NCBI GenBank assembly: GCA_937873715.1
Contig: CALMYJ010000013.1
Span: forward strand, 124,001 to 188,000
Direction: 5' to 3'
Length of the DNA: 64,000 bases
Source of the DNA: an uncultured Chitinophagaceae bacterium
Lineage (GTDB): Bacteria; Bacteroidota; Bacteroidia; Chitinophagales; Chitinophagaceae
Position 1 is the stretch's first letter. Each line of letters starts with the position of its first letter. The notes beneath the pieces were generated by a model. That model ran no database searches. It was not told the origin of the DNA and saw only the letters and a list, made by a program, of their open reading frames with translations. Positions 1-64,000 of this stretch are shown here, piece after piece. The translations under genes were made by a program, and so were the position numbers.

Positions 1-1178
<1,178 letters not shown>

Positions 1179-1182
1179 GTCA

Positions 1183-1247
1183 ATAGTTAATGGTTCATAG
1201 TTCATCGTAGTGATTGCTTTGGCTATGAACCATCAACCATCAACTAT
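1183..1247. repeat. 7-bp-phased inverted repeat (hairpin) between rpoB and rpoC
   Basis: The left arm (1183-1205) and the reverse complement of the right arm (1225-1247) match at 20 of 23 positions without gaps, leaving a 19-nt loop. Each arm is itself built of degenerate 7-bp units such as ATAGTTA, ATGGTTC, ATAGTTC. It has no T-run after it, so it is not a standard terminator. A similar 7-bp-phased array lies beside mutS near 63650. Confidence 0.8.
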
Positions 1248-1276
1248 GTACAATTAAAAAATTATCAATTAGAGAT

Positions 1277-5569
<4,293 letters not shown>

Positions 5570-5606
5570 GTACTAATTTTGAGGATTACACTTATCACAT
5601 GAATAG

Positions 5607-5637
5607 AAGGAGCAGTACCATACTGCTCCTTTTTTTT
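5607..5637 (+). terminator. Rho-independent terminator of rpoBC
   Basis: A perfect 11-bp stem (5607-5617 with 5621-5631) has a 3-nt loop and runs into eight or more T residues. It sits 38 bp past the rpoC stop codon. Confidence 0.9.
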
Positions 5638-5700
5638 ATGTATAAATTGCTAAAGGTGTAACGATAATTTCTGACCTGGTTATTTTAAATACAGCATAAG

Positions 5701-5720
5701 ATATCGCCCCTGCGGGGCTA
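5701..5720. repeat. Small GC-rich palindrome, REP-like
   Basis: GCCCC-TGC-GGGGC (5706-5718) is embedded in A/T-rich DNA between the convergent rpoC and ffh genes and flanked by ATAT and TAAAAG. No T-tract follows. It resembles short dispersed palindromes seen in intergenic DNA of many bacteria; other copies would have to be sought elsewhere in the genome. Confidence 0.4.
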
Positions 5721-5778
5721 AAAGATTTTTGTTTGCAGCTCTATTTCATTTCTTTTTCTTAATAGTAAACCATTGATT

Positions 5779-5812
5779 AAAAAAGCCTGCAAAATGATAC
5801 TTGCAGGCTTTT
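5779..5812 (-). terminator. Rho-independent terminator of ffh
   Basis: A 12-bp perfect stem (5781-5792 with 5801-5812) has an 8-nt loop. On the minus strand it runs into a T-tract (plus-strand A-run 5779-5784). It lies 25 bp beyond the ffh stop. Confidence 0.85.
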
Positions 5813-5836
5813 AATAATCTCACTTTGAATCTTCCT

Positions 5837-7159
5837 TTACCGTTTCATCATACCCGGCATCCGCCCCATTGGCATTTTGTTCATCATCTTCATCATACCC
5901 TTCATCTGGTCAAACTGTTTTAAAAACTGGTTTACCTCGGCAATGTCTTTGCCACTACCCCTGGCGATGCGCTGTTTGCGGCTGGGATTAATCAGGTCGG
6001 GGTTGCGGCGCTCTTCCAGTGTCATGGAGTTAATGATGGCTTCAATACCTTTAAAGGCATCATCTTTTATATCAATGTCTTTAATTTGCTTCCCAACACC
6101 CGGAATCATTCCCATCAGGTCTTTCAGGTTGCCCATTTTTTTAATTTGCTGCAACTGGGTTTTAAAGTCTTCAAAGTCAAACTGGTTTTTGCGAATTTTC
6201 TTTTCCAGTTTGGCAGCTTCGGCTTCATCAAACTGTTCCTGCGCTTTTTCTACCAGGCTTACAATATCACCCATACCCAAAATGCGCTGAGCCATACGTT
6301 CCGGGTAGAATACATCCAGGGTATCTAACTTTTCGCCGCTGCTTACAAATTTAATGGGCTTTTGTACCGTGTATTTAATGGAGAGAGCTGCACCACCTCT
6401 TGTATCGCCATCGAGTTTGGTAAGTACCACACCGCTAAAATCGAGGCGTTCGTTAAAGGCAGCGGCTGTATTTACGGCATCCTGGCCAGTCATACTATCA
6501 ACCACAAATAATATTTCCTGTGGTTGTATAGCGGCTTTAATATTGGCCACTTCGGTCATCATAGCTTCGTCTACAGCCAGGCGGCCGGCGGTATCGATGA
6601 TAACAACATTTTTATTTTTCGTTTTCGCTTCCTGTATCGCTGCTCGGGCTATTGCAACAGCATCTTTATTTTCTCTTTGTGCAAATACATCTACACCAAT
6701 TTGCCCGCCTAATACCTCCAACTGGTCAATTGCTGCCGGGCGGTAAATATCCGCTGCCACAAGCAGTGGCGATTTGCCTTTTTTTGTTTTGAGATAATTA
6801 GCCAGTTTGCCACTAAAAGTAGTTTTACCACTACCCTGAAGCCCTGCCACCAAAATTACCGCAGGGTTTCCTGTAAGTTGAAATTCGCTTTCGGTACCAC
6901 CCATCAATTCGGTCAGTTCATCCTGCACAATTTTTACCATCTGCTGTCCGGGGCTTACGGCTGTAAGTACTTTTTCGCCCAGGGCTTTGGTTTTTATTTT
7001 GTCGGTAAACTCTTTGGCTATTTTATAGTTTACATCTGCATCTACTAAGGCACGGCGGATATCTTTTACCGTATTGGCAATATTGAGTTCGGTGATGCGT
7101 GACTGGCCTTTAATATTTTTAAAGGCGGCTTCGAGTTTTTCACTTAAAGAATTAAACAC
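5837..7159 (-). CDS. ffh: Signal recognition particle protein Ffh (SRP54)
   Basis: GTPase subunit of the signal recognition particle, which binds SRP RNA and the hydrophobic signal of nascent membrane and exported proteins and docks with FtsY. The 440 residues show the N domain, then the G domain with P-loop GLQGSGKTT (about 108-116), DTAGRL and TKLDGDTRGGA. The methionine-rich M domain follows and ends in MKGMMKMMNKMPMGRMPGMMKR-like sequence. It is a single gene converging on rpoC, closed by its own terminator, and lies downstream of rpoD, from which it is separated by a terminator. Length and motifs are normal. Confidence 0.98.
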   Translation of the reverse strand: MFNSLSEKLEAAFKNIKGQSRITELNIANTVKDIRRALVDADVNYKIAKEFTDKIKTKALGEKVLTAVSPGQQMVKIVQDELTELMGGTESEFQLTGNPAVILVAGLQGSGKTTFSGKLANYLKTKKGKSPLLVAADIYRPAAIDQLEVLGGQIGVDVFAQRENKDAVAIARAAIQEAKTKNKNVVIIDTAGRLAVDEAMMTEVANIKAAIQPQEILFVVDSMTGQDAVNTAAAFNERLDFSGVVLTKLDGDTRGGAALSIKYTVQKPIKFVSSGEKLDTLDVFYPERMAQRILGMGDIVSLVEKAQEQFDEAEAAKLEKKIRKNQFDFEDFKTQLQQIKKMGNLKDLMGMIPGVGKQIKDIDIKDDAFKGIEAIINSMTLEERRNPDLINPSRKQRIARGSGKDIAEVNQFLKQFDQMKGMMKMMNKMPMGRMPGMMKR

Positions 7160-7196
7160 GGTGTTGTTATTTTAAATCTGGTAAACTGCAATAAAT

Positions 7197-7221
7197 AAAA
7201 AAGTGAACCTTAAAGTTCACT
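7197..7221 (-). terminator. Rho-independent terminator of rpoD
   Basis: A 7-bp stem (7202-7208 with 7215-7221) and 6-nt loop are followed on the minus strand by a T-run (A-run 7197-7202). It lies 33 bp past the rpoD stop, so ffh probably needs its own promoter. Confidence 0.75.
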
Positions 7222-7253
7222 ATACATAAAATTGGTGCAAATGTAATAAAACT

Positions 7254-8123
7254 TTAGGCTCCAAGAAAGGTACGCAGGTGCCTGCAGCGGGAAACAGTAC
7301 GCAGCTTAGTGATGGCTTTATCCTTTATTTGCCGCACCCTTTCACGGGTTAGGTTGTATTTTTCACCAATGTCTTCCAGGCTCATGGCATGGTCAACACC
7401 AATACCAAAGAAAAACCGGATGACATCTTTTTGCCTTTCGGTGAGTGTACTCAGCGACCGGTTAATTTCAGTAGTGAGTGAATCGGTAAAAGCCAGGTTT
7501 TTATCAGTGCTTTCGGAGTTAGGATTTTCCAGCACATCTATAAGGGTACCATCATCCGAATCACCGAGTGGTTGATCCATACTTACATGCCGCACTGCTG
7601 CGCCAATGGTGGCCGATACTTCGGCGGTTTCAATTTCCAGTAAAGCTGCTATCTCGTCGGGGGTAGGCTCTCTTTCGTATTCTTGCTCCAGTTGTGAATA
7701 GGCTTTACTGATGCGGTTGGTTAGGCCTACTTTGTTTAAGGGCAGCCTTACAATACGGGATTGTTCGGCAAGCGCCTGCATAATACTTTGGCGTATCCAC
7801 CACACAGCGTAGGAAATAAATTTGAAGCCACGGGTTTCATCAAAACGGCGGGCAGCTTTTATAAGGCCAACGTTACCTTCATTGATGAGGTCGGGCAGGC
7901 TAAGGCCCTGGTTTTGATATTGCTTGGCAACCGACACTACAAAGCGCAGGTTAGCCCTTGTTAATTTATCCAGCGCCCGCTGGTCGCCTTGTTTAATACG
8001 GATGGCCAGTTTTACTTCTTCTTCTGGTGGTATAAGTTCCACCTTCCCAATTTCCTGCAGGTATTTTTCTAAACTCTGGCTCTCACGGTTAGTGATTGAC
8101 TTGGTGATTTTAAGCTGACGCAT
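7254..8123 (-). CDS. rpoD: Primary sigma factor RpoD/SigA (short Bacteroidota form)
   Basis: Primary sigma-70 factor directing RNA polymerase to housekeeping promoters. At about 289 residues it is the short Bacteroidota type: it begins [12 protein letters not shown] and lacks region 1.1 and the large non-conserved insertion of the enteric protein. Visible parts are region 1.2 ([12 protein letters not shown]), region 2 ([30 protein letters not shown], with the -10-reading [19 protein letters not shown]), region 3, and the region 4 helix-turn-helix ([23 protein letters not shown]). An upstream in-frame ATG at 8127-8129 would add two residues; the MRQL start fits the family better. A TATATTTG motif on the minus strand (8245-8238) matches the Bacteroidota -7 consensus, but I see no good -33 partner. 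Confidence 0.97.
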
Positions 8124-8398
8124 ACTCATAAGCCATTTTAAGGGTTATTGAAATTGGTAGAAATGGGCTGAGATGGTAATCGCTATTACTTTTTCTGCAT
8201 CTTCTTATCTAATGTAGGTATATTTCCATATACCGTCCAAATATAATTTTTCAGCGCTGTTGTATGCCTGTGCGGCTACCGTATTGAGTGTTTAAATTTT
8301 AATGCTTTGTTATTAAACAAAAATAGTTGTCAAATTATTTTGCCACCACATTTTATTTGTTATTATTGCACTATTGACATAGATATCAAATTACATTG

Positions 8399-8779
8399 AT
8401 GAGCAAAAAAGTTTTATATAGTCTCGAATATCCTGTACGGTGTTCACCACGCATTTTATATGAGTTTTTAAGTACTCCTGCTGGTTTGCAGGAATGGTTT
8501 GCCGACAGGGTTGATGAAAGGGATGGCGTATTCATTTTTTCGTGGAATGGTACCACAGACAAGGCTGAATTACTGGAGGCCGAAGAGGATAAATTTGTAC
8601 GTTTTCACTGGTTGCATGCACCCAAAGATGAATATTTTGAATTCAGTATCGATAAGTCGGAAGTTACTAATCAAACCATATTGATGATTAAAGATTTTGC
8701 AGATAAAAAGGAAATCAAAGATCAAAGCCAGTTGTGGGAGTACCAGGTAAAAGAACTTTTTCACCGCCTGGGTGCCTGA
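8399..8779 (+). CDS. START-like (SRPBCC fold) domain protein
   Basis: A small cytosolic protein (126 residues) of the SRPBCC/AHSA1-like superfamily. Evidence is the opening YSLEYPVRCSPRILYEFLSTPAGLQEWFADRV, followed by alternating beta strands (VFIFSWNG, DKFVRFHWLH, YFEFSIDK) and a C-terminal helix (LWEYQVKELFHRLGA), the classic helix-grip order. This resembles the Bacteroidota START-like family often found near rpoD-type genes. Ligand and role are unknown. ATG at 8399 is preferred over the in-frame TTG at 8396. Its end overlaps the convergent downstream gene by 19 bp. Confidence 0.8.
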   Translation: MSKKVLYSLEYPVRCSPRILYEFLSTPAGLQEWFADRVDERDGVFIFSWNGTTDKAELLEAEEDKFVRFHWLHAPKDEYFEFSIDKSEVTNQTILMIKDFADKKEIKDQSQLWEYQVKELFHRLGA

Positions 8780-9402
8780 GGGCAAAGTAATGCCAGCAGC
8801 GTTTCAAATGTAGCTTCAATAAATCCCTGTGCTTTCTCCCAGTCTTTCAAAGGCAGCATGGCTGCTATTTTTACAAAATCACCACGTTGTAGTATAGCCC
8901 AAAAATCGACTGCGTTTATTTGATTAAGTGAGGTGTAATTAGTATCATTAAAATGGTGCTGCCAGGCATCGGCACCGGTACACACAAAAAAATCCTGTTG
9001 TTGCAGCGATTCAAAATTATCCTGAAGTGCAGGCAGGTATTGTGCTTTGTATGTTCCTGCAAGCTGTAGGGTTATACTGAAAAAATTGCCCCACCAAAAA
9101 AAGGTACGAATGGCAACAGTGTTTTCTTTTTCAAAGTGCCTTGGGTAATCAAGCATTACATAAGGCAACTGCAGGTAATTTTCGCCCTTCGAAATTTTTG
9201 GGGTGCTTTGCCTTACTGGTTCGGGCAGGTTTGTTTTATTATTATTTACAAAGTATTGCATGTGGGCTGCCGCATTGCCGAGCAGTTTATATACTTTCTC
9301 TATAACGGCATGTTTGGTTAATATCCAGTCTGTATGGCATACCAGTTCCATTTCACTTGCAGAAAGAGTTATTTTTGCATCATGCTCCATAGTGATGCTC
9401 AA
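8761..9402 (-). CDS. Conserved hypothetical protein
   Basis: I do not recognise this 213-residue protein. It has no signal peptide and no TM segment. The N-terminal half contains VIEKVYKLLGNAAAHMQYF, and the middle is beta-rich and aromatic (YVMLDYPRHFEKENTVAIRTFFWWGNFFSITLQL), followed by helical sequence. The pattern looks like a globular cytosolic protein. It converges on the START-like gene with a 19-bp overlap and diverges from the lptF-type gene with 37 bp between the starts, which leaves very little room for two promoters. The second Met (9390) is an alternative start. The codon pattern is ordinary for the window. Confidence 0.7.
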   Translation of the reverse strand: MSITMEHDAKITLSASEMELVCHTDWILTKHAVIEKVYKLLGNAAAHMQYFVNNNKTNLPEPVRQSTPKISKGENYLQLPYVMLDYPRHFEKENTVAIRTFFWWGNFFSITLQLAGTYKAQYLPALQDNFESLQQQDFFVCTGADAWQHHFNDTNYTSLNQINAVDFWAILQRGDFVKIAAMLPLKDWEKAQGFIEATFETLLALLCPQAPRR

Positions 9403-9439
9403 TTTACAACTAATTTAGGCCTTACCTAAGCAGGCAGTA

Positions 9440-10876
9440 ATGATTAAAAAATTAGATAAACTGGTTATAAAAGCTTTTGCAGGCCCTTTTATTGCCACTT
9501 TTTTTATTGCCCTGTTTGTATTAATCATGCAAACATTGTGGAAATACATCGACGACCTGGTAGGTAAAGACCTTGACCTGCTTACTATTGCCCAGTTTAC
9601 CTGGTATGCCAGTGCATCGCTGTTGTTGCTGGCCATACCCATTGCCATACTGATATCTTCTATTATGGCATTTGGCAACCTGGGCGAAACCTTTGAGCTT
9701 ATTGCCATTAAATCATCTGGTATATCGCTTTTGCGCTTTATCCGGCCACTGGTATTTATATGCCTGTTACTTTGTGGTGTAAGTTTCTTTTTTGCTAATA
9801 ACGTTGTACCCTACACGAATTTAAAATTTAGGGCACTGTATTATGATATTGGGTATAAAAAACCGGCACTTGATTTAAAAGAAGGAGCGTTTTATACACA
9901 GATTACGGGATATGCCATTAAAGTAGGTAAGAAAGAAAAAGATCAGAAAACCATACACAACGTGGTGATTTATGAGCAGCAAAACCAGTTGCAGGATAAT
10001 GGCATCTTTGCCGAAAAGGGCATCATGGGCCTTTCGCCTGATGCTAAATACCTGGAGTTTTTGCTGCAAAATGGCTACCGTTACCAGGAAAGGGGTAACC
10101 TGGTAGATACCAGCACAGAATTTATAAGGTTAAATTTTAAAGAGTATAGAAAGCGCTTCGATTTATCTTCATTCAAACTTTCCAAAACCGATGACAGCTT
10201 GTTTAAAAACGATTCCCGGATGTACAGCATCAGGCAATTGAACCGCAGTATCGATTCGGTAAAAAAAGTAAAGCAATTGTACAGCGACCGGTTAAACCGG
10301 GAAGTTGAAAGCCAGTTAAAATACCATTTGCAGCCAGATAGCGTTTGGGCTAAGGCCAAAGCCAGGCCTGTTGGAACACCTAAAAAATTTACCGACCTTA
10401 TACCCGACTCGGCAAAATACACGGTATTTGAAAGAGCATTGAATATTACGGCTAACATTAAAAACAGCTATACCTATACCGGGAACGATGTAGATAATAA
10501 AAATGCTGAGTTGCGCCAGGCCAATATTGAATGGCACCGAAAATTTTCTTACTCCTTTGCCTGCCTGGTATTATTTTTTATTGGGGCACCTTTAGGTTCC
10601 ATTATTCGCAAAGGCGGCTTTGGCATGCCCTTGGTAATTGCAGTAATATTTTTTATAGTATTTCACCTGCTCAGCATATTTGGCGAAAAATTTGCAAAAG
10701 AGGCTGTACTGTCTGAAGCATTGGGGATGTGGATGCCTGTACTGATATTGAGCCCTGTTGGTGCTTTTTTAACGTATAAAGCCATACACGACTCCCAGTT
10801 GTTTAATAAAGAATTTTATTACCGCCTGATAAATAACTTTAAGCGTTTTATCCGCCTGCAAAAATCAAAGGTTTAG
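9440..10876 (+). CDS. LptF/LptG family permease (YjgP/YjgQ)
   Basis: Inner-membrane permease of the LPS transport (Lpt) machinery, which with the LptB ATPase extracts LPS from the inner membrane. The 478 residues show the family layout: TM1 (FIATFFIALFVLIMQTLW), TM2-3 around residues 45-125 (LLLLAIPIAILISSIMAFG and PLVFICLLLCGVSFFFA), a large periplasmic beta-jellyroll region of about residues 130-360, then three C-terminal TMs (YSFACLVLFFIGAPLGSIIRKGG, LVIAVIFFIVFHLLSIFG, LGMWMPVLILSPVGAFL). The APLGSIIRKGGFGMPL segment is typical of LptF/G. I cannot decide between LptF and LptG; Bacteroidota usually encode their copies in separate places. Confidence 0.9.
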   Translation: MIKKLDKLVIKAFAGPFIATFFIALFVLIMQTLWKYIDDLVGKDLDLLTIAQFTWYASASLLLLAIPIAILISSIMAFGNLGETFELIAIKSSGISLLRFIRPLVFICLLLCGVSFFFANNVVPYTNLKFRALYYDIGYKKPALDLKEGAFYTQITGYAIKVGKKEKDQKTIHNVVIYEQQNQLQDNGIFAEKGIMGLSPDAKYLEFLLQNGYRYQERGNLVDTSTEFIRLNFKEYRKRFDLSSFKLSKTDDSLFKNDSRMYSIRQLNRSIDSVKKVKQLYSDRLNREVESQLKYHLQPDSVWAKAKARPVGTPKKFTDLIPDSAKYTVFERALNITANIKNSYTYTGNDVDNKNAELRQANIEWHRKFSYSFACLVLFFIGAPLGSIIRKGGFGMPLVIAVIFFIVFHLLSIFGEKFAKEAVLSEALGMWMPVLILSPVGAFLTYKAIHDSQLFNKEFYYRLINNFKRFIRLQKSKV

Positions 10877-10922
10877 TACGCTTTGATATGTTTACATTTA
10901 TGTTGAAATAAAATAATTGTTT

Positions 10923-11669
10923 ATGGCAAAGCAAACACGTCGTCGTTTTTTATTAGATACAGGTAAGGCTGGTATTTTTAGTGTAGCTGCAGCATCCCTC
11001 CCTGCTGTATTGGCGTCGTGCGGCAGCAGCAGGTTTGCCACCGGCATATTTAAAACAGGATACGATCAGCAACCGCTGCCCTACAAATACGATGCGCTGG
11101 AAGATGCGGTAGACTGGGCAACCATGGAAATTCATTATACCAAACATGCCGCTGCCTATTCCAAAAACCTTAAGGAAGCAGCCCTTGCCGAAAACGCTGA
11201 TACCCGTAAGCCATTAGAAGAAGTGCTGGCAAGAATATCAAAATATTCCGCCAAAATGCGGAATAATGGCGGTGGCCATTATAATCACGAAATGTTCTGG
11301 CAGTGTATGCGTCCCAAATCGGCTGATAATAAGCCAACCGGCCGGTTGCTTACCACTATAGAAAATACATTTGGTTCCTTTGCAGGATTTAAAACCCGGT
11401 TTGCCGATGAAGCTAAAAACCGCTTTGGCAGCGGCTGGGCATGGCTGTACCTCGATAAAAATAAAATACTGCAAACAGGCTCAACCCCCAACCAGGATAA
11501 TCCTTTGATGGATATAAGCGATATAAAAGGATTTCCTTTGCTTGCGCTGGATGTGTGGGAGCATGCTTATTACCTGCGCTATCAAAATAAAAGGGCTGAT
11601 TATATCGACAACTGGTGGTCGGTGGTAAACTGGGATTATATCCAAAAGCGCTTTGATGCAGCCGTATAA
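10923..11669 (+). CDS. Superoxide dismutase (Fe/Mn family) with Tat-lipoprotein signal
   Basis: Fe/Mn superoxide dismutase that converts superoxide to O2 and H2O2. From ATG 10923 (248 residues) the metal ligands are His71 (EIHYTKH), His122 (GGGHYNHEMFW), Asp210 and His214 (LDVWEHAYYL). STPNQDNPLM resembles the manganese-type signature. The N-terminus is unusual: TRRRFLL is a twin-arginine motif, followed by a hydrophobic stretch and a lipobox VLASC (Cys33), predicting Tat export of the folded enzyme and lipid anchoring. The usual double His after the first ligand (KHH) reads KHA. It starts 46 bp after the lptF-type gene. Function is secure; metal and location are inferred. Confidence 0.93.
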   Translation: MAKQTRRRFLLDTGKAGIFSVAAASLPAVLASCGSSRFATGIFKTGYDQQPLPYKYDALEDAVDWATMEIHYTKHAAAYSKNLKEAALAENADTRKPLEEVLARISKYSAKMRNNGGGHYNHEMFWQCMRPKSADNKPTGRLLTTIENTFGSFAGFKTRFADEAKNRFGSGWAWLYLDKNKILQTGSTPNQDNPLMDISDIKGFPLLALDVWEHAYYLRYQNKRADYIDNWWSVVNWDYIQKRFDAAV

Positions 11670-11883
11670 TTTTTAAATTATCTGCAATTTTTACGGGTAA
11701 TAATTTAATCACCTGCAGCTATTGACATTTTGCCTGGCAATGTTTATCATTGAAGAGCAATTTGTACACCAATATTTTACCCGGAAAATCTTTCTCCCTT
11801 ACTTTCCTCTTTAATTACATCAATTTACCGCAGCTAACGGCTGGGCATACGTGTATTTTATTGATCACTATAAAACCTGATGT

Positions 11884-12657
11884 ATGAAACTTTTAAAAAC
11901 CGGCTCTTCCGGAAACGATGTTCGCCATTGGCAAACTTTTCTTATAGGTATCGGATTGTACCAGGGTGTTGTTACGGGTAAGTTTGATGAAGCTACCCGT
12001 GATGCATCCATTGCATTTCAAATGGCTAATAACCTTGAGCCAGACGGGCTTGTAGGCAACAAAACTATTGGCGCAGCCATGCTGCAGGGCTTTAGTATAG
12101 TTACCGATACCGGCACAGGCAATACCAGCTCCAATTGGCCACCCAGGCCCTCTTTTCCGCCATTAATTGATAATGCGGCAAGGCAAAAAGTTTTTGGCAA
12201 ATTTGATTATGCTCACAGGCCCGTACAAGGTAATTACGAAAATATTGAAGTGCTGGGCGATTGGGCGAAAAACAATATTATAAAACTGGACATACCACAA
12301 TTGATACCCATTAAGGGCAATTCAATCGTATACTTTCACAGGCTAGCTGCAACACAGTTTAAAAAACTATGGAGCGATTGGGAAAAAGCAGGCCTGATGC
12401 ACCTGGTGCTTACCTGGGCTGGTACTTATGCGCCACGCTTTGTACGGGGTAGTAAAACAACACTCAGTAATCATGCTTTTGGCTCTGCCTTTGATATTAA
12501 TGTGGCCTGGAATGGACTTGGTGTGTTGCCACCGCTTGTTGGCCAAAAGGGGAGTGTGCGCCAACTGGTACCCATCGCTCATGATAACGGCTTTTACTGG
12601 GGTGGCCATTTTAAAAGACTGGATGGAATGCATTTTGAAGTAGCGAAGTTGAAGTAG
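11884..12657 (+). CDS. Peptidoglycan-binding domain plus M15 D-Ala-D-Ala-type peptidase
   Basis: A two-domain, 257-residue protein. Residues about 5-70 form a peptidoglycan-binding type 1 domain (GSSGNDVRHWQTFLIGIG through FDEATRDASIAFQMANNLEPDGLVGNKTI). Residues about 150-257 form an M15-type zinc peptidase (VanY/endolysin-like) with SNHAFGSAFDIN supplying His and Asp ligands and DGMHFE supplying the last His. It should cleave D-Ala-containing peptide cross-links. There is no signal peptide at the N-terminus, unlike most cell-wall carboxypeptidases and like phage endolysins, but no phage genes surround it. The ATG at 11884 immediately precedes the first domain, so an unnoticed signal is unlikely. 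Confidence 0.85.
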   Translation: MKLLKTGSSGNDVRHWQTFLIGIGLYQGVVTGKFDEATRDASIAFQMANNLEPDGLVGNKTIGAAMLQGFSIVTDTGTGNTSSNWPPRPSFPPLIDNAARQKVFGKFDYAHRPVQGNYENIEVLGDWAKNNIIKLDIPQLIPIKGNSIVYFHRLAATQFKKLWSDWEKAGLMHLVLTWAGTYAPRFVRGSKTTLSNHAFGSAFDINVAWNGLGVLPPLVGQKGSVRQLVPIAHDNGFYWGGHFKRLDGMHFEVAKLK

Positions 12658-12713
12658 GAGTGGATTGTATTCAATAAAGACATGTTTAGCCTGTAATAAC
12701 TGTTACTTTTGCA

Positions 12714-13103
12714 GTTCTGTCAGCCGGGTTATCGTGGCGCCTATGGCGCTAAGGAAAGTCCGGACAGCGCAGGGCAGCACACCGGCTAACGGCCGGCTTT
12801 CTGCAAAGGCAGAAAAGAGAAAGTGCCACAGAAAATAACCGTGGCGCCCCAGGCGCCATAAGGGTGAAAATGTGAGGTAAGAGCTCACAGGTGTGCCGGG
12901 TAACCGGTGCACCGGGTAAACCTTGTGCGCTGTAATGCCATGTAAATTTCGCTGTGCTTTGCACTGCAGGCGGCCCGCTTGCAATCGGTAAGATGGCGGA
13001 AAGGGTAGGCAGCAAGATCCATGCAGTAATGTATGGGCCAGATAAATGATAACCACCACTCCATTGGCGTGGTACAGAATCCGGCTTACAGGCTGACAGA
13101 TTT
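12714..13103 (+). ncRNA. rnpB: RNase P RNA (bacterial type A)
   Basis: Catalytic RNA of RNase P, which matures tRNA 5' ends. Conserved blocks in order are GGAAAGTCCGGAC (from 12753), GAAAGTGCCACAGAAAATAA (about 12819), AAGGGTGAAAATGTGAGGTA (about 12859) and ACAGAATCCGGCTTACA (about 13075). Helix P1 closes perfectly: CTGTCAGCC at 12717-12725 with GGCTGACAG at 13091-13099. Ends are estimated from P1. A strong terminator follows at 13127-13164. Confidence 0.97.
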
Positions 13104-13126
13104 TTTAAGTAAAAATGCAGTTTAAT

Positions 13127-13164
13127 ACAAAGGGCCTCTGTTTAGAGGCCCTTTGTGATTTTTT
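13127..13164. terminator. Bidirectional Rho-independent terminator
   Basis: A perfect 13-bp stem (13127-13139 with 13144-13156) has a 4-nt loop. It is followed by a T-run on the plus strand (13159-13164, for rnpB). On the minus strand it lies directly past the stop of the T9SS gene, so it can serve both converging transcripts. Confidence 0.85.
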
Positions 13165-13175
13165 AAAACTAAGTT

Positions 13176-16100
13176 TTACCGTATTATCTGGAGTTTGTAG
13201 CTGCTTGTATTATCCTTGTCGGCTGTTAATTGCAATTGGTACAATCCTGAAGGCAGCCTGCTTACATTCAGCGAAGCTGATACACCCGGGTTGTGCTGCT
13301 GCAATACAATCCTGCCGGCAGCATCAAAAATACGTATACTGCTATTGGCCGGTATATGGGCCAGGTACACAAAATTTGCTGCCGGATTAGGATACAACAC
13401 TACTGCGCCGGCGGTTGATTTCGTTAGTTTTCGAATACCGCTATAAGCAGTTTTACCGTCTTTATCCATTTGGCGTATGCGATAATAGTAAGTACCGGCG
13501 GCAGGTTTGGCATCTACAAACTGGTAAGCATATCCCAGGCTGTTGTTACTGCATTGCAGGTTGCCGATTGTTTCAAAACTGCGGCCATCTTTACTGCGTT
13601 CAATAAAGTAGCTTTCGCAATTTATTTCGGCGGTTGTGCGCCAGTGTAACACTACATCCTGCTGTTGCAATGCAGCGCTAAAATGTTGCCATACCACCGG
13701 CAGCGGATTTAGGCCGCCAATGCGGTTGGCCAGTGCAAACAGGCTGAAGTCTTGAAAAACGCCGCTTTGTATGCTGCCCGGTGCTGGTCCGCTGGCAGTA
13801 CCATTAATATCCAGCCATACACCAGCACCATCATCTTTGGCAATGGTAAGGTTTGCAGGGTCGGTTACTTCATCATCATCGCCGTAAGGCAGGGTTACTC
13901 TAAAATCACTGCCGCTATTGCCAATACGGGTAATGCGGTAATACCTAACGTCTGATACTTTTGTAAGGTTGGGTGGTAAGGTACGTGGCGGTGGCGGGCC
14001 GTCCAAAACTTCGGCTGTTATCCTGTCGCTGATTTCACTGTTAGTGTTTGAATTATTGAGTATAACTGGCCGGTATTTTCCTCCTTTACCAATAGGATAA
14101 AGCCTGTTGCCGCTGCCACTATTTAACTCTACAGTAAGGGGCCCGTTAACATATGCGTTGCCGTTACCTGCGTTTTGCTCATCCAGGCTGCTGCGTAATG
14201 TAAGTTCGTTTTCGCCTGATGTATGAATAAGGCCATTGATCAGGCCCAGCCCGGTTATGATTTGATCGCTGCCGAGTGTAAGTCCTTCGGCATTGTTGAG
14301 GCTAAGGCGTTTCATCCTGCCACTGGCACCACTAAAGTTGCCCAGTTGCTGTGCTGTAGTGCCATTGAATAATACACTGTCAAAATCAATTTCTCCAAAA
14401 TTGTTTAAGGCACCTTTTACCACCATTTCGCCATTTAAGCCAAATATTTGTACCCTTGGGCTTATGTTTAAAGTACCCAGTACTAAAAACTCGGGCTGGT
14501 TCACTGTTTTGTATGCAGGCATTGAGATGAAATTCACACTTGGGTTTTCAATATTCAGCGTTCCCACTTCTTCTATCACTACCTGATCCATAGGGGTAGA
14601 AGTGATTAAGGTAATATTGTGCCTGATATAAACCGTGTCATCGCCTTTTTTGGGTGGCCTTGAGGCTGGCACGAAGTTGCTCCCGGGTGCTTTTTTCTCC
14701 CATGTAGTCGGCGAAGTCCAGTTGCCATTTTCCACAGTGCGGTATACTTCGGGTGTGTGGCAGGTAAGGCCGCCCCACCAACCCTGCGACACAAATGAAC
14801 CAATATTATATTGAATGGTTAACTGCCCGGCTTCGTTGGAAGCAATAAACTCTTGTATGGTATTGCCATTGGATGTGGAGCTAAGGGCTTCAATACGTGG
14901 CGATGATGCTGTTGGGCCATCAAATACCTGCAGGCTGGCAAAGTTAGACAGGTTGAGCCTGTAAATGTTAAGCTTCAGCTTTTGACCCGGGGTGGATGGC
15001 GTGAAGGTTCTTGTAAAGCTATTACCGGTATTACCACCTGGCCCGCCCGAATCGTAAAATGAGGTATCGCATACCGTTAGTGGTTCAAAATTATTGAGCA
15101 AAACACCTGGCGCATAACTGTAAGTGATTGTATCGGATATATTGGCGCAGCCATCTGCAGTGCGGCGATAGGCTACTGCAATTTTAAGGTTTTGCAAACC
15201 GGCTATTTCATTTATAATTAAGGCAGAGTCTGCACTTACCGTGCCAATGCCGCCCAGCCATTCAATAGTATGCCCTTCTAATTTTTGTACCCTTACGGTA
15301 TCTTTAAAACCATTGCGGTGGCTCAATATGGTATCACCAAAAATGATTTGGGGTTTTGGCGGCAAGCCCTGTGTTTTGATGGGGATGATAACACTGTCTC
15401 TTAAAAGGCAACCCCGGTAATCGGTACCGGTATAAATTACAGTTGCTGGTGCTGATGCTGTAAATGTTAATGGATTGGTGCTACCGATAAAGCCATCACT
15501 GCGTTGCCACTGCAAACCGGCAAGATAAGCAGGGCCGGTAAGTGTTACAGGTGTAAGCGGACAAATAGAATCTGTAAAACTCGGGGTAATGGGTATGCTG
15601 TTGTTTATAAAAAAGAACAGGCTGTCGTTTTGGGGCTCTGCGTCATTAATAAGATTGGTACGGGCATCAAAGCGATGGAAACCCCTTCCGGTAAAATCGT
15701 AACTGTTTAAAACAGTAATCTCTTCGCTGGCGCCGGCGGGGAGTATGCCGGCGTTTTTATTGATGCTGAAGGGGAACTCCGTACCGGAAGGATTGGTAAC
15801 TTTTCCGGTGATGGTGGCAGGGGTGTTGCCAAAATCAATATCCTGGCTTGAAAAATTGCGAAGGGACACTTTTACTTCGGTATCGGTACTGTATGTGCAG
15901 GTGGGGCTTATCAATCTTTCAATACCGATATCCGGCCCGTTTGATTCTTCATATACCCTCATCAGGTGTTCCCAGGGTGTGGCATCATTTGTATTGCCCC
16001 AGGTACCCAGATTATTCAAAAAAGTTCTTGTATTGCGGTGTGGGGTGTTGATTACAACGCCCCAGCCCATATTGACAGTGGTTTGTTGTTGTACGGCAAT

Positions 16101-17537
16101 ATAGTAATCGCCATCAACGGTAATGGCAGGCGATACGGGTATAATCATCTCCTGCTCCGATGTAGTAAAAAATGAGGATGAGGTAAAAATTGGTGTGGCC
16201 GATGGGCTGCCGCCTGCACCACCATCCTCGTATATACGCACATTAACGGCATTGCGGTACGAGTTAAATGGCAGGCGTATCTGTGTTATTTTTTTGATGC
16301 CGGTGCTGTACATTTTTGTGGCAATAAGGCCACTTTGCCCATTGAAGCCCACACCTACTACAGATGACCTGCTGTAGTCATGCACCTGTGTAAGGGCACT
16401 GGATAAAAACTGCCCTGCTGTGCTGCTGTTATTGGCGGGCCTGTTGTCGGTAGCAGCGGTAGCCGTTACCGTTATAGTTTGTGCACCCTCGTTGGGCATG
16501 GTAAAGGAAGGAAAGTTGATGAGCTGTTCCTGGCCGGGGTTAAGGCTGGCAATATTTACAGTTTCGGTATGGGTGTTGGCACCGGTTATTTGAAGCGTTA
16601 CCTCGATGCCTGTTGCAGTTGCGGTACCCTCATTTTTTATTAATGCAGCGATGTTACCCGGCGATTGTATGCCAGCCGGCATAATGCTATCGAGGTATAG
16701 TTTTCCAAGAGATATATCGTTTTCAATCTGACCAAAAAAACGCATGGTGAAACCAGACGTAAGTTCAAGGCTTTTATTGTAAGGAAATTGATTGGTGCCA
16801 AGCCTGGCATGTTTTGGCTGATCTAATAATGCGGCTTTATTATATGGCACCAGGGAAGAGGCCCTGTAGGTAGCCAAAAATGCTGTACTGCCGGCTTTAA
16901 TACCACAGGCTGCATTACGGCGCTGGGCAGTTATATCGCTTGCAGAAGGGGTAAAGTTGCCGTATACAAATTCGATATCGTTAGTGGTTTCATACAATTT
17001 TACCTGGAACTCAAGATTGCTGTACTGGTGCTGCTGCCCACCTGCAGGGTTGTCGGCATCCCTCAGGTTTTTCCATTGTATGGTGCACACCCTGTTGGGT
17101 GCAGTGCCCGATGTAAGCACATGAAACTCCGGTGCAGCACTGCCCTGCACCAGGTTGGTAAAAAAGGGCAGTAGTATATTTTGGAACAAGGCATTGGTAG
17201 TGGTGAAAGTGGTGGCATATGAGCCGGCATTATTGATGGCAATGGCGGTGGCCGACCCGGGAGCTGTATTGCCCAGTTTTAAAATACCATCTGCATGTAT
17301 CATAAACTGCGTATACGTAATACCGTTAAACACAAAGGAAAAACCTATATCCTGCGGATTGGTGCTTGCACCATCTTCTGCATGGCTCATGGGTATTGCA
17401 GTGCCAGTTGCAGCAATATCCTGGTAGGCTTGTTGTTGAAAGCGAAAGTTGGTTAAGCTGTAATTGCTTTGTGCTTTTGTCTCAAAAAAAATCAGCAGTG
17501 TGCAAAATACAGTAAGCTTGTAAAAAGAGTATTTCAT
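13176..17537 (-). CDS. Large secreted protein with T9SS type A sorting domain
   Basis: A 1453-residue exported protein. It starts with a signal peptide (MKYSFYKLTVFCTLLIFFETKAQ). A nidogen/GEVED-like beta domain follows at about 30-260. Next is a CARDB-like Ig module at about 275-375 (IAALIKNEGTATATGIEVTL). A CUB-like domain lies at about 815-925 (CDTSFYDSGGPGGNTGNS), and then a beta-helical segment beginning ENGNWTSPTTWEKK. The C-terminus LYPNPAANFVYL...GLYQLQL is the type A sorting domain recognised by the type IX secretion system and removed at the outer membrane. It is probably a cell-surface adhesin or matrix protein; I see no catalytic domain. A terminator lies just past its end. Confidence 0.9.
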   Translation of the reverse strand: MKYSFYKLTVFCTLLIFFETKAQSNYSLTNFRFQQQAYQDIAATGTAIPMSHAEDGASTNPQDIGFSFVFNGITYTQFMIHADGILKLGNTAPGSATAIAINNAGSYATTFTTTNALFQNILLPFFTNLVQGSAAPEFHVLTSGTAPNRVCTIQWKNLRDADNPAGGQQHQYSNLEFQVKLYETTNDIEFVYGNFTPSASDITAQRRNAACGIKAGSTAFLATYRASSLVPYNKAALLDQPKHARLGTNQFPYNKSLELTSGFTMRFFGQIENDISLGKLYLDSIMPAGIQSPGNIAALIKNEGTATATGIEVTLQITGANTHTETVNIASLNPGQEQLINFPSFTMPNEGAQTITVTATAATDNRPANNSSTAGQFLSSALTQVHDYSRSSVVGVGFNGQSGLIATKMYSTGIKKITQIRLPFNSYRNAVNVRIYEDGGAGGSPSATPIFTSSSFFTTSEQEMIIPVSPAITVDGDYYIAVQQQTTVNMGWGVVINTPHRNTRTFLNNLGTWGNTNDATPWEHLMRVYEESNGPDIGIERLISPTCTYSTDTEVKVSLRNFSSQDIDFGNTPATITGKVTNPSGTEFPFSINKNAGILPAGASEEITVLNSYDFTGRGFHRFDARTNLINDAEPQNDSLFFFINNSIPITPSFTDSICPLTPVTLTGPAYLAGLQWQRSDGFIGSTNPLTFTASAPATVIYTGTDYRGCLLRDSVIIPIKTQGLPPKPQIIFGDTILSHRNGFKDTVRVQKLEGHTIEWLGGIGTVSADSALIINEIAGLQNLKIAVAYRRTADGCANISDTITYSYAPGVLLNNFEPLTVCDTSFYDSGGPGGNTGNSFTRTFTPSTPGQKLKLNIYRLNLSNFASLQVFDGPTASSPRIEALSSTSNGNTIQEFIASNEAGQLTIQYNIGSFVSQGWWGGLTCHTPEVYRTVENGNWTSPTTWEKKAPGSNFVPASRPPKKGDDTVYIRHNITLITSTPMDQVVIEEVGTLNIENPSVNFISMPAYKTVNQPEFLVLGTLNISPRVQIFGLNGEMVVKGALNNFGEIDFDSVLFNGTTAQQLGNFSGASGRMKRLSLNNAEGLTLGSDQIITGLGLINGLIHTSGENELTLRSSLDEQNAGNGNAYVNGPLTVELNSGSGNRLYPIGKGGKYRPVILNNSNTNSEISDRITAEVLDGPPPPRTLPPNLTKVSDVRYYRITRIGNSGSDFRVTLPYGDDDEVTDPANLTIAKDDGAGVWLDINGTASGPAPGSIQSGVFQDFSLFALANRIGGLNPLPVVWQHFSAALQQQDVVLHWRTTAEINCESYFIERSKDGRSFETIGNLQCSNNSLGYAYQFVDAKPAAGTYYYRIRQMDKDGKTAYSGIRKLTKSTAGAVVLYPNPAANFVYLAHIPANSSIRIFDAAGRIVLQQHNPGVSASLNVSRLPSGLYQLQLTADKDNTSSYKLQIIR

Positions 17538-17812
17538 TATTAATGGTTTAGATACATGAGTTGTTCAACAGTTGGGGCTAATACATCGGATGTTGGTAAA
17601 ACAACATGGTGTGTTTTGCAAATACAGGTAAGAGGCAATTAGTTAAAGCAGCGATGTAAAAGTATACTGGTGTATTATCCGGTGCAATACCTAAAATAAG
17701 TGATACTGATTTGCCGGGTAGTTTTTTATACATTAATGCTGCTATCTATACCAAAAAAGCAGGTGTACCCGGCATTGATAGCCCTATTAAAAATTCCTAT
17801 CTTCGCCAGCTT

Positions 17813-18835
17813 ATGAATAGTAGTACAGCAACTTTGCCTGCAGGCAGGCAGATAGTCATGAGCGGCATCAGGCCAACGGGTTTTTTGCATCTTGGTAATT
17901 ATTTCGGCGCTATCCGCAACTATGTAAAAATGCAGGAGGAATATGAGTGTTATTTTATGGTGGCCGACCTACATTCGCTTACCACACATCCCGATACTAA
18001 GGAGTTAAAAGAAAATGTACATCGGGTGCTTGCCGAAAATATTGCCTGCGGCCTCAACCCGGATAAAGTAGCTTTATATTGCCAAAGCCATGTGTACGAA
18101 ACAGCCGAGTTATATCTTTACCTGAATATGCTGGCCTACAAAGGCGAACTGGAAAAAACAGTAACCTTTAAAGATAAAGCCCGCCAGCACCCGGATAATG
18201 TAAATGCAGGGCTGCTTACTTACCCCGTATTGCAAACAGCAGATATTATTTTGCACCGTGCCAAATATGTGCCTGTGGGTAAAGACCAGGAGCAGCACCT
18301 GGAAATGGCAAGGAATTTTGTAAACCGCTTTAATCACCGCTATGGCGAAGTTTTTCCTGAGCCGTATGCTTTTAATTACAGCGATGAACTGATAAAAGTA
18401 CCCAGCCTTGACGGAAGCGGAAAAATGAGTAAAAGTGAAAACCAGATGGCTACACTTTACCTGGCTGATGAGGATGATTTGATACGGAAGAAAGTGATGA
18501 AGGCCAAAACCGATAGTGGCCCTACAGCGCCAGGTTCGCCCAAGCCCGATTATATTGAAAATATTTTTGCACTGATGCAATTGGTAAGTACGCCTGCTGT
18601 ACTACAAAAATATGAAGCGGATTACGCAGCATGTAACATTCGCTACGGCGATATGAAAAAGCAACTGGCAGAAGATATGGTGCAGTTTATTACCCCTGTA
18701 CGGGAGAAGGCCAGGGCAATTATGCAGGACGAAACTTATCTTAAAGAAGTTATGCGGCAGGGTGCAGAAAAAGCTCGTGCCAGTGCAGCTGCCACCATGC
18801 AGTTGGTAAGGCAGGCCATTGGCCTGAGCTACTAA
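17813..18835 (+). CDS. trpS: Tryptophan--tRNA ligase
   Basis: Class I aminoacyl-tRNA synthetase that charges tRNA-Trp. The ATP-binding signatures are HLGN (HIGH motif, in SGIRPTGFLHLGNYFG) and KMSKS (SLDGSGKMSKSENQ). The chosen ATG at 17813 gives 340 residues, slightly above the usual 325-335, and keeps the strand RQIVMSGIRPTG; ATG 17858 would begin inside that strand. The extra N-terminal residues LPAGRQ are encoded by a 12-bp palindrome (17835-17846). It is flanked by a divergent T9SS gene and a downstream kinase 101 bp away, with no clear operon. Confidence 0.97.
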   Translation: MNSSTATLPAGRQIVMSGIRPTGFLHLGNYFGAIRNYVKMQEEYECYFMVADLHSLTTHPDTKELKENVHRVLAENIACGLNPDKVALYCQSHVYETAELYLYLNMLAYKGELEKTVTFKDKARQHPDNVNAGLLTYPVLQTADIILHRAKYVPVGKDQEQHLEMARNFVNRFNHRYGEVFPEPYAFNYSDELIKVPSLDGSGKMSKSENQMATLYLADEDDLIRKKVMKAKTDSGPTAPGSPKPDYIENIFALMQLVSTPAVLQKYEADYAACNIRYGDMKKQLAEDMVQFITPVREKARAIMQDETYLKEVMRQGAEKARASAAATMQLVRQAIGLSY

Positions 18836-18936
18836 ATGTATTCAGTTTGCCATATTGCAAACTTTAGCTACATTCATTTTTTAAACGACCAGTACAGCTT
18901 TATTTATCATCATTTTTCCGAAAGGGCAGGGTAACC

Positions 18937-19572
18937 ATGGCAAAAAATAAAAAACCCAAACATATTGCAGTAGCGGGCAATATAGGTGCAGGTAAAACAA
19001 CACTTACCGAAATGCTGAGCAAGCATTATAAATGGATACCCCAGTTTGAGGACGTGGATCATAATCCTTACCTGAATGATTTTTATGAAGACATGCCCCG
19101 CTGGAGTTTTAACCTTCAAATATTTTTTTTAAACAGCAGGCTTAACCAGTTGCTTGAAATACACCGTGGTACCGAAACGGTAATACAGGACAGAACGATT
19201 TATGAAGATGCCAACATTTTTGCGCCCAACCTGCATGATATGGGCCTGATGGGCAAACGGGATTTTGATAACTACTACCGTTTTTTTGAAACATTAAAAT
19301 CGATGGTGCAGCCACCTGATTTACTGATTTACCTGAAAGCATCGGTACCCACACTGGTGGCACAAATACAAAAAAGGGGCAGGGAGTACGAAGAAAATAT
19401 CAGGCTCGATTACCTGAAAAAATTAAATGACTACTACAATAATTTTATTGATAATTATAAAGAGGGGCCGCTGTTAATTGTGGATGCCGATACCAATAAA
19501 TTTGCCGAAAATGAAGAACACCTCGGGCAGGTGATTAGTAAAATAGATTCAACACTTTTTGGATTATTTTAA
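18937..19572 (+). CDS. Deoxynucleoside kinase (dCK/dGK family)
   Basis: Phosphorylates deoxynucleosides (probably deoxyadenosine or deoxyguanosine) in the salvage pathway. The 211-residue protein has a P-loop GNIGAGKTT (residues 14-22), the conserved substrate-pocket FEDVDHNPYLNDFYEDMPRWSFNLQIFFL, and QDRTIYEDANIF, equivalent to the DRS/ERS motif. The lid region RGREYEENIRLDYL supplies arginines for phosphate binding. Length and motif order match bacterial dNK enzymes such as those of Bacillus and Bacteroidota. Exact substrate preference cannot be read from the sequence. It converges on a NarL-type regulator 37 bp away. Confidence 0.93.
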   Translation: MAKNKKPKHIAVAGNIGAGKTTLTEMLSKHYKWIPQFEDVDHNPYLNDFYEDMPRWSFNLQIFFLNSRLNQLLEIHRGTETVIQDRTIYEDANIFAPNLHDMGLMGKRDFDNYYRFFETLKSMVQPPDLLIYLKASVPTLVAQIQKRGREYEENIRLDYLKKLNDYYNNFIDNYKEGPLLIVDADTNKFAENEEHLGQVISKIDSTLFGLF

Positions 19573-19609
19573 AATAGTGCGGTAAGCACCGGCATTGCAT
19601 GGTTAATGC

Positions 19610-20260
19610 TTAATCAATAAGCTGATTTTTCATAGCATAAAATACCAGGCCTACCGAGTTTTTTACGCCAAATCTTTCCATCAGCCTGTCTTTAATAGCT
19701 TCTACAGTACGGGCACTTATTTCCATTTTTTGCGCTATTTCTGCAGCGGTAAATTCCATGCACACCAGTTTTAGCACTTCTCTTTCCCTATCGCTGATAA
19801 CTACTTCGGAGGTGAGGGTGGGGTTGAATTTTTGTTTGCTGTAGTTCTTTTTTATCAGCACTTTATTTACAAAAGAATTGAGGTAAAAACCGTTGGTCAT
19901 TACATCAGTAATGGCTTTTTTAATTTCCGAAGGTTCTGTGCTTTTTAATAAATATCCTGCTGCCCCGCAATCCATCAGGTGGCCTACAAATCTTTCATCC
20001 TCGTACATGGTAAGAATTATTACCCTTATTTTAGGAAACTCTTTGGTGATTTGTTTGGTGGTATCAATGCCGTCTTTAACAGGCATTTTCAGGTCGCACA
20101 AAATTACATCCGGGTCCGATTCTGGTATTTTGTCCAGTAGATCCTGCCCGTTATCAGCCTCCATTACAAATTTTATGTTGGTGTATGAGCGCATGGAAAG
20201 AATAACTCCCTTGCGAAAAATCTGGTGGTCGTCGGCAATAGCTACTTTTATTGTCTCCAT
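19610..20260 (-). CDS. NarL/FixJ-type response regulator
   Basis: A two-domain transcription regulator of 216 residues. The receiver domain spans 1-120, with acidic pocket ADDH (10-13), phospho-acceptor Asp56 (ILCDLKMP), the switch Thr in ILTMYEDE and Lys in LLKSTEP. A LuxR-type helix-turn-helix spans about 150-212 (SDREREVLKLVCMEFTAAEIAQKMEISARTVEAIKDRL). It lies downstream of a HisKA_3 histidine kinase in the same direction, but with a 271-bp gap, so it probably has its own promoter. A 19-bp palindrome about 70 bp upstream (20332-20350) is a candidate operator. Likely partner of the neighbouring kinase. Confidence 0.93.
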   Translation of the reverse strand: METIKVAIADDHQIFRKGVILSMRSYTNIKFVMEADNGQDLLDKIPESDPDVILCDLKMPVKDGIDTTKQITKEFPKIRVIILTMYEDERFVGHLMDCGAAGYLLKSTEPSEIKKAITDVMTNGFYLNSFVNKVLIKKNYSKQKFNPTLTSEVVISDREREVLKLVCMEFTAAEIAQKMEISARTVEAIKDRLMERFGVKNSVGLVFYAMKNQLID

Positions 20261-20331
20261 ACGTTAGCAGAGATGCAGGTTTAGAAGTAATGTGTTTGTT
20301 TTTAAAACCATTCCTGCATTTTTTCAGGCAT

Positions 20332-20350
20332 TTTAGCTTTAAAAGCTAAA
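20332..20350. promoter_or_regulatory. Palindrome upstream of NarL-type regulator, candidate operator
   Basis: TTTAGCTTTAAAAGCTAAA consists of two perfect 9-bp half sites around one A, 71 bp upstream of the regulator's start codon. There is no T-tract after it on either strand. The position and size suit a dimeric DNA-binding protein such as the regulator itself. This is inference. Confidence 0.35.
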
Positions 20351-20531
20351 TATACAGCGTTTTAATAACAAACGTACAAATACTAAAGTATAAATACTTT
20401 TTTTTGCGTAATTTCCGAATGGTGTTTTTCCAGTAACCTTCTCATTCTCAATTCGGGGCTTTGTAAAAATCATTAACGTATTTAATCAGTTGGTAATTGT
20501 ACGTAATTACCAGTTAGTCTAAATTTAACCG

Positions 20532-21362
20532 CTATAAGGTTGCATCCTTGGGAATTTCGATTGTTACTTTATAGTAGGTGTGGCTTGGGTCAATTTCAAA
20601 AAAGATGCGTCCGTTAAGCACCCTCACCCGGCTGGTGATATTTTTAAGGCCAAGGCCGGCGGAGTTGTGGCTCATGCGTTCAAAATCATCTTGCAACAGA
20701 CCCTTGCCATCATGATGAAGCCTGAAGTAGCTGTGGGTGGCATTGGCATTTTGCGTAAGGTGTATAAAGCCGGCGTTGCTATGCTTAATGATATTGTTGA
20801 TAAGTTCCTGTACAATACGGAAAATGAGTAACTCCTGGTCTAGCTTTAGCCGGGTGCGGTAGTCGTGAAAACGTACACTGGCATTGAGGGTGCCGCTGCC
20901 GTTAATTTTCTGGAAAAGGTCGCCCATAGCACTTTCAAGCCCAAAGTTTTTAAGGGTAGGGGGCATCATACTGTGGCTGATATTGCGAATGAGCTGTATA
21001 GCATCGTCAATAATTTGCTTGGCACTAAAAACCGACTGTAATTGTGAGGCTGGCTCCTGGTGGATAATGTTTTCGTTGAGGTATAACCTTGCAGTAGCCA
21101 GCAGGGGGCCTACATCATCGTGTAAATCGGCGGCAATTCTATTGCGTTCTTCTTCCTGGAATTTGATAGAAGCATTCAGCAGGGCCTGCTGTTTTTCATC
21201 TTCCATTTTTTTCAACTCCGCATTAAAACGGGTAACCTTGCGCTGGTGAAAAATAACAAAAAATACAATGCCCAGGGTAAGGCTTACCATGGCCAAAGTG
21301 CCAAAGAGCATGATATAATTAAAACCGGATGCAGTGCTGGTAGCTGCCTGTAAAAATATCAT
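20532..21362 (-). CDS. HisKA_3-type sensor histidine kinase
   Basis: A 276-residue kinase with one N-terminal TM (about 18-38, IMLFGTLAMVSLTLGIVFFVI), a short coiled coil, the HisKA_3 dimerisation/phosphoacceptor region (NRIAADLHDDVGPLL, phospho-His81) and a C-terminal HATPase_c domain (N-box ELINNIIKHSN, G-box DGKGL, GLGLKNI). It has no sensor domain of its own. The gene begins 8 bp after a 7-TM protein gene, suggesting that protein senses or gates the signal. A NarL-type regulator follows downstream. HisKA_3 kinases normally pair with NarL-type regulators, which agrees with the locus. Confidence 0.93.
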   Translation of the reverse strand: MIFLQAATSTASGFNYIMLFGTLAMVSLTLGIVFFVIFHQRKVTRFNAELKKMEDEKQQALLNASIKFQEEERNRIAADLHDDVGPLLATARLYLNENIIHQEPASQLQSVFSAKQIIDDAIQLIRNISHSMMPPTLKNFGLESAMGDLFQKINGSGTLNASVRFHDYRTRLKLDQELLIFRIVQELINNIIKHSNAGFIHLTQNANATHSYFRLHHDGKGLLQDDFERMSHNSAGLGLKNITSRVRVLNGRIFFEIDPSHTYYKVTIEIPKDATL

Positions 21363-21370
21363 TAGTTGAA

Positions 21371-22096
21371 TTAATGGTTAGTTTGAGTGTTGTTGGCTAA
21401 AGGGTTAAACGTATCTAAGTCTATGTCTATTGGCAAGTCCTTGCTTTTTTCTTCTGAGAAAGTATTTGCATTAACGATTACTGCTGTGCATAAGAATATA
21501 TTTTTCAATATTGTTACAGTGTTATAAATGATTGTATACTGAAATTTAAAATCAGGCTCCTTAAACATTGTCTTCGAAAATAAAAAAAGAAAAAAGTTGC
21601 CTGAAAAATATATAAGAAACCCTAATGCTATCCAAAATCCTGTAGAAATGTATAACGGACTGGAAATGTGATACTGTATTTTCTCATATAAATAGTAAAT
21701 AATTACAAGCAGGAAAAATAAGCACTCAACTACTAAAAGAATAAAATTGAATTCATCTGGTTTATTGATGTATAAATCATAAGCCGAATATAGTAAAAAT
21801 ACGGTAGCGGCGCTAATGAATATAATTTTTTTGTTTTTTAAAACAAGAACAGAATTATATAGATACGATAAAAAAATGAATTCACTTACCAGGAAAATTC
21901 GATTTACAATTAATTGGTAGCCATGATTTCGTAGAACAAGTCCAAAATACAGGGATAGGGGTAGAAAAAAAGCCAGGGAAATTTCGTAATAAAAAAAAAC
22001 CTTTAATTCTGTGCTCTTTATTTTCCGTAGAAAAATAAAACACAGGATTAAAGGCAGTAGTTCAGCCAGGTAAGTAAGATAGATGAGGTTTTGCAA
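21371..22096 (-). CDS. Seven-TM membrane protein upstream of histidine kinase
   Basis: I do not recognise a named family. The 241-residue protein shows seven hydrophobic segments: about 4-23, 33-53, 63-85, 90-110, 117-139, 148-172 and 187-207, followed by a soluble acidic tail (EEKSKDLPIDIDLDTF). There is no signal peptide. The coding DNA is more A/T-rich than its neighbours. It directly precedes the HisKA_3 kinase gene (8 bp), which has no sensor domain, so a receptor role in a split sensor is a reasonable inference, not a demonstration. Upstream lies an 868-bp gap and a divergent regulator. Confidence 0.75.
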   Translation of the reverse strand: MQNLIYLTYLAELLPLILCFIFLRKIKSTELKVFFYYEISLAFFLPLSLYFGLVLRNHGYQLIVNRIFLVSEFIFLSYLYNSVLVLKNKKIIFISAATVFLLYSAYDLYINKPDEFNFILLVVECLFFLLVIIYYLYEKIQYHISSPLYISTGFWIALGFLIYFSGNFFLFLFSKTMFKEPDFKFQYTIIYNTVTILKNIFLCTAVIVNANTFSEEKSKDLPIDIDLDTFNPLANNTQTNH

Positions 22097-22964
22097 ACGG
22101 AGGTTAGTTTGGTCAAATATACCTAACCGGTTTGCAAAATCAAAATTTACCTAATGATTAGATGTTCCACATAATTTTGTTAAGCATTTAGAGGTTTAGC
22201 TAATAGTTTCGTACATCAAACTTGCGTAGAAACCACATGTTGAACAACCGGTCTAAATACCTTTACATTAAAAAAAAATACAATAATTCAGTTTTGGCAA
22301 TGCTTTCGCAAGGCTGTTAAACAGTACAAAAATTAAAAATAAGGTAAAACTACGAGCTGGAAATAGTAAATTTACTATTTAATTTGAAGGATGATTCCGA
22401 TAGTATTTTTACGTGTGAAGATTAATGCTCCCGGCAGGCTACAGGCTCTTTTTAATGGATAAGCGTTTTTTATCGGCTGGTACCGTTACAATAAATCAAT
22501 GAAGGGTAAGCGAAAGAATGTTAACTGGCGGTATAAATGCTGCGAACAAAAACAGGTTTATGATCTCCTCTTTAGCAGACGGTTTTTAGTAACCTGTTTA
22601 CCATGGGACTGGATAAAATTTACGAAACTATTAGCCACCCCCAAAAATTATACCGCCAGTAAACAGATGCAAATGTATAGGGTTAGCCAGGGCCGAAAAA
22701 TAGCAGTTTTGCCCAGTTTTTGGTTATGCAGTTTTACGCTTTTTTGAGTACTAAATGCAATAACATTGGTAAAACAACGTTTACATATTATCGTATAACT
22801 ACTAAAACCAGCCTGTTGTTATGTTGTAAAAATTTTATTTGTTATTGTGTTGTTTATCAGAACTTTAATTCACACAATGGTGCATAAGTTTACTACTACT
22901 TAATGAACAGGCTAATAATTAATTCCTATTTTTAACCATCAATAAACAGCCAAACTAACCCGTT
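22097..22964. other. 868-bp intergenic region between divergent signalling genes
   Basis: A/T-rich DNA between the 7-TM gene and the divergent NarL regulator. It contains a structured inverted-repeat element (22519-22665, listed separately) and presumably both promoters. The only open frame of note (22499-22747) runs through the repeat and has no protein-like composition. I see no RNA gene I recognise. Confidence 0.6.
22519..22665. repeat. Nested inverted-repeat element (possible MITE remnant or structured RNA)
   Basis: TGTTAACTGGCGGTATAA (22519-22536) is the inverse of 22648-22665 at 17 of 18 positions. Inside it, AAACAGGTT (22550-22558) pairs perfectly with 22591-22599. The two nested stems enclose about 147 bp. 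No transposase and no clear target-site duplication are visible. Confidence 0.6.
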
Positions 22965-23636
22965 ATGCCCGCTGTAAATGACTACTTAATAAAGCTCGCC
23001 ATCGCTGATGATCATAAAATTTTCAGGGATGGTATCAAAATGGCGCTGTCCGGTAAAGAAAATCTTCGCATGCTTTGGGAGGCCGAAGATGGTAAGGATA
23101 TGATGCACAAAATTGCCATTAAAAAGCCCGACGTATTGCTTATGGATATCCGTATGCCCGAGATAGACGGTATTAACGGGATTGAAATGATTCGTAAAGC
23201 CTATGAGGATATTAAAATTATTGTACTTACCATGTACGATGATCAGCAGATGATTAGCAAAATGATGGAAATGGGCGCCAATGCTTATTTGACCAAAACT
23301 ACCGACCCCGAAGAAATTTACAATGCCATACTCACCTGCATGAACGACGATTTTTACTTTAACGAACTGGTAAACCGGGCCGTGATGGGTAAATTAATGC
23401 AAAAGAAGAATGTACGCCAGCATTATGGCACTACGGCTACAGTACACTTCAATGAAAAGGAATTAAAAATTTTACAACTGCTTGCCGAAGACAAAACAAC
23501 AGAGGAAATCTCAAAAATAATTTTCCTAAGTCCACGTACTATCGAAACCATCCGGCAGAATATGAAAGCCAAAGTAAATGCCAAAACAATTGGCGGATTG
23601 CTGATGTATGGTATGCGGAATAAGCTTATAGAGTAG
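22965..23636 (+). CDS. NarL/FixJ-type response regulator (second copy)
   Basis: A 223-residue regulator with a receiver domain (ADDHK acidic pocket, phospho-Asp61 in LLMDIRMPE, VLTMYDD switch, LTKTTDP lysine) and a C-terminal LuxR-type HTH (FNEKELKILQLLAEDKTTEEISKIIFLSPRTIETIRQNMKAK). It is related to, but clearly diverged from, the regulator at 19610-20260. It diverges from the 7-TM/kinase genes across a long gap and has no kinase next to it. It could be a second output of the same kinase or an orphan. The ATG start gives MPAVNDYLIKLAIADD, normal for the family. Confidence 0.92.
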   Translation: MPAVNDYLIKLAIADDHKIFRDGIKMALSGKENLRMLWEAEDGKDMMHKIAIKKPDVLLMDIRMPEIDGINGIEMIRKAYEDIKIIVLTMYDDQQMISKMMEMGANAYLTKTTDPEEIYNAILTCMNDDFYFNELVNRAVMGKLMQKKNVRQHYGTTATVHFNEKELKILQLLAEDKTTEEISKIIFLSPRTIETIRQNMKAKVNAKTIGGLLMYGMRNKLIE

Positions 23637-23655
23637 CGGCTAAAAGCGATACATT

Positions 23656-24510
23656 TTAATCGTATTCATACTCCACATAACCCAGCAGTTGCTTATTTTT
23701 TGAAAAGCATTTTTCAATAATGCGTAACCCCTCGTTATATACATATTGCCAGGTGTAATAATCGCTGCCTGCACCATCTTCCACCACCACCATTTGCACC
23801 ATCTGGCCATCCTCATCGTATTCAAAAATAAAATCGGCTCTAAGTTGTTTTTTTATGGCATTGTAGCGAACGATATCGCTTAGCCTGTTATCTGCATTAT
23901 AATAATAATAGTAATGCCTCCCACCGGGGGCCCGTTCAATTTCATCCGTAACATTGCCCTTTTCATCCACAATGAAATCAATAAAAACGGTGTCTTTTTC
24001 GTTTTTTATCCTCAGCATTTTTACCGGTAATCCTTTCTCGTTTAAAAGATACCGGTGTGTTTCTGTAATAGAAGTTTTAAAATTATCGTCGCTTGAAGCA
24101 GATATCGAAGTAATGCCGGTAATATTACCAGCGGCATCATACTCATACAGTGTATGGTTTACGGCAAGTTCCGAACTGTCGATGGTTTTTTCCAGCAACC
24201 CGTTATTGTTGTAATGGGCTGTAAGTGAAGATTTACCCACACTGCTGGCCCTTGTAATGGTTTCAATTTTTTTATAGTCCTTGCTGATTTTTTTTTCACA
24301 GTAAAAGCCTTCGCTTTCGCTGCCATCGGCTTCAAAGCTGTGTACTTTTATGCTGCGTATTTGTTTTTGCTGCAGCATTTTTTTTTCATCCTGCACCTGC
24401 TTTGTATTAATAATGTCTTTATAATAATACTGAGCAAAAATAGAATTGAAGGGGGTAAGCAATACCAGCATACAAGTGCTGAAAACCCGTGGGTATAATA
24501 GGCATTTCAT
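23656..24510 (-). CDS. Secreted protein with YD/RHS-like repeats
   Basis: A 284-residue protein with an N-terminal signal peptide (cationic start, hydrophobic core, cleavage near FAQ at about 24-26). The body contains beta-strand repeats reminiscent of YD/RHS or toxin-wrapping repeats: YDAAGNITGI, YLLNEKGLPV, IVDEKGNVTDE, YYNADNRLSDIVRY, FEYDEDGQMVQM. It is too short to be an RHS toxin and has no toxin domain. It is probably periplasmic or surface-exposed. It converges on the NarL regulator with 19 bp between them. Function unknown. Confidence 0.75.
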   Translation of the reverse strand: MKCLLYPRVFSTCMLVLLTPFNSIFAQYYYKDIINTKQVQDEKKMLQQKQIRSIKVHSFEADGSESEGFYCEKKISKDYKKIETITRASSVGKSSLTAHYNNNGLLEKTIDSSELAVNHTLYEYDAAGNITGITSISASSDDNFKTSITETHRYLLNEKGLPVKMLRIKNEKDTVFIDFIVDEKGNVTDEIERAPGGRHYYYYYNADNRLSDIVRYNAIKKQLRADFIFEYDEDGQMVQMVVVEDGAGSDYYTWQYVYNEGLRIIEKCFSKNKQLLGYVEYEYD

Positions 24511-24694
24511 GCAGTAAAAATAAGTGAATACCGCATACTTTCAAGAAGGACATCCTGGTATTAACCGTGTATTAAATTATACACCGGTTTGGCACAAAAT
24601 TGTTGTAAGATGCCGGCAATAGTAATAGCGCTATATTTTTATCTACTTTTAACGAAATTCAGTTTTAATACACATTTATTTTTATCAAACTATT

Positions 24695-25480
24695 ATGCAA
24701 TCACCCAATGCTGTTGCTTTTGAAAGGCTGGTGCAAATAATGGACGATTTAAGGGAAAAATGCCCCTGGGATAAAAAGCAAACCATACACAGCCTCCGCC
24801 AGTTAACCATTGAAGAAACATACGAACTGGCTGATGCTATTACAGCCACCAACTGGAAAGGTATTAAAGAAGAGTTAGGCGATTTAATGCTGCACCTGCT
24901 CTTTTATACTAAAATTGCTAACGAACAGCAACACTTTACCCTGGCGGATATGTTACACCAAATCTGCGAAAAACTTATTCACCGCCATCCGCATATTTAT
25001 GGCGATGTGCAGGTAAATAACGAGGATGATGTAAAGCGTAACTGGGAAAAATTAAAATTAAAAGAAGGGAAGCAATCGGTGCTTGAAGGGGTACCGCAAT
25101 CATTACCGGCAACGGTTAAGGCTATGCGTCTGCAGGAAAAAGCAAAACAGGTGGGCTTTGAATGGGAAAATAAAGAGCAGGTTTGGGAAAAAGTGGAGGA
25201 GGAAAAAAATGAATTGCAGGAAGCGATACAAAGCGGCAACCCGGATAAAGTAGAGGAAGAATTAGGTGATTTATTTTTTTCGCTTATCAACTTTGCAAGG
25301 TTTTTGCAGGTAGATGCAGAAAATGCACTTGAGTTAACAAATAAAAAATTCATTAGCCGGTTTACCCGTATGGAGGCCGCTGCCTTACAGCGGGGCAGGG
25401 CATTACAGGATATGACGCTGGATGAAATGGATGCTATTTGGAACGATATTAAAAAGCAAAACAACAGTACAGCACCTTAA
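24695..25480 (+). CDS. mazG: Nucleoside triphosphate pyrophosphohydrolase MazG
   Basis: Hydrolyses NTPs/dNTPs to monophosphates and PPi, a house-cleaning role against aberrant nucleotides. The 261 residues contain two MazG domains: the first has CPWDKKQTIHSLRQLTIEETYEL and EELGDLMLHLLFY, the second has KVEEEKNELQEAI and EELGDLFFSLINFARFL. The EExxE and ExxD Mg2+-binding motifs are present in both. The C-terminus ends with the family pattern DMTLDEMDAIWNDIKK. The GTG start of a giant histidine kinase follows 9 bp downstream, so the two genes are almost certainly cotranscribed. Confidence 0.96.
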   Translation: MQSPNAVAFERLVQIMDDLREKCPWDKKQTIHSLRQLTIEETYELADAITATNWKGIKEELGDLMLHLLFYTKIANEQQHFTLADMLHQICEKLIHRHPHIYGDVQVNNEDDVKRNWEKLKLKEGKQSVLEGVPQSLPATVKAMRLQEKAKQVGFEWENKEQVWEKVEEEKNELQEAIQSGNPDKVEEELGDLFFSLINFARFLQVDAENALELTNKKFISRFTRMEAAALQRGRALQDMTLDEMDAIWNDIKKQNNSTAP

Positions 25481-25489
25481 ATTTTTACA

Positions 25490-28400
25490 GTGCCACATTA
25501 TCAAAAGCCCGGTAAAAAAATATTTCGACAGGCATACCTGCTGCTGGTAGCACTTGCTTTGGTTATTGTGGCATTTATTATCGACAGGTATTTTTCTCCA
25601 GCCTCCTCCGAAGAAACAGTGAGTAAAAATATTTCCGCCTATATCCACCTGCAGGAACGGGATTTTGAAAAACTTACTGCCGATACCGCTTTGCTGGAGT
25701 TGATGGCTTATGGTAATTACAATGCAGCTACACTGCAAAAGCTGTTAGATAAAAAATACCTGTTTTTCCTGTATGCCACTTCGCCTTCCGGCCTGTACAA
25801 TTTACAGTTTTGGAATTCGCAGGTAGCCCTGCCCGATGCCGCATTAATTGCGGCAAAAGAACAATCGGGCTTTGTACAACTGCCCAATGGATACTATGTA
25901 TGGCGTAAAGTAAGGCTGCAGCAGGTAATGGCCATAGGCCTTATACCGGTAAAATGGGATTACCCTATCACCAACGACTATCTGCAAAATAATTTTATCA
26001 TCCGTGGCGACATCGAAAACAGTTACAGCATTAGCCCCTTCCCGGGCCGTACCAATGTACAGGCACTCAACAACAGCTTTCTTTTTTCGCTGGAACAAAA
26101 GCCACATACTATTGTGCCACGTAACAACCAGGTAGCTGCTATGCTGCTCATTGCAGCGGCTTTGCTGGTATTACTTTGCGTACACCTTGTGGCCACTTAC
26201 CTGGTACAGCATAATTTTTTTCAGGGTACCGGTTTCCTGGCCGGGGCATTATTAATACTGCGTACGGTAAGTTATTTTTTACCCCTGCCGCTTAATTTCA
26301 GGCAGTATGAATTGTTCGACCCCGCCGTGTATGGCTCAAGCGTAGTGCTGCCTTCGCTCGGCGATTTGCTGATTAATGCCACACTTTTTTTATGGCTGGT
26401 ATTATTCATTAGGCACTATATCCAGGAAAAAAATGTGCGTATTGCAATAAGTAGCCCGGTACTGCAGTGGATGGCCATAGTGTGTGGCATTTTGATATTG
26501 CTGAAATCAACATTTACCGCAGGGCATATCATACGCTCTATGGTAGCCGATTCGCAAATATCCTTTGATGTGGTTAACTTTTTTACACTCAATGTATATA
26601 GTGTTATCGGCTTTCTGGTATTGGGCAGTGTGGCTATCAGTTATTTTTTTCTTACACAGATTATTATTTACCTCCTTAAGCCAATGCTGCCTAAAAGCAT
26701 TATGGTGTTGTTGCTGGTAGTAACCGTAGCCGGCCTTTGCTATTTAACCCTAAGCATGAGCCAGCCGCAGGTATTGTTCGAACTCTATTTATTGATATGG
26801 CTCTTGCTTTACCTGCTTTTGCTCAGTAATCGCCATTTGTTTATACTGGCTTCTGAGGTAATAAGCACCAGCCTTATTTTTTGGCTGTTCTTTTTTTCCA
26901 TCTCCATTACCAGTATCATTATTGCCGAAAATAACCGAAAAGAACTGGAAAGCCGTAAGCATTATGCCGAAGCGCTTTCCTCTAAGGCCGACCCCTCCAG
27001 CGAAAGACTGATGAACACTGTACTCACTGATTTTAGAAATGAAGTACTGGCGCCGCTTTTTCCCCGCCTGCAAAACGAAGTGTCGAATAAAATTGTAAAA
27101 GACAGTTTGCTTAATGAAAATTTTTCAGGCTACCTCAATAAATACGATACCCGTATTTTTACCTTCGATGCGTACGAACGGCCCCTGTATAATGCAGATA
27201 ATACCAGCTTTAATACACTTAGCACCATCCTTAAAACGCAGGGGAAGCCCACGGCTATCCCGGGTTTGTTTTACTACGATGTGTCGTTCGATAAATTTAC
27301 CTATATCAGCAAAAAAGATATTACCGATACATCCGGCCAAATACTCGGTTATGTATTTATACTGGCAAGCCCACGGCGTTATAAAACGGATGCCCTCTAT
27401 CCCGAACTTTTTTTGAAGGGTTACAGTAATTCAATTGAAAACTCACCCATTTATGCTTTTGCGGTATATAATAAATTTCAACTGGTAATAAGCCACAACG
27501 ATTACAGTTTTCCCTCCCGGCTCTTGCCTGCCGATATACCGTTTACCGATTTTGCAGCCGTATCAAAAAATGGGCACGATGAATTATGGTATAAAGCCGG
27601 GCCCGATAAAGTGGTCATCATTGTTAAGGAAGATAATTTTACCATCGAATGTATTACGCTTTTCTCCTACCTTTTTTGTTCCTTCCTGTTGGTTACGGGT
27701 ATTTTTTGGCTGCTCAATATGATTATCCGTTCCCGCCTGCGCTGGACGGCCGTAAAGCAATACTGGCAACTGAGTATTCGCAACCAGGTACACATTACCA
27801 TCATCTCTATCAGCCTCCTGTCATTTATACTGGTTGGTGTGGCTACTATCCTGTTTTTTATCGATCGCTACCGCAATAATAACCGGGAAAAATTAAGTCG
27901 TACCATACTGGTGATGCAAAATGAAGTGCGTAATTCTTTAAGCAATACGGCCGATATAGATGATGCTGTAAAAATGTACGATGCCGGCTACAGGGAACAA
28001 CTGGAGGGTATTGTAACCCGTATTTCTGAGATACATACGGTAGATGTAAACCTTTACAGGCTCGATGGTACATTGCAGGTATCCTCGCTGGCTATGCCTT
28101 ACAACAAAGGGATTGTTAGTAATAAAATGGATCCTGAAGCATTTTATCACATGGCAAGGCTTAAGGAAATCCAGTTTTTTAAAGAAGAAAAAATAGGCAC
28201 CCTTAAATACCTCAGTAATTATGTACCAATAATTGACGCTACCGGCAAAGAGTATGCTTTTCTTAATATTCCCTATTTTACTTCGCAGGCAAAGTTGCGG
28301 CAGGAAATAGCCTTCTTTCTTGTTGCCATTATAAATTTAAATGCGTTTATTTTCCTGGTGGCCGGTGTGGTGGCTTTGTTTATAACCAACCGTATTACCA

Positions 28401-29236
28401 GTTCGTTTACATTTATCAGCAACAAAATGAAAGCCGTAAGCCTTGGTGGTACCAATGAAGCCATTGTTTGGAACCGAAACGACGAAATTGGCGAACTGGT
28501 TAAGGAATACAATAAGATGGTGGGTAAGCTGGATATTAGCGCCGCATCACTGGCCAAAACAGAAAGGGAAGATGCCTGGCGTGAAATGGCCCGGCAGGTA
28601 GCACACGAAATCAAAAATCCGCTTACACCCATGAAACTCAGCCTGCAATTTTTACAAAAAGCGATAGATGATAACAGTACAAATGTTACCGAATTAAGCC
28701 GAAGCGTGGCCCGTACACTGGTAGAGCAGATAGATCACCTGAGCCAGATTGCCGGTGAGTTTTCGCAGTTTGCCAATATTGGTAACCCACGCAACGAAGT
28801 ATTCGATTTAAAAGAATCCATTGCTCATGTGGTACAGCTTTATTCGGCGGATACCAGCGTGGATATTGAATGGCAGACTGTTGAAAGTAGCGCCATCATC
28901 AGGGCAGATAAAACGCATGTGAGCCGCCTGTTTACCAACCTGCTGCAAAATGCTGTACAGGCTGTGCCCGATAACAGGAGGGGTAATATAAAAATTGTAC
29001 TCCGCAAAACGGCTTCTACCGTACTGGTAACGGTAACGGATAATGGTAACGGTATTCCGGCAGAGATGCAGCACAAAATATTTACACCCAATTTTACTAC
29101 CAAAACCTCGGGCACTGGTCTTGGGCTTGCCATGAGTAAAAGTATTGTAGAGCAAAATAAGGGGGCCATTTGGTTTGATACACAAGAAGGTGTGGGCACC
29201 AGTTTTTATGTGGAGCTACCCCTGCACCAGCAATAG
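25490..29236 (+). CDS. Giant NtrY-like sensor histidine kinase with multi-TM core
   Basis: A 1248-residue membrane kinase. TM1 is at about 14-34 and is followed by an extracytoplasmic sensor region (about 40-200). A polytopic block of roughly 8 TMs spans about 205-485, followed by a second extracytoplasmic region (about 490-720). Two TMs (about 723-745 and 770-795) and a third sensor loop (about 800-930) come next, then a TM (about 935-965), HAMP, HisKA with REMARQVAHEIKNPLTPMKL (phospho-His1039) and HATPase_c (N-box LLQNAVQAV, DNGNGIP, GTGLGLAMSKS). The kinase core resembles NtrY. It has a GTG start at 25490; the first in-frame ATG would delete TM1. No response regulator is adjacent. The signal is unknown. 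Confidence 0.9.
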   Translation: MPHYQKPGKKIFRQAYLLLVALALVIVAFIIDRYFSPASSEETVSKNISAYIHLQERDFEKLTADTALLELMAYGNYNAATLQKLLDKKYLFFLYATSPSGLYNLQFWNSQVALPDAALIAAKEQSGFVQLPNGYYVWRKVRLQQVMAIGLIPVKWDYPITNDYLQNNFIIRGDIENSYSISPFPGRTNVQALNNSFLFSLEQKPHTIVPRNNQVAAMLLIAAALLVLLCVHLVATYLVQHNFFQGTGFLAGALLILRTVSYFLPLPLNFRQYELFDPAVYGSSVVLPSLGDLLINATLFLWLVLFIRHYIQEKNVRIAISSPVLQWMAIVCGILILLKSTFTAGHIIRSMVADSQISFDVVNFFTLNVYSVIGFLVLGSVAISYFFLTQIIIYLLKPMLPKSIMVLLLVVTVAGLCYLTLSMSQPQVLFELYLLIWLLLYLLLLSNRHLFILASEVISTSLIFWLFFFSISITSIIIAENNRKELESRKHYAEALSSKADPSSERLMNTVLTDFRNEVLAPLFPRLQNEVSNKIVKDSLLNENFSGYLNKYDTRIFTFDAYERPLYNADNTSFNTLSTILKTQGKPTAIPGLFYYDVSFDKFTYISKKDITDTSGQILGYVFILASPRRYKTDALYPELFLKGYSNSIENSPIYAFAVYNKFQLVISHNDYSFPSRLLPADIPFTDFAAVSKNGHDELWYKAGPDKVVIIVKEDNFTIECITLFSYLFCSFLLVTGIFWLLNMIIRSRLRWTAVKQYWQLSIRNQVHITIISISLLSFILVGVATILFFIDRYRNNNREKLSRTILVMQNEVRNSLSNTADIDDAVKMYDAGYREQLEGIVTRISEIHTVDVNLYRLDGTLQVSSLAMPYNKGIVSNKMDPEAFYHMARLKEIQFFKEEKIGTLKYLSNYVPIIDATGKEYAFLNIPYFTSQAKLRQEIAFFLVAIINLNAFIFLVAGVVALFITNRITSSFTFISNKMKAVSLGGTNEAIVWNRNDEIGELVKEYNKMVGKLDISAASLAKTEREDAWREMARQVAHEIKNPLTPMKLSLQFLQKAIDDNSTNVTELSRSVARTLVEQIDHLSQIAGEFSQFANIGNPRNEVFDLKESIAHVVQLYSADTSVDIEWQTVESSAIIRADKTHVSRLFTNLLQNAVQAVPDNRRGNIKIVLRKTASTVLVTVTDNGNGIPAEMQHKIFTPNFTTKTSGTGLGLAMSKSIVEQNKGAIWFDTQEGVGTSFYVELPLHQQ

Positions 29237-29299
29237 CCATTGTAGTGTTGCCTGAAAAAAAATAGAAGTAAAAGCTTTGTGCCAGTACGCTGCGATAGT

Positions 29300-30619
29300 T
29301 TATGCAAAATCCTCACGCCATTTATCCCTGTCGTCCGGCGAAAATTTCCAGGGGGCAAAATTGTTTTCGATATTGCCAAACATCATATTCCATTCCTGGG
29401 GGGCATTGCTTTCTTCCATCACCAGGCTGCGGCGCAGTTGCAGGATGATATCCAAAGGGTTAATACTTACCGGGCATGCTTCCACGCAGGCATTGCAGGT
29501 GGTGCAGGCTCGTAGTTCTTCAACGGATATATACTGGTGCAGCAGGCTTTTTCCATCAGCAACAAAGCTGCCGTTGCTGTCAATATTTTTACCGGCTTCT
29601 TCCAGCCTGTCACGGGTATCCATCATTATCTTTCGGGGGCTAAGCAATTTACCGGTATGGTTTGCCGGGCAGGCGGTACTGCACCGGCCACATTCGGTAC
29701 AGCTATAAGCATCCAGTAAGTTTTTCCAGCTTAAATCAAATACATCTTTTGCGCCAAACCGGAGCGGTTGTGCATCACTGTTAGTTGCTGGTGCCAGCTC
29801 GGGTTGAAACATGTATTTTACTTCATTTTGAACCTCCTCCATATTGCTCATTTTTCCGAGAGCATCCAGCCGGGCATAGTAGGCATTAGGGAAAGCAAGC
29901 ATAATATGCAGGTGTTTGCTGTAGGGCAAATAGTTTAAAAAAGCCAGTATGCCGGTGATGTGCAGCCACCAGGCAACTCTTTCGTAGCCGGCAAGCAGGC
30001 TGCTGTTCAGGTGTGTGAGGTAATGGGCCATACTGCCCGAAATGATGAATGAACCGGTATCCGGGTAATGAGCGGCACCTTGCAATTGCAGGGCCCTGTC
30101 GGCAGTATTCATGGTGATAAAAAGGCACATCAGCACTATTTCGGTAACCAGTATATAGTTGGCATCGCTGCGTGGCCAGCCATCAAGGTCTTTACTGATG
30201 AAGCGCTTAAGCTTAAGTGCATTACGGCGTAAAAGAAAAATAATACACACAATGATTACAGCCACAGCTAATAATTCAAATACATTAATCAAAAAACTAT
30301 AAAAGCTGCCGAGGAAAGGTAAAAACAGCCTGTGTGTGCCCAATAAGCCATCGAGCACAATTTCAAGTACCTCTATATTGATAATGATAAAACCTGCATA
30401 AATGATAAAATGCATAATGGCTACCGGTACATTGGAAAACATTTTTTTTTGCCCCAATGCCAGCAGCAGCAGGTTACGCCAGCGTTGGGTAGCATTACCG
30501 GATAAATCCTCTTTGCGGCCAAGCAGTATATTCCTTTTTATGGCACTGGCTTTTTTTGTAAATAACCATATGGCGGCGGCAAGTAGTATTGCGAATGCTA
30601 TTTGTGGAAGCAGTTGCAT
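29300..30619 (-). CDS. Membrane (Fe-S)-binding oxidoreductase, HdrC/DsrM-like
   Basis: A 439-residue protein. The N-terminal half has about six TMs (AFAILLAAAIWLFT, AIMHFIIYAGFIIINIEVLEIVL, FLINVFELLAVAVIIVCIIFLL and others) with His residues suited to b-type haem binding (HFIIYAG, WWLHITGIL, HLHIMLAF). The C-terminal cytosolic part carries two 4Fe-4S motifs, CTECGRCSTACP and CTTCNACVEACP. This layout matches membrane quinone-linked (Fe-S) proteins such as HdrC/DsrM and the Bacteroidota '(Fe-S)-binding' family, which usually work with a CCG-domain partner. No such partner is adjacent here. The electron donor and acceptor are unknown. Confidence 0.88.
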   Translation of the reverse strand: MQLLPQIAFAILLAAAIWLFTKKASAIKRNILLGRKEDLSGNATQRWRNLLLLALGQKKMFSNVPVAIMHFIIYAGFIIINIEVLEIVLDGLLGTHRLFLPFLGSFYSFLINVFELLAVAVIIVCIIFLLRRNALKLKRFISKDLDGWPRSDANYILVTEIVLMCLFITMNTADRALQLQGAAHYPDTGSFIISGSMAHYLTHLNSSLLAGYERVAWWLHITGILAFLNYLPYSKHLHIMLAFPNAYYARLDALGKMSNMEEVQNEVKYMFQPELAPATNSDAQPLRFGAKDVFDLSWKNLLDAYSCTECGRCSTACPANHTGKLLSPRKIMMDTRDRLEEAGKNIDSNGSFVADGKSLLHQYISVEELRACTTCNACVEACPVSINPLDIILQLRRSLVMEESNAPQEWNMMFGNIENNFAPWKFSPDDRDKWREDFA

Positions 30620-30710
30620 AACAAAAGTTTGTATGGCTAAGATAATTATTTCCCCCCTGTTTGATTGCTCAATTGTTCATTTGTTCTAATTTTCGCATTC
30701 AAATAAATGT

Positions 30711-31229
30711 ATGGCAGCACCAAAAGAAAAAAATATTCTTTCCAAAGCCACGGCAGCAAAAAAATTACAGCGCATTGCCCTTCAAATAACCGAGCAAAAT
30801 TACAATGAACCGGAGCTGGTATTAATAGGTATAAAAGGCAGCGGCATTGTTGTTGCCGGTAAAATTGCGGCTTACATTAAATCGTTTTACAACGGCAACA
30901 TAATACTTGCCACCCTTAGTGTAGATAAAAAACAACCTGCCGATATTGATATATCACCTGCAGTGGATTGCAGCAATAAAGCGGTAATACTAATAGATGA
31001 TGTAGCCAACAGTGGTCGTACCATGTTGTATTCCTTAAAGCCCCTGCTGCAAACTTATCCTAAAAAAATTCAAACTGCTGCGTTGGTAGAGCGTACATAT
31101 AAGTCATTCCCCATAGCGCTGGATTATGTTGGACATTCTGTTTCCACCACCAGGGACGAACATATTTACGTGGAAGTTACAGGCGATGAAGTAGAGGGGG
31201 TTTGGATAAGCGAAATTAAAGCGGTGTGA
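30711..31229 (+). CDS. Phosphoribosyltransferase (PyrR-like)
   Basis: A 172-residue type I phosphoribosyltransferase. The PRPP-binding loop is VILIDDVANSGRTM (about 92-105), preceded by the flexible-loop segment and the strand LVLIGIKGSGIVVAGKIA. The shape resembles the PyrR/uracil PRTase-like proteins of Bacteroidota. No pyr genes or pyr attenuator are nearby, so a regulatory PyrR role cannot be assigned. It diverges from the Fe-S oxidoreductase; TTG (30665) and TAATTTTC (30687) separated by 19 bp loosely match the Bacteroidota promoter pattern. Its stop lies 5 bp from the convergent PKD gene's stop. Confidence 0.88.
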   Translation: MAAPKEKNILSKATAAKKLQRIALQITEQNYNEPELVLIGIKGSGIVVAGKIAAYIKSFYNGNIILATLSVDKKQPADIDISPAVDCSNKAVILIDDVANSGRTMLYSLKPLLQTYPKKIQTAALVERTYKSFPIALDYVGHSVSTTRDEHIYVEVTGDEVEGVWISEIKAV

Positions 31230-31234
31230 TACGG

Positions 31235-34200
31235 CTACCTGATTAAGGTAATAGTACCTTTCTTTAAAAATTTATATCCTGTTTCGCATCTAATTTGTGC
31301 AAAATAAGTGTAAGTGCCTTGTGCCGCAGGTTTGCCTTTGTAATCACCCCTCCAGCCATTGCTGTTATCACCGGTGTAAAAATTCTTTTTCTCAAATACC
31401 AGGTTGCCCAGCCGGTCGTAAATCTGCATCCATTCTATATTGGATATTCCTCTTAACATGAACACATCATTTAACCCGTCCCCATTGGGGGTAAATGCCG
31501 TTGGGGCCATGATGCTTCCTGCACCACAAAGAAACTTAACAGTAATCTCATCGGAGTTTTTACAGCCATTGTTATCTGTTACAATCAGTTTATAAGTTGT
31601 AATGGCTGCCGGTGTTGAAACGGGGTTGGCGCAGGTACTGCAATCCAGGTAAGTGGCTGGCTCCCACTGCCAGCCTGATATATTGCTGCTGCCGGTAGTA
31701 TTTAATTGTACGCTGCCGCCAAACAAAACCCCTTCGATGGGTGCAATTTTTACCTGCGGTAATGGCAATGCAGATACAATTACCGAAGCCGTATCTGTAA
31801 AGCAGCCGGAAATATCTGTACCTTTTACCGTATAGGTGTACAAGCCCGGCGTTGCGTTTATTGCAGTTGGACTGGCAATAGTGGTATTGCTTAATCCTGC
31901 GGTATTACCCGTCCATACATAACTGTGCATACCGCTGGCGTTTAATTGTACCGGGGTGTTGATGCAGGCGGGCTGTACCGGCGCCACCTGTATAAAGGAG
32001 GGCTGAATCACTTTTACAAAAACAGAATCTTTAGTGGTACAGCCCTGCTGCGAAATGGCTGTTACACTGTAAGTAATATCCTGGCCGGGTGATATATTCA
32101 GCGCAGCAGTATTGGTGGTACTATTGATGCCTTCGGCTGCATCCCACACATAAGTGCTGCCGCCCGAGGCGGTTAGTGTAATAGCGGTACCCCTGCAAAC
32201 CTGTGGACTGGCTGGCGAAAATTGTACAACAGGCCTGGGATGAATCACAATGTTTTCATTCAGTTCAGGCGAAGCCTGGCAGCCCGTGATATCTGTAATA
32301 ATCAGCAAAGGCTTGTATATCCCCGGCGTATTGTATAAGTGTGAAATGCTGCTGTCACTCAGTTGCATCAGAGTGCCATCGCCAAAATCCCAGGTGTACG
32401 AAACTGCATTTTTTGAGCTGGCTGTAAACCGTACTTCTTCATTTGCACATATTGTACTCCTGTTGGCTGTAACAATGGCTTCGGGGCCTTTAATACTTAC
32501 CGTATCGCTATGCGTTTTCAGCAGCCCATCAGGCCCATACACATGCAAGGTAATGGTGTAGATGCCGGGCTTGTAATAAATATGACTGGGGTTCTCCAGG
32601 TTTTCGGCAGATGTACCATCACCAAAATCCCAGAATATACTGCTGTAATTGATAGAATTATTTTGCATCACAGCCAGTAATGGCGGGCAGTTGTTGGGCG
32701 ACAGGTAAAATTTACTAAGGGTAAAACCGGTTCTGAAATTTTCCACGGCTATGCTGCGGATGGCTGTATCACTGCAGCCCGTGAGTGGGTCGGTTGCAAT
32801 AAGGGATACCTTATAATTGCCGGGATTACTGTATGTAAATTCAGGCGATTCTTCGGTAGAAACACCCCTGTCGCCAAATGCCCACTGGTATTTTACCGTT
32901 GAGCTGGTAAAAATATCGCTATTGTTGTTGAAACTAACAGGCAAACTTATGTAAGCCACTGCCGGAGCGATAAAATCGGCTTTAGGGCCATTAACAACGA
33001 TAGTAGCCGGTGCAGATAACGATTCGCATCCCGAACTGTCTTTTACCGCAAGTTGTACCGTATAGTTTCCAGGTGTCGAATAGGTGTAAGAAAATGTTTT
33101 GCTGTTGAGTATGGTTGAAATATTACCATCTCCTGTAATCCATGAGCGTTGTTCCACCTGCATATTGGCAGTGGTGGTGTCGGTAAAAATTACCTGCTCG
33201 TTCATGCAAATATTGTTGTCGGTTATATTGAAGCCGGGATGGTTCCACTTAATGGTATACGACAGCATGTTAGAGGTGTCGGCACAAACAGAGCCGGTAG
33301 GCTGAAGGATAAATCTTATGCCTCTTTTTTCCTTATCCAGTCCCCGTATCGATCCGTTTAGGTATGTTGTCCAGTTGGTGGCAGTGCTGTCGTGATTATG
33401 AAAAGTGCCGGTAAATTCGGTGCCATCTTCATATTCAATCTTTGTGATGTTGTAATGGTTTTGCCCGGGTAATGCTGATGGGTTTGGCTCAAGCCCGGTT
33501 AAGCTAAATTCAAGTTGCTCATTACCACAAAGTGTAGTTTGTACAGCAGTCAATACAGGTTTTTGTTTGCTCAGTACATTAATGGTGATTGTATCGGTAA
33601 CTACACATTCCGGGTTGCTTGCGGTAAGCATAACCCTGTACCTGCCCGATTTGGCATAAGTGTGTGTGATGTTCACCGGGTTGGCATTTGTAGTAAGTGT
33701 AGTGCCATCCCCAAAGTTCCACAAAAGCTGGTTGGTGCCCGATGCGGTACTGGAAAAAGATATATGATTTCGACTGCCTTCACAACTGCCTTGTGTTTTT
33801 GAAATTTTAGCGAAAGGCGGTAGTACCGTGATATATTTTTGCCTTGTAAGTGTATCGGCACAGCCATTAATTGTACTTACAATGAGTGATACGGTAAAAC
33901 TATCTGCAAGCTGGTAGTTGTGCTGCACCTCGTTGCCGGCTGTTATTTTGATGCCATCACCAAAGTTCCAGTGATAAGATACGCCTTCTTGCGGCAGGGC
34001 ACTAAATGTTACTGCAGTGTTGCCGCATACCGTTGTTTTGTTGGCTGTAAAACTGGCTGTAGGGATTTCAGTTACCACAAATGGGGTGCTGGTTGCCGTG
34101 CCGGTGCAGCCGTTGTAGGTAGTATAACGGAGCAGCACGGTATTCATACCGGGGTTACTGAATAAATGGATTGGGGTAGAATCGGTAGAAAATGTTCCAT

Positions 34201-35653
34201 CACCAAAATCCCAATTGTATTGCACAATACTGTCTACATTAATACTGGTGCTAAACTGAATGTTATATGGCCCGCAATTAGAAGGAATACCTTTTGAGGT
34301 AATCCTTACCGTTGGTCTTATAATTTCCAGTCTTTTTGAAGCTGCATTCCTGCAGCCGTTGGCAGCTTCTCCTGTAAGCCAGATGGTATAAATACCGTCG
34401 GTTTTATATTCATAGCCTGCTTTTTGTGTTGATGCATTGATTCTTAAATTAGGATACTCAAAGTACCAGGTCCATCTTACAGTTTCCGCCGAAGTATCTT
34501 CTACAGATACCTGTAGCGGTGCACCGCATACGCCGTTCTGGTTTAAAATAAATTGATCAACTACGGGAGTCTTTTTTACAACAATACTTCGGGTTAAAGA
34601 ATCGGGGCAGCCTTCAAAATTATTTACCAGTTTAATGCTGTATGTGCCTGTATCAGGAAAGCGATGGCTGAGTGAGGTGGTGGAATCAATAAAAATATTA
34701 TTAATATACCAGCCGGGTTTTGTAATTAGAGGGTTGCTGGTATTATTGAACAAATGGGGCGAATTGCTGCAGATATTAAAGGGTACGCTAAAGTTGGTTC
34801 TAAAGTTGGCTGCATTAATATAATTGGGTATGCTGCTAAAGGCGCTGCAGCCCTCACTGCTGTTTACGGTAAGGGAAACAGTATAGCTGCCCGTTCTGCT
34901 ATAAGAATGGGATGGATTGTTTTGGGTAGACCTTCCCCCGTCACCAAAATCCCATTGATACGTTAATGTTCCGGGGCCGCTGCTCAAATTGTTGAAGGTT
35001 GCCAAATCTGTTAGCTTGCAGATATTGGTTTTCTCCGCTGCAAAATTTGCCGTGATGGCAGGCAGTACTTTTATTCTTTCATCTTTAGTAAATGTTTTGG
35101 TACAGCCATAACTATTAGTAACAGTTAAGCTTACCGCCATATCTGCACTGCTGGTATATCGATGGGTTACAGGAGCAGCAGTTTCCTGCTTTGTATTACC
35201 ATCGCCAAAGTCCCAGTAATAATTTTTGATTGTTCCGCTTCCGGCTGCAGCATTCGCCATAAAGTTCACCTCAAGCGGCAGGCATCCTTTGTATACCGAA
35301 GCACTAAAATCCACAACGGGATTAGCATACACGGTAATATTTTTTGAATGTACAGATACCTGTGCGCCATCCCTAACCGTAAGTGTAATAGTATACGTAC
35401 CCTCATTGGTATATACAGCGCCGGGGTTTACTAGGGTAGAGGTATTGCCATTGCCAAAATTCCAACTATAGGTGCTGGTAGCCGATGTGCCTGTGCTTGT
35501 ATTGGTAAAATTGATGGCAACCGGCGAACAGCCACCGGTATTGCTTGGGATAAAATCAGCTATTAATTGACTGTACAGCGAAGTGCTGTAGCATAGTAAT
35601 ACACACAGCAATACACAAAAGGAACCATATTTTTTAGCGGTTTTCAACTGCAT
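31235..35653 (-). CDS. PKD-repeat surface protein with T9SS type B (gliding-associated) C-terminus
   Basis: A 1472-residue exported protein. It has a signal peptide (KKYGSFCVLLCVLLCYSTSLYSQ). About ten PKD domains follow, recognised by repeating YxWxFGDG motifs (for example YSWNFGNGNTS, YYWDFGDGNTK, YQWDFGDGGRS, YTWDFGDGTLM), with Ig-like blocks near the C-terminus. The last ~90 residues (APTAFTPNGDGLNDVF, IYDRLGNLVFE, GWRGDYKGKPAAQGTYTY) are the gliding-motility-associated/type B sorting domain exported by the type IX system. It is probably an adhesin or structural surface protein. It diverges from the histidine operon leader. Confidence 0.93.
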   Translation of the reverse strand: MQLKTAKKYGSFCVLLCVLLCYSTSLYSQLIADFIPSNTGGCSPVAINFTNTSTGTSATSTYSWNFGNGNTSTLVNPGAVYTNEGTYTITLTVRDGAQVSVHSKNITVYANPVVDFSASVYKGCLPLEVNFMANAAAGSGTIKNYYWDFGDGNTKQETAAPVTHRYTSSADMAVSLTVTNSYGCTKTFTKDERIKVLPAITANFAAEKTNICKLTDLATFNNLSSGPGTLTYQWDFGDGGRSTQNNPSHSYSRTGSYTVSLTVNSSEGCSAFSSIPNYINAANFRTNFSVPFNICSNSPHLFNNTSNPLITKPGWYINNIFIDSTTSLSHRFPDTGTYSIKLVNNFEGCPDSLTRSIVVKKTPVVDQFILNQNGVCGAPLQVSVEDTSAETVRWTWYFEYPNLRINASTQKAGYEYKTDGIYTIWLTGEAANGCRNAASKRLEIIRPTVRITSKGIPSNCGPYNIQFSTSINVDSIVQYNWDFGDGTFSTDSTPIHLFSNPGMNTVLLRYTTYNGCTGTATSTPFVVTEIPTASFTANKTTVCGNTAVTFSALPQEGVSYHWNFGDGIKITAGNEVQHNYQLADSFTVSLIVSTINGCADTLTRQKYITVLPPFAKISKTQGSCEGSRNHISFSSTASGTNQLLWNFGDGTTLTTNANPVNITHTYAKSGRYRVMLTASNPECVVTDTITINVLSKQKPVLTAVQTTLCGNEQLEFSLTGLEPNPSALPGQNHYNITKIEYEDGTEFTGTFHNHDSTATNWTTYLNGSIRGLDKEKRGIRFILQPTGSVCADTSNMLSYTIKWNHPGFNITDNNICMNEQVIFTDTTTANMQVEQRSWITGDGNISTILNSKTFSYTYSTPGNYTVQLAVKDSSGCESLSAPATIVVNGPKADFIAPAVAYISLPVSFNNNSDIFTSSTVKYQWAFGDRGVSTEESPEFTYSNPGNYKVSLIATDPLTGCSDTAIRSIAVENFRTGFTLSKFYLSPNNCPPLLAVMQNNSINYSSIFWDFGDGTSAENLENPSHIYYKPGIYTITLHVYGPDGLLKTHSDTVSIKGPEAIVTANRSTICANEEVRFTASSKNAVSYTWDFGDGTLMQLSDSSISHLYNTPGIYKPLLIITDITGCQASPELNENIVIHPRPVVQFSPASPQVCRGTAITLTASGGSTYVWDAAEGINSTTNTAALNISPGQDITYSVTAISQQGCTTKDSVFVKVIQPSFIQVAPVQPACINTPVQLNASGMHSYVWTGNTAGLSNTTIASPTAINATPGLYTYTVKGTDISGCFTDTASVIVSALPLPQVKIAPIEGVLFGGSVQLNTTGSSNISGWQWEPATYLDCSTCANPVSTPAAITTYKLIVTDNNGCKNSDEITVKFLCGAGSIMAPTAFTPNGDGLNDVFMLRGISNIEWMQIYDRLGNLVFEKKNFYTGDNSNGWRGDYKGKPAAQGTYTYFAQIRCETGYKFLKKGTITLIR

Positions 35654-35827
35654 AAATAAGGTTAAGCACAGTGATAGGCGTACTGGCTTTTTACGGATAT
35701 CAGCTTATAAAAATACCGAATATTATTGTACAACAGAGGATTTCAGCCATTTATATGCTGCTTTTAAAGCCGTTTCATCAAACTAAATTTTGCCTGTTTT
35801 ATATTTTCCCTTTTCTTTGCGCCATAA

Positions 35828-35878
35828 ATGAAACAGATTACTCACATACACCATCATCATTTTCTTACCAACGGGTAA
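35828..35878 (+). CDS. hisL: Histidine operon leader peptide (attenuation)
   Basis: A 16-codon ORF encoding MKQITHIHHHHFLTNG, with five His codons in a six-codon stretch (35843-35860: CAC ATA CAC CAT CAT CAT). It ends at TAA 35876-35878, 123 bp before hisG. The run of codons for the operon's own end product, its position, and the hairpins around it identify a transcription-attenuation leader: the speed of translation through the His codons reports His-tRNA charging. The peptide itself probably has no function after translation. Its length and logic match the enteric HisL, which I know from family knowledge, although the sequences are unrelated. Confidence 0.92.
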   Translation: MKQITHIHHHHFLTNG

Positions 35879-35945
35879 GCTGTGCTGATTTGTATGTACA
35901 CCATATCTTTTCACAAAGGGCTTACCCAACAGGTAGGCCCTTTTT
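35864..35945 (+). promoter_or_regulatory. his operon attenuator with alternative hairpins
   Basis: There are four segments. Segment 1 is CTTACC (35864-35869) and pairs with GGTAAG (35874-35879). Segment 2 is GGGTAAGC (35873-35880) and pairs with GCTTACCC (35920-35927), part of segment 3. Segment 3 (35915-35926) pairs with segment 4 (35932-35943) as the terminator. A ribosome stalled on the His codons (to 35860) would cover segment 1 and allow 2:3, the antiterminator. A ribosome reaching the stop codon at 35876 would mask segment 2 and allow 3:4, the terminator. The pairings are read from the sequence; the mechanism is inferred. Confidence 0.88.
35915..35945 (+). terminator. Attenuator terminator hairpin of the his operon
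   Basis: A 12-bp stem (35915-35926 with 35932-35943, one T-G wobble) has a 5-nt loop and is followed by T residues to 35945. It lies 56 bp upstream of hisG and in front of the whole operon, so it must be bypassed for expression. Confidence 0.9.
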
Positions 35946-36001
35946 ATATGTTTTAAATTATTTTTCAATAAAAATTCCGCTAAGGATTAAAACCACTAAG
36001 C

Positions 36002-36853
36002 ATGCTTAAAGTAGCAATTCAAAAATCGGGCAGGCTGCACGACGATTCGGTAAAACTGCTTAAAGATTGCGGTATCGATATCAATAACGGCAATAAGCAG
36101 CTTAAAGCCGTTTGCAGCAATTTCCCTCTCGAAATCTTTTACCTCCGGGATGATGATATTCCCCAATACGTATTCGACGGCGTGGCCGACCTGGGTATAG
36201 TGGGCGAAAATGTGGTGAAAGAAAAAAATAAATCAGTGCAAACGGTTAGCCGCCTCGGCTTTAGCAAATGCCGCCTCAGTATTGCCGTGCCCAAAGCGAT
36301 GGAGTATGCCGGTGTGCAGGATTTGGATGGCCTTAAAATAGCGACCAGCTACCCGGTTATTTTACAACAGTACCTTATCGATAATAAAGTTAGTGCCGAG
36401 ATACATGAAATCAGCGGCTCTGTTGAAATTGCACCAGGCATTGGTTTGGCTGATGCTATATGCGATTTGGTGAGCAGTGGCAGCACGCTGTTTACCAACG
36501 GACTTAAAGAAGTGGCGCAGGTACTTAAATCCGAAGCCCTGCTGGTGGCCGATAAAAATTTAAGTGCTGTAAAACAGGCCATACTCGATAAGCTGATGCT
36601 GCGTATCAATGCCGTGCAAAAAGCAAAACGCAACAAGTATATTTTGATGAATGCACCCAATCACCAGCTTCAAAATATTGTAGCGCTGCTGCCGGGTATG
36701 AAAAGCCCTACCATAGTACCACTGGCCGAAGCCGGCTGGAGCAGTGTACAAACAGTAGTGGCCGAAAACGATTTTTGGGAAGTGATTGAAAAACTAAAAG
36801 CCTGCGAAGCCGAAGGCATACTCGTAATGCCTATAGAACAAATGATTATTTAG
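36002..36853 (+). CDS. hisG: ATP phosphoribosyltransferase (long form)
   Basis: First enzyme of histidine synthesis, condensing ATP and PRPP to phosphoribosyl-ATP. At 283 residues it is the long, HisZ-independent form. It has an N-terminal catalytic part (MLKVAIQKSGRLHDDSVKLLKDCGI, GVADLGIVGEN, and the PRPP-binding loop with IADAICDLVSSGSTLFTNGLKE-like sequence). The C-terminal ~80 residues form the ACT-like regulatory domain (PTIVPLAEAGWSSVQTVV), which usually binds histidine for feedback inhibition. It is the first gene of the operon, 56 bp after the attenuator terminator. Both transcriptional attenuation and feedback inhibition are therefore expected. Confidence 0.98.
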   Translation: MLKVAIQKSGRLHDDSVKLLKDCGIDINNGNKQLKAVCSNFPLEIFYLRDDDIPQYVFDGVADLGIVGENVVKEKNKSVQTVSRLGFSKCRLSIAVPKAMEYAGVQDLDGLKIATSYPVILQQYLIDNKVSAEIHEISGSVEIAPGIGLADAICDLVSSGSTLFTNGLKEVAQVLKSEALLVADKNLSAVKQAILDKLMLRINAVQKAKRNKYILMNAPNHQLQNIVALLPGMKSPTIVPLAEAGWSSVQTVVAENDFWEVIEKLKACEAEGILVMPIEQMII

Positions 36854-36872
36854 CCGCATAGTATATATACGC

Positions 36873-38162
36873 ATGAGTAAATTATGGATTAACCCCACAA
36901 AAGCAGAATGGCCCTTAATCGTTCAGCGGCCGGTAATAGACAGTGCCCCGCTGGAAGCAACCGTATCGGCTATACTGAAGGATGTACAACAACAGGGCGA
37001 TGCTGCCGTAAAAAAATATGCACTGCAATTTGATAAAGTGCATTTGCAGGATTTGAAAGTAACCGATGCCGAAATGCAGGAAGCTGCAGCAGCAGTAAGC
37101 GATGCATTGAAAGCGGCTATCAGCATTGCTAAAAATAATATTACACTTTTTCACCAGCGCCAAAAAGACGAAGTAACCCGGATAGAAACCATGCCCGGTG
37201 TGCACTGCTGGCGCAAGCCGGTAGCCATACAAAAAGTTGGGCTATACATTCCCGGTGGTACGGCTCCCTTATTTTCTACCCTTTTAATGCTGGGCATACC
37301 GGCGGTGCTGGCGGGCTGTAAAGAAATTGTGGTATGCACACCCTGCGATACAAATGGAAAAGTAAACCCTGTAGTATTGTATGTTGCCCGGCAAATTGGG
37401 TTAAAAAATATTTACAAAGCAGGCGGTGTACAAGCCATTGCAGCTATGGCATACGGTACCCAAAGCATACCGGCCGTATATAAAATTTTTGGCCCCGGCA
37501 ACCAGTATGTAACCTGTGCCAAGCAACTGGTAAATAAAGAGGGCATTGCTATTGATATGCCTGCAGGCCCCAGTGAAGTAGCCGTGTATGCCGACGAAAC
37601 CTGTAATCCTGCATTTGTAGCTGCCGACCTGCTCAGCCAGGCCGAGCATGGTGCCGATAGCCAGGTATTACTGGTAGCCGCCACAGCACAATTGGTGAAC
37701 CTTATACAGGCCGAAGTGTCAGCCCAGCTTGATGTGCTGCCGAGAAAAGCAGCAGCCATTCAGGCGCTGGATAAAAGTAATTATGTGGTGATGCCCGATG
37801 TTGATGCGGCTTTTAAACTGCTTAATGAATATGCGGCCGAACACCTTATCATCGCATCCGATGATGCCGCCGCCCTTGCTGAAAAAGTGGTAAATGCCGG
37901 CAGTGTTTTTTTAGGACATTACTCTCCCGAAAGTGTAGGAGACTATGCATCGGGCACCAACCATACTTTGCCCACCAATGGCTTTGCAAAAGCATACAGT
38001 GGCGTATCGCTGGATAGTTTTTTTAAAAAAATTACTTTTCAGCAGCTTAGTGCACAGGGGCTGCAGCATATTGCAGCAGCAGTGGAGCAAATGGCTGCAG
38101 CCGAAGGACTGGAGGCTCATAAAAATGCGGTAACTATACGTTTGAACAACTTAGTAAAATAA
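36873..38162 (+). CDS. hisD: Histidinol dehydrogenase
   Basis: Zinc enzyme catalysing the last two steps, L-histidinol to L-histidine with 2 NAD+. The 429 residues contain the conserved core PVAIQKVGLYIPGGTAPLFSTLLMLGIPA, GPGNQYVTCAKQLV and MPAGPSEVAVYAD. The catalytic Glu-His pair is in NEYAAEHL, and the C-terminal segment is YASGTNHTLPTNGFAKAYSGVSLDSFFK. The start is 19 bp after hisG and the stop is 2 bp before hisC. No abnormality is seen. Confidence 0.98.
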   Translation: MSKLWINPTKAEWPLIVQRPVIDSAPLEATVSAILKDVQQQGDAAVKKYALQFDKVHLQDLKVTDAEMQEAAAAVSDALKAAISIAKNNITLFHQRQKDEVTRIETMPGVHCWRKPVAIQKVGLYIPGGTAPLFSTLLMLGIPAVLAGCKEIVVCTPCDTNGKVNPVVLYVARQIGLKNIYKAGGVQAIAAMAYGTQSIPAVYKIFGPGNQYVTCAKQLVNKEGIAIDMPAGPSEVAVYADETCNPAFVAADLLSQAEHGADSQVLLVAATAQLVNLIQAEVSAQLDVLPRKAAAIQALDKSNYVVMPDVDAAFKLLNEYAAEHLIIASDDAAALAEKVVNAGSVFLGHYSPESVGDYASGTNHTLPTNGFAKAYSGVSLDSFFKKITFQQLSAQGLQHIAAAVEQMAAAEGLEAHKNAVTIRLNNLVK

Positions 38163-38164
38163 TA

Positions 38165-39217
38165 ATGGAATTTAGTTTAGATACACTGGTACGGGATAAT
38201 ATTAAAAACCTAAAGCCTTATTCCTCGGCCCGGCATGAGTTTACAGGCAAGGCATCCGTGTTTCTCGATGCCAACGAAAACGCTTATGGATCCCCGTTAG
38301 CCGAAAAGTTCAATCGCTATCCTGATCCCCTGCAATGGCAGCTTAAATTTCAACTGGCCCGTATCAAAGGGGTGCCGGCCGAAAACATTTTTATCGGTAA
38401 CGGCAGCGATGAAGTGATCGATTTGGCCTTTAGGATATTTTGTAACCCGGGTACTGATAACATCATCATTTGTCCGCCTACTTACGGTATGTACGAAGTG
38501 AGTGCCGATATTAATGATGTAGCTATTAAAAAGGTAAACCTCACTGACGATTTCCAGTTAGATGTGGAAGGTATTTTAAATGCCGTGGATGAGCATACAA
38601 AGCTCATCTTTATCTGCTCGCCGAATAACCCAACGGGCAACAGTATGCGCCGGGAGGATGTGGAAATACTGCTGAATAATTTTAACGGTATTATACTCAT
38701 TGATGAAGCGTATATCAATTATTCCAAACAAAAATCATTTATACAGGAACTTACCGAGTACCCTAATTTGATTGTAATGCAAACGCTGTCTAAAGCCTGG
38801 GGGCTGGCAGCGCTGCGGCTGGGCCTTTGTTATGCTTCTATGGATATAATCGACATTTTTAATAAAGTAAAACCGCCTTATAATGTTAATGAGGCATCGC
38901 AACAGTTAGGGCTTGAAGCTTTGCAGGATACAGATACCGTAAATAGCTGGATAAAAGAAGTGGTAACAGAAAGAGAAAACCTGGTGCAGACGCTGCGGCA
39001 GTTTTCATTTGTTGAAAATATTTATCCCAGCGATGCTAATTTTATCCTTGTAAAAGTGCAGGATGCCAATGCACTGTACAATTATCTTTCGGCCAATGAG
39101 GTTATTGTACGCAACCGGCATAAAGATGTAAACTGCAGCAACTGCCTTCGCTTTACCATTGGTACGCCTGAAGAAAACAGCATTGTACTTAACCTGCTAA
39201 AACAATACCAGTCTTGA
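38165..39217 (+). CDS. hisC: Histidinol-phosphate aminotransferase
   Basis: PLP-dependent class I/II aminotransferase converting imidazole acetol phosphate to histidinol phosphate with glutamate. It has 350 residues. The N-terminal [10 protein letters not shown] is typical of HisC. PLP contacts include [17 protein letters not shown] and the Asp in LIDEAY; the Schiff-base lysine is Lys210 in [14 protein letters not shown]. The C-terminal arginine motif [12 protein letters not shown] binds substrate phosphate. The gene follows hisD by 2 bp, and its TGA stop overlaps the TTG start of hisB by 4 bp, indicating coupled translation. Confidence 0.98.
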
Positions 39218-40356
39218 AAAAAATATTATTCATCGACCGTGATGGCACACTGATAAAAGAGGCGCCACCAACTTACCAGCTCGATTCGTTTGATAAACTG
39301 GAATTTTATCCCGGCATGTTTACCTATATGCGTAAAATTGCCGAAGAACTGGATTACGAACTGGTAATGGTTACCAACCAGGATGGCCTTGGTACAGCCA
39401 GTTTTCCGGAAGATACATTTTGGCCGGTGCATAATTTTGTGATGAAAAGTCTTGCCAATGAAAACATACAGTTTAGCGAAGTATGTATCGACAGGACATT
39501 TGCTAAAGACAATGCCCCCACCCGTAAGCCGGCTACCGGCATGCTTACAAAATATATCAACAATCCCGGTTACGATTTGGCAGGCTCTTTTGTAATTGGC
39601 GATCGCATTACAGATATACAACTGGCACAAAACCTGGGCTGCAAAGGCATTTGGATGAATGAAGATGCAGCGCTTGGGGCAACAGAAATTAACAGCAGCA
39701 TTGAAGATTTAAGGAATACCGTAGTGGCGCTTGAAACGACTGACTGGAAAAAGATTTACGAATTTTTAAAACTGCCGCCACGCAAAGTTTTGCACCAGCG
39801 CAATACCAATGAAACAAAAATTTCCATAGAAATTAACCTGGATGGTACCGGTAAATCCACCATCAAAACAGGGCTTGGCTTTTTTGACCACATGCTCGAC
39901 CAGGTAGCCCGGCACGGCAACGTGGATTTAAGTATTCAGAGTGATGGCGATTTGCATATTGATGAGCACCATACTATTGAAGATACCGGCATAGCCCTCG
40001 GCGAAGCCATTGCCAAAGCCTTGGGCGATAAACGGGGTATTGAGCGTTATGCTTTTGTATTGCCGATGGATGAATGCCTGGCGCAGGTAGCCCTCGATTT
40101 TGGCGGCCGCAACTGGATAGTGTGGGAGGCAGAATTTAAAAGAGAAAAAATTGGGGAAATGCCTACAGAAATGTTCTTTCACTTTTTTAAATCATTCAGC
40201 GATGCGGCAAAATGTAATCTCAATATTAAAGTGGAAGGCGATAACGAACACCATAAAATAGAAGCCATTTTTAAAGCATTTGCCAAATGTATTAAGCAGG
40301 CTGTAAAAAGAGATATTCAAAACAATGCATTGCCTTCTACCAAAGGGATGTTGTAA
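39214..40356 (+). CDS. hisB: Bifunctional histidinol-phosphatase / imidazoleglycerol-phosphate dehydratase
   Basis: A fusion of a HAD phosphatase (residues about 1-170) and IGP dehydratase (about 185-380), steps 8 and 6 of the pathway. The HAD nucleophile and acid are Asp8 and Asp10 (FIDRDGT), with [14 protein letters not shown] near the end of that domain. The dehydratase shows [32 protein letters not shown] and the final STKGML. The start is TTG at 39214, inside the hisC stop, and no closer ATG exists. The zinc-binding CxH...CxC loop of the enteric phosphatase is absent; the region reads [16 protein letters not shown]. Confidence 0.96.
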
Positions 40357-40369
40357 TGTAGCTGAACTA

Positions 40370-40975
40370 ATGATAGCAATTATAAAATATAATGCCGGTA
40401 ATGTACAGAGTGTGCAGTATGCACTGCAAAGGCTCGGCGTACAGTCTGTAGTTACGGATGATGCCGCTGTGATTACCAGTGCCGATAAAGTAGTTTTTCC
40501 CGGCGTTGGGCATGCTGCACCGGCCATGCAATACCTTAAAGAGAGGCAACTGGATAAACTGATTGTTTCGCTGCAGCAGCCGGTACTGGGTATTTGCCTC
40601 GGGTTGCAGTTGATGTGTACACATTCAGAAGAGGGAGATACAGCCTGCCTCGGCATTTTTGATGAGCAGGTGCGGCGTTTTAACCCCGAGCCCGTGCAGG
40701 GCGGCAATACTGTTTTTAAAGTGCCGCAAATTGGTTGGAACACTATTTACGATTATGCATCGGTGTTATTTAGCAACCTGCCCAACCCGGCCTATGTGTA
40801 TGCGGTGCATAGTTATTATGCGGCATTGGGCAGCGATACGGCAGCTACCACCAATTATATACAGCCATATAGTGCAGCACTGCAAAAAAATAATTTTTAT
40901 GCCGTGCAGTTTCATCCCGAAAAATCGGGTGCCGCTGGCGAAACCATTCTTAAAAATTTTATAAGCATAAAATGA
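40370..40975 (+). CDS. hisH: Imidazole glycerol phosphate synthase, glutaminase subunit
   Basis: Class I glutamine amidotransferase subunit (201 residues) that delivers ammonia to HisF. Evidence: N-terminal IIKYNAGNVQSVQYAL, catalytic Cys in LGICLGLQLM, and the His-Glu pair in VQFHPEKS. ATG 40370 gives the family start MIAIIKYNAGN; the open frame begins earlier but that extension overlaps hisB. The gene begins 13 bp after hisB and overlaps hisA by 4 bp (ATGA). It acts together with hisF, two genes downstream. Confidence 0.97.
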   Translation: MIAIIKYNAGNVQSVQYALQRLGVQSVVTDDAAVITSADKVVFPGVGHAAPAMQYLKERQLDKLIVSLQQPVLGICLGLQLMCTHSEEGDTACLGIFDEQVRRFNPEPVQGGNTVFKVPQIGWNTIYDYASVLFSNLPNPAYVYAVHSYYAALGSDTAATTNYIQPYSAALQKNNFYAVQFHPEKSGAAGETILKNFISIK

Positions 40976-41691
40976 CCATCATACCTGCAATAGATATTAT
41001 CGGCGGCAAATGTGTGCGGCTTACAAAAGGCGATTATGCACAACAAAAAGTGTACAACGAACATCCGCTAGAAGTGGCAAAGGAGTTTGAAGATGCCGGT
41101 ATTACCCGCCTGCACATGGTTGACCTGGATGGCGCCAAAGCAGGCAATATTATCAATTTAAAAGTGCTGGAAACAGTAGCCACACAAACAAATCTTATCA
41201 TTGATTTTGGCGGGGGTATTAAAAAGCTTACTGATGTGGAAGCGGTATTTAATGCCGGTGCAGCCATTGCCACTATCGGCAGCCTTGCCGTAAAACAGCC
41301 CGAACTGCTGGAAGAATGGATACTGGAGTTTGGAGCATCAAAGTTTTTAATTGGCGCCGATGTGCTGGACGAAAAAGTAAAAATCAGCGGCTGGCTCGAG
41401 GATGGCGGTATTAACCTTTTTGATTTTATCGGTAAAATGATAGCTCTTGGCGTTACCAATATTTTTTGTACCGATATTGCTAAAGACGGCGCTATGCAAG
41501 GCCCTTCTGTAAACCTGTATAAAAGAATTTTAACGGAGCATCCCGAAATTAAATTAATTGCAAGCGGAGGTGTAAGCAAATTTGAAGATGTGTTGCTTTT
41601 AAAGGAAACCGGCTGCGCCGGTGCCATTATCGGTAAAGCTATTTATGAAGGCACTATCACGTTACAACAACTTTCAGCCATCAACCAATAA
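40972..41691 (+). CDS. hisA: ProFAR isomerase (HisA)
   Basis: TIM-barrel isomerase (239 residues) opening the ribose of ProFAR in step 4. The N-terminal catalytic Asp lies in [20 protein letters not shown]. The half-barrel phosphate sites are FGGGIKK and SGGVSKF, and the second catalytic Asp is in [14 protein letters not shown]. It overlaps the hisH stop by 4 bp and is followed by hisF after 11 bp. HisA and HisF are ancient duplicates, and both show the repeated half-barrel pattern here. Confidence 0.98.
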
Positions 41692-41702
41692 ATTTTTTCA
41701 AC

Positions 41703-42458
41703 TTGCTTTGTAAACGAATTATACCCTGCCTTGATATCAAAGACGGACGTACGGTAAAAGGCATCAACTTTGAAAGTATAAGAGATGCCGGCGACCCGGT
41801 GGAACTGGCTAAACTGTATTCCGAACAGGGAGCAGATGAATTGGTATTCCTGGATATTACGGCCACAGTGGAAAAAAGAAAAACCCTGGTGGAACTGGTA
41901 AAGCGTATTGCTGCCAATATCAACATACCCTTTACCGTTGGCGGAGGCATCAGTGCGGTGGAAAATGTGGAAGAGTTATTACAAAACGGCGCCGATAAAG
42001 TTTCTGTAAATACCGCAGCATTTAAAAATCCTCAACTGGTACAGGATTTAAGCAATGCCTTTGGCAGCCAGTGTGTGGTGCTGGCTATTGATACCAAAAA
42101 AGAAGCAGATGGTAACTGGTATGTGTATCTCAGTGGTGGCCGTACCAAAACCGATACGCTAACCATCGATTGGGCCCGCCAGGCAGTAGCGCTTGGTGCC
42201 GGTGAGATATTGCTTACTTCTATGAATAATGATGGTACAAAGGCTGGCTTTGCCCTCGATATTACCGGCCAGTTGGCTAACAGCTTACCCGTTCCTGTTA
42301 TTGCTTCCGGTGGTGCAGGTACCATGCAGCATTTTAAAGATGTATTTGAGCAGGCTAATGCCGATGCCGCACTGGCAGCCAGCATTTTTCATTATAAGGA
42401 AATTGGTATACCGGACTTAAAAAAATACCTGCAGCCATTTGTAACAATCCGCCGGTAA
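41703..42458 (+). CDS. hisF: Imidazole glycerol phosphate synthase, cyclase subunit
   Basis: TIM-barrel cyclase (251 residues) that with HisH makes imidazole glycerol phosphate and AICAR. Evidence: [20 protein letters not shown] (catalytic Asp11), [22 protein letters not shown] (second catalytic Asp) and [11 protein letters not shown]. The start is TTG at 41703; no ATG or GTG gives the conserved N-terminus. A 54-codon membrane ORF starts 3 bp after its stop, before hisIE. Confidence 0.97.
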
Positions 42459-42461
42459 ATC

Positions 42462-42626
42462 ATGATACAACTGGCTATTATATGCATCATTCTTGCCATT
42501 GCCGTATTTGCCTGGATGAAAAACAAAAACGACAACAGGCGTATTGAAAGGCATAACCGCATGCTGGAAAAGCAGCAGGAATTGCTGGAAAGGCTAAAAA
42601 ATAAAAACGAACAACATGATAATTGA
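42462..42626 (+). CDS. Small single-TM protein embedded in the his operon
   Basis: A 54-residue ORF not matching any family I know. It starts with ATG 3 bp after hisF and its TGA (42624-42626) overlaps the hisIE start (42616) by 11 bp. Residues 2-18 (IQLAIICIILAIAVFAW) form one TM segment. A basic linker MKNKNDNRRIERHN follows, then a charged amphipathic helix/coiled coil (MLEKQQELLERLKNKNEQ). The order suggests N-out/C-in topology with a cytosolic helix. Tight spacing on both sides implies translation coupled to hisF and hisIE. It could recruit His enzymes to the membrane or only aid translational coupling; no function is shown. Confidence 0.75.
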   Translation: MIQLAIICIILAIAVFAWMKNKNDNRRIERHNRMLEKQQELLERLKNKNEQHDN

Positions 42627-43209
42627 TTTTAAAAAATACCCCGATGGTCTTGTGCCGGCTATTGTACAGGATGTAGCAACGGGCAAAGTATTGATGCTTG
42701 GCTTTATGAATGAGGCTGCTTTGGCCAAAACGCAGGAACTGCAAAAAGTTACTTTCTTCAGCCGCAGTAAAAACAGGTTGTGGACAAAAGGAGAAGAGAG
42801 TGGCAACTATCTTTTATTGCAGGAAATAAAAGTGGATTGTGATAATGATACCTTGTTGATAAAAGTTAACCCAGTTGGCCCTGTATGCCATACCGGTGCC
42901 GATACCTGCTGGGATGAAAAAAACACCAGCGATAATTTTTTACTGCAATTGGAACAGGTAATCATAAATCGAAAAAATAACCCCTCCGAAAAATCGTACA
43001 CCAGTTCGCTTTTTGCCAAAGGCATCAATAAAGTGGCCCAAAAAGTAGGTGAAGAAGCGGTGGAACTGGTAATAGAAGCAAAAGATAATAACGACGATTT
43101 GTTTAAAAACGAAGCGGCAGATTTATTGTTTCATTACCTCATTTTGCTGCAGGCCAAGGGCTTTAGCTTACAGGATATTATTAACGTGTTGAAAGAAAGG
43201 CATAAATAA
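42616..43209 (+). CDS. hisIE: Phosphoribosyl-AMP cyclohydrolase / phosphoribosyl-ATP pyrophosphatase
   Basis: Bifunctional enzyme for steps 2 and 3. The N-terminal HisI domain (about 1-105) has LMLGFMNEAAL, FFSRSKNRLWTKGEESGN and the metal-binding cysteines in VDCDNDTLL and VCHTGADTCW. The C-terminal HisE domain (about 110-197) has SYTSSLFAKGINKVAQKVGEEAVELVIEA and NEAADLLFHYLILL. The 197-residue length is normal. It is the last gene of the operon and overlaps the small membrane ORF by 11 bp. I see no terminator after it; the downstream gene is convergent. Confidence 0.98.
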   Translation: MIIDFKKYPDGLVPAIVQDVATGKVLMLGFMNEAALAKTQELQKVTFFSRSKNRLWTKGEESGNYLLLQEIKVDCDNDTLLIKVNPVGPVCHTGADTCWDEKNTSDNFLLQLEQVIINRKNNPSEKSYTSSLFAKGINKVAQKVGEEAVELVIEAKDNNDDLFKNEAADLLFHYLILLQAKGFSLQDIINVLKERHK

Positions 43210-43266
43210 AGGCAGCATGCTTTTGATTAATTGTGCTGTTGTGCAACAATGTTCTTGTGCCTGTTA

Positions 43267-45150
43267 TTAAATATTTACAATAAGCACGGGTATCTTTAGC
43301 TCATGGCGTACAGCATTTACTGTTTCGCCATAAATAAAATCTTTAAGCCCGGTATGTCCGTGAGCACCTGCCACCAGTATATCTGCCTGCTGCGCTATGG
43401 CAATACGGGCAATTTCTTTTGCTCTTTCATTAAAGCCAAGAAAACCTTCTGCTGTTAAACCCCTTTGCTGCAGTTGCTGTATATACCATTCCATCCTTTC
43501 TTTATCCTGCCGGGTTTCATAATCATCGCTGTCGTCGCCATGCATTTTTGCCGTAGCACTTTCTACAATATGAATCAGCAGGTAATGTGTACCTGGCCTG
43601 CCCTGGCCAATGGCAAAGGCAAGCAGTTTTTTATCATTGTCCGAAAAATCAAGGGCGATGGCAATGCGGCCAAAATCTGGTACAACAATATCATCAAGCA
43701 GGTTTTTATCAGGATGTATCGCAATAGAGTCAGCTTTTTTTCTTTTGCTGATGATTGGAAACAGCAGGATATACAACAGCAGGAGTAAAAGCAGCACCCC
43801 GGCAATAAGAGTCGCTATTTTTGCCAGCATAGTTCCCTGTGTAAATACGGTTGTTGTTTCGTACAACAGCATTTTAATGTTCAGGTAAACCAATACGGAT
43901 GATATAATCCAGGCCGCAATTTTTGTGTAGTTGTTGATTACAAACCTGCCCATCTTTTGCTTATCGCTTACAAAATGTATCAGTGGGATAATAGCAAATC
44001 CCAATTGCAGGCTGAGTATCACCTGGCTTAATACCAGCAGGTTGTCTACCTCCTCTTCGCCAAAAATTTGTATTACAATTAAGGCAGGTACAATGGCCAG
44101 TAACCTTGTTAATAAGCGGCGTAGCCAGGGGTTGATACGCAGGCGCAAGTAGCCCTCCATCACTATCTGGCCGGCAAGTGTGCCGGTAACGGTACTGCTT
44201 TGCCCGGCGGCAATGAGTGCAATGGCAAAAAGCTTTGGTGCAATGGCACTGCCCAGCAGGGGAGCCAGCAACTGGTGGGCATCCTTTATGGCTGCCACTT
44301 CGGAATTGCCCGATTTAAAGAATACAGTAGCTGCTAATATCAATATGGCGGCATTTACCAAAAAGGCAATGTTTAGCGCCACTGCGCTATCAATCATATT
44401 AAATTTAATGGCCTGTCTTATGCCTTTTTCGGAGCGGTCAATTTTCCTGGTTTGCACTAATGAGGAGTGTAAATAAAGGTTGTGCGGCATTACCGTAGCG
44501 CCGATAATGCCAATGGCGATGTACAGCGCTTCTTCATTTTGCAGTCGGGGTATAAAGCCACTAAGCACCTCGGCCGGATGTGGTTTTGCCAGAACAATTT
44601 CGATAAGGAAACAAATGGCAACAATGGCCACCAGTGTAATGATAAATGCTTCCATTTTACGCATACCCAGCCTTTGCAGGTACAGCAATAAAAAAGTATC
44701 CAGCACTGTAATAGCCACGCCCCAATGCAGTGGCAGGCCGGTAAGCAGTTGTATGCCAATAGCCATACCCAGCACTTCTGCAAGGTCGGTGGCTGCAATG
44801 GCTATTTCGGCCAGTACATACAGGCAGTAGTTAACTATTTTGGGGTATGTTTCCCGGTTAGCCTGTGCAAGGTCGCGGCCACGCACTATGCCCAGTCTTG
44901 CCGAAAGGCCCTGCAGTAACAGGGCCATCAGGTTGCTCATCAGCAGTACCCATACCAGGCTGTAGCCAAATTTGCTGCCACCCTGCAGGTCGGTAGCCCA
45001 GTTGCCGGGATCCATATAGCCCACACTTACCAGATAGGCCGGCCCTACAAAGCTTAGTATGCGCCGCCAGCCCTTGCCCTTAGCAGTGGTGGTATCCACA
45101 CTTTGATGCACTTCGCTCAGGGAGGCATCGCTTTGTATTTTTTGTACCAT
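43267..45150 (-). CDS. Nramp divalent metal transporter fused to a UspA domain
   Basis: A 627-residue protein. Residues about 30-465 form an Nramp (MntH-type) H+-coupled Mn2+/Fe2+ transporter with about 11 TMs; the metal-site motifs are DPGN (47-50) and MPHN (about 218-221). Residues about 490-627 form a UspA-type nucleotide-binding domain (IAIALDFSDNDKK and the glycine loop GAHGHTGLKDFIYGET). Such fusions occur in Bacteroidota and suggest metal uptake is gated by an adenine nucleotide, but this is not shown. A DtxR/MntR-like palindrome lies 63 bp upstream of the start. The gene converges on hisIE with a 57-bp gap. Confidence 0.93.
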   Translation of the reverse strand: MVQKIQSDASLSEVHQSVDTTTAKGKGWRRILSFVGPAYLVSVGYMDPGNWATDLQGGSKFGYSLVWVLLMSNLMALLLQGLSARLGIVRGRDLAQANRETYPKIVNYCLYVLAEIAIAATDLAEVLGMAIGIQLLTGLPLHWGVAITVLDTFLLLYLQRLGMRKMEAFIITLVAIVAICFLIEIVLAKPHPAEVLSGFIPRLQNEEALYIAIGIIGATVMPHNLYLHSSLVQTRKIDRSEKGIRQAIKFNMIDSAVALNIAFLVNAAILILAATVFFKSGNSEVAAIKDAHQLLAPLLGSAIAPKLFAIALIAAGQSSTVTGTLAGQIVMEGYLRLRINPWLRRLLTRLLAIVPALIVIQIFGEEEVDNLLVLSQVILSLQLGFAIIPLIHFVSDKQKMGRFVINNYTKIAAWIISSVLVYLNIKMLLYETTTVFTQGTMLAKIATLIAGVLLLLLLLYILLFPIISKRKKADSIAIHPDKNLLDDIVVPDFGRIAIALDFSDNDKKLLAFAIGQGRPGTHYLLIHIVESATAKMHGDDSDDYETRQDKERMEWYIQQLQQRGLTAEGFLGFNERAKEIARIAIAQQADILVAGAHGHTGLKDFIYGETVNAVRHELKIPVLIVNI

Positions 45151-45526
45151 GTGGTAAAATGCAGGTTAAGGCAAAAAAGTAAATATGGAATTTAAAGCAA
45201 CTAATTTTATAATTAGGCAAACCTAAAAAAAATGCTGCTTAGCGCCAAAACTTGTTTCAATGCCGGGTTTGCAGGTATGCCGGGGCTGCCGTACATTTTT
45301 ATGGTAATAACAGTACTGGTTTATACTATTCATGGTATACCATCGTTTGTATGAAAAATCAATCAAGAGGGCATTTACCGATTATGCCGAAAGGAAAAAA
45401 TATTTTAATGTTATAACAAACATTTTTGCAAAAAGGCGTGTAATTCGTACACAATATTTTATTTTCACGCCCCGTTTTAAACTGAATTCAAAAAAAACAA
45501 ATCATTGAACTAAACATAATTGTGTT
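45151..45526. other. Divergent intergenic region upstream of Nramp and glucan phosphorylase genes
   Basis: 376 bp of A/T-rich DNA between two divergent genes. It holds the palindrome at 45213-45226 near the Nramp gene. Apart from that I see no gene, RNA or strong hairpin. Confidence 0.6.
45213..45226. promoter_or_regulatory. DtxR/MntR-like operator upstream of the Nramp gene
   Basis: TTAGGCAAACCTAA has perfect 5-bp half sites (TTAGG/CCTAA) and resembles operators of DtxR/MntR/IdeR-family metal repressors (family knowledge). It lies 63 bp upstream of a manganese/iron-type transporter, which fits metal-dependent repression. Confidence 0.5.
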
Positions 45527-47185
45527 ATGAGTTTTACAAATTTTAAAGTTCCCTATGCTGTTAATGAAAATTATAAAACCAAAACGGCTTATTTCTCTAT
45601 GGAGTTTGCCGTACATCAGCCACTAAAAATTTATAGTGGTGGTTTGGGGTTCCTGTCTGGCTCTCACATGCGTAGTGCTTATGAATTAAAACAAAACCTG
45701 GTGGGCATTGGCATTTTGTGGAAGTATGGATATTACGACCAGGCCCGTAATGCCGACCAAACCCTGCAGGTGCAGTGGAACGAAAAAATCTACAACTTCC
45801 TTGAAGATACAGGCATCAAATACCAGATAAAAATACATGACCACCCGGTATGGGTAAAGGCCTGGTACCTTAACCCCGAAACGTTCAAAACGGCACCCAT
45901 GTTTTTACTGAGTACCGATGTGCCCGAAAACGATTATGTATCGCAAACCATTACACATCGCCTTTATGATGGTAATGTAGCCACAAAAGTGGCGCAGTTT
46001 ATTTTGCTGGGTGTGGGCGGTGCTAAGTTGATGGATGAACTGAATTTTAATCCTGATGTATATCACCTTAACGAAGCGCACGGCTTTAGCGCTGCCTTTT
46101 ACCTGTACCAGAAATTCGGTAATCTTAAAGAAGTGAAAAAGCGCCTGGTATTTACCACACACACACCAGAAGAAGCCGGCAACGAAAAACATGATATTTT
46201 CCTTTGCGAAAAAATGAGTTATTTCTGCGGCATGCCTTTATCGGAGGTAAGAAAAGTTACCGGCATGCACGACGACCAGTTTAACCATTCACTGGCAGCA
46301 CTTCGCTTTGCCCGTATTGCTAATGGTGTATCGCAGTTGCATGGCGAGGTAAGCCGGAAAATGTGGGGTAAGTATGATGGTATCTGCGAAATAAAATCAA
46401 TTACCAACGCACAAAACTGGTTGTACTGGGCGGATAAACAACTGTACAAGGCCAAAGCTGAAAATAACGATGCCTGGTTCGACGACAGGAAATGGTTCCT
46501 TAAAAAAAGAGCCATGGATATTGTGGCCGACCAAACCGGAAAATTATTTAATCCCAATATTCTTACAATAGTATGGGCACGCCGCTTTGCCGGCTATAAA
46601 AGAGCTGAATTACTCACAAGGGATCAAAAGCGTTTTGATGCCTTGATGAAAAATAAAAAATACCCTGTACAAATCATCTGGGCCGGTAAGCCCTATCCAC
46701 TGGATTATCCTGCTATTAATGATTTTAACCACCTGGTACACCTAAGCAAGCAATATGATAATATGGCCGTATGTATCGGTTACGAACTTACCCTCAGCAA
46801 GCGACTGAAGCAGGCTGCTGATATATGGCTCAATAATCCACGAGTGCCCAGGGAAGCCAGTGGTACCAGTGGTATGACGGCAGCCATGAATGGTGCTGTA
46901 AACTTCAGCACACATGATGGCTGGATTTGCGAATTCATCAATCATGGCAACAACGGCTTTCTTGTACCACCGGTAGATTATGAGAACATGAACGTACATG
47001 ACCAGGATGAATACGATATGAATAAATTATACGATATACTGGAAAACGAAATACTGCCATTGTACTACGATAATAAAGACACCTGGCGGCATATAGTTAA
47101 AAATGGCATGAGTGATGTACAGGTTCAGTTTGACAGTAACCGTATGGCTCAGGAATATTATGAATTGTTGTACAATCAAAAATAA
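45527..47185 (+). CDS. GT35 alpha-glucan phosphorylase homologue, PLP lysine missing
   Basis: A 552-residue member of the alpha-glucan phosphorylase family (GT35, short bacterial type). Supporting segments are AYFSMEFAVHQPLKIYSGGLGFLSGSH, VFTTHTPEEAGNEKHD, IVWARRFAGYKRAELL and REASGTSGM. In phosphorylases the last motif continues with the lysine that binds pyridoxal phosphate (GTSGMK or GTSNMK); here it reads GTSGMTAAMNG, with Thr451 (ACG) at that position. Phosphorolysis needs PLP, so activity is doubtful unless the family uses another mechanism. It is a single gene, with a terminator 22 bp after the stop. The fold assignment is firm; the activity is not. Confidence 0.85.
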   Translation: MSFTNFKVPYAVNENYKTKTAYFSMEFAVHQPLKIYSGGLGFLSGSHMRSAYELKQNLVGIGILWKYGYYDQARNADQTLQVQWNEKIYNFLEDTGIKYQIKIHDHPVWVKAWYLNPETFKTAPMFLLSTDVPENDYVSQTITHRLYDGNVATKVAQFILLGVGGAKLMDELNFNPDVYHLNEAHGFSAAFYLYQKFGNLKEVKKRLVFTTHTPEEAGNEKHDIFLCEKMSYFCGMPLSEVRKVTGMHDDQFNHSLAALRFARIANGVSQLHGEVSRKMWGKYDGICEIKSITNAQNWLYWADKQLYKAKAENNDAWFDDRKWFLKKRAMDIVADQTGKLFNPNILTIVWARRFAGYKRAELLTRDQKRFDALMKNKKYPVQIIWAGKPYPLDYPAINDFNHLVHLSKQYDNMAVCIGYELTLSKRLKQAADIWLNNPRVPREASGTSGMTAAMNGAVNFSTHDGWICEFINHGNNGFLVPPVDYENMNVHDQDEYDMNKLYDILENEILPLYYDNKDTWRHIVKNGMSDVQVQFDSNRMAQEYYELLYNQK

Positions 47186-47206
47186 CCTGCGCAACTATGT
47201 TTATAC

Positions 47207-47235
47207 AACCGTGTTTGCAAAAACACGGTTTTTTT
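47207..47235 (+). terminator. Rho-independent terminator after the GT35 gene
   Basis: A perfect 10-bp stem (47207-47216 with 47221-47230) has a 4-nt loop and is followed by T residues to 47235. It shows that the next coding region must start further downstream. Confidence 0.88.
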
Positions 47236-47271
47236 GTGAACAGCAATCCCAGTTTTTTCGTTAATACCTGT

Positions 47272-48030
47272 ATGATGAAAATGCTGCTCCCGGTGTTTAT
47301 TCTCCTGCAAATTGTGGCCTGTAAAAAAGAACAGGCCATACCCGGAAATTTTTTGCCTGCCGATACCACCCTTATGGCAGGCGATACGGCCAACAGCAAT
47401 ACTGCTCCACCAGATACAACTGCAAAAACTTTTGATTACCTGGCTTTAGGCGATTCTTATACCATCGGTCAGTCGGTGCCGGTAAATGAGCGCTTTCCGA
47501 TGCAGCTTGCTGCATTATTAAAGCTGGAAAAAATCTATGTTAATGAGCCTGAAATTATTGCTCAAACAGGCTGGACAACACAAAACCTACTCAACCGCCT
47601 GAATGGCTCACCACCAGCAAAAAGAACCTACGATATTGTAACCCTGCTCATCGGTGTTAACAACCAGTTTCAAAACCGGCCGATACAGGAGTACAGCCAG
47701 CAGTTTACCCAACTGTTGCAAATGAGTATTGAGTATGCGGCCAATATTCGTCGCAGGGTGATAGTACTTTCCATACCCGATTACAGTGTAACGCCGTTTG
47801 CTGCAAGCTACAACCCGGCAAAAATTGCGGCAGAGATTGATGCGTTTAACCTGGTAAATAAAACTATTTCCGAAAGTTTTGGGGTTCAGTACCTCTATAT
47901 CACCGATGCCACAAGAAAAGCATCCACAGATTTAAGTTTGCTGGCAACCGATAAGTTGCATCCTTCCGGTAAAGCTTATGCCCAATGGGCAGCTATGCTG
48001 CTGCCAATGGTAAAGCAGGTATTGCAATAA
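47272..48030 (+). CDS. SGNH/GDSL hydrolase lipoprotein
   Basis: A predicted lipoprotein esterase of 252 residues. After MMKMLLPVFILLQIVAC comes a lipobox Cys, then a Thr/Asp-rich linker. The SGNH blocks are LALGDSYTIGQS (nucleophile Ser), TLLIGVNNQF (block III Asn) and DKLHPSGKAYAQW (catalytic Asp/His). The open frame extends upstream to 47197, but that part overlaps the terminator, so ATG 47272 (or 47275) is chosen. It is probably anchored in the outer or inner membrane and acts on acyl esters of envelope glycans or lipids. It starts the envelope cluster that runs to about 53 kb. Confidence 0.88.
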   Translation: MMKMLLPVFILLQIVACKKEQAIPGNFLPADTTLMAGDTANSNTAPPDTTAKTFDYLALGDSYTIGQSVPVNERFPMQLAALLKLEKIYVNEPEIIAQTGWTTQNLLNRLNGSPPAKRTYDIVTLLIGVNNQFQNRPIQEYSQQFTQLLQMSIEYAANIRRRVIVLSIPDYSVTPFAASYNPAKIAAEIDAFNLVNKTISESFGVQYLYITDATRKASTDLSLLATDKLHPSGKAYAQWAAMLLPMVKQVLQ

Positions 48031-48210
48031 TTTTTCATGCGCCATGTATAAAGCCTGTATTCTGGCCTGGTTGTTGCACCAGCAGCGCTGCTGCAGGAAC
48101 AGGGGGCAGCATAATACTAATGTTATAAAAATTAATTTCTGCAATTGCTTTATTCTTTACCTTCAATATGTTTTCATTTTCGATTGCCTTATTTCCAAAA
48201 TATTTGCCGT

Positions 48211-48693
48211 ATGAACCGATATAGCTTAAAGGCTGTGATGGTTTATTATATGCTTTGTTTTTGTGGAACTGTTTTTGCGCAAAATGCTGCATATATAAAA
48301 AGATACCGGCCACTGGCCGATTCCTTAAGTGAGGCCTATGGAATACCGGCAGCCGTTATTTTGGGAGTAGCAGTGGTGGAATCGTCGGGTGGTGCAGGGC
48401 GTACCGTTAAGCTGCTAAATAATCATTTTGGGATAGTGGGCCGTAATCAACTGATGAAAACAAAAAAAATTAAAACCCGGTATAAGCAATATTCGAATGC
48501 TACGGCTTCTTATATCGATTTTTGCAACCTGATGACCCGTAAAAGATTTTATAACAGGCTTAAAGGCAATAATAACTGGCAATTGTGGGTGCCCGCTATC
48601 AGCAAAAGCGGCTATTCCGAAGTGCCGGCAGTATGGCAACAACGGGTATCTGCAGTGATTAAAAAAAACAAACTTTATACTGCTATACAATAG
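48211..48693 (+). CDS. Glucosaminidase-domain (GH73-like) exported protein
   Basis: A 160-residue exported protein with signal peptide MNRYSLKAVMVYYMLCFCGTVFAQ and a glucosaminidase domain of the bacterial muramidase/GH73 type. The domain includes YGIPAAVILGVAVVESSGGAGRTVKLLNNHFGI (catalytic Glu in VVESSGG), YKQYSNATASYIDFCNLM and the C-terminal YSEVPAVWQQRV. It would cut N-acetylglucosamine linkages in peptidoglycan. ATG 48211 is chosen because the upstream extension has no signal character. It precedes a membrane-anchored SGNH protein by 9 bp. Confidence 0.87.
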   Translation: MNRYSLKAVMVYYMLCFCGTVFAQNAAYIKRYRPLADSLSEAYGIPAAVILGVAVVESSGGAGRTVKLLNNHFGIVGRNQLMKTKKIKTRYKQYSNATASYIDFCNLMTRKRFYNRLKGNNNWQLWVPAISKSGYSEVPAVWQQRVSAVIKKNKLYTAIQ

Positions 48694-48702
48694 TATCTCT
48701 GT

Positions 48703-50079
48703 ATGAACAGCAACCGGCGTATTGTGGTTTTTGTATTAAGCACCTGTATACTGTACCTGCTTTTTTCCCTTATTTTTTCACTGTTCCCGGCAAAGTGGCC
48801 ATCACTGCAGCGGATAAACCTGCTAAGTGATATTGTACTGCAGGATACCTTAAAGGTTCAAAGCAGTGCAGGTACGGAAACCGGGCAGGCTGTTGTTCCG
48901 GATACCCTAATAGCTGAGCCAGCTAAGCAGCCATTGAAAAATCTTTCACTGTATACCCTTCCGCATATTGTTACCAGCTTTAGTGCCGATACGGCACAAC
49001 CTGCATTACAACAGTTTTTACAAAAACTGGCAGCGCTTAAAAACGGCGATCAAAAGCAAATACGCATTGGCTACTTTGGCGATAGTATGATTGAAGGCGA
49101 TTTGCTTACGCAAACCTTTCGCAGGCTTTTCCAGGATTATTTTGGTGGCAGCGGCGCAGGCTTTGTGCCCATCAGTTGTCCCACTTCAAAAATCCGTCAA
49201 ACAGTTACCGACAATTATTCTGGCGGATGGCAGGAAGTGAATTTTAAGAGTAAGGGTAAAAAAGATAAACTCTTTTTATCCGGCTATCTTTTTACCGGCG
49301 AAAACGAATGGGTGGAAATGAGAGACCGTACCGTTAAAGAAAGCCCGGCACCGGTAGAAATGTACCTCTATTATGGTCATGCTGATGGCAGTATGCAGGT
49401 GCTGGTAAATGGGGTGCCATTAACAGTACCCGAGCAGCCCAACTTTGGAAAACTATTGCTAAAAAGAAATAAAGAACCTTATGTAAAACTGGTGAGCAGC
49501 GATGCCCGCCTGCCATTATACGGTATCAGCTTTGAAACCCCATCAGGTGTAATTGTAGATAATTTTTCTTTTCGTGGTATATCCGGTGTTGAATTTGGTG
49601 CTATTGATACCGCTTTTTTAAATGCAGTGGCACAGGAAAATAATTTTGACCTGATCATTTTTCAATACGGGGTGAATGTACTGTTTCGTCCCAACGATAC
49701 TAACTTCAACTGGTATGCCCGAATGTTAAAGCCCGTGGTTCAAAAAATGAAACGCTGTTTTCCCACAAGTGATATGTTGATTGTAAGCACTGCCGACAGG
49801 GCTTTTCGCTATGGAGATACCTATAAATCAGCTATTGGCATCGACTCGCTGGTACACACACAGGCGGTACTGGCTTACGAAACAGGTTGCTGTTTTTATA
49901 ACCAGTTTGCCACCATGGGCGGTCACAATTCTATTGTGGATTGGGCCAATGCCACACCGGCACTGGCTAATAAAGATTATGTACATCCCAATCACCGGGG
50001 GGCCGAGTTGCTGGCAGGGCATTTTTTCAATGCCATTATGAGGGATTATAATAAATACATTCACTACAATCGCAACTAA
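48703..50079 (+). CDS. Membrane-anchored SGNH-fold protein of the MBOAT cluster
   Basis: A 458-residue protein with an N-terminal anchor TM (about 8-28), a Thr-rich linker and a large SGNH domain. Its blocks are IGYFGDSMIEGD (nucleophile Ser), FQYGVNVLF (block III) and KDYVHPNHRG (catalytic Asp/His). An insertion of about 170 residues between blocks I and III is beta-rich (VEMYLYYGHADGSMQVLVNG), like the carbohydrate-binding insertion of peptidoglycan O-acetylesterase Ape1 (family knowledge). It is paralogous to the gene at 51707 (shared KLAALKNGD before block I). It sits 4 bp before an MBOAT gene, so it is probably its periplasmic acyltransferase or esterase partner. Confidence 0.85.
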   Translation: MNSNRRIVVFVLSTCILYLLFSLIFSLFPAKWPSLQRINLLSDIVLQDTLKVQSSAGTETGQAVVPDTLIAEPAKQPLKNLSLYTLPHIVTSFSADTAQPALQQFLQKLAALKNGDQKQIRIGYFGDSMIEGDLLTQTFRRLFQDYFGGSGAGFVPISCPTSKIRQTVTDNYSGGWQEVNFKSKGKKDKLFLSGYLFTGENEWVEMRDRTVKESPAPVEMYLYYGHADGSMQVLVNGVPLTVPEQPNFGKLLLKRNKEPYVKLVSSDARLPLYGISFETPSGVIVDNFSFRGISGVEFGAIDTAFLNAVAQENNFDLIIFQYGVNVLFRPNDTNFNWYARMLKPVVQKMKRCFPTSDMLIVSTADRAFRYGDTYKSAIGIDSLVHTQAVLAYETGCCFYNQFATMGGHNSIVDWANATPALANKDYVHPNHRGAELLAGHFFNAIMRDYNKYIHYNRN

Positions 50080-50083
50080 GTTT

Positions 50084-51718
50084 ATGCCCGCCTTAGATAT
50101 AGCCGAACTGGGCAGGCAACTGCTGTACGACCCTAAAAACCCCCTGCTGTTCAACCACGGTTTTTTTGTTTTTTTCTTTACCATCTTCATGGTACTGTAT
50201 TATTATTTTCGAAACAATTTTGCTGTAAGGCGCTACATCTTTTGTTTTTTTTCACTGTACTTTTTTTATAAAGCCAGTGGCTTTTTTGTAGTGTTTGTAA
50301 TTATTGCGGCTATTGTAGATTACCTCGTTTCTAATGCCATCTTCAGGGCAAAATCGAAGCAGGGAAAATTGCTGCTGTTAATAGTCAGCATATTTTTCAA
50401 CCTCGGGTTGCTGTTTTATTTTAAGTACACCAATTTTTTTATTGCATGTAGTAATGAATTTTTGGGCACCAATTTTAACCTGCTCAATATCTTGTTGCCA
50501 GTTGGCATTTCATTTTACACCTTCGAAAACCTGAGTTATACCATTGATATTTACAGGGGCCAGTTTGAGCCTGCCCGTAAGTTCAGCGATTACCTGTTGT
50601 TTCTTTCCTTCTTTCCCAAATTAGTAATGGGGCCAATTGTACGGGCACATGATTTTGTGCCACAAATCAATAAACCTTATATCGTTTCGGATAAAGATTT
50701 TGCCAAAGGATTTTATCTTATTCTTTCGGGGTTGTTTAAAAAACTTGTACTATCTGATTACCTCACCCTTAATTATGTGGATTATATTTTTGATGATCCG
50801 GCCAGGTACACCGGCCTCGAAAACCTGTTTGCCATATATGGCTATGCAGCCGTTATCTACTGCGATTTTAGCGGCTATAGCGATGTGGCGCTTGGTATAG
50901 CAAGATGGCTTGGCTTTAGTATTCCCGTAAATTTTTTGTCGCCGTATCAAAGTAAAAGTATTACAGAGTTCTGGCGCAGGTGGCATATTTCTTTATCCTC
51001 CTGGCTTAAAGATTATTTGTACATACCGCTTGGCGGTAACCGCAAAGGCACAGTAACAACCTGGATTTTTACACTTGCATTTTTTGCAGGCGTGTTTATG
51101 GCTTGTTTAAAGCTTTTTAACCTTTCGGTTACGGTAATTATCAGCCTGTTGTTGCTGTTGCTTTTTTTGCTACCGGCCTTTATCTCCAAACAGGTAAAGG
51201 CGATTTCTGCAGGCTTCAACCTGCTTACTACAATGTTGCTTGGTGGTTTTTGGCATGGTGCAAGCTGGAGTTTTATTATTTGGGGTATACTGCATGGCAT
51301 TGCATTGGCTGTACACAAATCATGGATGTTGCTTACCGGTAAAGCACTGGCGGGTATCAGTAATAGCCGTTGGTACAATGCTATTACCATTATCATTACT
51401 TTTCATTTTGTGTGTTTGTGCTGGGTGTTTTTTAAAGCGGCGGATGTGGCGGCTGCCATAACTATGATAAAACAGGTGCTGTACGATTTTACACCCGATG
51501 CATGGCCTGGTTTTTTTGCCAACTACAGGTCGGTGCTGGCCATACTGCTGCTGGCTGCATTATTGCATGCCATACCGGATAGCTTTGCCGACAGGGTAAT
51601 TGATAAATTTCATCGGGCACCTTTACTGGCGTATATCAGCCTGTTCTTTTTATTTGTATTGCTGTATGGCTTTTTTAAATCTTCGGAACAGGTATTGCCT
51701 ATTTACCTAAAATTCTGA
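50084..51718 (+). CDS. MBOAT-family O-acyltransferase
   Basis: A polytopic membrane-bound O-acyltransferase (544 residues, about 11 TMs) of the AlgI/DltB/PatA type, which moves acyl groups across the membrane to periplasmic acceptors. Characteristic segments are ILLPVGISFYTFENLSYTIDIYRG, SFFPKLVMGPIVRAHDF, FWRRWHISLSSWLKDYLYIPLGGNRKG and the catalytic-His region LLGGFWHGASWSFIIWG. The gene follows the anchored SGNH gene by 4 bp. Its 3' end overlaps the convergent SGNH gene by 12 bp. The acceptor (peptidoglycan, exopolysaccharide or teichoic-like glycan) is not evident. Confidence 0.95.
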   Translation: MPALDIAELGRQLLYDPKNPLLFNHGFFVFFFTIFMVLYYYFRNNFAVRRYIFCFFSLYFFYKASGFFVVFVIIAAIVDYLVSNAIFRAKSKQGKLLLLIVSIFFNLGLLFYFKYTNFFIACSNEFLGTNFNLLNILLPVGISFYTFENLSYTIDIYRGQFEPARKFSDYLLFLSFFPKLVMGPIVRAHDFVPQINKPYIVSDKDFAKGFYLILSGLFKKLVLSDYLTLNYVDYIFDDPARYTGLENLFAIYGYAAVIYCDFSGYSDVALGIARWLGFSIPVNFLSPYQSKSITEFWRRWHISLSSWLKDYLYIPLGGNRKGTVTTWIFTLAFFAGVFMACLKLFNLSVTVIISLLLLLLFLLPAFISKQVKAISAGFNLLTTMLLGGFWHGASWSFIIWGILHGIALAVHKSWMLLTGKALAGISNSRWYNAITIIITFHFVCLCWVFFKAADVAAAITMIKQVLYDFTPDAWPGFFANYRSVLAILLLAALLHAIPDSFADRVIDKFHRAPLLAYISLFFLFVLLYGFFKSSEQVLPIYLKF

Positions 51719-52933
51719 TACTGTTTTAATGTAATTGTTGTAGCCATTGGCCAGGGCATTGTACAGCAGTTTGCCCTGTAGTTTGTAACCGGGTGCGGTA
51801 AAATGTACTTTGTCTTTATTCAGCAGGCCCTTTGCATACCAATACCTCGAAGAGCCGTAACCGTTAGTAATGCTGTGTAAATCCCATAACGCAAAATTAT
51901 GCTGCTGGCAAAAAGCAGCCAGGGCTTTACTGGTGTGTTTCAGCACAAGGTTGGGCCGGTTGCGCTTATACGAGTCTTGCGGTGTGGTGATGAGTATGGC
52001 AGCACCGGGAAATATTGCCTGTATGCGGTTGGTAAATTGCAGTACCTGGGCCAATAGTTTCTTTTCATCTAAGGCCACAGCCTGTGCTTCGTTGGTGCCC
52101 AGCGAAACAATTACCAGGTCGGCATGCAGGGCTGGCAACTGCTGCCAAAGGATAGGGCTGTTATTAAAATGCTCGTACCGGGCACCATTTACACCAATGG
52201 TATGTAACAATACACCTGCTTTGCCATTTTGCACTGAGGCGCCGTAAAACGATTGCCAGTTGCCGGTACTGTGGGCCGTAAGGGTAAAACTGTTAACTGG
52301 CTCATTTGTTTCTATCATCTTAATGCCGGGGTATTCGGTATCGTTATTCCGCAGCATTACCGGCATCATGCTACTGTCTGCTTCAAACATCCACGCTGTA
52401 GTGTTGGCGGTATCTGTAAAAATTTTTACCTGGTTAAAAAAGGGGCTATCCGGTGTGGAATTGTTTTTTACACCTATAGTAATTTTTGCCTGAGGCCGGT
52501 TGCTTTTAATACAAAACCCGGCAATGCCGCATTCTACCGGTATTTCGGGATGGGCAATGCGGTTGTAGGTCCAGCTTATGTTTGATGAGGCGGTAATATC
52601 CAGCGGCATATTCGATTTAGCCAGTTGGTGGGGAAATATCAGCCCCCTGCCGGCATTGCCAAAAAAAGCCTGCAGGTTATCCCTAAGTACCGCCCCGATA
52701 AAATCCGGCTGAAGATGTGAATCGCCAAAATGAATAATGCTTACGGTATTACTGTCGCCATTTTTAAGTGCAGCCAGTTTTTTGTACACACTGTACATTT
52801 TACCATGAGCAATCCTGTTTAAAGGGGTATTGATTTGTGGCACTCCTTTTTCAAGAGGCAGCAGCGGTAATGCCTGTGCTGTAATGTGGTTGCAATACAA
52901 TAGCAGTAAGGCTGTAAAGTATACATTTCGCAT
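51707..52933 (-). CDS. Exported SGNH hydrolase, Ape1-like architecture
   Basis: A 408-residue exported protein (signal peptide to about residue 20, TAQ). SGNH blocks are IIHFGDSHLQPDF (nucleophile Ser), VSLGTNEAQ (Asn) and KDKVHFTAPGYKLQG (Asp/His). The region between blocks I and III is a beta-rich insertion (ITIGVKNNSTPDSPFFNQVKIF, FYGASVQNGKAGV). The N-terminal KKLAALKNGD matches the paralogue at 48703. GDSH is the motif used by peptidoglycan O-acetylesterases such as Ape1 (family knowledge). It converges on the MBOAT gene with a 12-bp overlap. Confidence 0.87.
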   Translation of the reverse strand: MRNVYFTALLLLYCNHITAQALPLLPLEKGVPQINTPLNRIAHGKMYSVYKKLAALKNGDSNTVSIIHFGDSHLQPDFIGAVLRDNLQAFFGNAGRGLIFPHQLAKSNMPLDITASSNISWTYNRIAHPEIPVECGIAGFCIKSNRPQAKITIGVKNNSTPDSPFFNQVKIFTDTANTTAWMFEADSSMMPVMLRNNDTEYPGIKMIETNEPVNSFTLTAHSTGNWQSFYGASVQNGKAGVLLHTIGVNGARYEHFNNSPILWQQLPALHADLVIVSLGTNEAQAVALDEKKLLAQVLQFTNRIQAIFPGAAILITTPQDSYKRNRPNLVLKHTSKALAAFCQQHNFALWDLHSITNGYGSSRYWYAKGLLNKDKVHFTAPGYKLQGKLLYNALANGYNNYIKTVSEF

Positions 52934-52945
52934 GCCAATGGTTGA

Positions 52946-53800
52946 TTATTTTACAATACTGCTGCTGGTTACCAATGTTGTCATTGGGATGCTTTGGCCC
53001 ATCATTTCAGCATTGCCGGTGCCCTTGGCCGTAATGGTTTTTTGTTCTATAATACCGTTGTTGATATTTACAACAGCCTCACCGTTAAGCACCGCTTCTA
53101 CTGTAATGGCTATTTCCATACCCATCTGTTCCACTGTTTTGTTGCTGTATTGAGTGCCGCTAACGGTAACGGTAGCCCTGTTGCCATTTATGGCAGTTAA
53201 GGTAAAGTTGCGCAATAGTTTCATCCCGTCAGTTTGTGAAGAGTCCTGCCAGCTATCGCCTTTTTTTATGCCGGCGGGGATTACCAGGAAGGCTTCGGAT
53301 GCGCCGGCATAATTATCGTTGCCCGATAGCAGGCCCTGTACCATATTCATGCTGTTGGTATTGTAATCTGCTGCAGGTTTGCTGTTCAGCACAGCACCGT
53401 CAGCACCAATTTCAAGTTCAGCAGGCTTGTTAATCATTCCCTGCACTATCTTTCCGGTTTCGGTGTTATTGTCTTCCGGTTTATCAGAATCATAATGTTG
53501 TGTTTCGCCCATAGCGGTAACAGCGCTTTTCATTTTTTTAAGCGTACTGTTGAGTAAAAAAGCTGCTGGCATTTTTTTTTGAACCGCAATATTGTATTCC
53601 ATATTGGCATCGGCGGTCATGTTTACTTCCTGGCCCATAAGGTTAAGGGTGGAACTTATTTTTACAGCTTGTTCTAACTTTAACTGCTGACCTTCGGATA
53701 AGCTGAGCTTACCGGTAGTTTTTTGTGCATATACCTGCAGGTAGCTTATAGTGGTTGCAAGAAGTAGTAAGTGCTGTGTAAATTTTATCATATTTTTCAT
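52946..53800 (-). CDS. Secreted DUF6263-like protein
   Basis: A 284-residue exported protein. The signal peptide is residues 1-26 (HLLLLATTISYLQVYAQ). The body repeats the pattern seen in the DUF6263 family: GQQLKLEQAVKISSTLNLMGQEVNMTADANMEYNIAV, FLVIPAGIKKGDSWQDSSQTDGMKLLRNFTL and a C-terminal GIIEQKTITAKGTGNAEMMGQSIPM. It is beta-rich and probably periplasmic. The gene lies 12 bp upstream of the SGNH gene at 51707 in the same direction, so the two are likely cotranscribed. Function unknown; the family assignment is from memory of motif style. Confidence 0.75.
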   Translation of the reverse strand: MKNMIKFTQHLLLLATTISYLQVYAQKTTGKLSLSEGQQLKLEQAVKISSTLNLMGQEVNMTADANMEYNIAVQKKMPAAFLLNSTLKKMKSAVTAMGETQHYDSDKPEDNNTETGKIVQGMINKPAELEIGADGAVLNSKPAADYNTNSMNMVQGLLSGNDNYAGASEAFLVIPAGIKKGDSWQDSSQTDGMKLLRNFTLTAINGNRATVTVSGTQYSNKTVEQMGMEIAITVEAVLNGEAVVNINNGIIEQKTITAKGTGNAEMMGQSIPMTTLVTSSSIVK

Positions 53801-53893
53801 TTGGGGTACAAATGTAAATTCAAACCGGCTAAAAAGTCTTTATTGATACAGTTTAAACGAAACCATTTAACGTAATCCTTAACATTTTTTGAT

Positions 53894-54871
53894 ATGCTGG
53901 CACAAATTAACTGGGGTATTATTGGCTGTGGTGATGTAACAGAGGTAAAAAGCGGTCCTGCATTTAACAAAGTGCCACACTCAGGGCTGGTGGCTGTAAT
54001 GCGACGGGATGCAGCAAAAGCGGCAGATTATGCCAGGCGGCATGCAGTGCCAAAATGGTATACCAATGCAGCGGCGCTTATAAATGATGCAGCCGTAAAT
54101 GCGGTATATATAGCTACGCCGCCCTCATCACATGCGGCTTATACCCTGATGGCTTTGCAGGCAGGTAAGCCCGTATATGTGGAGAAGCCAATGGCTTTAA
54201 ACAGTACTGAAGCAGCAGCAATGACGGAGGCAGCCCACAGGGCCGGGGTTAAACTTTGTGTTGCACACTACCGGCGGGCATTACCTTATTTTGAGCAGGT
54301 AAAGCAGCTTATAGCGCAGGGGGCCATAGGTAAGCCGCTGCTGGCCGAAATACAATTGCATAAAAAACCGGTACCAACTGTTACACCTGCTGCAGCCTGG
54401 CGGGTAGACCCACTGGTAGCAGGCGGTGGCCTTTTTCACGACCTGGCGCCGCACCAACTCGATTTAATGTATCATTTGTTTGGCCCGGTAAAAAAAGCCA
54501 CAGGCGTAGCTGTGAACCAGTGTGGCAGCTATGCGGCTGATGATATGGTGGCCGGTACAATTTTATTTGAGCGTGGGATGCTCTGTAATGGCACCTGGTG
54601 TTTTAATGTACCAGAGGCCGAAGAAAAAGATTGCTGTGTAATAACCGGTGCCGGGGGTAAAATTGTTTTTAGTTTTTTTGAAATGAAAAAAATTGAGCTG
54701 TACCATAATGCTGAAGTACAGGAATTTTTTCCGGTAACACCAATGCATGTGCAGCAGCCTATGATAGAAAAAGTGGTGGCTTATTTTTTAAACAGCGGTG
54801 CTAATCCATGCCCCGGTGAAGAAGGGCTGGAGGTAATGCGGCTGCTCGAAAACTTTACAAGTCATAAATAA
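53894..54871 (+). CDS. Gfo/Idh/MocA family oxidoreductase
   Basis: NAD(P)-dependent oxidoreductase of the GFO/IDH/MOCA family (325 residues), usually acting on sugars or inositols. The Rossmann domain has NWGIIGCGDVTEV (GxGxxx), VYIATPPSSHAAYTLMALQAGKPVYVEKPMAL (catalytic Lys in EKP), and the C-terminal domain includes GGGLFHDLAPHQLDLMYHLFGPV (His near the active site). The substrate is not evident. It is preceded by the divergent DUF6263 gene and followed by a repeat protein in the same direction after 62 bp. No sugar operon surrounds it. Confidence 0.93.
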   Translation: MLAQINWGIIGCGDVTEVKSGPAFNKVPHSGLVAVMRRDAAKAADYARRHAVPKWYTNAAALINDAAVNAVYIATPPSSHAAYTLMALQAGKPVYVEKPMALNSTEAAAMTEAAHRAGVKLCVAHYRRALPYFEQVKQLIAQGAIGKPLLAEIQLHKKPVPTVTPAAAWRVDPLVAGGGLFHDLAPHQLDLMYHLFGPVKKATGVAVNQCGSYAADDMVAGTILFERGMLCNGTWCFNVPEAEEKDCCVITGAGGKIVFSFFEMKKIELYHNAEVQEFFPVTPMHVQQPMIEKVVAYFLNSGANPCPGEEGLEVMRLLENFTSHK

Positions 54872-54933
54872 ACGGCATTAATTTGCTTGTGTGCTCAGCT
54901 TTATAACCGTATCTTAAACGAAAATTTTACAGC

Positions 54934-55626
54934 ATGAATAACCAATTAGAATCACGGGTAGCAAAACTTGAAAAGTCTTTGCGTTTTTGGCAAATTGCCT
55001 TTTCTTTTTCATTCCTTTTAGTATGTTTTATTGTGGTTACTTCTTTTAAAGAAGATAAGCCTGCACAGGTGCCGGATAAGCTTACCGCAAAAGCTTTTGA
55101 AGTGGTAGACAATAATGGTAAAGTACTGGTGAGCCTTGCCAGCTACAATGGCAATGGGGCTGTTACTACTTTTAATACACAGGGCAAATACCTGGTAGAT
55201 ATTGTATCGAACAATACCGGCTTTGGTAATATTAATGTGTATGATGGCAACGGTAGGGCAACGGTGCAGATTTACAATGTTAAAGGTGGCGGTGGCGCAG
55301 TATCTGTAAAAAATGCATTTGGACAGGATGCGGTAAAGCTGGCGCTGATGACATCCGGCAGCGGGCATATAGGTGTGAATAACAGTAGCGGTAATCCGTT
55401 ACTTTGGCTGGGTGAAACTACCGAACGCAATGCTGACCTTAAGTTATACAACAGCGGTGGTAAACAAATTGCGAGGCTTGCATCCACCAACATGAGTGAT
55501 GGCAGCCTGGAACTGTATAACAATTATGGCAGCCGCATGGTGTATGTTACTACCGATGTGGATGGTAAAGGTAGTGTGGTTGCATACGATGCCTCGGGTA
55601 ATCGTATTGGCAGGCTGCCTCAGTAA
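54934..55626 (+). CDS. Membrane-anchored beta-solenoid repeat protein
   Basis: A 230-residue protein. The N-terminus MNNQLESRVAKLEKSLRFWQ is a short coiled coil. A TM follows at about 20-42 (IAFSFSFLLVCFIVVTSF), and the rest contains about seven ~23-residue repeats of the form G-x-hydrophobic-x-V-Y-N/D-x-x-G-K/R-x-hydrophobic. Examples are GFGNINVYDGNGRATVQIY, ADLKLYNSGGKQIARLAS, GSLELYNNYGSRMVYVTT and GSVVAYDASGNRIGRLPQ. The even spacing suggests a beta-solenoid exposed outside the membrane. Function unknown; no family is recognised. It converges on the cobalamin adenosyltransferase. Confidence 0.8.
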   Translation: MNNQLESRVAKLEKSLRFWQIAFSFSFLLVCFIVVTSFKEDKPAQVPDKLTAKAFEVVDNNGKVLVSLASYNGNGAVTTFNTQGKYLVDIVSNNTGFGNINVYDGNGRATVQIYNVKGGGGAVSVKNAFGQDAVKLALMTSGSGHIGVNNSSGNPLLWLGETTERNADLKLYNSGGKQIARLASTNMSDGSLELYNNYGSRMVYVTTDVDGKGSVVAYDASGNRIGRLPQ

Positions 55627-55645
55627 TTTGAACAGGGTACATGTT

Positions 55646-56203
55646 TTACCGTGGTTTCCAGGGTATTTCCAGCACGCCAAGCTGTTTGCCAGTATAACGG
55701 GCCAGTACAAAAAGATAATCGCTCAGGCGGTTGAGGTATTGTATTACTATTGGAGCCACGGGCATCTGCAGTTCCTGCATGTGCACACAAATTCTTTCGG
55801 CACGGCGGCATACACAGCGGGCCACATGAATAGTGGATACTGTAATGTGGCCACCAGGTAATATAAAAAATTTCATTGGTTCAAGTGTGGCATCCATCCG
55901 GTCGATTTCCTGCTCTAACAGGGTAACATCGGCAGGCATCAGTTCGGGCAGTGGCATGCCCGATTTTTTTTCGGGGTCGGTAGCCAGCATGGAGCCGATG
56001 GTAAATAACCTGTATTGTATGCCAAGCAGTACCTCACGGTTGTGGGTATCCGTACAATAATCCCTTACAAGCCCCAGGTGGGAATTTAGTTCATCCACGG
56101 TGCCATAGCTTTCAATACGCAGGTGGCTTTTGGGTACTTTGGTGCCGCCAATTAATCCTGTTTTGCCCTTATCTCCGGTTTTGGTGTAAATCCTGAATGC
56201 CAT
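55646..56203 (-). CDS. Cob(I)yrinic acid a,c-diamide adenosyltransferase (PduO type)
   Basis: Transfers adenosyl from ATP to cob(I)alamin/cobyrinate, making the adenosylcobalamin cofactor. The 185 residues show the PduO-type signatures: N-terminal ATP motif RIYTKTGDKGKTGLIGG, SYGTVDELNSHLGL, and the helical-bundle block FILPGGHITVSTIHVARCVCRRAERICV followed by YLNRLSDYLFVLARY. No other cobalamin genes are nearby, so the protein probably serves salvage or a B12-dependent enzyme elsewhere. It is the last gene of a minus-strand run starting with gatC. Confidence 0.95.
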   Translation of the reverse strand: MAFRIYTKTGDKGKTGLIGGTKVPKSHLRIESYGTVDELNSHLGLVRDYCTDTHNREVLLGIQYRLFTIGSMLATDPEKKSGMPLPELMPADVTLLEQEIDRMDATLEPMKFFILPGGHITVSTIHVARCVCRRAERICVHMQELQMPVAPIVIQYLNRLSDYLFVLARYTGKQLGVLEIPWKPR

Positions 56204-56279
56204 AATATGTTGTCATTTAGCCCGGCTAAAGTTAATGATTAACAGCAGCGCAGCATATTTTGTGCAATAGATTGGTTGT

Positions 56280-56996
56280 TCAGGCTGTGGCTGCCCGTAG
56301 TACCGTAGGGCTGGTATTGATTGTATCAGTTTCTACAAGGCCGTCTTTAAGGCGTATAATACGGTGGGCAAAATGTGAGATATCTTCTTCGTGCGTTACT
56401 AAAATAACGGTGTTGCCGTCGGCGTGTATCTTACCCAGTATCTCCATAATTTCATAAGAGGTAACAGAGTCCAGGTTGCCGGTTGGCTCATCGGCTAAAA
56501 TGATGGAGGGGTTATTGATTAAAGCACGGGCAATGGCTACACGCTGGCATTGCCCACCACTCAATTCATTGGGCTTATGATGGCTCCGGTCATCTAATTT
56601 TACTTTTTGCAGTACTGCCATGGCCCTTTCTTTTCGTTCTTTTTTTGGTGTACCACTATATATCAATGGCAGGGCTACATTTTCGGCAGCCGTAAGGCGT
56701 GGCAACAGGTTAAACTGCTGAAATACAAAACCGATTTCCTTATTCCTTACTTCGGCTAAATCATTATCCGGCATGCGGCTTACATCATTACCATTCAGGA
56801 TATAACGGCCACGGGTGGGTGAATCGAGGCAGCCGAGGATATTCATCAGCGTGGATTTGCCGGAGCCGCTTGGCCCCATCAGCGCTACATATTCGTTTTT
56901 TTTGATGTTGAGGTGTATGCCCTTCAGCACCTGCAATTCGTTTTTGCCGAGGTAGTAACTTTTGCAGATATTTTCGAGGTGTATGATCGGCTGCAT
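56280..56996 (-). CDS. ABC transporter ATP-binding protein (LolD/MacB type)
   Basis: A 238-residue ABC ATPase: Walker [11 protein letters not shown]-loop [17 protein letters not shown], signature [15 protein letters not shown], Walker [13 protein letters not shown] and H-loop [11 protein letters not shown]. The GNLDS extension and overall length match the LolD/MacB/FtsE type that partners with MacB-like permeases, for lipoprotein release or efflux. No permease gene is adjacent. The gene is 12 bp after gatC and 76 bp before the adenosyltransferase. Confidence 0.94.
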
Positions 56997-57008
56997 CGGC
57001 TCAGGTTT

Positions 57009-57299
57009 TTATTTTACAATTACTTTGGGTACTTTAAAAAAGGTGCCGTCGTGCAATGGGGCATTTTTTAAACCTTCTGCCGTAACAATGCTGCCCTGCA
57101 CTTCATCTTCACGCAGCACATTTACGTTTTCGCTCATGTGCAGCAGGGGTTTGATGCCGGTAGTATCCAGTTCGTTCAGTTTTTCTACAAACTGTATCAT
57201 GCGTTGCAGGTCGTTTTTAATAGCGTCTTTTTCAGCGGCATTAAATTCAAGCCGGCTCAGGTGCGCCAGCTTATCCACCAATGTGTCGTTTACTTCCAT
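57009..57299 (-). CDS. gatC: Asp-tRNA(Asn)/Glu-tRNA(Gln) amidotransferase subunit C
   Basis: Small subunit (96 residues) of the GatCAB amidotransferase, which corrects Glu-tRNA-Gln or Asp-tRNA-Asn. Evidence: VDKLAHLSRLEFNAAEKDAIKNDLQRMIQFVEKLNELDTTGI and LREDEVQGS, typical of GatC. ATG at 57299 gives the family length; the open frame extends upstream without a plausible extension. It is followed 12 bp later by an ABC ATPase. gatA and gatB are not in the window. Confidence 0.95.
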   Translation of the reverse strand: MEVNDTLVDKLAHLSRLEFNAAEKDAIKNDLQRMIQFVEKLNELDTTGIKPLLHMSENVNVLREDEVQGSIVTAEGLKNAPLHDGTFFKVPKVIVK

Positions 57300-57412
57300 G
57301 CAGCAAAAATAACTGATTACGGCAAATGGCTGAAAGATTGGGATAAGTGGCTTTGATTGATGAAGCGGGGAGGGCCGGGTGGTAATTTTGCACCCGTACT
57401 TTACGACTCTTG

Positions 57413-57444
57413 AAAAGGGGCAGTTTGAAAACAAACCACCCCTT
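57413..57444 (-). terminator. Terminator of the kelch-DUF4270-barrel operon
   Basis: On the minus strand a 13-bp stem (57444-57432 with 57427-57415, two G-U wobbles) has a 4-nt loop and is followed by a short T-run. It lies 32 bp past the stop of the outer-membrane gene. Confidence 0.55.
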
Positions 57445-57475
57445 ACTACACACCTTGTCAACCAAACATAAACCC

Positions 57476-58741
57476 TTATTGATACCTGCCGTATTTACGG
57501 TAGTTAAACCAAAATTCCTTGAGGGTAAAACCTATAATATACTGGGTGAATTTTTCTTTTATCTGGCTGCTGTTGGTACTACCCCTGGTACCCATTTCGA
57601 TTCCGCCATAGAGGCTGATGGCTGTGGAAAGATTTTTGCCAAAGCCTGCCGATACAGCGTAGGTATTTAAATCTTTGCCCAGTATGGTAAAATAATTTTT
57701 TTCTGCACTGGCACCAGCCTGCAGGTACCAGCTTTCTACGGAATAGCTGCCGATTTTTTTACGGTTTACATATTCTATGCCGGCCGAAATTCGGCCCGAA
57801 GGCGTGGTATAGGAGTTGTTGTATTCCACTTTTTGTTTTTGCCAGTTGCTGTACAGGGCATCAGCGCTAAGGGTAAGGTTGTTGTTAAAACTTATGGCGT
57901 AGCCAATGCCCATTTGCAGGGGCAGGGTAAAATCTTTTTTAGTTTCGGTAGTTGATTTTACACTTACACTATTGCTGAGGTATTCGGTTTCGGTATATCG
58001 TTTTATGGTAGCGGGGTTGCTGATGGTAAAGCCTAAGCGGTGTGTAACCCATGGGGATGTTTGCCAGTTGTATTGCAGGCCCGCCTGCAGTTGAAAAGCA
58101 TTCATTACAGTGTACTGCTGGCGGCTTAGTGCAACGGATAAACTTTCGCCATAATAATCGGTTGCAATATTGGCGCTGCCAAAGTAGTAGGATGAAGTAA
58201 TACCCACTGATAAGCCTTTGGTTAATTGCCGGGCATAGGAAAGGTAAACCTGGTTAATACCGCCGCTGCCATCTACCGATTTAGCCAGCGATGTGTTGCT
58301 GCTGTACACTGCCGTATTTTGCAGCAGCAGGTAATTAATGGTGCTGAATGGTTTGAGCCCCACTGCAAAGGCATTTTTTTTATTGGGCTTAAAGGCCAGG
58401 CTGATGCGCCTCACACTAAAATCTTTTGTATTAGCTGTAAATGTATCAGCAGTGGCATATTTAAAGCTGGCACTTTTGCCCCTGTTGGCTATGTCGAAGT
58501 TCATCATCCTTTCGTTAAGCGCTGTTAAGGAGGCAGGATTTGCCGTATTAATATACCAGGGGCTGCTTAGTGCAATGGAGGTGCTGCCCATACCATACCA
58601 GCGGCCAAAATCTTTTGTTTCTATATCACCTATACCGAGTATGGAATAAGGCGAAGTGGTGTTTTGTGCCATGCCTTGCTGCAGGTATAATAAGGTTAAT
58701 ACAAGTATGGCGTAATGATTTTTATTAGAGCCCAAGTACAT
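57476..58741 (-). CDS. Outer-membrane beta-barrel protein
   Basis: A 421-residue exported protein with a signal peptide (ILVLTLLYLQQGMAQ) and alternating beta strands typical of an outer-membrane barrel (for example SISLAFKPNKKNAFAVGLK, GLSVGITSSYYFGSANI, ISFNNNLTLSADALYS, FTLPLQMGIGYA). It ends in an aromatic C-terminal strand (YIIGFTLKEFWFNYRK). It resembles the barrel proteins that accompany T9SS/PorV-like systems in Bacteroidota. It is the last gene of a four-gene minus-strand operon and overlaps the DUF4270 gene by 17 bp. Function unknown. Confidence 0.85.
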   Translation of the reverse strand: MYLGSNKNHYAILVLTLLYLQQGMAQNTTSPYSILGIGDIETKDFGRWYGMGSTSIALSSPWYINTANPASLTALNERMMNFDIANRGKSASFKYATADTFTANTKDFSVRRISLAFKPNKKNAFAVGLKPFSTINYLLLQNTAVYSSNTSLAKSVDGSGGINQVYLSYARQLTKGLSVGITSSYYFGSANIATDYYGESLSVALSRQQYTVMNAFQLQAGLQYNWQTSPWVTHRLGFTISNPATIKRYTETEYLSNSVSVKSTTETKKDFTLPLQMGIGYAISFNNNLTLSADALYSNWQKQKVEYNNSYTTPSGRISAGIEYVNRKKIGSYSVESWYLQAGASAEKNYFTILGKDLNTYAVSAGFGKNLSTAISLYGGIEMGTRGSTNSSQIKEKFTQYIIGFTLKEFWFNYRKYGRYQ

Positions 58742-60053
58742 ATAGTTTCAATTTGATGGGTTTGTCTTTAACAGTTGCATTATTAATCAGCAGCCTTATA
58801 TCCTGCTGCAGGGCAGCATTAAGTGGCGGGTGCAGTAATAACGCTCTTCTCGAAAACACCCCTTCGGTGAGCAGGGTATTCACAAAGTCGGTTACATCGT
58901 AAGTATAAGCCGTGTTTTCGCCATACAGGTTATCAATATTCAGGCTGCCATATTGTACATATTGCGAAGAACCGTAAGTGATAGTAAGTGGGCTGCCCGT
59001 GGTTGTGTTATTATCATCTGTTTGTCTCAGTTCAAGGTAGGGTGGCAGGCTGTAGGGGGTGCCGGTGCCCCAACTGCCTTTTACCGGTCGTATTTCCAGT
59101 TCGGCCCTCATTACCTGCACATAGGGATACAATTCTTTAATACCGGAAAGATTGCCAAAGCTGATTTTTGGAAAAAGTCCGCTATTAAAATGCAGGTAGC
59201 CCGTGTTGCCGATAAGGCTGCTGTTTACCAGCATGGCTTTACCGGGAGTAATGCCTTGTATTGATGTGCCTGTACGGTTGTAGGTAAATGCATTGAACTC
59301 CCTGCCGCCGCTAATGGTAAATGCTGCTGTTTTGGCTTCGGGTCTAACGCCGTTTACAGTATAGTGCAATTGAATGATGCCCGATGAATGCTTATACAGG
59401 TAGTACAGGGCATTGTTGCTGCTGTTGCCGGCAAGGCAAATGCCTTTAAAGTATCTTTTAAATTTATCGGCATTGCTGATGGTATCCGACTGGTAGCGCA
59501 TCATCCGAAAAATATTTTTACCAAACTCATCGGGCAATCTTAACCGGATGGTATCCCTCACGGAGGGCCTGATACCGAAAGTGCCTGTAGCTAATGCGGT
59601 ATGGTTATAGGCCACTTTGCTGGTATTGTATCCCGTACTCAGGTCTTCCTCGTTCATGGCTTGTGTAAGCTCATGCAGGCTGAGTGTAAATGGGGCAGTT
59701 GTATCGCCCAAATAACCAGTTGAAACAGCCGTATTAAATACAAGTGAATCAAAAACACAGTTGCTGCAGCCTGCTATATCATTAACTGGCGGGCTTATTT
59801 CAAAATATGTTTTTGCTTCAATAATACCCAATTGCGGATCGTTGTGGCTGCCGGCAATGAGGTATGTAGCCCCCGAGGTGGAAAAGGAATCAACCTGCAG
59901 GGTAGATACGTTAACGGTAAATGTATCTATCAGCATCACGTTGGGGTCGGCAGTAGTGCCATCGCTGCCAAAAGTAACCGGCACTTTATCGCAACTATAC
60001 AGCAGTAGTAACGCCGCCGTGTATGCCAGTAGCCGTATGTTATGGTTTATCAT
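58725..60053 (-). CDS. DUF4270 family lipoprotein
   Basis: A 442-residue lipoprotein (MINHNIRLLAYTAALLLLYSC, lipobox Cys21). The sequence contains the DUF4270 features: LIDTFTVNVSTLQVDSFSTSGATYLIAGSHNDPQLG, CVFDSLVFN, DTIRLRLPDEFGKNIF and a C-terminal LRLLINNATVKDKPIKLKLYVLG-type strand. It is predicted to be surface-exposed or periplasmic and beta-rich. Its 5' end overlaps DUF4907 by 14 bp and its 3' end overlaps the barrel gene by 17 bp. The biological role is not known to me. Confidence 0.88.
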   Translation of the reverse strand: MINHNIRLLAYTAALLLLYSCDKVPVTFGSDGTTADPNVMLIDTFTVNVSTLQVDSFSTSGATYLIAGSHNDPQLGIIEAKTYFEISPPVNDIAGCSNCVFDSLVFNTAVSTGYLGDTTAPFTLSLHELTQAMNEEDLSTGYNTSKVAYNHTALATGTFGIRPSVRDTIRLRLPDEFGKNIFRMMRYQSDTISNADKFKRYFKGICLAGNSSNNALYYLYKHSSGIIQLHYTVNGVRPEAKTAAFTISGGREFNAFTYNRTGTSIQGITPGKAMLVNSSLIGNTGYLHFNSGLFPKISFGNLSGIKELYPYVQVMRAELEIRPVKGSWGTGTPYSLPPYLELRQTDDNNTTTGSPLTITYGSSQYVQYGSLNIDNLYGENTAYTYDVTDFVNTLLTEGVFSRRALLLHPPLNAALQQDIRLLINNATVKDKPIKLKLYVLGL

Positions 60054-60405
60054 TGTAGGTGTTTATAATGCCTGCATTCTGCAGTTCGGTAATACTAATG
60101 GTTGGTCTTTCGCCATTGTTAAGTTTTGTCAGCACCAGGCTGCCGATGGTGGCTGCCTGCTGCTTGTTATCAAAGGGCTTATTGCCGGGTAATGCCGGTA
60201 TGGTAAACTGCTGAATGATGCGCCTGTTGTTGTTTTCAATGATATAGCCCCATGCGGAATCGGTATAGCTTTTTTGTGTAAGCAGCAGTTGATAAGCTGC
60301 CTGCTGCGCTGTACCTGTTGCTGGGGTTTGCTGCCGCCTGCTGCTGCAACTGTACAGCAGGGCAAGTGGCAGCAGGTATTTAATTATTGTCAACCTGTTC
60401 TGCAT
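60040..60405 (-). CDS. DUF4907-like small lipoprotein
   Basis: A 121-residue lipoprotein from ATG 60405 (MQNRLTIIKYLLPLALLYSC, lipobox Cys20) with one compact domain: YQLLLTQKSYTDSAWGYIIENNNRRIIQQFTIPALPGNKPFDNKQQAATIGSLVLTKLNN. This is the DUF4907 pattern as I recall it. The start lies inside the end of the kelch gene (26-bp overlap) and its stop is inside the DUF4270 gene (14-bp overlap). It is probably the connecting member of the operon's envelope complex. Function unknown. Confidence 0.8.
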   Translation of the reverse strand: MQNRLTIIKYLLPLALLYSCSSRRQQTPATGTAQQAAYQLLLTQKSYTDSAWGYIIENNNRRIIQQFTIPALPGNKPFDNKQQAATIGSLVLTKLNNGERPTISITELQNAGIINTYNDKP

Positions 60406-61396
60406 CGGGATAAAATTTTCGTACATCATCAAAGCGGTAGCTGCTGTTGTTGCCGGTGGCTATATAGCCATTGCTGCCAATGCTGAAGCCCACTGCACCG
60501 GTACGTGCCGTAGCTTCCAGCGATGTTTTTTGTGTCCATAAATCACTAACGGGGTTGTACTCCCAGGCAGTAGCCAGCACACCGCTTCTTTCGCCACACA
60601 CGATGTATCCCTTTGAGCCAACAACAAAGCTGGCCGCATTGGTACGGGCTATATCGCTGTAATCATCGTCGTAATCGCTGCTGCTGTAGTTGGAGATATT
60701 TCTTTTTTTCAGCCACTGGTTGGTGGCGGGGTCGTAGCGCCAGAAATCGTCGGGGTAGCCGCCATTGTTGATGCCACCGGCTACGTAAACCGAATCGCCA
60801 ATTACAAATACACTTGCGCCGGCCCTTTTGGTGCCGCCCAGGCTGGCTTTTTGCGTCCATGCATCTGCGCCGGGGTTGTATTCCCAAAGGTCTTTAAGGT
60901 AGTTGCCATCAAAGCCGCAGGTGATAAAGCCTTTGTTGCTGCTGCTAAATGCGCTGGCATCGTAGCGGGCACTGCCGCCAAAATCGGCTTTCCGGCTCCA
61001 GGTATTGGTGGCAGGATTGTATTCGTAAAAATCTTTCAGCCTTTCCACGCCATCGTAACCGGTACCGATATACGCTTTTTCGTTAAGGGTAAAAGCAATG
61101 GCCGAACTTCGGGCAGGGCCAGGCATATCTGCCAACTGCGTCCAGGTGCCGCTGTTATGGTCGAACGACCAGAAGTCTTTTAGCCGGTTGGTACCATCGT
61201 AGCCGCTGCCGAGGTAAGCGGTTTCGCCAAGGGTAAATGCAACGGCCTCGGTACGGGCCACGCCTTCAAAGTCGGAGGCACGGGCCCAGTCGCCGATAAT
61301 GTCGGTACTGCTGCTGTCGGATTTGGAGCAGCCTGTGGCAGCAACAATGGCCATAAGGGCCGGGATAAACCGGGAACTGAATTTTACTTGTTTCAT
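60380..61396 (-). CDS. Kelch-repeat lipoprotein
   Basis: A 338-residue lipoprotein (MKQVKFSSRFIPALMAIVAATGC, lipobox Cys) with about six kelch repeats. They recur as GxxAYxGxGYDGxxRLKDFWxYDxxTxTWTQ (for example ETAYLGSGYDGTNRLKDFW, KAYIGTGYDGVERLKDFYEY, KGFITCGFDGNYLKDLWEY, DSVYVAGGINNGGYPDDFW), forming a beta-propeller. It is the first gene of the four-gene operon; downstream genes overlap it and each other. The propeller is probably outside the cell surface. The function of this family is not known to me. Confidence 0.92.
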   Translation of the reverse strand: MKQVKFSSRFIPALMAIVAATGCSKSDSSSTDIIGDWARASDFEGVARTEAVAFTLGETAYLGSGYDGTNRLKDFWSFDHNSGTWTQLADMPGPARSSAIAFTLNEKAYIGTGYDGVERLKDFYEYNPATNTWSRKADFGGSARYDASAFSSSNKGFITCGFDGNYLKDLWEYNPGADAWTQKASLGGTKRAGASVFVIGDSVYVAGGINNGGYPDDFWRYDPATNQWLKKRNISNYSSSDYDDDYSDIARTNAASFVVGSKGYIVCGERSGVLATAWEYNPVSDLWTQKTSLEATARTGAVGFSIGSNGYIATGNNSSYRFDDVRKFYPDAEQVDNN

Positions 61397-61690
61397 ACTG
61401 TTGATTGATTAATAAAACGGATAAGCATGAGGTGTTTGATTTTAAAGCGGAACAGGAGCAGTGCATGTTTTATAATTACTGCCATTGTATTGTGGGGCAA
61501 ATATTTTGGCAATTGCTAAAAGAGGGATGTTAAAATGCCTGAAACGGACAAATGTGCCGGTGAACTATCTTTTTACTTTCGTGGAGTTGGTTGCCGATAA
61601 AAGAAAAGAATGAGGTTTGTAATGCGGTATAAATTTTCCAATACGGATTATGGGTATGCCTGTTAAAAAGGATAGATGAACAGGCTGTAT

Positions 61691-62452
61691 TTAACTTTTT
61701 AGCCAGCTTAAAAACTCCGGTACTTTGGCTTTGGCGATGGTAATATCGAAGTTGCCTTTTACACCCATCTTTACCAGTAATTTCCGGGCAGTGTATTGCT
61801 GCACTTCCTGTACGGCGGTTTTGTTAATAAGAAATTGCCGGTTGGCACGGTAAAAACTGCTGCCGCACATTAATTCCAGTTCATCAAGGGTTTGGCTGAT
61901 GATATAGTCGGCTCCGCTTTTGGTAAATAACCGCACAGCCCTGTATTCGATTGAAAAAAGGGCAATATCGTCAATACGTACAGGCAGTATTTTGTCTTTC
62001 CAGTTTACCAGCAGGGTAGTGTTTTTAGCAGCCTGCTGCCCGGTTTGCAGGGCTTCCAGTACTTTACTGAAATCAACGGGTGTAAATACAGCATTACTTT
62101 TAAGTGCCAGGTATTTATCTATAGCTTCTTTAATCGTTTTTTTTGTAAACGGTTTTAACACATAACCAATACCGTTATTATTAAAAGCCTCCAGCGCATA
62201 CTCATTATATGCGGTGCAAAAAATTACCGGCGTTATTGTTTTTACCTGCTTAAAAATTTCGAAGCTATGCCCGTCGCCAAGGTGTATATCGCAAAAAATG
62301 AGGTCGGGCGGTGGCTGGTTTCTGAGGTATTCCACTGCCTGTTTTACCGAAGGCAGTATGCGGTTGATATTAATGGTATAAGGCAGTTTCAGTAATATAC
62401 CCGAAAGATCTTCAGCCGTTAGTATTTCGTCTTCAATGATAATTACCTGCAT
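61691..62452 (-). CDS. LytTR-type response regulator
   Basis: A 253-residue regulator: receiver domain (IEDEI acidic pocket, phospho-Asp55 in IFCDIHLGD, YVLKPFTKK lysine) and a C-terminal LytTR DNA-binding domain (DDIALFSIEYRAVRLFTKSG, ELELMCGSSFYRANRQFLINK). LytTR proteins bind paired direct repeats and are characteristic output partners of LytS/YehU kinases. The gene's 5' end overlaps the kinase by 20 bp, so the pair is translationally coupled. No target gene is evident in the window. Confidence 0.95.
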   Translation of the reverse strand: MQVIIIEDEILTAEDLSGILLKLPYTININRILPSVKQAVEYLRNQPPPDLIFCDIHLGDGHSFEIFKQVKTITPVIFCTAYNEYALEAFNNNGIGYVLKPFTKKTIKEAIDKYLALKSNAVFTPVDFSKVLEALQTGQQAAKNTTLLVNWKDKILPVRIDDIALFSIEYRAVRLFTKSGADYIISQTLDELELMCGSSFYRANRQFLINKTAVQEVQQYTARKLLVKMGVKGNFDITIAKAKVPEFLSWLKS

Positions 62453-63554
62453 CCTCCAAAAGTTTAATTTTTACTTCATAATAGCCGCTGTCATTTTTTA
62501 TAAGTACCGGGTCGCCGCTCAGCAGCCGGTATCTTTCCTCCAGGTTGGCGAGCCCTACGCCACTACTGTGTATGCCGGCAGGCCGGGGTTGCAGGTTGTT
62601 TTTAATGATGATGTAGGTATTGTTTTCAACCGCTTTTATGTCGATATGCAGGGGCTGCTCGTTCGTTAAAATATTATGCTTAATCGCATTTTCAGCTAAA
62701 GATTGGAGGGCAAATGTGGGTATCCAACTTTTTACCTGCAGGGTATCGGGTATATTGATGGTAAACTGCAATGCCTGTCCAAAACGTACCTGTTGCATTT
62801 CAAGATAATTGCGGCACAATTCCACTTCGGCTTTCAATGTTACTACAGGCTTATTACTGTTATTTGTTGAAAAACGCAAAAGTTCCGACAGCCTTTCCAG
62901 GTAATCGGTAGCCTGCTCCTGCGATCGGCTGATGAGCGACCGCAAAGTGCTGAGGGAGTTGAATAAAAAATGAGGATGCAGTTGTTGTTTCAACTGGCTG
63001 TTACGGGCTTCGGAATTAGCCAGCTTGAGTTGTTCATTTTCCAGCGCTACTTTTTCTTTTGTTTGCTTAAGTACAAGCAGTTCGATAAGTATGTAAATAA
63101 TTACGTTGGTTGCCAGTGGCTGCAGGATGATAAAGGCCGGGAAAAAGGGCTTTGCCCTAAACGGCAGCAGGTGCTGAGGGCCATTGGGGCCGTTAACTGT
63201 AAGGGGGGTATTAAGCGGTAAAAGTTTATCGTTTACCAGCTTGTGGTGAAAACCGGGAACGGGATGTAAAAATTTAAACAGGAAATAAGCGCTTAAGCCA
63301 GCTATAAGCAGGCTTATAATAAAACGAACACTGTTGTTGCGCAACAATGCAACCCAGGTACCTGAGTGAAACAGTAAGATATTAAGTACCCACAGGAATA
63401 AAGTAAATCCTGTTATTTGTATGAAGATTTCGGCTACACGGTTAAGGTGTACAACTTCCATTGTAAAGCCGGGCGTGGCGCCAAACAAGCCGAATAGCGG
63501 GCTTGTAATAAGTGCATACCTGAATATTTTTTGAACCGGGTAATTGAGCAACAT
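62433..63554 (-). CDS. LytS/YehU-type sensor histidine kinase
   Basis: A 373-residue membrane kinase: four TM segments (about 10-28, 42-62, 76-95, 137-163), a coiled-coil linker and the His_kinase domain. The phospho-acceptor is His195 in QLHPHFLFNSLSTLRSL, followed by the HATPase_c region (AENAIKHN, GLANLEERYRLL). A periplasmic loop between the third and fourth TM is rich in Pro and Gly (LHPVPGFHHKLVNDKLLPLNTPLTVNG), perhaps the sensor. It forms an operon with the LytTR regulator. Confidence 0.94.
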   Translation of the reverse strand: MLLNYPVQKIFRYALITSPLFGLFGATPGFTMEVVHLNRVAEIFIQITGFTLFLWVLNILLFHSGTWVALLRNNSVRFIISLLIAGLSAYFLFKFLHPVPGFHHKLVNDKLLPLNTPLTVNGPNGPQHLLPFRAKPFFPAFIILQPLATNVIIYILIELLVLKQTKEKVALENEQLKLANSEARNSQLKQQLHPHFLFNSLSTLRSLISRSQEQATDYLERLSELLRFSTNNSNKPVVTLKAEVELCRNYLEMQQVRFGQALQFTINIPDTLQVKSWIPTFALQSLAENAIKHNILTNEQPLHIDIKAVENNTYIIIKNNLQPRPAGIHSSGVGLANLEERYRLLSGDPVLIKNDSGYYEVKIKLLEDAGNYH

Positions 63555-63646
63555 GCTTCAAAAGTAGTGCAGTTTTTTTTGCAGGAGGCTGTAGCTGCAC
63601 TGAAACAGGCAAAAACGATATCCCAACCGGGCAAAAGAGTATGCCT

Positions 63647-63681
63647 CCAGTAACCAGTACCAAGCATCCAGTATCCAGCAA
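63647..63681. repeat. 7-bp-phased degenerate repeat adjacent to mutS
   Basis: On the minus strand the sequence reads in 7-bp steps: GATACTG, GATGCTT, GGTACTG, GTTACTG. It begins immediately after the mutS stop codon. It belongs to the same type as the rpoB-rpoC repeat, with a different unit. Confidence 0.65.
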
Positions 63682-64000
63682 CTATTTCACCTTACTCTTT
63701 ATTTCCTGCAACTTTAGTAAAGCTTCCACAGGGGTAAGGCGGTTTATATCTACGGCATTGAGCAAATCTCTTATCTCCTCAAAAGTGGCAGAGTGTATAT
63801 CAAAAATGTTGAGCTGCATTTTGGGTGCAGCAATTTTTTGTATTGTTTCCGTTGATGGGCCTGCTTTTCCGTTGCTGCTGTTGCGGCTTTCTTCTAATTG
63901 CTCCAGTATTTCGTTGGCCCGTTGTAACAGGGCAGGGGGCATGCCTGCCATTTTAGCCACATGGATACCAAAACTGTGTACACTGCCGCCCGGTGCCAGT
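63682..64000 (-). CDS. mutS: DNA mismatch repair protein MutS, C-terminal end (partial)
   Basis: The 3' end of mutS, which runs out of the window at its right edge. The visible part reads LAPGGSVHSFGIHVAKMAGMP, the conserved segment near the end of the MutS ATPase domain, followed by the helical dimer domain (LLQRANEILEQLEES) and a C-terminal tail (LNAVDINRLTPVEALLKLQEI) typical of MutS. MutS recognises mismatches and starts repair with MutL. The N-terminal DNA-binding and ATPase domains lie beyond the window. Confidence 0.96.
   Translation of the reverse strand, partial: LAPGGSVHSFGIHVAKMAGMPPALLQRANEILEQLEESRNSSNGKAGPSTETIQKIAAPKMQLNIFDIHSATFEEIRDLLNAVDINRLTPVEALLKLQEIKSKVK

Follow-up and report, generated by a model that had tools for sequence, protein, structure and literature searches.

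The window, as we call the whole 64,000-nt stretch of uncultured Chitinophagaceae DNA analysed here, contains a complete his operon of eight genes, each scoring over its NCBIfam cut-off; hisG starts at 36002 and hisB is bifunctional. The upstream neighbour lies on the minus strand, which places the his promoter between 35654 and a short leader that precedes hisG. The features of the locus are as follows.

31235–35653, minus strand: upstream neighbour gene, its 5′ end at 35653
35789–35819, plus strand: predicted promoter, with a −33 TTTG (35789–35792) and a −7 type element ending in TTTG (35816–35819)
35828–35878, plus strand: leader peptide ORF MKQITHIHHHHFLTNG, read directly (ATG 35828, TAA 35876–35878)
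35864–35869, plus strand: segment 1, CTTACC, which pairs with segment 2
35873–35880, plus strand: segment 2, GGGTAAGC, whose partner is segment 1 or, in the antiterminator, segment 3
35885–35914, plus strand: spacer holding a weak inner hairpin inside the antiterminator; in relatives this stretch is structured
35915–35945, plus strand: intrinsic terminator, with arms 35915–35926 and 35932–35943, the 3′ arm being segment 4
35920–35927, plus strand: segment 3, GCTTACCC, part of the terminator 5′ arm
36002–43209, plus strand: regulated operon hisG-hisD-hisC-hisB-hisH-hisA-hisF-hisIE, assigned with NCBIfam models

Direct reading of MKQITHIHHHHFLTNG gives five His codons (35843–35845 and 35849–35860), and the stop codon falls within segment 2. 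The earlier note had reported a five-His leader ORF upstream of hisG together with three alternative pairings and a 12-bp terminator; the ORF is correct base for base, and the pairings and the terminator all lie in the window sequence where the note had put them. The terminator consists of 12 pairs, a 5-nt loop and a T-run at 35941–35945, and a pattern scan recovers the identical 12 pairs. Folded in isolation it reaches −18.3 kcal/mol (z −4.44), a value matched by none of 200 shuffles. Two elements of an attenuator are thus in place, namely a His-rich short ORF preceding its own biosynthetic operon and an intrinsic terminator between that ORF and hisG.

The pairing of a terminator with an antiterminator is common to all leaders of this general type, including riboswitches and T-boxes, and one could therefore imagine a ligand- or tRNA-binding leader that merely happens to hold His codons. 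We consider this extremely improbable, as the leader is only ~118 nt long and nearly half of it is ORF, which hardly leaves space for a T-box stem I or an aptamer, and no relevant Rfam family, T-box and riboswitch models included, was matched at threshold in the window or in 14 related loci.

Conservation of the His-rich ORF and of the alternative pairings

We read upstream of 80 hisG loci from other genomes and found a peptide of the H-I-H-H-H-H type ~70–330 nt before hisG in most of them. A short ORF with at least four His in eight codons was present in 110 of 131 hisG upstream regions as against 3 of 655 dinucleotide shuffles, the former figure not being a count of independent events because the loci are mutually related; before the divergent hisG type, none of 13 regions had such an ORF. 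The His-rich ORF before hisG is not due to chance. Both His codons are used (219 CAT, 75 CAC), indicating conservation at the level of the amino acid rather than of the DNA alone. Among 63 near loci the stop codon lies in segment 2 in the window and about ten others and 8–27 nt further on elsewhere, and this variable C-terminus indicates that what is preserved is the RNA with its His codons, not the peptide. The gap between the His run and segment 2 is 13–14 nt in most loci, a spacing that fits attenuation. Conservation of the His-rich ORF in relatives, on which the earlier note had made its reading depend, is thus borne out by the comparison, for almost every close relative and throughout the class. 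In one locus (L032), the last 150 nt before hisG retain an intact RNA architecture while the His run has decayed to about two His codons (IHQPHQ).

These observations also bear on the proposal that the ORF arose by chance or encodes a functional small peptide, for example a metal-binding one, with the terminator only trimming read-through. Short HHHH peptides are able to bind metal, which lends the idea some substance, but the motif is found before hisG, the peptide ends are variable, the pairings are mutually exclusive and there is no same-strand upstream gene to terminate, so that we hold this explanation to be very improbable.

The terminator is present in all 63 near loci. We simulated a ribosome on the last His codon of each, assuming a footprint extending 14 nt ahead of the A site, and folded the RNA from the ribosome edge. 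The 2:3 antiterminator then formed in 61 of 63 loci by a strict criterion and in 63 by a looser one, whereas shuffling the intervening RNA left 9.3 on average, and never more than 13, of the 63; placing the ribosome at the stop codon led to the terminator in 63/63. A further element of an attenuator, an antiterminator that excludes the terminator and is freed by a stalled ribosome, is therefore also present. The energy of hairpin 1:2 is below zero in 62 of 63 loci. In most loci the full RNA, with all four segments, folds more stably as the terminator, which means that antitermination must be kinetic and take place before segment 4 is made; the antiterminators of classical attenuators likewise form before segment 4 exists.

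Compensatory pairing had been named in the earlier note as the other comparative check, and here the outcome differs between helices. In the terminator alignment, both-side changes occur in 6 of 10 pairs and 98.6% of cells are paired, with none of 500 shuffles as high. The 2:3 pairs are paired in 93.8% of cases (at most 49.5% when slid) and the 1:2 pairs in 82.6% (at most 59% when slid) across the 63 near loci, but neither covaries beyond shuffles in this near set, where the segments are nearly frozen. That they hardly vary can be attributed to each being bound to two partners, which is itself no positive proof. In one locus (L076), segments 2, 3 and 4 share the same T/A to C/G change. Distant families carry other segment 2/3 sequences that are still complementary (e.g. 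TCAAGCG/CGTTTGA and CAGGTAG/CTACCTG); in 14 of 30 loci from these families that have a terminator, the upstream pairing outdoes 95% of shuffles (each p < 0.05), and the combined p for the 30 is ~4e-11, uncorrected for relatedness. RNAalifold returned the terminator alone from the 63-sequence alignment, the expected outcome for folds that exclude one another.

Between segments 2 and 3 an inner hairpin has a mean z of −1.17 over 78 loci; since it is weak in the window itself (z +0.6), we set it aside as a working part of the model.

Predicted promoter placement and distribution of the leader

Across 31 close loci, the 45 nt leading up to the ATG contain TTTG in only two places, 6–9 nt (29 loci) and 32–37 nt (31 counts) away from it, such that the ATG begins 6–9 nt past the end of the −7 element in 29 of the 31. 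Over the larger set, 58 of 63 loci have a TTTG 3–10 nt before an in-frame start. The spacing of the two TTTG elements is as expected for the known Bacteroidota promoter, whose consensus is a −33 TTTG and a −7 TAnnTTTG (PMC7366714), the TA of the −7 element being missing in the window. By itself the promoter pattern is not rarer than chance within the window, and its support comes from its fixed position across loci. The predicted transcription start is at ~35823–35828, that is ~0–5 nt before the ATG, and the his leader would therefore be leaderless or almost so. For comparison, 5′ UTRs shorter than 10 nt make up only ~3.7% in B. thetaiotaomicron, and leaderless mRNAs 5.5% in F. psychrophilum. 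This predicted placement of the promoter next to the start codon is a detail absent from the earlier note; in family f5 the distance between promoter and ATG is larger.

We evaluated the spread of the leader in a family sample of 100 genomes, about one per genus, using a strict motif (His run, GGTRRGC, GCTTAC). It was found in 58 of 100 genomes, as against 2 of 100 for a backward-read control. Thirty matches were fetched: 28 of them precede hisG, one sits at the end of a contig and one is a chance match. A related pattern has a single match in the window's own genome. In a phylum sample, a short His-rich ORF precedes hisG in each of the 24 class members that possess the gene. In 21 of them the ORF has at least four His in eight codons (one of these, L098, being doubtful) and in three it has three His; a clear terminator is missing in about six of the 24. 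Several families from other classes also have a His-rich ORF before hisG, and in family f15, which has a divergent hisG, none was found in the phylum sample. The suggestion that such leaders have an underestimated spread in Bacteroidota is thus backed by surveys at the level of family, class and phylum.

Several leaders depart from the pattern of the window. In family f21 (L118, L121, L122, L125–L128, L130–L134 and L136) the leaders lie ~100–185 nt before hisG, ~10 of 25 residues are His, and translation would mostly start at a GTG that follows a TATCTTTG-like element by a few nt. No terminator was found before hisG in the f21 loci, and the 100 nt preceding hisG are G-poor (9%) and C-rich (25%), a composition with which Rho-dependent attenuation could operate in this family. 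Three other loci (L083, L086 and L070) may represent a further leader variant: their His-rich ORF closes with HHFHHSS, a small hairpin spans the stop codon, and a terminator of the classical kind is lacking. Two loci titled Pyrinomonadaceae, Acidobacteriota (L069 and L072), have a hisG 63–64% identical to that of the window with His-rich leaders upstream, which suggests operon transfer or a wider spread.

The f21 leaders imply that a leader may work without an intrinsic terminator, and the most serious alternative for the window is built on them: the leader ORF might act mainly via Rho or via hisG translation, the hairpin being a minor terminator. A very His-rich leader is indeed kept in f21 upstream of a G-poor, C-rich stretch, but the window and the 63 near loci all have a strong intrinsic terminator that overlaps a conserved antiterminator, and this terminator ends well before the hisG start. 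We regard such a mode of action at the window locus as improbable.

The same genome contains further candidate leaders ahead of amino-acid genes.

Contig C11, ~19438–19488: leader ORF MQQQIANTKNWWWQSV before a trpE-like gene, Trp-rich, followed by a terminator-like hairpin
Contig C5, ~352508–352585: leader ORF MKSTVTYTRFYFGYYFFSTTPGVFC before a prephenate dehydratase gene, Phe/Tyr-rich, followed by a terminator-like hairpin
Contig C26, ~57916–58011: leader ORF MKISINFRKAPLAVSKTAGTTFSTTTTR before an aspartate kinase gene, Thr-rich

Rfam gave no matches for the Trp, Phe/Tyr and Thr leaders, and no leader peptide lies directly before ilvD in this genome, although other genes may precede ilvD in its operon. 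Given these further leaders, the his leader probably belongs to a set.

Proposed mechanism and relation to known leaders

The sequence, its conservation, the alternative pairings and their spacing are shown directly, and we conclude that the element very probably controls the his operon by ribosome-mediated transcription attenuation. The transcription start, the coupling of transcription to translation and the direction of the response are parts of the model that we infer. RNA polymerase would start just upstream of the leader ATG with a ribosome trailing it. During a shortage of charged tRNA-His, the ribosome would stall on the His run, covering segment 1 and leaving segment 2 free to pair with segment 3 before segment 4 is made; no terminator would then form and hisGDCBHAF(IE) would be transcribed. 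When charged tRNA-His is plentiful, the ribosome would reach the stop codon and cover segment 2, and hairpin 1:2 may also form behind the ribosome or in the absence of translation. With segment 2 occupied in either way, 3:4 would form and transcription would end near 35945. One idea is that the polymerase may pause after hairpin 1:2.

Bacteroidota mRNAs are mostly without Shine-Dalgarno sites. A broader proposal, which we find quite possible but advance only tentatively from the sequence comparisons, is that the Bacteroidota his attenuator works on a leaderless leader ORF whose start codon is merged with the promoter, the first ribosome loading at the 5′ end as it emerges, and that His leaders of one kind may be coupled to different modes of termination in different lineages of the phylum, intrinsic here and possibly Rho-dependent in f21.

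Attenuation by a his leader peptide is textbook knowledge for enterobacteria. The enterobacterial leader (RF00514; HisL of E. coli and Salmonella) has the same short His-run peptide before hisG, alternative hairpins, an intrinsic terminator and the same logic, whereas the element in the window has only three short helices, a hairpin 1:2 that starts inside the ORF, a Bacteroidota promoter and a start codon almost at the predicted transcription start. No match to the Rfam His_leader model (RF00514) is listed for the window region or 14 related loci, which is compatible with independent evolution of the Bacteroidota his leader. The mycobacterial leaderless poly-Cys ORF attenuators are cysteine-responsive and are not known to be built on this intrinsic terminator design; they have the leader ORF at the transcript 5′ end, an arrangement predicted for the present element too.

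The earlier note took this type of leader to be best documented in Proteobacteria and its presence here to suggest independent evolution or an underestimated spread. Clues for leader-peptide attenuation at amino-acid operons have been described in F. psychrophilum, together with a structured 5′ element at hisG that is conserved in Flavobacteriaceae and has no Rfam hits (PMC9723704); it concerns the same phylum and the same gene as the window element. Family f5, Flavobacteria-like by sequence, has segments CTCAAGCG/CGTTTGAG and a promoter further from the ATG than in the window. The Bacteroid-trp RNA motif (RF01692) is a predicted cis-regulatory RNA of Bacteroidetes tied to trp genes (PMC2864571), hence to another amino acid, and has no match in the window. 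In bacilli, a short ORF with a stretch of His codons precedes a predicted terminator at hisZ/hisS (PMC2965389), a likeness by description that involves other genes in another phylum. sORFs reminiscent of leader peptides are reported in B. thetaiotaomicron (PMC7366714), and a his-gene study of the superphylum mentions attenuation, among the passages found, for enterobacteria only (PMC8305728). Given the Flavobacterium, Bacteroidetes trp and Firmicutes reports, the presence of the leader here is less surprising than had been implied. The element is a well-supported member of a kind already known; it is weakly documented in Bacteroidota, and its breadth, architecture and promoter placement are the new additions.

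What had been a guess about a single locus becomes a testable, putatively His-responsive element at the scale of a phylum. Its motif is specific enough to annotate and has no counterpart in Rfam, and little is known of how these bacteria regulate their amino-acid genes. The fusion of promoter and ATG, if mapped, would reveal a coupling of transcription to translation in which attenuation needs no Shine-Dalgarno site, and the change of terminator type between lineages offers a route to asking how attenuators evolve around a conserved leader peptide.
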